Origin: a candidate division WOR-3 bacterium | GTDB lineage: Bacteria > Hydrothermota > UBA3072 | Direction of reading: 5' to 3' | Assembly (NCBI GenBank): GCA_039804165.1 | Contig: JBDRZZ010000032.1 | Location: forward strand, 1 to 15,716 | DNA: 15,716 bases | Shown here: one piece after another, positions 1 to 15,716 of the stretch | Layout of the letters: each line of letters begins with the position of its first letter | Position numbering within the stretch: position 1 is the first letter of the stretch | Made by a program: the position numbers and the translations under genes | Notes under the pieces: generated by a model | Database searches by the model: none | Told to the model about the DNA's origin: nothing | What the model saw: only the letters and a program-made list of their open reading frames with translations

Positions 1-149
1 AACTATTGGTTCACTCAAATCCAGTTCAGACGAGGAGTACGGTTGGAATCCAATGAGAAAACAAAATTTATAAGCCTCTTTCCCGAAATGGAGGTGTCTC
101 TATGAAAAAATGGGGGGTTGTCAGTTAAGACAAGGGGTTGACAATTCTC
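1..149 (+). mobile_element. 3'-end remnant of an IS4-type insertion sequence (left copy)
   Basis: This stretch matches, in inverted orientation, the tail of the transposase-bearing element at 15134-15267. The best-conserved core is about 55-110 against 15162-15217, with only a handful of differences and one indel. Both copies begin with the same codons (Asn-Tyr-Trp-Phe-Thr). In the left copy the transposase frame stays open from base 1 to a TGA at 103-105. The rest of the transposase lies outside the window. The part after about 110 is non-coding IS end or flank, and I cannot place the exact IS terminus because the other end of the element is not visible. Confidence 0.7.
114..143 (+). repeat. 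10-base direct repeat with an internal small hairpin upstream of moxR
   Basis: GGGGTTGTCA (114-123) is repeated as GGGGTTGACA (134-143), nine of ten bases identical with a 20-base period. Between and across them, TTGTC (118-122) pairs with GACAA (129-133) around a 6-base loop. The second repeat contains the TTGACA used as a candidate -35 box. It could be an operator, an IS-end feature or chance. Confidence 0.4.
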
Positions 150-165
150 TATTAAGGATTAATTT
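138..165 (+). promoter_or_regulatory. Candidate promoter for the moxR-bat operon
   Basis: A perfect TTGACA lies at 138-143, followed after 16 bases by TAATTT (160-165), a poor -10 box. It is the only consensus -35 seen upstream of moxR and lies just inside the IS remnant, so transcription may start from the junction between IS debris and the operon. The weak -10 keeps confidence low. Confidence 0.35.
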
Positions 166-200
166 TTTTATTCTGCTCCCTAAAATAGATAGTTTTGCCA

Positions 201-208
201 AAAGGAGG
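201..208 (+). promoter_or_regulatory. Ribosome binding site that fixes the moxR start
   Basis: AAAGGAGG is followed four bases later by ATG at 213. An in-frame TTG at 195 would give a longer protein but would put the ribosome site inside the coding region, so the ATG at 213 is the better start. Confidence 0.85.
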
Positions 209-212
209 TAAA

Positions 213-1202
213 ATGAGTATAGATTTGCAAAGCCTTAATGCTGAAGCAAAAGAGAAAAGTGCTGTAATTGAGACCTTACTTGCAGAGATTGGTAAATCTA
301 TTATTGGGCAAAGAGAAATAATAGAGAAAACTATAATTGGGCTTCTAACAAGAGGGCACATTCTAATAGAAGGTGTGCCGGGTCTTGCTAAAACTTATAT
401 AGTTAAAACCCTTGCAACAGCGGTTAACGCAAGTTTTAAGAGAATCCAATTTACCCCAGATCTTTTACCAGCTGATATAACAGGAACTCAGATATATAAC
501 CAGAAAACAGGAGAATTTACTCCGAAAAAGGGTCCTTTATTTGCAAATTTTATTCTTGCTGATGAGATAAATAGAGCTCCTCCAAAGGTTCAAAGTGCTT
601 TGCTTGAAGCAATGCAAGAAAGGCAGGTAACAATTGGAGATGAAACTTATTCACTTCCAGATCCGTTTATGGTTCTTGCTACTCAGAACCCAATTGAACA
701 AGAAGGAACATATCCTCTTCCCGAGGCTCAAGTAGATAGATTTAAACAGAAACTCATAATTACTTATCCCAATAAAGAAGAAGAAAAGAAAATAGTTGAT
801 CAACAAACACAAGAAAAACTACCTATAACAAAGCCTGTAATGGACTTGAAAGATTTAAATGCTCTTAGGGAGTTCATTTATAAAATACATGTGGATGAAA
901 AGATAAAGGACTATATTGTGAATATAGTTTTTGCAACAAGGAATCCTTCTGAATACGGAGTTAAGGATCTTGAAGTTTATATTAGATATGGAGCTTCTCC
1001 GAGAGCTTCAATTTATCTCTATGAGGCAGCAAGAGCCCACGCTTTTTTACAAAGGAGGGGTTTTGTGATACCTGAAGACGTTAAAGCTGTGGTTTATGAT
1101 ATTCTTCGTCATAGAATAATATTATCCTATGAAGCTGAGGCTGAGGGAATAAAAGGAGAAGATATAATAAGAGAAATTCTGGAAGCTGTTGAAATACCAT
1201 AA
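213..1202 (+). CDS. moxR: MoxR-family AAA+ ATPase
   Basis: Cytoplasmic AAA+ ATPase of 329 residues, normal length for MoxR. Members are thought to act as chaperones that use ATP to activate or assemble von Willebrand factor A proteins encoded next to them, as here with BatA and BatB. Numbering from the ATG at 213, Walker A is GVPGLAKT (54-61), Walker B is FILADEINRAP (113-123), sensor 1 is ATQNP (156-160), the arginine-finger region is PEAQVDRF (170-177) and sensor 2 is GASPRA (260-265). All key ATPase residues are present, so the enzyme should be active. It is the first gene of a nine-gene plus-strand unit and is followed after 5 bases by the DUF58 gene, its usual partner. An in-frame TTG 18 bases upstream is not a likely start. 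The family call is secure; the exact client is inferred from context. Confidence 0.96.
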   Translation: MSIDLQSLNAEAKEKSAVIETLLAEIGKSIIGQREIIEKTIIGLLTRGHILIEGVPGLAKTYIVKTLATAVNASFKRIQFTPDLLPADITGTQIYNQKTGEFTPKKGPLFANFILADEINRAPPKVQSALLEAMQERQVTIGDETYSLPDPFMVLATQNPIEQEGTYPLPEAQVDRFKQKLIITYPNKEEEKKIVDQQTQEKLPITKPVMDLKDLNALREFIYKIHVDEKIKDYIVNIVFATRNPSEYGVKDLEVYIRYGASPRASIYLYEAARAHAFLQRRGFVIPEDVKAVVYDILRHRIILSYEAEAEGIKGEDIIREILEAVEIP

Positions 1203-1207
1203 ATTTT

Positions 1208-2092
1208 ATGGAAGAGAGAATCAAAAAGATTCTTAAGGAAGTCAGAGTAATTGAAATAGAGTCCAAGAAGGTAGTTAACACCCTTTTTAGTGGTGAATAT
1301 AAAAGCTCTTTTAAGGGTAAGGGGATGGAATTCCATGAGGTTAGGGAATATTTCCCGGGAGACGATATAAGGACTATCGATTGGAATGTTACCGCAAGGA
1401 TGAATCATCCTTTTGTGAAGAGATTTATAGAGGAAAGAGAATTAACTATTTTCATAATTACAGACTGTAGCGGATCTGAAGAATTTGGGACAAAGAAAGA
1501 AAAGAAAAAAGATCTTATAGCAAGAATAGCTGCTCTTTTTGCTTTCTCTGCTGAGAGAAATAATGATAAAGTTGGACTCCTTCTATTTTCAGATAAAGTT
1601 GAACATTATCTTCCCCCGGGCAAAGGAAGTATGCATACTCTCCATTTGATTCGCGATATCTTGCTTTTTTCCCCCACTAGTCTTAAAACCGATCCTGTCC
1701 CTGCAATGGAATTTTCTCAGGGCGTTCTACGTCATGGTTCTATTGTTTTATTTATATCCGACTTTATAGGAGAAAAATTCAATGTTGAGCATATTAGATT
1801 GCCTCTTTCTCTAATGGCTAAGAAATTTGATTTCATTCCTGTTATAGTTCGAGATCCTCTTGAGTTTGATTTTAAAATAAAAGGAAGGGTTATCCTTCGT
1901 GATGGAGAAACGGGAAAGGAATTTATGTTCGACGGAAAAGAACTCTCTGAGAAGTTTAAGGAAATAAGAAAAGCAAGGGATGAGGAGCTTTATCGTTTAT
2001 TCAATATAAATGGTCTTGATCGATTAGAGATAGGAACAGGTGAAGACTACGTAGGAGCTATTCACCAATTTTTCCAAATGAGATTACCATGA
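1208..2092 (+). CDS. DUF58 domain protein, MoxR partner
   Basis: Protein of 294 residues with the DUF58 signature at about 38-64: GMEFHEVREYFPGDD followed by IRTIDWNVTAR. A von Willebrand A-like fold follows, with the first metal-site motif as DCSGS (D86, S88, S90). No membrane segment is evident, which suggests a cytoplasmic protein. DUF58 proteins are nearly always next to moxR and are thought to bridge the ATPase and the membrane VWA proteins, though no biochemical activity is established. The ATG lies 5 bases after the moxR stop with no clear ribosome site, so translation is probably coupled to moxR. Its TGA overlaps the next gene's ATG (ATGA, 2089-2092). Family assignment is firm; the role is contextual. 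Confidence 0.94.
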   Translation: MEERIKKILKEVRVIEIESKKVVNTLFSGEYKSSFKGKGMEFHEVREYFPGDDIRTIDWNVTARMNHPFVKRFIEERELTIFIITDCSGSEEFGTKKEKKKDLIARIAALFAFSAERNNDKVGLLLFSDKVEHYLPPGKGSMHTLHLIRDILLFSPTSLKTDPVPAMEFSQGVLRHGSIVLFISDFIGEKFNVEHIRLPLSLMAKKFDFIPVIVRDPLEFDFKIKGRVILRDGETGKEFMFDGKELSEKFKEIRKARDEELYRLFNINGLDRLEIGTGEDYVGAIHQFFQMRLP

Positions 2093-2877
2093 TTTTTCTT
2101 TTATTGTTTTATGCTTTATCTATGGAGATAAAACCTGATTCTTCCACGGTTGGAGATTCTTTGACTCTTAAAATAAGAGGAAGGCTCCCAGATTCTATTT
2201 CGATTATTCTTCCAGATTCCTTCCCAGATATTTTAGTTCTTAATCCCATAAAAAAAATAAATGATACTTTAGCAATAGGTAAAATTGTCTCTTTCTCAAC
2301 AGGCTCGCAAGATTTGAAGTTGAAGATTAATGAAGATACTTTAAAACTCTCTTATTTTGTGAAATCAGTGCTTACTGAAAATAAGAATTTATCACCAATA
2401 TGGGGGCCTTATGGGTTTTTCAACTGGCTTTATTTACTTTGGCTTCTCATTATTCCTTTTGGTTTAGGTTTTTATTTCTTTGTGAAACTTAAGAAAAAGG
2501 AAGAAGGTCTTATTGAAAAAGAAGAAATATCACCAAAAGAAGAAGCCTTAAAAAACTTGGAATTTCTTATGGGAAAGGTAAATGATTGGGATTGGAATAA
2601 ACTTTATACTTCCCTATCTTATATTTCAAGAAGATATATGGAAAGAAAGTTAAATATTCCTGCTGTAGAAGCAACAACTTCTGAACTAATACCCTTAATA
2701 AAAAAGGGCGGATATACTCCATTTTTTCCTCTAATAAAGGAATTTCCTGAATGGGATTTAATAAAATTTGCTGATGAGAAATCTACTCCTCAAGAATTCG
2801 AGAATGATGTTCTCTTAGTAAAAACTGCAATTTTAGAGATAGAAAAGGAAGAGGAGAGAAATGATTCATTTTCATAA
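2089..2877 (+). CDS. Bat-operon membrane protein, N-terminal beta domain and C-terminal helical domain (DUF4381/BatD-like)
   Basis: Protein of 262 residues that occupies the slot between DUF58 and batA where many Bat operons carry a poorly characterised membrane protein. It begins with a short hydrophobic stretch (residues 2-11) that looks like a signal or anchor. Next come about 95 beta-rich residues likely outside the membrane, one transmembrane segment at about 111-133, and a charged cytoplasmic tail. The tail includes a Lys/Glu-rich linker (134-155) and a helical region (about 155-255) containing SYISRRYMERKLNI. The layout is a miniature of BatD. It overlaps the upstream gene by 4 bases and batA by 17. 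The DUF4381-like label rests on architecture and position, and I could not confirm it by profile search. Confidence 0.85.
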   Translation: MIFLLLFYALSMEIKPDSSTVGDSLTLKIRGRLPDSISIILPDSFPDILVLNPIKKINDTLAIGKIVSFSTGSQDLKLKINEDTLKLSYFVKSVLTENKNLSPIWGPYGFFNWLYLLWLLIIPFGLGFYFFVKLKKKEEGLIEKEEISPKEEALKNLEFLMGKVNDWDWNKLYTSLSYISRRYMERKLNIPAVEATTSELIPLIKKGGYTPFFPLIKEFPEWDLIKFADEKSTPQEFENDVLLVKTAILEIEKEEERNDSFS

Positions 2878-3832
2878 TCCATTTTATTTGTTTGGTCTTG
2901 GTTTATTGCCTTTAATTTATTTTTTAAAGAAGAGGATAAAAGAGGCTTCTATTCTATATTCTGACACTTCTTCTTTAGGAGTTAAACCTTTAGGTGAGGT
3001 TTTTATTAGGTTAAGGGATTATTTAATCTTGGGTATTATTGGTTTTATTTTTATTGGTCTTGCCAGACCAGAAAGAGGATATGAAACGGAAATTGTTCAG
3101 AAAGAAGGAATTGATATTGTGCTTGTTCTGGATATCTCAGGTTCTATGAGGGCTGTGGATTTTACTCCAAATCGTTTAGAAGTAGCAAAAAATCTTGCAA
3201 TGGAGTTTGTGGACGGAAGGGAGGGAGATAGAATAGGGCTCGTTGTTTATGCAAGAGAAGCTTTGATTCAGTCTCCTCTAACCCTTGATCATGATTTGGT
3301 AAAAGAGCAGATAAATTCTCTTAGATTTGATCTTCTCCCTGATGGAACAGCGATAGGGATGGGGATCACTTATGGGAGTTTTCTTCTTTCTAATTCAAAA
3401 GGTGAAAGTAAAGTGATGGTTCTTCTTACAGATGGAATAAATAATGCGGGTAATATTGATCCAGAAACTGCAGCGAAAGATGCTCTTGCGAAAGGAATAA
3501 AAATTTATTCAATTGGGATTGGGGAAAGGGGGGAAGTTCCATATCCTGTTTTAGATGCTTTTGGAATTACAAGATATGTTAATGTTAATCTTGAAATTAA
3601 TGAGGAGCTTCTAACAAAAATTTCTGATGAGACAGGTGGTAAGTATTTTCGAGCAACCTCTAAAGAGGCTCTTAAAGAAATATATAATACAATTGATAAG
3701 ATGGAAAAAACAACTTTTAAAGTTGAACGATTTACAAAATATAAAGAGAAGCTTAGCTTTGCTTTAGTCCCTGCAATCTTTCTTTTTATTATTCTTTTTT
3801 TAGAACCTTTTATTATTGGGAGGGTTCCATGA
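2861..3832 (+). CDS. batA: BatA, membrane-anchored von Willebrand factor A protein
   Basis: Protein of 323 residues. An N-terminal membrane segment (about 8-22, preceded by the typical Phe-x-Asn-Pro start) and a second at 53-68 precede a VWA domain (about 84-275). A C-terminal segment lies at 298-317. The metal-ion-dependent adhesion site is complete: DISGS (D91, S93, S95), Thr163 in DGTAIG and Asp191 in LLTDG. It should therefore bind Mg2+ and a partner protein. BatA and BatB are known as paired VWA proteins of the Bacteroides aerotolerance operon, and Bat proteins are generally held to form an envelope complex. The start lies inside the preceding gene (17-base overlap), with GAGGAGAG just upstream. 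Its stop overlaps batB by 4 bases. Choosing batA over batB rests on gene order. Confidence 0.92.
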   Translation: MIHFHNPFYLFGLGLLPLIYFLKKRIKEASILYSDTSSLGVKPLGEVFIRLRDYLILGIIGFIFIGLARPERGYETEIVQKEGIDIVLVLDISGSMRAVDFTPNRLEVAKNLAMEFVDGREGDRIGLVVYAREALIQSPLTLDHDLVKEQINSLRFDLLPDGTAIGMGITYGSFLLSNSKGESKVMVLLTDGINNAGNIDPETAAKDALAKGIKIYSIGIGERGEVPYPVLDAFGITRYVNVNLEINEELLTKISDETGGKYFRATSKEALKEIYNTIDKMEKTTFKVERFTKYKEKLSFALVPAIFLFIILFLEPFIIGRVP

Positions 3833-4821
3833 ATTGGGCTTCACCAATATATTTGAATTTACTATGGCTATTACCTTTATTTATGATGCTCCTTTTATAT
3901 AGGAAAAGGAGAAATAAAAAATTGATTAACGCCTTAGTCTTAACAAAAGAGTTGAGACAAGTTATATGGAAAGAAGACCTAAAGAATTCTTTATGGAGGG
4001 AAATTCTATTAATTGTTTCTTTTGCATTTCTCGTTCTTTCGGCAGCAAGGCCAAGATGGGGAAAAAAATTATACATTTCTCGGATGGAGGGATATAATAT
4101 TATCTTTGTGTTAGATGCTTCCTCTAGTATGCTCGCTCAGGATGTAAAAGGAGGTCGTTTAAATAAGGCAAAGGAGGCGATAAAAACTTCAATTACTCAG
4201 CTTCCTGGAAGTCGTTTTGGTCTTGTTGCTTTTTCAGGAGAAGCGTATAAATTGTGTCCTTTAACTACAGATGTTGAAACCTTTAGACTTTTTGTGGATC
4301 TCGTTGAGCCTTCTCTTATCCCAACAGAAGGAACAGATATTGGAGGTGGTATAAGGAAGGCTATTGAACTTTTCCCAGAAAAAATTAGTGGGTCTAAAAT
4401 TATTATAGTAGTTACAGATGGAGAAAATACAAGAGGGGATCCAAGAGTAGATGCTTTGGAAGCAAGAAAAAGAGGAATAAAGGTGTTTACAATATCAGCT
4501 GGGACAAAAGAAGGAGCTCCAATCCCAAAATATGATTCAACAGGTAAATTTATAGAATATCTTAAGGATGATAATGGTAAAATCCATATATCTATTGTAA
4601 ACCAAGATTTGCTTAAACTTATTGCAAATGCTGGAGGAGGAGAATTTTTGGAAGGAGAAGGAGTTGAACTTGGCCTTTTAACAAGACTTTTTAGAGACCT
4701 TGAGAGAGGGAAGTTTTCTTCAGAAAAGGTTGAAACTTATGAAGAAAAGTTCATTTTCTTTCTAATCCCTTCTCTTTTATCTCTCTTACTCGCTAATTTT
4801 ATAAAAACTGGGAGGGAGTGA
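3829..4821 (+). CDS. batB: BatB, membrane-anchored von Willebrand factor A protein
   Basis: Second VWA protein, 330 residues, homologous in layout to the gene before it: membrane segments at about 8-24 and 58-73, a VWA domain from about 90 to 290, and a C-terminal membrane segment at about 307-325. The adhesion site is intact: DASSS (D96, S98, S100), Thr169 in TEGTD and Asp197 in VVTDGEN. It probably pairs with BatA in the cell envelope as a MoxR client. Compared with BatA it carries an insertion around 225-258 rich in Lys, Asp and Gly, typical of BatB. The start is an ATGA overlap with batA and has GGGAGGG (3818-3824) as ribosome site. Confidence 0.92.
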   Translation: MNWASPIYLNLLWLLPLFMMLLLYRKRRNKKLINALVLTKELRQVIWKEDLKNSLWREILLIVSFAFLVLSAARPRWGKKLYISRMEGYNIIFVLDASSSMLAQDVKGGRLNKAKEAIKTSITQLPGSRFGLVAFSGEAYKLCPLTTDVETFRLFVDLVEPSLIPTEGTDIGGGIRKAIELFPEKISGSKIIIVVTDGENTRGDPRVDALEARKRGIKVFTISAGTKEGAPIPKYDSTGKFIEYLKDDNGKIHISIVNQDLLKLIANAGGGEFLEGEGVELGLLTRLFRDLERGKFSSEKVETYEEKFIFFLIPSLLSLLLANFIKTGRE

Positions 4822-4822
4822 T

Positions 4823-5386
4823 ATGCTTTTTTATTTTTTGATTGCCTTAAATATATCTCCTTTAGTGAATAAAGCTAATAAGCTTTATAAGAGAGAGAAA
4901 TATGAAGAAGCTTATAAACTTTATAAAAAGGCTTCTATTCTTAATCCTAAGAATGAAAAGATAAAATTCAATTTTGCAGATTGTGCTTTTGAATTAAAAA
5001 GATTTAGAGAAGCTGGAGATGAATTTGCAAGGCTAGTAACCTCTAAGGATAAAGACCTAAGAGAAAAAAGCTTCTATAATCTTGGGAATGTGTTTATGGA
5101 AGCTAAGCAATATGATGATGCTATATCTGCTTATAAGAATGCTCTTTTGTTGAATCCAAAAGACATTAGGGCAAAAAGGAATCTTGAGATAGCTAAGATG
5201 ATGAAGAAAGAGGAAAAAGGAAAAAGTAAGGAGAAAGAAGAAAAAAAGGAAAAACAAGAACAGAAAAGGGAGCTACAACCTATTCCTCAATATAAAATGA
5301 ATGAAGCTTTGAAAAATGAGCAAAAAGAAACAATGAAGAAAGCTTTAAAGATGGGAAGGAGAGAGGAGGATGCAGGGAAATGGTGA
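4823..5386 (+). CDS. batC: BatC-like TPR protein
   Basis: Protein of 187 residues with a short hydrophobic N-terminus (2-11), about three TPR-like helical repeats (roughly 15-48, 49-82 and 83-116), then a Lys/Glu-rich, probably coiled or disordered stretch (127-150). The conserved C-terminal segment includes MNEALKNEQKETMKKAL and ends Gly-Lys-Trp, close to the charged ending with a final Trp that I recall in BatC proteins. TPR repeats are protein-interaction modules, here probably inside the Bat complex. The ribosome site GGGAGGGA lies over the end of batB and the ATG follows one base after the batB stop. Its end overlaps batD by 7 bases (ATGGTGA). The TPR call is strong; the batC name rests on order and C-terminus. 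Confidence 0.87.
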   Translation: MLFYFLIALNISPLVNKANKLYKREKYEEAYKLYKKASILNPKNEKIKFNFADCAFELKRFREAGDEFARLVTSKDKDLREKSFYNLGNVFMEAKQYDDAISAYKNALLLNPKDIRAKRNLEIAKMMKKEEKGKSKEKEEKKEKQEQKRELQPIPQYKMNEALKNEQKETMKKALKMGRREEDAGKW

Positions 5387-7086
5387 TTTTACTTCTTATT
5401 TGCCTTACTTTTACAGCTTCTATTGATAAAACTATTGTGTTTGTTGGGGAGCCTTTTACTGTTAGTGTTTATATTGAAGGAGAGGACCTTGAGGGAGTTG
5501 GTGCCCCAAGACCTCCTTCGGTTTCTGGAATTGATATTCTTGGCTCATCAAGATCTCAATCCACTCAAATTAATTTTATAAATGGAAAAATTTCAAAATC
5601 TACAACCTTAAGGTTTGATTACCAGATGATTGCTAGTTCTGAAGGAGAATATACTATACCTCCTTTCACTTTAACATATAAAGGAGAAAAATACTCTACA
5701 GAGCCAATAAAAATAAATGTTAAAAAGGGGACTCCTCAACCTCAAAAACCTCAAAGGGTTACCCCTTCTCAACCAGAGAGAAAAATTTCTCCATCTATTT
5801 CAGGTTATGAAGATGTCTTTTTAGATTGCGAGGTCTCAAAAGGTTCTGTTTATCCTGGAGAGCCTTTAATAGTCAATCATTATCTTTATACGAGGGTAAA
5901 CCTTACTAATATTCAGCTAATTAATTCCCCAAGTTATGAAAATGCTTGGGTAGAAAATCTTCAGACTCCAACAAGATTGGAATTCTCCAGAACTTCTATT
6001 GGTGGGGTTGGGTATTCAAGAGCTTTAATTAAAAGAGATCTTATTTTTCCTCTCGGAGAAAAAGACATTCAAATCAATCCGGCATCTATGGAGGTTTATG
6101 TTAGAGGAGACTTTTTCTCATTCTTTGATGAAAGGAGAATAATTTCTTCAGAACCAAAAACGATAAAGATAAAATCTTTTCCTTCTGATCGTCCTTCTGA
6201 ATTTATTGATGCCGTTGGCAAATTCAGTTTTTCAGCAGAACTTGATACAGGAGAAGTGAAGGTTGATGCTCCTTTTTCTTTTAAGATAATAATAAAAGGG
6301 GAAGGGAATATAAATCTTTTATCTCCACCAGAAATTCCCTCTTCAAGAAAATTCGACGTATATCCTCCAGAATCAAAAGTAAATTCAAGCATTTCAGGAG
6401 GAACTTTAAAAGGGGAGAGAGTATTTACTTATCTTCTTACTCCTAAGGTTTCTGGTCTGGTTGAAATTCCAGAGATAAAGTGGGCTTATTTTGATTCAAA
6501 AACTGAAACTTTTATAAGAAAAACAATTGGTCCTTGGAGAATTCAAGTGAAATCTGTAGGAGAAAGCGAAAAAGAAATTGTAACAAGTAAAATTAGTGAG
6601 GATATTTCTTATGTTTTACCTGTTCCAATGAAAAAAGTTTATTTAATTCCTCCTTATCTTTTCCTATATTTTTTACCTTCTTTTATAGTTCTTCTATTGA
6701 CTTCCTACTATGTTTGGGAGAAAAAGAAAATAGAAGGTGATCGTAGTTATGCAAGGGTGAAGGCAATCCCTAAAGAATTAAAAAAGGGGTTTATAAAATT
6801 AGAAAGAGAAAAAGCAAAAGGAGAGATGAGAGCTTTCTATGAAGAACTCTCCAGGGTTCTTCTTAAATTTCTAAAATTAAAATTTAATATAGATGTATTT
6901 GGAATGAAAAAAGAAGAAATTGCTAAAGAGCTACGGAGTAAAGATGTTACTGAAGAGGTTGTGGCTTCTCTCCTTGGAATTCTTGAGAAAAGCGAAATGG
7001 TTCGTTTTACTTCTTTTAAACCTAAAGAGGATGAGATTAGTAGGGATTTAAAAACTTTAAAAGAGGTGATTAATGCTTTATATTAG
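5380..7086 (+). CDS. batD: BatD, large beta-rich membrane protein
   Basis: Protein of 568 residues, typical BatD length. A signal-like N-terminus (2-14) leads into several Ig-like beta domains outside the membrane. The first contains the recurrent features GEPF and GVGAPRPPSVSGIDILG, with YTIPPFTLTY closing it. A Pro/Gln-rich linker lies at about 117-137 and further beta domains run to about 400. One membrane segment at about 424-447 is followed by a basic helical cytoplasmic tail to 568. BatD proteins are essential parts of Bat loci but have no known enzymatic activity. GAGGAGGA (about 5363-5370) is the ribosome site. It overlaps batC by 7 bases and batE by 14. Confidence 0.91.
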   Translation: MVILLLICLTFTASIDKTIVFVGEPFTVSVYIEGEDLEGVGAPRPPSVSGIDILGSSRSQSTQINFINGKISKSTTLRFDYQMIASSEGEYTIPPFTLTYKGEKYSTEPIKINVKKGTPQPQKPQRVTPSQPERKISPSISGYEDVFLDCEVSKGSVYPGEPLIVNHYLYTRVNLTNIQLINSPSYENAWVENLQTPTRLEFSRTSIGGVGYSRALIKRDLIFPLGEKDIQINPASMEVYVRGDFFSFFDERRIISSEPKTIKIKSFPSDRPSEFIDAVGKFSFSAELDTGEVKVDAPFSFKIIIKGEGNINLLSPPEIPSSRKFDVYPPESKVNSSISGGTLKGERVFTYLLTPKVSGLVEIPEIKWAYFDSKTETFIRKTIGPWRIQVKSVGESEKEIVTSKISEDISYVLPVPMKKVYLIPPYLFLYFLPSFIVLLLTSYYVWEKKKIEGDRSYARVKAIPKELKKGFIKLEREKAKGEMRAFYEELSRVLLKFLKLKFNIDVFGMKKEEIAKELRSKDVTEEVVASLLGILEKSEMVRFTSFKPKEDEISRDLKTLKEVINALY

Positions 7087-7780
7087 TTTATTTCTCTTTT
7101 TCTTAGGGGAAGTTCAAAAAACCGCAGAGGAATATTACAGAAATGGAGAATATGAAGAGGCTCTTCAGGAATATAAAAAGTATCTTGAGAAAGGAATTGT
7201 GAATCCTGAATTATATTTGAATATAGGGAATTGCTATTACAGAATGGGAGAGTTTGGGGAAAGTCTTCTATATTATAGGAGAGGATGGTTTCTTTCTCCA
7301 GGGAATAAAAATATAAAACATAATATTTATTTAATTGCAAAAAGGGAAGAGACTCCGAATCCATTCTTTTCTTTTTTTAGGGGTTTGATTGATAGAATAT
7401 CTCTAAGAACTTTTTCGTATCTTCTTGCTCTTTCTTTTAATCTACTTGTGGGAGTTCTTTCAATATGTCTTCTTCAAAGAGTGAAATTAATAAATTTTCC
7501 AACCTATCCTTTTCTTTTTATCACTGGATTTTTTTTTGTTTTTTCTCTTTTAGGTTTTTCTAGTTGGTATGGGAGAGTTAAATCTAACTGGCTTGTAATA
7601 ACAGAAACCACAATAGCTTATAGTGGACCTGGTGAACAATTTAAAGAGCTTATGAGAGTGGAAGAGACGGAGGAGGGGAATCTTATTAGGGAAGAAAATG
7701 GGTGGTGGTTAGTGCAATTTCAGGAAGGAGAAGGTGGGTGGATTGACTCAACCAAAGCTATGAGAGTGCTAAACAGATGA
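7073..7780 (+). CDS. batE: BatE-like protein: TPR, two membrane segments, SH3 domain
   Basis: Protein of 235 residues. A signal-like N-terminus (1-12) is followed by about two TPR units (15-82), a basic linker, two membrane segments (about 113-133 and 145-165), and a C-terminal bacterial SH3-like domain (about 172-232, with AYSGPGEQF and GWWLVQFQEGEGGWI). This TPR-membrane-SH3 order is the classical BatE layout. Bacterial SH3 domains often bind peptidoglycan or proteins, so the tail may touch the cell wall if it lies outside. It overlaps batD by 14 bases, with GAGGTGA (7061-7067) as ribosome site, and overlaps the next gene by 4 bases. Confidence 0.9.
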   Translation: MLYISLFLFFLGEVQKTAEEYYRNGEYEEALQEYKKYLEKGIVNPELYLNIGNCYYRMGEFGESLLYYRRGWFLSPGNKNIKHNIYLIAKREETPNPFFSFFRGLIDRISLRTFSYLLALSFNLLVGVLSICLLQRVKLINFPTYPFLFITGFFFVFSLLGFSSWYGRVKSNWLVITETTIAYSGPGEQFKELMRVEETEEGNLIREENGWWLVQFQEGEGGWIDSTKAMRVLNR

Positions 7781-8406
7781 AGAAGAGAATAATAGGGCTT
7801 TCCCTTTTTGCAGTTGTTTTTGGTTATTTAGAAGCAGATGTTGTCACATATCTTAGATATCTTTATTATGAAGATCCTAAAATCCTTTTTCCTCTAAAAA
7901 TGATGGATCCTGAAATTTTCGTCTTTGAAATCCTCCGAGAATTATCAACCCTTCTCATTATTACTTTAGTAAGTTATCTTTCTTCAAGGGAAAAAGAGGA
8001 AATTTTTTATCTCTGGATTTTTACTTTTGGAGTCTGGGATATATTTTATTATATTTTTCTATTTTTGATGATTAGGTGGCCAAGTTCTATTTTCTCTTTC
8101 GACCTTTTATTTTTGATCCCTTCTTTGTGGATTGCACCTATTATCTGTCCCATTCTTGTGTCTTTGGTTTTTATCTTGGGAGGTTTATATAATTTATTTA
8201 AGAAGAAAAGGAAGATGAAAATTAACCTTCTTCTCGGAATTTTTGGAGGAGTCTTAATTTTAATTTCCTTTCTTTATAAATCTTTAATTTTGAAAGATAA
8301 TATTGAGAAAGTGGCTTTCCCTTCTTCTATTAACCAATTCCCCTGGCAATTTTTCTTACCCGGTTTTTTTCTCCTTTCTCTTGCTCTTTTTATAAGAAAG
8401 AGATAA
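7777..8406 (+). CDS. Conserved multi-pass membrane protein of unknown function at the end of the Bat operon
   Basis: Protein of 209 residues with about six predicted membrane segments (roughly 5-27, 48-68, 75-97, 118-140, 149-170, 188-206). I recognise it as resembling a widespread uncharacterised membrane family from several motifs: GYLEADVVTYLRYLYY near the start, REL(S)T around 54-58, FGVWDIFYY (84-92), WPSS (101-104) and the DLLFLIPSLWIAPIICP stretch (109-125). Acidic residues sit within or near predicted membrane segments (E19, D21, E51, E55, D88, D109), which hints at an intramembrane active or ion-binding site rather than a passive anchor. The ATG overlaps the batE stop (ATGA, 7777-7780), so it is translated as part of the Bat unit. 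It is not a standard Bat protein. No function is assigned. Confidence 0.85.
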   Translation: MKKRIIGLSLFAVVFGYLEADVVTYLRYLYYEDPKILFPLKMMDPEIFVFEILRELSTLLIITLVSYLSSREKEEIFYLWIFTFGVWDIFYYIFLFLMIRWPSSIFSFDLLFLIPSLWIAPIICPILVSLVFILGGLYNLFKKKRKMKINLLLGIFGGVLILISFLYKSLILKDNIEKVAFPSSINQFPWQFFLPGFFLLSLALFIRKR

Positions 8407-8411
8407 AAACA

Positions 8412-10415
8412 TTATTTAATAAGTAACATTTTTTTAGACTCTTCAAAAGATTCACCGTCTCTCATTACTTTCAGCTTATAAATATAGAATCCGCTTGGAG
8501 CTTCCTTTCCATTATTTTGTATTCCATCCCAGCTACAAAAATGAGAGCCCGCTGTTTTTTCTTTCTCTTTTATAAGAGTCGCCACTTCTTCTCCTAAGAG
8601 GTTGTAGATAGAAAGCTGGACTCTAGAAGTTTTCGGGATTTCATATCTAATTGTGGTAGAGCTATTGAAAGGATTAGGGTAGTTTTGATATAAAATTGGT
8701 CTTCCAGCCAAGATCTTTTCTTCTTCAACACCTTGCGTAACTCCAAGAATTTGGACAAGTTCAATCCCATTACCAGTTCCAAGATTTCTTGAATACTGTT
8801 TATTAGTTGCGTTATTCCAATGTTCATGGACTCCAAGACTCCATGGCATTGGGGTCCCATCTCCTTCAGGATCGTAGATAAGACTGTCTGGCCAATTTGC
8901 TGAATCCGCAGCTTGGTGGAGGTAATCATCAACTCCTTCCATCTGAACATAGGTAAGACCGGGATGATTTGCCTGAGTATACTCGGCTCTCAAGAAATCA
9001 TAACCCACGGATTCAATTGCAACATTGTCTTGTGATATGAATATTGATGAGCTCCAGTCATTATTGAAAGGTTGAATTTTCCATTTGGTAGGTTTATCAA
9101 GTTCATGCCCTGCTGACCAGAGGGCGTCCATTAAAAATATCAAATTTTTTTCTCTAAATAACTCATAACCCATTAAATCAACCAAAACCCTATATAGACC
9201 ATATTCGTGTCTTTCATTTTCTGGATGTTTCCCAGGCTCATCTGGGGCAACAAGCCCCATATGGAGATGAACAGCATTAGACCGGACATGGGAACCGAAA
9301 TGATTTTTAGCAAAAAGAGTGACCCCTGCCCTTCTATGCCCTTTTAAAGTTGGAACATTTATCAAGTAATCACAATTCTCAAAGATTGTATAAAAGGTAT
9401 CTATATAGATTGGACCTCCGGAATCAGCATTTTGGAAAGACCCCTCTCGGAGGACTGCTCCACTATCAGAATAATGGATTATAGAGGATCCTTTCTGAAC
9501 CACCTCTCTTCCCCCATAATTTCTATCATGGTCAAGGTAGTGAATATTTGGAAATTCACTGTGCCATAGGTCATAATCATGATTGTAAAGATGCTTCATC
9601 GGGTCACCGATATAGATATACTGCTGGGGGACTCCCACTTCATATACAAGATGCCTTAAAAGAGATAAAACCAATTGAGGAGATGTTTCGGATACACCAT
9701 AACTACTCCCAATTGGTTCAAAGTTAGGCCCAATCTGATAAGAGCTGGTTCTATTGATTTTTATAAATATTATCTCACCTTCCTGATAACCAACTTCCCC
9801 TTTCCCTCTTTGAGAATTATTATATCGAAAGATTTTATCCCAAGCATCTTTAACATTATTTTCCCCTACAAGCACTTTTACAGCTGTATCTAACATTGCA
9901 TCTATAACATCTTGGTTATTATTCTTTGGGAGAAACCATCCATCACCTGTGGCTCCTGGATTGCAATTCTCATTCGTTGCATTTCGATCAAAAACCCACA
10001 CAACTCTTCCAGGGAAAATCCCTTTTGCCTCTCCCATAGGTTGATTCGGTGGCTCGAGCTGACTCACCTCGTAAGAAGGTCCTTGAGCAAAGGCAGACTT
10101 ATTTGTATGAAGAACAGCTACCGTTCCACTTATTATCCCCAGAAAGATAAGAACCCATCCAACAAGATATTTTGAATTTCTTAATTTTTCCTTTGCTTTT
10201 TTAATAGAAAAAATGGAAGCGAAAAGACTTGCTAAGTATACCATGAAAGTCCCTGCTGTTGGGATAGCAACCTTCATACAAGGGTAACGAAGTCTACTTG
10301 GTTTTGTCCCCACTCTTATAATTACCCAAACCAAAGAGAGAAATCCAAATAAAGGGAATAACATTGCAAGACCAATCTTTTTAACACGGTTTCTTATTTT
10401 TTTTATTTCCATCAT
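8412..10415 (-). CDS. DUF362 protein with N-terminal membrane segments and C-terminal sorting-type domain
   Basis: Protein of 667 residues in three parts. The N-terminus has about three membrane segments (13-35, 50-70, 84-102), with RYPC at 43-46 and a possible signal-peptidase site after AFA (108-110). The middle (about 130-520) resembles DUF362: a Lys-containing strand EIIFIKINR, a glycine-rich GVPQQYIYIGDP, and the hallmark NVPTLKGHRRAGVTLFAKN near 351-369. The C-terminus (574-667) starts NYPNPFN and ends KKMLLIK, an Ig-like domain of the FlgD/type IX sorting kind. DUF362 is of unknown activity. Some members carry 4Fe-4S clusters, but no ferredoxin-type cysteine motif is visible here. The protein probably acts at or outside the cell envelope. 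Two adjacent ATGs follow AGGAGG by 5 and 8 bases, and either could be the start. It stops 5 bases from the convergent plus-strand operon. Confidence 0.87.
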   Translation of the reverse strand: MMEIKKIRNRVKKIGLAMLFPLFGFLSLVWVIIRVGTKPSRLRYPCMKVAIPTAGTFMVYLASLFASIFSIKKAKEKLRNSKYLVGWVLIFLGIISGTVAVLHTNKSAFAQGPSYEVSQLEPPNQPMGEAKGIFPGRVVWVFDRNATNENCNPGATGDGWFLPKNNNQDVIDAMLDTAVKVLVGENNVKDAWDKIFRYNNSQRGKGEVGYQEGEIIFIKINRTSSYQIGPNFEPIGSSYGVSETSPQLVLSLLRHLVYEVGVPQQYIYIGDPMKHLYNHDYDLWHSEFPNIHYLDHDRNYGGREVVQKGSSIIHYSDSGAVLREGSFQNADSGGPIYIDTFYTIFENCDYLINVPTLKGHRRAGVTLFAKNHFGSHVRSNAVHLHMGLVAPDEPGKHPENERHEYGLYRVLVDLMGYELFREKNLIFLMDALWSAGHELDKPTKWKIQPFNNDWSSSIFISQDNVAIESVGYDFLRAEYTQANHPGLTYVQMEGVDDYLHQAADSANWPDSLIYDPEGDGTPMPWSLGVHEHWNNATNKQYSRNLGTGNGIELVQILGVTQGVEEEKILAGRPILYQNYPNPFNSSTTIRYEIPKTSRVQLSIYNLLGEEVATLIKEKEKTAGSHFCSWDGIQNNGKEAPSGFYIYKLKVMRDGESFEESKKMLLIK

Positions 10416-10420
10416 CCTGA

Positions 10421-10426
10421 CCTCCT
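10421..10426 (-). promoter_or_regulatory. Ribosome binding site of the DUF362 gene
   Basis: AGGAGG on the minus strand lies 5 bases before the first ATG (10413-10415) and 8 bases before the second (10410-10412). Spacing slightly favours the second ATG, which would shorten the protein by one residue. Confidence 0.8.
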
Positions 10427-10436
10427 ATTTATATAA

Positions 10437-10464
10437 AATATATTTCTTTTTCTTTAAAAATCAA
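10437..10464 (-). promoter_or_regulatory. Candidate promoter of the DUF362 gene
   Basis: On the minus strand TTGATT (10459-10464) is followed after 16 bases by TATATT (10437-10442), five of six bases matching the -10 consensus. It lies in the 56-base gap after the methyltransferase/ATP-grasp gene. The gap is very AT-rich, so chance matches are easy, and read-through from upstream is an alternative. Confidence 0.4.
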
Positions 10465-10471
10465 GTAAAAA

Positions 10472-12409
10472 TTAACTTGTTTTCTTCTTCTGGTTTTGGC
10501 CTCTTAATCGTTCTTCAGCAGCTTGAAGAATTCTTCTAAGCATCTCAGAATAAGAAAGCCCAGCTATTTTTGCCATCTTTGCAAGATGTCCATCCCAACA
10601 CCAACCAGGATTAGGATTAACTTCTAAGAGTTTTGGATTTTCTTTTTCATCAAGCCTCCAATCAAAGCGGGCATAATCTCTGCATTCAAGTCTTTCGAAC
10701 AACCTAAGACACCATTCTATTATAGATTGTTCCATCTCTTTAGGAAGATTGGCTTTTATAGATTTTATATTCCAATATGGAGAGTGAGGTAACCACTTTG
10801 CTTCATAACCACAAATTTTAGGGAGCTCTTTAGGAAGAGAAGAATAATCCTCCTCTATTATTGGTAGGACCATATAGGAATCCGGAGGATTCCCTATGAT
10901 TCCTACACTTAAGTCTTTTCCAGAAAGAAACTCTTCTACAAGGATGGGTTTATCATAACCGAATTTTTCTCTTATCTCTGAGATTGCGTTTGCGAGTTCC
11001 TCAAAGTTATTAACCACACTCCTTTGAGTTATTCCAAAACTTGAATCCCCAAAATTGGGTTTGACAAGAAAAGGGAATTCAAAGGGTAGTTCAAAAGTTG
11101 TATCCTCGGGTTTAACAAAAAATGCTTCTGGAACAGGTATCCCCATTTCTTTTGCAATTCCTCGAATGAGGGATTTATCATAACAGTGGGCAAGGCATTG
11201 AGGTCCGGCACCAGTATAAGGGATTTCTAAGATTTCTAAAAGAGCTGGAATATGAAGTTCTTTTCTTGGTTCGTTGTCATAACCTTCATCACATAAATTA
11301 AAAACGAAGGTATTTTTCTCTTTAAGCTTTAATAAATCAAAGATTAAAGTATCATGATTGTCTAAATAGGTAAACTGATATTCCTTAAGCTCTCTTAAGG
11401 CAGATTTCAGCTCGTCAATAGTATAGAAGTCATCATCATCAAAAATGCAGAAAGGTTTTAAGGGGTCAGCTTTACGTGGATCTCCTAAGATCACAACAAC
11501 ATTTTTAATAGCTTCCTTTTTTCTTACTGGTGTCCATTCTTTTTTCGCTATCGCTGTTAAAATAATTCGCTTTTCCATCATACCAAGATCTTGATTTCGG
11601 GTAGAAGTTGAATTAAGGCTCTCTTGAAATACAATGTTTCTGAAGTTTGCTAATTCAAGAAGTTCGTTTAAACTCTTCTTAGAATAAAGCCTTTCTGCGT
11701 AAAATTGATCCGCAATAACACCTTTTTCTATATGAGTAACAACCTCTCTTGAAATTAGCCGTTGTTTATCCAGAGAAAGGGAGCGCTCTCTACAAACGAA
11801 ATGTTTTTTATCTATCCATTCCCAATTTCTTGGATTAAAGTGTTTCCTAAGATATTCTCCATCTGCAACATCTATTAAAAGTTTACCCCAAGGTTTTAAA
11901 ACTCTTAGAATTTCCTTAAGAACTCTTAAGTCATCTTGAACTGTTTCAAAATAACCAAAACTATTTCCTAATAAAAGGACAATATCAAAACTATCAGGAG
12001 GATAGGGTAATTTTCTTGCATCCCCTTCTCTAAATCTAACATTCAAGAGTTCTTTTTTTGCTTGTGTTTTAGCTTTTTGGATTAAGTAATGTGAGCGGTC
12101 TATTCCTTCTACAAAATTAAAACCTCTTCTTGCTAATTCCAGAGAGTGCCGTCCTTGTCCACAGCATAAGTCTAAGATTTTATCTTCGGGAGAGAGTTTT
12201 AAAATTTCTATACAAAGATCAACTTCTTTTTTTGTGTTAGCGAGATTTTCTACAATATCACCGTCTGTTTTTAGATAAATTGAGTTAAAAATTAACCTCC
12301 ACCAATCTGAGTGGACATATTCTTCTAAATTAGAAACAGGCCCAAGTAATTTGACTTTCTGTCCATTTTCTCTTTGGGGAGGCTTTTCATCCGATACTTT
12401 TGCCTCCAT
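10472..12409 (-). CDS. Fusion of a SAM-dependent methyltransferase and a D-Ala-D-Ala-ligase-like ATP-grasp enzyme
   Basis: A single 645-residue frame holds two enzymes. Residues about 35-290 are a class I methyltransferase: SAM-binding motif I is ILDLCCGQGRHSLELA (78-93), the acidic residue is in EGID (101-104), and FDIVLLLGNSFGYF (141-154) and VLKPWGKLLIDV (170-181) follow. Residues about 300-630 are an ATP-grasp ligase of the D-Ala-D-Ala ligase type: FLVKPNFGDSSFGI (447-460), VEEFLSGKDLSVGIIG (491-506), GYEAKW (534-539), ARFDWR (580-585) and LLEVNPNPGW (594-603). The last of these supplies the Mg-binding Glu and Asn. The classical Ddl N-terminal motif GGxSxEHxVS is absent and GDPRKADPLKP stands at its place, so the substrate may not be D-alanine. 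The likely chemistry is ATP-dependent peptide-type bond formation with methylation of the substrate or product. The start follows AAGGAGG by 9 bases. Both domains look intact. Confidence 0.9.
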   Translation of the reverse strand: MEAKVSDEKPPQRENGQKVKLLGPVSNLEEYVHSDWWRLIFNSIYLKTDGDIVENLANTKKEVDLCIEILKLSPEDKILDLCCGQGRHSLELARRGFNFVEGIDRSHYLIQKAKTQAKKELLNVRFREGDARKLPYPPDSFDIVLLLGNSFGYFETVQDDLRVLKEILRVLKPWGKLLIDVADGEYLRKHFNPRNWEWIDKKHFVCRERSLSLDKQRLISREVVTHIEKGVIADQFYAERLYSKKSLNELLELANFRNIVFQESLNSTSTRNQDLGMMEKRIILTAIAKKEWTPVRKKEAIKNVVVILGDPRKADPLKPFCIFDDDDFYTIDELKSALRELKEYQFTYLDNHDTLIFDLLKLKEKNTFVFNLCDEGYDNEPRKELHIPALLEILEIPYTGAGPQCLAHCYDKSLIRGIAKEMGIPVPEAFFVKPEDTTFELPFEFPFLVKPNFGDSSFGITQRSVVNNFEELANAISEIREKFGYDKPILVEEFLSGKDLSVGIIGNPPDSYMVLPIIEEDYSSLPKELPKICGYEAKWLPHSPYWNIKSIKANLPKEMEQSIIEWCLRLFERLECRDYARFDWRLDEKENPKLLEVNPNPGWCWDGHLAKMAKIAGLSYSEMLRRILQAAEERLRGQNQKKKTS

Positions 12410-12418
12410 TTTTATTTA

Positions 12419-12425
12419 CCTCCTT
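12419..12425 (-). promoter_or_regulatory. Ribosome binding site of the methyltransferase/ATP-grasp fusion
   Basis: AAGGAGG on the minus strand lies 9 bases before the ATG at 12407-12409. It supports this start for the whole fusion, so the methyltransferase half is translated as part of the gene. Confidence 0.8.
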
Positions 12426-12433
12426 TTTATTTT

Positions 12434-12461
12434 ATAATAACAAATAATTTGAAAATGGCAA
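12434..12461 (-). promoter_or_regulatory. Candidate promoter of the methyltransferase/ATP-grasp gene
   Basis: On the minus strand TTGCCA (12456-12461, five of six) is followed after 16 bases by TATTAT (12434-12439, five of six). It lies in the 60-base gap after the alcohol dehydrogenase stop, so this gene can probably be transcribed separately from nnr and the dehydrogenase. Confidence 0.45.
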
Positions 12462-12469
12462 TATATGAT

Positions 12470-13471
12470 TTATTCAAAAGAGACAACAGGCGTGCCCTCT
12501 ACTTCCCCTCTTTTAAGTTTTAAAAGAGCTTTTGGTATTTCGTTGAAACCATACAACTCAATCCTTGAGTTTAGGTTAAGCTCATCTGCAATCTTTAAAA
12601 ATTCTATTCCGTCTTTACGAGTTATATTTGCAATAGACTTAATACTTTTTTCTCGCCAAAGGAGATTGGGATAATCTTTAATTTCTATTTTTGACATATA
12701 AATTGGAGATAAGATTAATCTTCCTCCAGGCTTAAGCATAGACAAAACGTAGGAAACAAGTTCTCCATTAGGTGGATAGAGAATTGCGGCATCAAGTTCA
12801 ATGGGGAGTTTATCTTCGTAGCTTCCAACCCAGCTTGCTTTTAATTTTTTAGCAAACTCCTGATTACGTTTGCTTCTTGTTACTACGAAACATTCAATAT
12901 CTTCTGAGTTTGCAATTTGAAGCACATAAAAAGCTGTGGGGCCAAAACCAAATAGCCCCAATTTCTCTCCTTTTTTTATCTCTGCAAGACGGTAACCTCT
13001 ATATCCTGTTATCCCTGCGCACATAAAAGGAACTTGTTCAGCAAAAGAGTGTTTTTCTCCAAGGTGAAAAGCGAAATTTTCATTAATAACTATTGCTTCT
13101 GTAAAACCTCCATCTACATCCCAACCCGTAAATTTTGCTTTTTCGCATAGATTTTCTATTCCTTTCCTGCAAAATTCGCATTCACCACAAGCTCTATAAA
13201 GCCAAGCCACTCCAACTTTATCTCCTATCTTGAAAGAAGTTATGTCTTCCCCAAGTTCTTCAACAATTCCAACAATTTGGTGTCCTGGAATTACTGGTTT
13301 TTTGTGAAGAGGTAAGTCTCCTTCTATTATATGTAAATCTGTTCTGCAAATTCCTGTTGCCTTAATTCTTATTCTTATTTCATTTTTTTGGGGAGAAGGA
13401 ATAGAAATTTCTCTTTGGCATAATGGTTTTTCCTCTATCTTTTCTTGCTTTTCAAGAACCCAAGCTTTCAT
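12470..13471 (-). CDS. Zinc-dependent alcohol dehydrogenase family protein (TIGR02822-like)
   Basis: Medium-chain dehydrogenase/reductase of 333 residues, full length, cytoplasmic, oxidising an alcohol (or reducing an aldehyde) with NAD(P). The catalytic zinc ligands appear to be C42 (in GICRTDLH), H64 (in PGHQIVG) and C151 (in MCAGITGYR). The structural zinc is held by C95, C98, C101 and C109. The Rossmann motif is GLFGFGPTA (172-180). The phrases CRTDLH, EGDLP, GVAW, TGWDVDGG and CAGITGYR fit the TIGR02822 subfamily as I remember it; its natural substrate is not settled. Most relatives outside the subfamily have GHE where this has GHQ. It starts 16 bases after the nnr stop with only a weak AGAAAG ribosome site, so it is probably co-transcribed with nnr. 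Confidence 0.92.
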   Translation of the reverse strand: MKAWVLEKQEKIEEKPLCQREISIPSPQKNEIRIRIKATGICRTDLHIIEGDLPLHKKPVIPGHQIVGIVEELGEDITSFKIGDKVGVAWLYRACGECEFCRKGIENLCEKAKFTGWDVDGGFTEAIVINENFAFHLGEKHSFAEQVPFMCAGITGYRGYRLAEIKKGEKLGLFGFGPTAFYVLQIANSEDIECFVVTRSKRNQEFAKKLKASWVGSYEDKLPIELDAAILYPPNGELVSYVLSMLKPGGRLILSPIYMSKIEIKDYPNLLWREKSIKSIANITRKDGIEFLKIADELNLNSRIELYGFNEIPKALLKLKRGEVEGTPVVSFE

Positions 13472-13487
13472 TTCTTTCTGATTTTAT

Positions 13488-15068
13488 TTATATTATTTCT
13501 ATATTTTTGATTATTTTGTTTCCTTTTCTTTTGTATTCTTTTATGGCTAAAGGTATCGAATTTAAAATATCAGTGGCTGTTATTCCTTCTTCCCCTTTTT
13601 CCTCACTTGCAATGTCTCCTGCAAGACCATGAAGAAAAACACCCAATTTGAGAGAATCTTTTATGGAATCCATTTTTTTAGGAGAAGCAACCGCTTTTAA
13701 CATTGCAGGAATTATTCCTGTTAAAACATCACCAGAGCCTGCTGTTGCCATTCCGGGATTTCCGGTAAGATTTATGAAAACTTCTCCATTTGGGCATCCA
13801 ATCAAAGAATTCGCTCCTTTAAAAACGATAAAGCAGCCATACTCAGAAGCTTTTTCTCTTACTATTTTTATTCTGTTCCTCTTTACCTCTTCCGTTTCTC
13901 CCCCAAATAACCTAACAAATTCTCCAGGATGCGGAGTCAAAACTGTGGGTTCTTTCCTCTTTTTAAGGAGACGGAGGTTGTCTTTTAAAGCTGTTAATCC
14001 ATCTCCATCAACCAAAATTGGCTTTTTTATTTCCAAAATTAAGCTTCGGACCAACTCTTGAGTTTCTTCCACAAGAGAAAGACCAGGTCCAATAACAACT
14101 AAATCAACATTCTTAGAAAACTCAATCAATTCTTTTAAATTACTCGTAGAGATTGAGCCACGCTCTGTCTCTTTTTGTGGTAAAATAACAAGTTCTTTTC
14201 CTCTTCTTCCAATAAAAGATGAAATAGAGGAAGGAGTTGCAAGATAAGAAAGTCCTCCACCTGCTTTTAAAAAAGAGATTGCAGAAAAATAAGGTGCTCC
14301 GAGATATTTTTTTGAACCTGCAACAAAAAGGCATTTCCCAAAACTACCTTTATGGGTGTCTTTTTCTCTTCCCTTAAGAGGAGGAGGGTAGTTTATTTCG
14401 GTTTTAATAGATCTATCATTATAAAGTTGTGGTGGAAAAGAAATATGCGAGACAAAAAGTCTTTTCCAGTGTTCATACCCAGGAAAGTTAAAAATTCCTA
14501 CTTTTGGTAATCCGAAAGTCACTGTAATATCACTTTTTACAGCAACTCCCATAATTTCTCCTGTGTCTCCGTTTATTCCTGAAGGGATATCCACACTTAT
14601 GATTTTTTTACCAGATTTATTTATAAGTTCAATTACCTCTTTATAAATTCCACTTACTTCTCCTGAAACGCCAATTCCAAGTATTGCATCAATAATAATA
14701 TCACTTTTCTCTATAGCTTTTTTTATCTCTCTTATATTTGGTTTTATTTTAAGTGGAACCCCAATCTTCTTTAAGATCTCAAAATTCTCCTTTGTGATTC
14801 CTTTTAGTTTTTCTTCTTCTGCAAGAAGGAAAAATTGCAGGCTTGCTCCATTTGAAAAGAGTTTTCTTGCCACAACCATTCCATCGCCACCATTATTTCC
14901 ACCCCCTGCAAGGATTAAAAATTTATTTTTCTCAGTTTCAAATTCTTTTTCAATGACATAAAAAACTGCATTACCAGCATTTTCCATTAAAAGCATTTCT
15001 AAAATGCCATATTTTTCGCTAGCCGCTTGGTCTAATTTTCTTATTTCGAAAACAGAAGCTACTTTCAT
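13488..15068 (-). CDS. nnr: Bifunctional NAD(P)H-hydrate epimerase / ADP-dependent NAD(P)H-hydrate dehydratase
   Basis: Protein of 526 residues, the usual length of the two-domain repair enzyme. The N-terminal YjeF-type epimerase (about 1-215) interconverts the R and S forms of damaged, hydrated NAD(P)H. It shows GGGNNGGDGMVVAR (55-68), an Asp in DAILGIG (127-133) and VDIPSGINGDTG (159-170). The C-terminal kinase-like dehydratase (about 235-520) restores NAD(P)H using ADP. It shows GSFGKCLFVAGS (241-252), GPGLS near 350, a following VDGDGL, LTPHPGEF and GNPGMATAGSGDVLTG near 433-448 with the catalytic Asp. All visible motifs are intact. It is first in a minus-strand unit with the alcohol dehydrogenase 16 bases behind. 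There is no clear ribosome site and the promoter sits almost on the start codon. Housekeeping function. Confidence 0.95.
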   Translation of the reverse strand: MKVASVFEIRKLDQAASEKYGILEMLLMENAGNAVFYVIEKEFETEKNKFLILAGGGNNGGDGMVVARKLFSNGASLQFFLLAEEEKLKGITKENFEILKKIGVPLKIKPNIREIKKAIEKSDIIIDAILGIGVSGEVSGIYKEVIELINKSGKKIISVDIPSGINGDTGEIMGVAVKSDITVTFGLPKVGIFNFPGYEHWKRLFVSHISFPPQLYNDRSIKTEINYPPPLKGREKDTHKGSFGKCLFVAGSKKYLGAPYFSAISFLKAGGGLSYLATPSSISSFIGRRGKELVILPQKETERGSISTSNLKELIEFSKNVDLVVIGPGLSLVEETQELVRSLILEIKKPILVDGDGLTALKDNLRLLKKRKEPTVLTPHPGEFVRLFGGETEEVKRNRIKIVREKASEYGCFIVFKGANSLIGCPNGEVFINLTGNPGMATAGSGDVLTGIIPAMLKAVASPKKMDSIKDSLKLGVFLHGLAGDIASEEKGEEGITATDILNSIPLAIKEYKRKGNKIIKNIEII

Positions 15069-15078
15069 TATTTAAGTA

Positions 15079-15106
15079 ATTTTAAAGCTTTGAATATTTA
15101 TGTCAA
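15079..15106 (-). promoter_or_regulatory. Strong candidate promoter of nnr, close to the start codon
   Basis: On the minus strand a perfect TTGACA (15101-15106) is followed after 16 bases by TAAAAT (15079-15084), one mismatch from TATAAT. Only 10 bases separate the -10 box from the nnr ATG, so the transcript would have a leader of only a few bases. This fits the missing ribosome site and suggests a leaderless or near-leaderless message. Confidence 0.6.
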
Positions 15107-15133
15107 GTATTAGAAAATTTATTGAGGATTTGT

Positions 15134-15267
15134 GAGAATCGTTCTCCTTTACTGACGCCCCTTTTTCATAGAGGCACTTCCATTTCGGCAAAAGAGGCTT
15201 ATAAATTTCGTTTTCTCTTTGAATTTCAATCATACTCCTCCGAAATGATTTAAGTAAACCAATAGTT
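15134..15267 (-). mobile_element. 3'-end remnant of an IS4-type insertion sequence (right copy)
   Basis: Inverted, imperfect copy of bases 1-149. The core 15162-15217 is nearly the same as 55-110 and the match fades by about 15134. It covers the last codons of the broken transposase and the non-coding tail of the element. Together the two remnants form inverted arms around about 15 kb of chromosomal genes. Confidence 0.7.
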
Positions 15268-15716
15268 TAACTCCTCAAATTCTATTCTAAAATCTTGCTT
15301 CATTTGACAGTGAAATTCCTCTATTTCCCATCTCGCTCCATACGCTCTCAACATTTCTCTAAATACTTCTTCTGGTGTCGTTTCTTCCGGGACTCAACCA
15401 AGAAAATAACTGAACCCATTCTCTTTCCCTTCCACTCGTTTTTTCTTTATTACAAGCAACCATAATTTCTCTTTTCGATATTCCGAATATGGAAGGTAAA
15501 CCTCTTTTATTCCAGCTGAATAATGTTCCTTCTTTATCCTATTTTTCCTCGTGATTTTATCAACGATAACTTCCCTCAATAAAGGAATCCTCCGCCATCC
15601 TTCATATCCCACTTTTTCTCCATCAATATATAAATGCCTCTGCTCCCTTAAACGGAGGACAAAGTAAAAACCCTTGCCTATCAACCATTCAATTACTCTG
15701 ATCGCATCAAAGGCTC
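15250..15716 (-). pseudogene. Broken IS4-family DDE transposase, C-terminal part, cut by the window edge
   Basis: Read on the minus strand from the window edge, the frame begins AFDAIRVIEWLIGKGF, the region after the second catalytic Asp in IS4-type transposases. It runs through a beta-rich part to a TGA at 15394-15396. Past that TGA the same frame continues with PEETTPEEVFREMLRAYG and then YGARWEIEEFHCQMK. This matches the IS4 YREK signature exactly in spacing (Y-2-R-3-E-6-K). It ends at a TAA (15250-15252) at a position where the left copy still has Gln (CAA). Other genes here use TGA as a stop, so the internal TGA is a real nonsense mutation and not recoding of the code. The N-terminal half lies beyond the window. 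Confidence 0.85.

Follow-up and report, generated by a model that had tools for sequence, protein, structure and literature searches.

A methyltransferase–ATP-grasp ligase fusion that recurs in anaerobic bacteria and archaea

A candidate division WOR-3 bacterium encodes a single protein in which a class I S-adenosylmethionine (SAM) methyltransferase is joined to an ATP-grasp ligase with the fold of D-Ala-D-Ala ligase (Ddl). The catalytic cores of both halves are conserved, the substrate motifs of Ddl are replaced, the protein occurs independently of D-Ala metabolism, and it has a genetic link to a deacylase. We propose that the fusion is a bifunctional enzyme that makes a small amino-acid metabolite carrying a methyl group and an amide link, and we give this proposal about an even chance of being right. 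We found no description of a methyltransferase–ATP-grasp fusion in the open-access literature. The parts are of known kinds; neither their combination nor its breadth or partner appears to have been described there.

The gene and its methyltransferase half

The gene (P0001) lies in a stretch of 15,716 nucleotides, which we will term the window. The original prediction placed one frame at positions 10472–12409, and this frame is real: it is open for 645 codons (645 amino acids) and has full-length homologs at 67–76% identity. It needs one correction, namely that it is on the minus strand, with the ATG at 12409 and the stop codon ending at 10472. (The other features of the fusion gene given below are also on the minus strand.) Direct reading of the sequence finds AGGAGG, which resembles a ribosome-binding site, at 12419–12424, nine bases upstream of the ATG. 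A pattern scan also found a promoter-like TTGCCA-16-TATTAT (12434–12461) in the gap between the fusion and the upstream gene, but this match is weak because such matches occur in this region at chance frequency. There is no sign of foreign base composition, as the GC3 of the methyltransferase half is that of the neighboring genes in the window.

Both of the domains that had been predicted for this frame scored above their Pfam cut-offs. The methyltransferase domain spans residues ~20–290 (11540–12352) and matches Methyltransf_25, Methyltransf_31, and Methyltransf_11 far above cut-off (for Methyltransf_25, PF13649, 76.5 bits at residues 78–175 against a cut-off of 27). It is a class I enzyme, with a Rossmann SAM-binding domain and motif I, DLCCGQGR (residues 80–87, 12149–12172), in which D80, C83, G84, G86, and R87 are invariant across 69 sequences. 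The half ends with NQDLGMM (residues 272–278, 11576–11596; Q273–M278 are invariant in the 69 sequences), a segment that is kept in a methyltransferase-only homolog and is missing from other free-standing methyltransferases. Genome G013 encodes an intact, free-standing methyltransferase half (65% identity) without the ligase half, so the two activities of the fusion may be separable. Among PDB profiles, this half best matches an unnamed putative methyltransferase, followed by small-molecule methyltransferases such as glycine sarcosine N-methyltransferase.

An AF2 model of the whole fusion protein has a pLDDT of 87.7, and within it the methyltransferase domain is mostly at 80–96. (When this half was modeled alone, the pLDDT was 33 and the model was unusable.) The pTM of the whole model is 0.57, and the predicted arrangement of the two domains relative to each other is uncertain.

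The ligase half and the substrates of Ddl

The ATP-grasp domain spans residues ~300–640 (10490–11512) and has the Ddl fold, as Dala_Dala_lig_C (PF07478) matches residues 420–629 with 102.5 bits against a cut-off of 24. Comparison with DdlB had been suggested as a check, and the modeled ligase half is indeed predicted to adopt that fold (Z of 28–30: 28.4 for DdlB, 8evz, and 29.7 for the D-Ala:D-lactate ligase 1ehi). Among PDB profiles, it matches Ddl and, less strongly, an L-amino acid ligase.

All four of the motifs named in the original prediction are present: GDPRKADPLKP (residues 309–319), GYEAKW (534–539), ARFDWR (580–585), and LLEVNPNPGW (594–603). Besides the fold, the fusion shares with Ddl (DdlB, VanA; PF07478, TIGR01205) the ATP-grasp core, the lysine of the omega loop, and the Arg, Asp, and Asn residues for metal and acceptor. 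The ATP and Mg residues, which were expected to be kept, are invariant in the aligned fusions. In the metal/acceptor segment ARFDWR (10655–10672), R581, D583, and R585 are invariant, and in GYEAKW (10793–10810), at the position of the omega loop, the invariant residues are G534, Y535, E536, K538, and W539. K538 corresponds to the Ddl lysine, but the tyrosine that was thought to be retained beside it is not there: its position is W539 in 83 of 83 aligned fusions.

The segments of Ddl that bind its substrates are replaced by other conserved segments. GDPRKADPLKP (11453–11485; G309, D310, D315, and P319 invariant) aligns with GGRSAEHEIS in the host's own Ddl, so that, as predicted, an alternative invariant motif stands where Ddl has GGxSxE for the first D-alanine. 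The acceptor site is replaced too. Where Ddl has NTxPGMTxxS (NTIPGFTKIS in the Ddl of the same genome), all of the aligned fusions have, save for minor variants, NPNPGWCWDGH (residues 598–608, 10586–10618; N598–G602 and W605–H608 invariant). Also, DEGYDN (residues 374–379, 11273–11290) is found at the position of Ddl's HGxxGE, and its D374, E375, G376, and N379 are invariant in the 83 fusions. Two divergent fusions (L130 and L131, 53% identity) lack GDPxKxDxxKP, which shows that the fusion architecture can do without this segment.

Given its fold and its ATP-binding core, the protein could be imagined to be a divergent cell-wall ligase that makes D-Ala-D-Ala (or D-Ala-D-X) and has an accessory methyltransferase, which Ddl itself does not have. 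We consider this very improbable. The fusion scores below all of the Ddl cut-offs listed (129.7 bits on NF002378, cut-off 243, and 128.5 bits on TIGR01205, cut-off 245.65), the substrate motifs are replaced, and the host genome encodes a separate, true Ddl (512.5 bits on NF002525, cut-off 457). Also, the fusion is carried by archaea that lack D-Ala metabolism: in the nine archaeal carriers that we tested, there was no Ddl above cut-off and no match to alanine racemase, while both searches were positive in bacterial controls. For these reasons the sequence is better read, as originally suggested, as that of a non-Ddl ligase with a different substrate, and the substrate pair is very probably not D-Ala and D-Ala. 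The invariant acidic residues (D310, D315, D326, D327, D374, E375, and D606) would suit a substrate with an extra positive charge.

Distribution, conservation, and neighboring genes

A search of 84,980 species genomes gave 467 matching stretches. The best 80 of the 467, which we fetched, are full-length fusions, 67–76% identical, from about 20 bacterial phyla and from archaea. The bacterial carriers include Aerophobetes, Atribacteria, Planctomycetes, Aminicenantes, Zixibacteria, Thermotogae, and Desulfonema magnum; the archaeal carriers are Methanophagales, Jordarchaeia, Altiarchaeota, and Nitrososphaeria. Because full-length fusions recur in separate public genomes, chance is excluded and so is an assembly error, which the original prediction had named as a way for two separate genes to appear joined. 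The genes that flank the fusion in Jordarchaeia and Altiarchaeota look archaeal by reading, so the archaeal loci are not all due to contaminated bins. Of 147 genomes from the window's own phylum, 14 have the fusion, whole or in large part, including a more divergent form at 52–53%. (We rejected genome G444 as an example of a fusion without its methyltransferase half, as the gene runs into a contig end. Also, near-identical fusion genes are found in MAGs labeled Methanophagales and Nitrosotalea, L051 and L052, which could be a recent transfer or a mis-binned contig.)

Conservation is equal in the two halves (median pairwise identity of 70% and 71%), and 116 columns are invariant in the alignment of 83 fusions. 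In close pairs, dN/dS is 0.03–0.13 in both halves, which indicates purifying selection. Given this combination of invariance and selection in the two halves, both active sites are probably in use. The distribution is patchy and star-like, so interdomain transfer is likely, but the tree does not prove it: tests did not reject a single archaeal clade (p-AU of 0.38), a single clade for the window's phylum (0.35), or a grouping of the window with its sister species G001 (0.81).

The check that had been proposed, a search for the same fusion and its gene neighbors across genomes, thus found that the fusion is widespread, but shared neighbors did not emerge. Across 83 loci, there is no recurring neighbor beyond generic families and no biosynthetic gene cluster, and in 29 sources we found no riboswitch or other RNA linked to the fusion. 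In the window, the gene order is Nnr, alcohol dehydrogenase (ADH), fusion, and a DUF362 protein with a T9SS-type tail. We rejected these neighbors as pathway partners: they are uninformative because the sister species has Nnr-ADH (at 72–73%) apart from its fusion, which is on another contig.

ATP-grasp ligases and methyltransferases are common in specialized-metabolite pathways, and together with the patchy distribution this might suggest that the fusion makes a peptide antibiotic, a siderophore, or something similar. However, the lack of a gene cluster in the 83 loci argues against this, as does the 60–70% identity across bacteria and archaea, which is unlike that of fast-changing specialized pathways. 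We regard a role in specialized metabolism as unlikely.

A patchy, solitary gene could also be a mobile anti-phage defense gene, and PADLOC reported a match to Mad2 (80 bits). But the fusions and the methyltransferase-only homolog score 65–83 bits on this model, compared to 75–87 bits for unrelated free-standing methyltransferases, and the matches span only the generic methyltransferase part. We therefore rejected membership in MADS Mad2. As we also found no fusion in viral contigs, phages, or plasmids, and recognized no defense neighbors, a defense role seems highly unlikely.

We noticed several other features of these loci. The DUF362 protein of the window (8412–10415) has hydrophobic N-terminal stretches and a C-terminal T9SS-type sorting tail, and G001 encodes four relatives of it, two of them in tandem. 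Positions 195–8406 of the window encode, on one strand, a MoxR ATPase, a DUF58 protein, two von Willebrand-type proteins, TPR proteins, and a BatD-like protein, which, judged from sequence reading alone, would be an operon of the aerotolerance (Bat) type. In the class of Desulfonema and in Aminicenantes, a sigma-54 response-regulator-type activator (one group, 50–65% identity) is found within a few kb of the fusion (L113:13163-14554, L182:9166-10572, L067:12016-13416, L076:5354-6754, and L179:9046-10080). In G072, a divergently oriented gene that resembles arginine dihydrolase or dimethylargininase (L131:8130-8969) adjoins the 53% divergent fusion. Finally, L032:6717-11097 has five tandem methyltransferase paralogs beside a formiminotransferase-cyclodeaminase.

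The deacylase partner and the proposed function

Of 389 genomes in the class that includes Desulfonema magnum, 14 have the fusion or a contig-end piece of one. An AstE/AspA-type deacylase is encoded by 7 of the 389, and all 7 are carriers of the fusion (hypergeometric P = 1.4e-11, uncorrected; this ignores relatedness, and some carriers are close relatives). In 6 of the 7, the deacylase is directly downstream of the fusion; in the seventh it is at a contig end, and the fusion of that genome is also near a contig end. In a bacterium of candidate division TA06, a 64% identical deacylase adjoins the fusion on its upstream side; the two genes are thus paired in either order. The motifs HGDE, DLH, and LE(L/M)GE are conserved in the deacylase, and its best NCBIfam name is DoeB, below threshold. 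It was not found in the 14 carriers from the window's phylum, and half of those in the Desulfonema class also lack it, so it is optional. As a genetic partner, the deacylase points to a small molecule with an amide link that is both made and hydrolyzed. Genome G379 has, after the fusion and the deacylase and on their strand, genes for an ATP-grasp–M20-type hydrolase fusion, a gamma-glutamyltranspeptidase (GGT), and an N-formylglutamate amidohydrolase. In G427, a relative of N-formylglutamate amidohydrolase is directly upstream of the fusion.

We propose that the N-terminal half would use SAM to methylate either an amino acid or the coupled product, and that the C-terminal half, which is Ddl-like but would hold other substrates in both of its sites, would convert a carboxylate to an acyl phosphate with ATP and join it to an amine. 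In some hosts, the neighboring zinc deacylase might cleave an amide of the same pathway, either for turnover or for deprotection. We infer that methylation and ligation act in one pathway, with the methyltransferase modifying the substrate or the product of the ligase. The product is presumably a small molecule, and the deacylase presumably acts in its pathway. It is conceivable, if rather doubtful, that what has been passed among anaerobic bacteria and archaea is nearly a one-gene pathway to an undescribed methylated dipeptide-like metabolite with a dedicated deacylase.

The nearest working analog in architecture is Ngg, the N-acetylglutaminylglutamine synthetase from the operon for the osmoprotectant NAGGN, whose peptide-bond-forming domain is an ATP-grasp. 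Ngg acetylates one glutamine and ligates it to a second, and the NAGGN operon includes an aminopeptidase gene (PMC8070244). Like the fusion, Ngg has an amino-group-modifying domain and a peptide-bond-forming domain in one polypeptide and, as in some hosts of the fusion, an amide hydrolase gene is alongside. Unlike the fusion, Ngg has an acetyltransferase instead of a methyltransferase; the fusion has no asparagine-synthase-like partner gene, and its ATP-grasp half is Ddl-like. By its domains, the fusion is not a member of the Ngg family, since it lacks the GNAT domain (there is no Pfam match to one in the protein). The best 25 of 80 NCBIfam matches to the fusion do not include the Ngg family. 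A role as a compatible solute, as for NAGGN, is one possibility for the product.

Alternatively, the target might be a macromolecule: the ATP-grasp would add an amino acid to a protein (or a tRNA), the methyltransferase would modify it, and the deacylase would remove the tag. The precedent is RimK/RimB, a glutamate ligase and protease that are a known example of a ligase-hydrolase pair spread by transfer (PMC11957791). The pairing of an ATP-grasp ligase with a hydrolase is similar, the fusion is a solo gene with no constant partner, and its uniform conservation across domains could mean a conserved macromolecular target. However, RimK belongs to another ATP-grasp family and acts on a protein, and RimB is a retropepsin-like protease rather than a zinc deacylase. 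The ligase half of the fusion is Ddl-like, with amino-acid ligases as its best PDB matches, and the named matches of the methyltransferase half are to small-molecule enzymes. Also, the fusion has no RNA- or peptide-binding domain, and its presence is patchy (14 of 147 and 14 of 389 genomes). Thus, we think that a RimK-like modifier is improbable, and we prefer a small-molecule product.

A nearly constant enzyme is common to deep-branching anaerobes of both domains, most of which are uncultured. The cultured Desulfonema magnum has both the fusion and the deacylase genes, and with one gene and one optional partner, the chemistry is directly testable in vitro. A solute or cofactor-like peptide as its product would account for part of the metabolome of subsurface communities that has gone unnoticed.

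Relatives of the ligase half occur alongside genes of amino-acid and peptide chemistry. The closest relatives that we saw (31–36% identity) are free-standing, tandem Ddl-like ATP-grasps. They share the AKW motif and, in part, the NPNP motif with the fusion, but they lack GDPxKxDxxKP and have no methyltransferase, and they are in a fixed operon with an aminomutase and an acetyltransferase. This operon, which is found in several genomes of the window's phylum (L026:6984-10614, L027:6753-10504, L028:8251-12022, and L030:7398-11158), encodes a KamA-family (lysine-2,3-aminomutase family) radical SAM aminomutase, two of the ATP-grasps, and a GNAT protein, and it looks like an uncharacterized pathway for a beta-amino-acid peptide or solute.

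A second relative (about 30% identity in the ligase) is the ATP-grasp–M20-type fusion of ~720 amino acids, which has a hydrolase-like domain in place of the methyltransferase. Of the 389 genomes in the Desulfonema class, 13 encode it, and its co-occurrence with the methyltransferase fusion is weak (3 of 13, uncorrected P = 0.009). It shares an operon with GGT and N-formylglutamate amidohydrolase in Desulfonema, in a related genome, and in a Methanophagales archaeon (L179:854-5331, L143:4107-8759, and L145:4741-9338). Another relative is on a Sinorhizobium plasmid, near a CapA gene.
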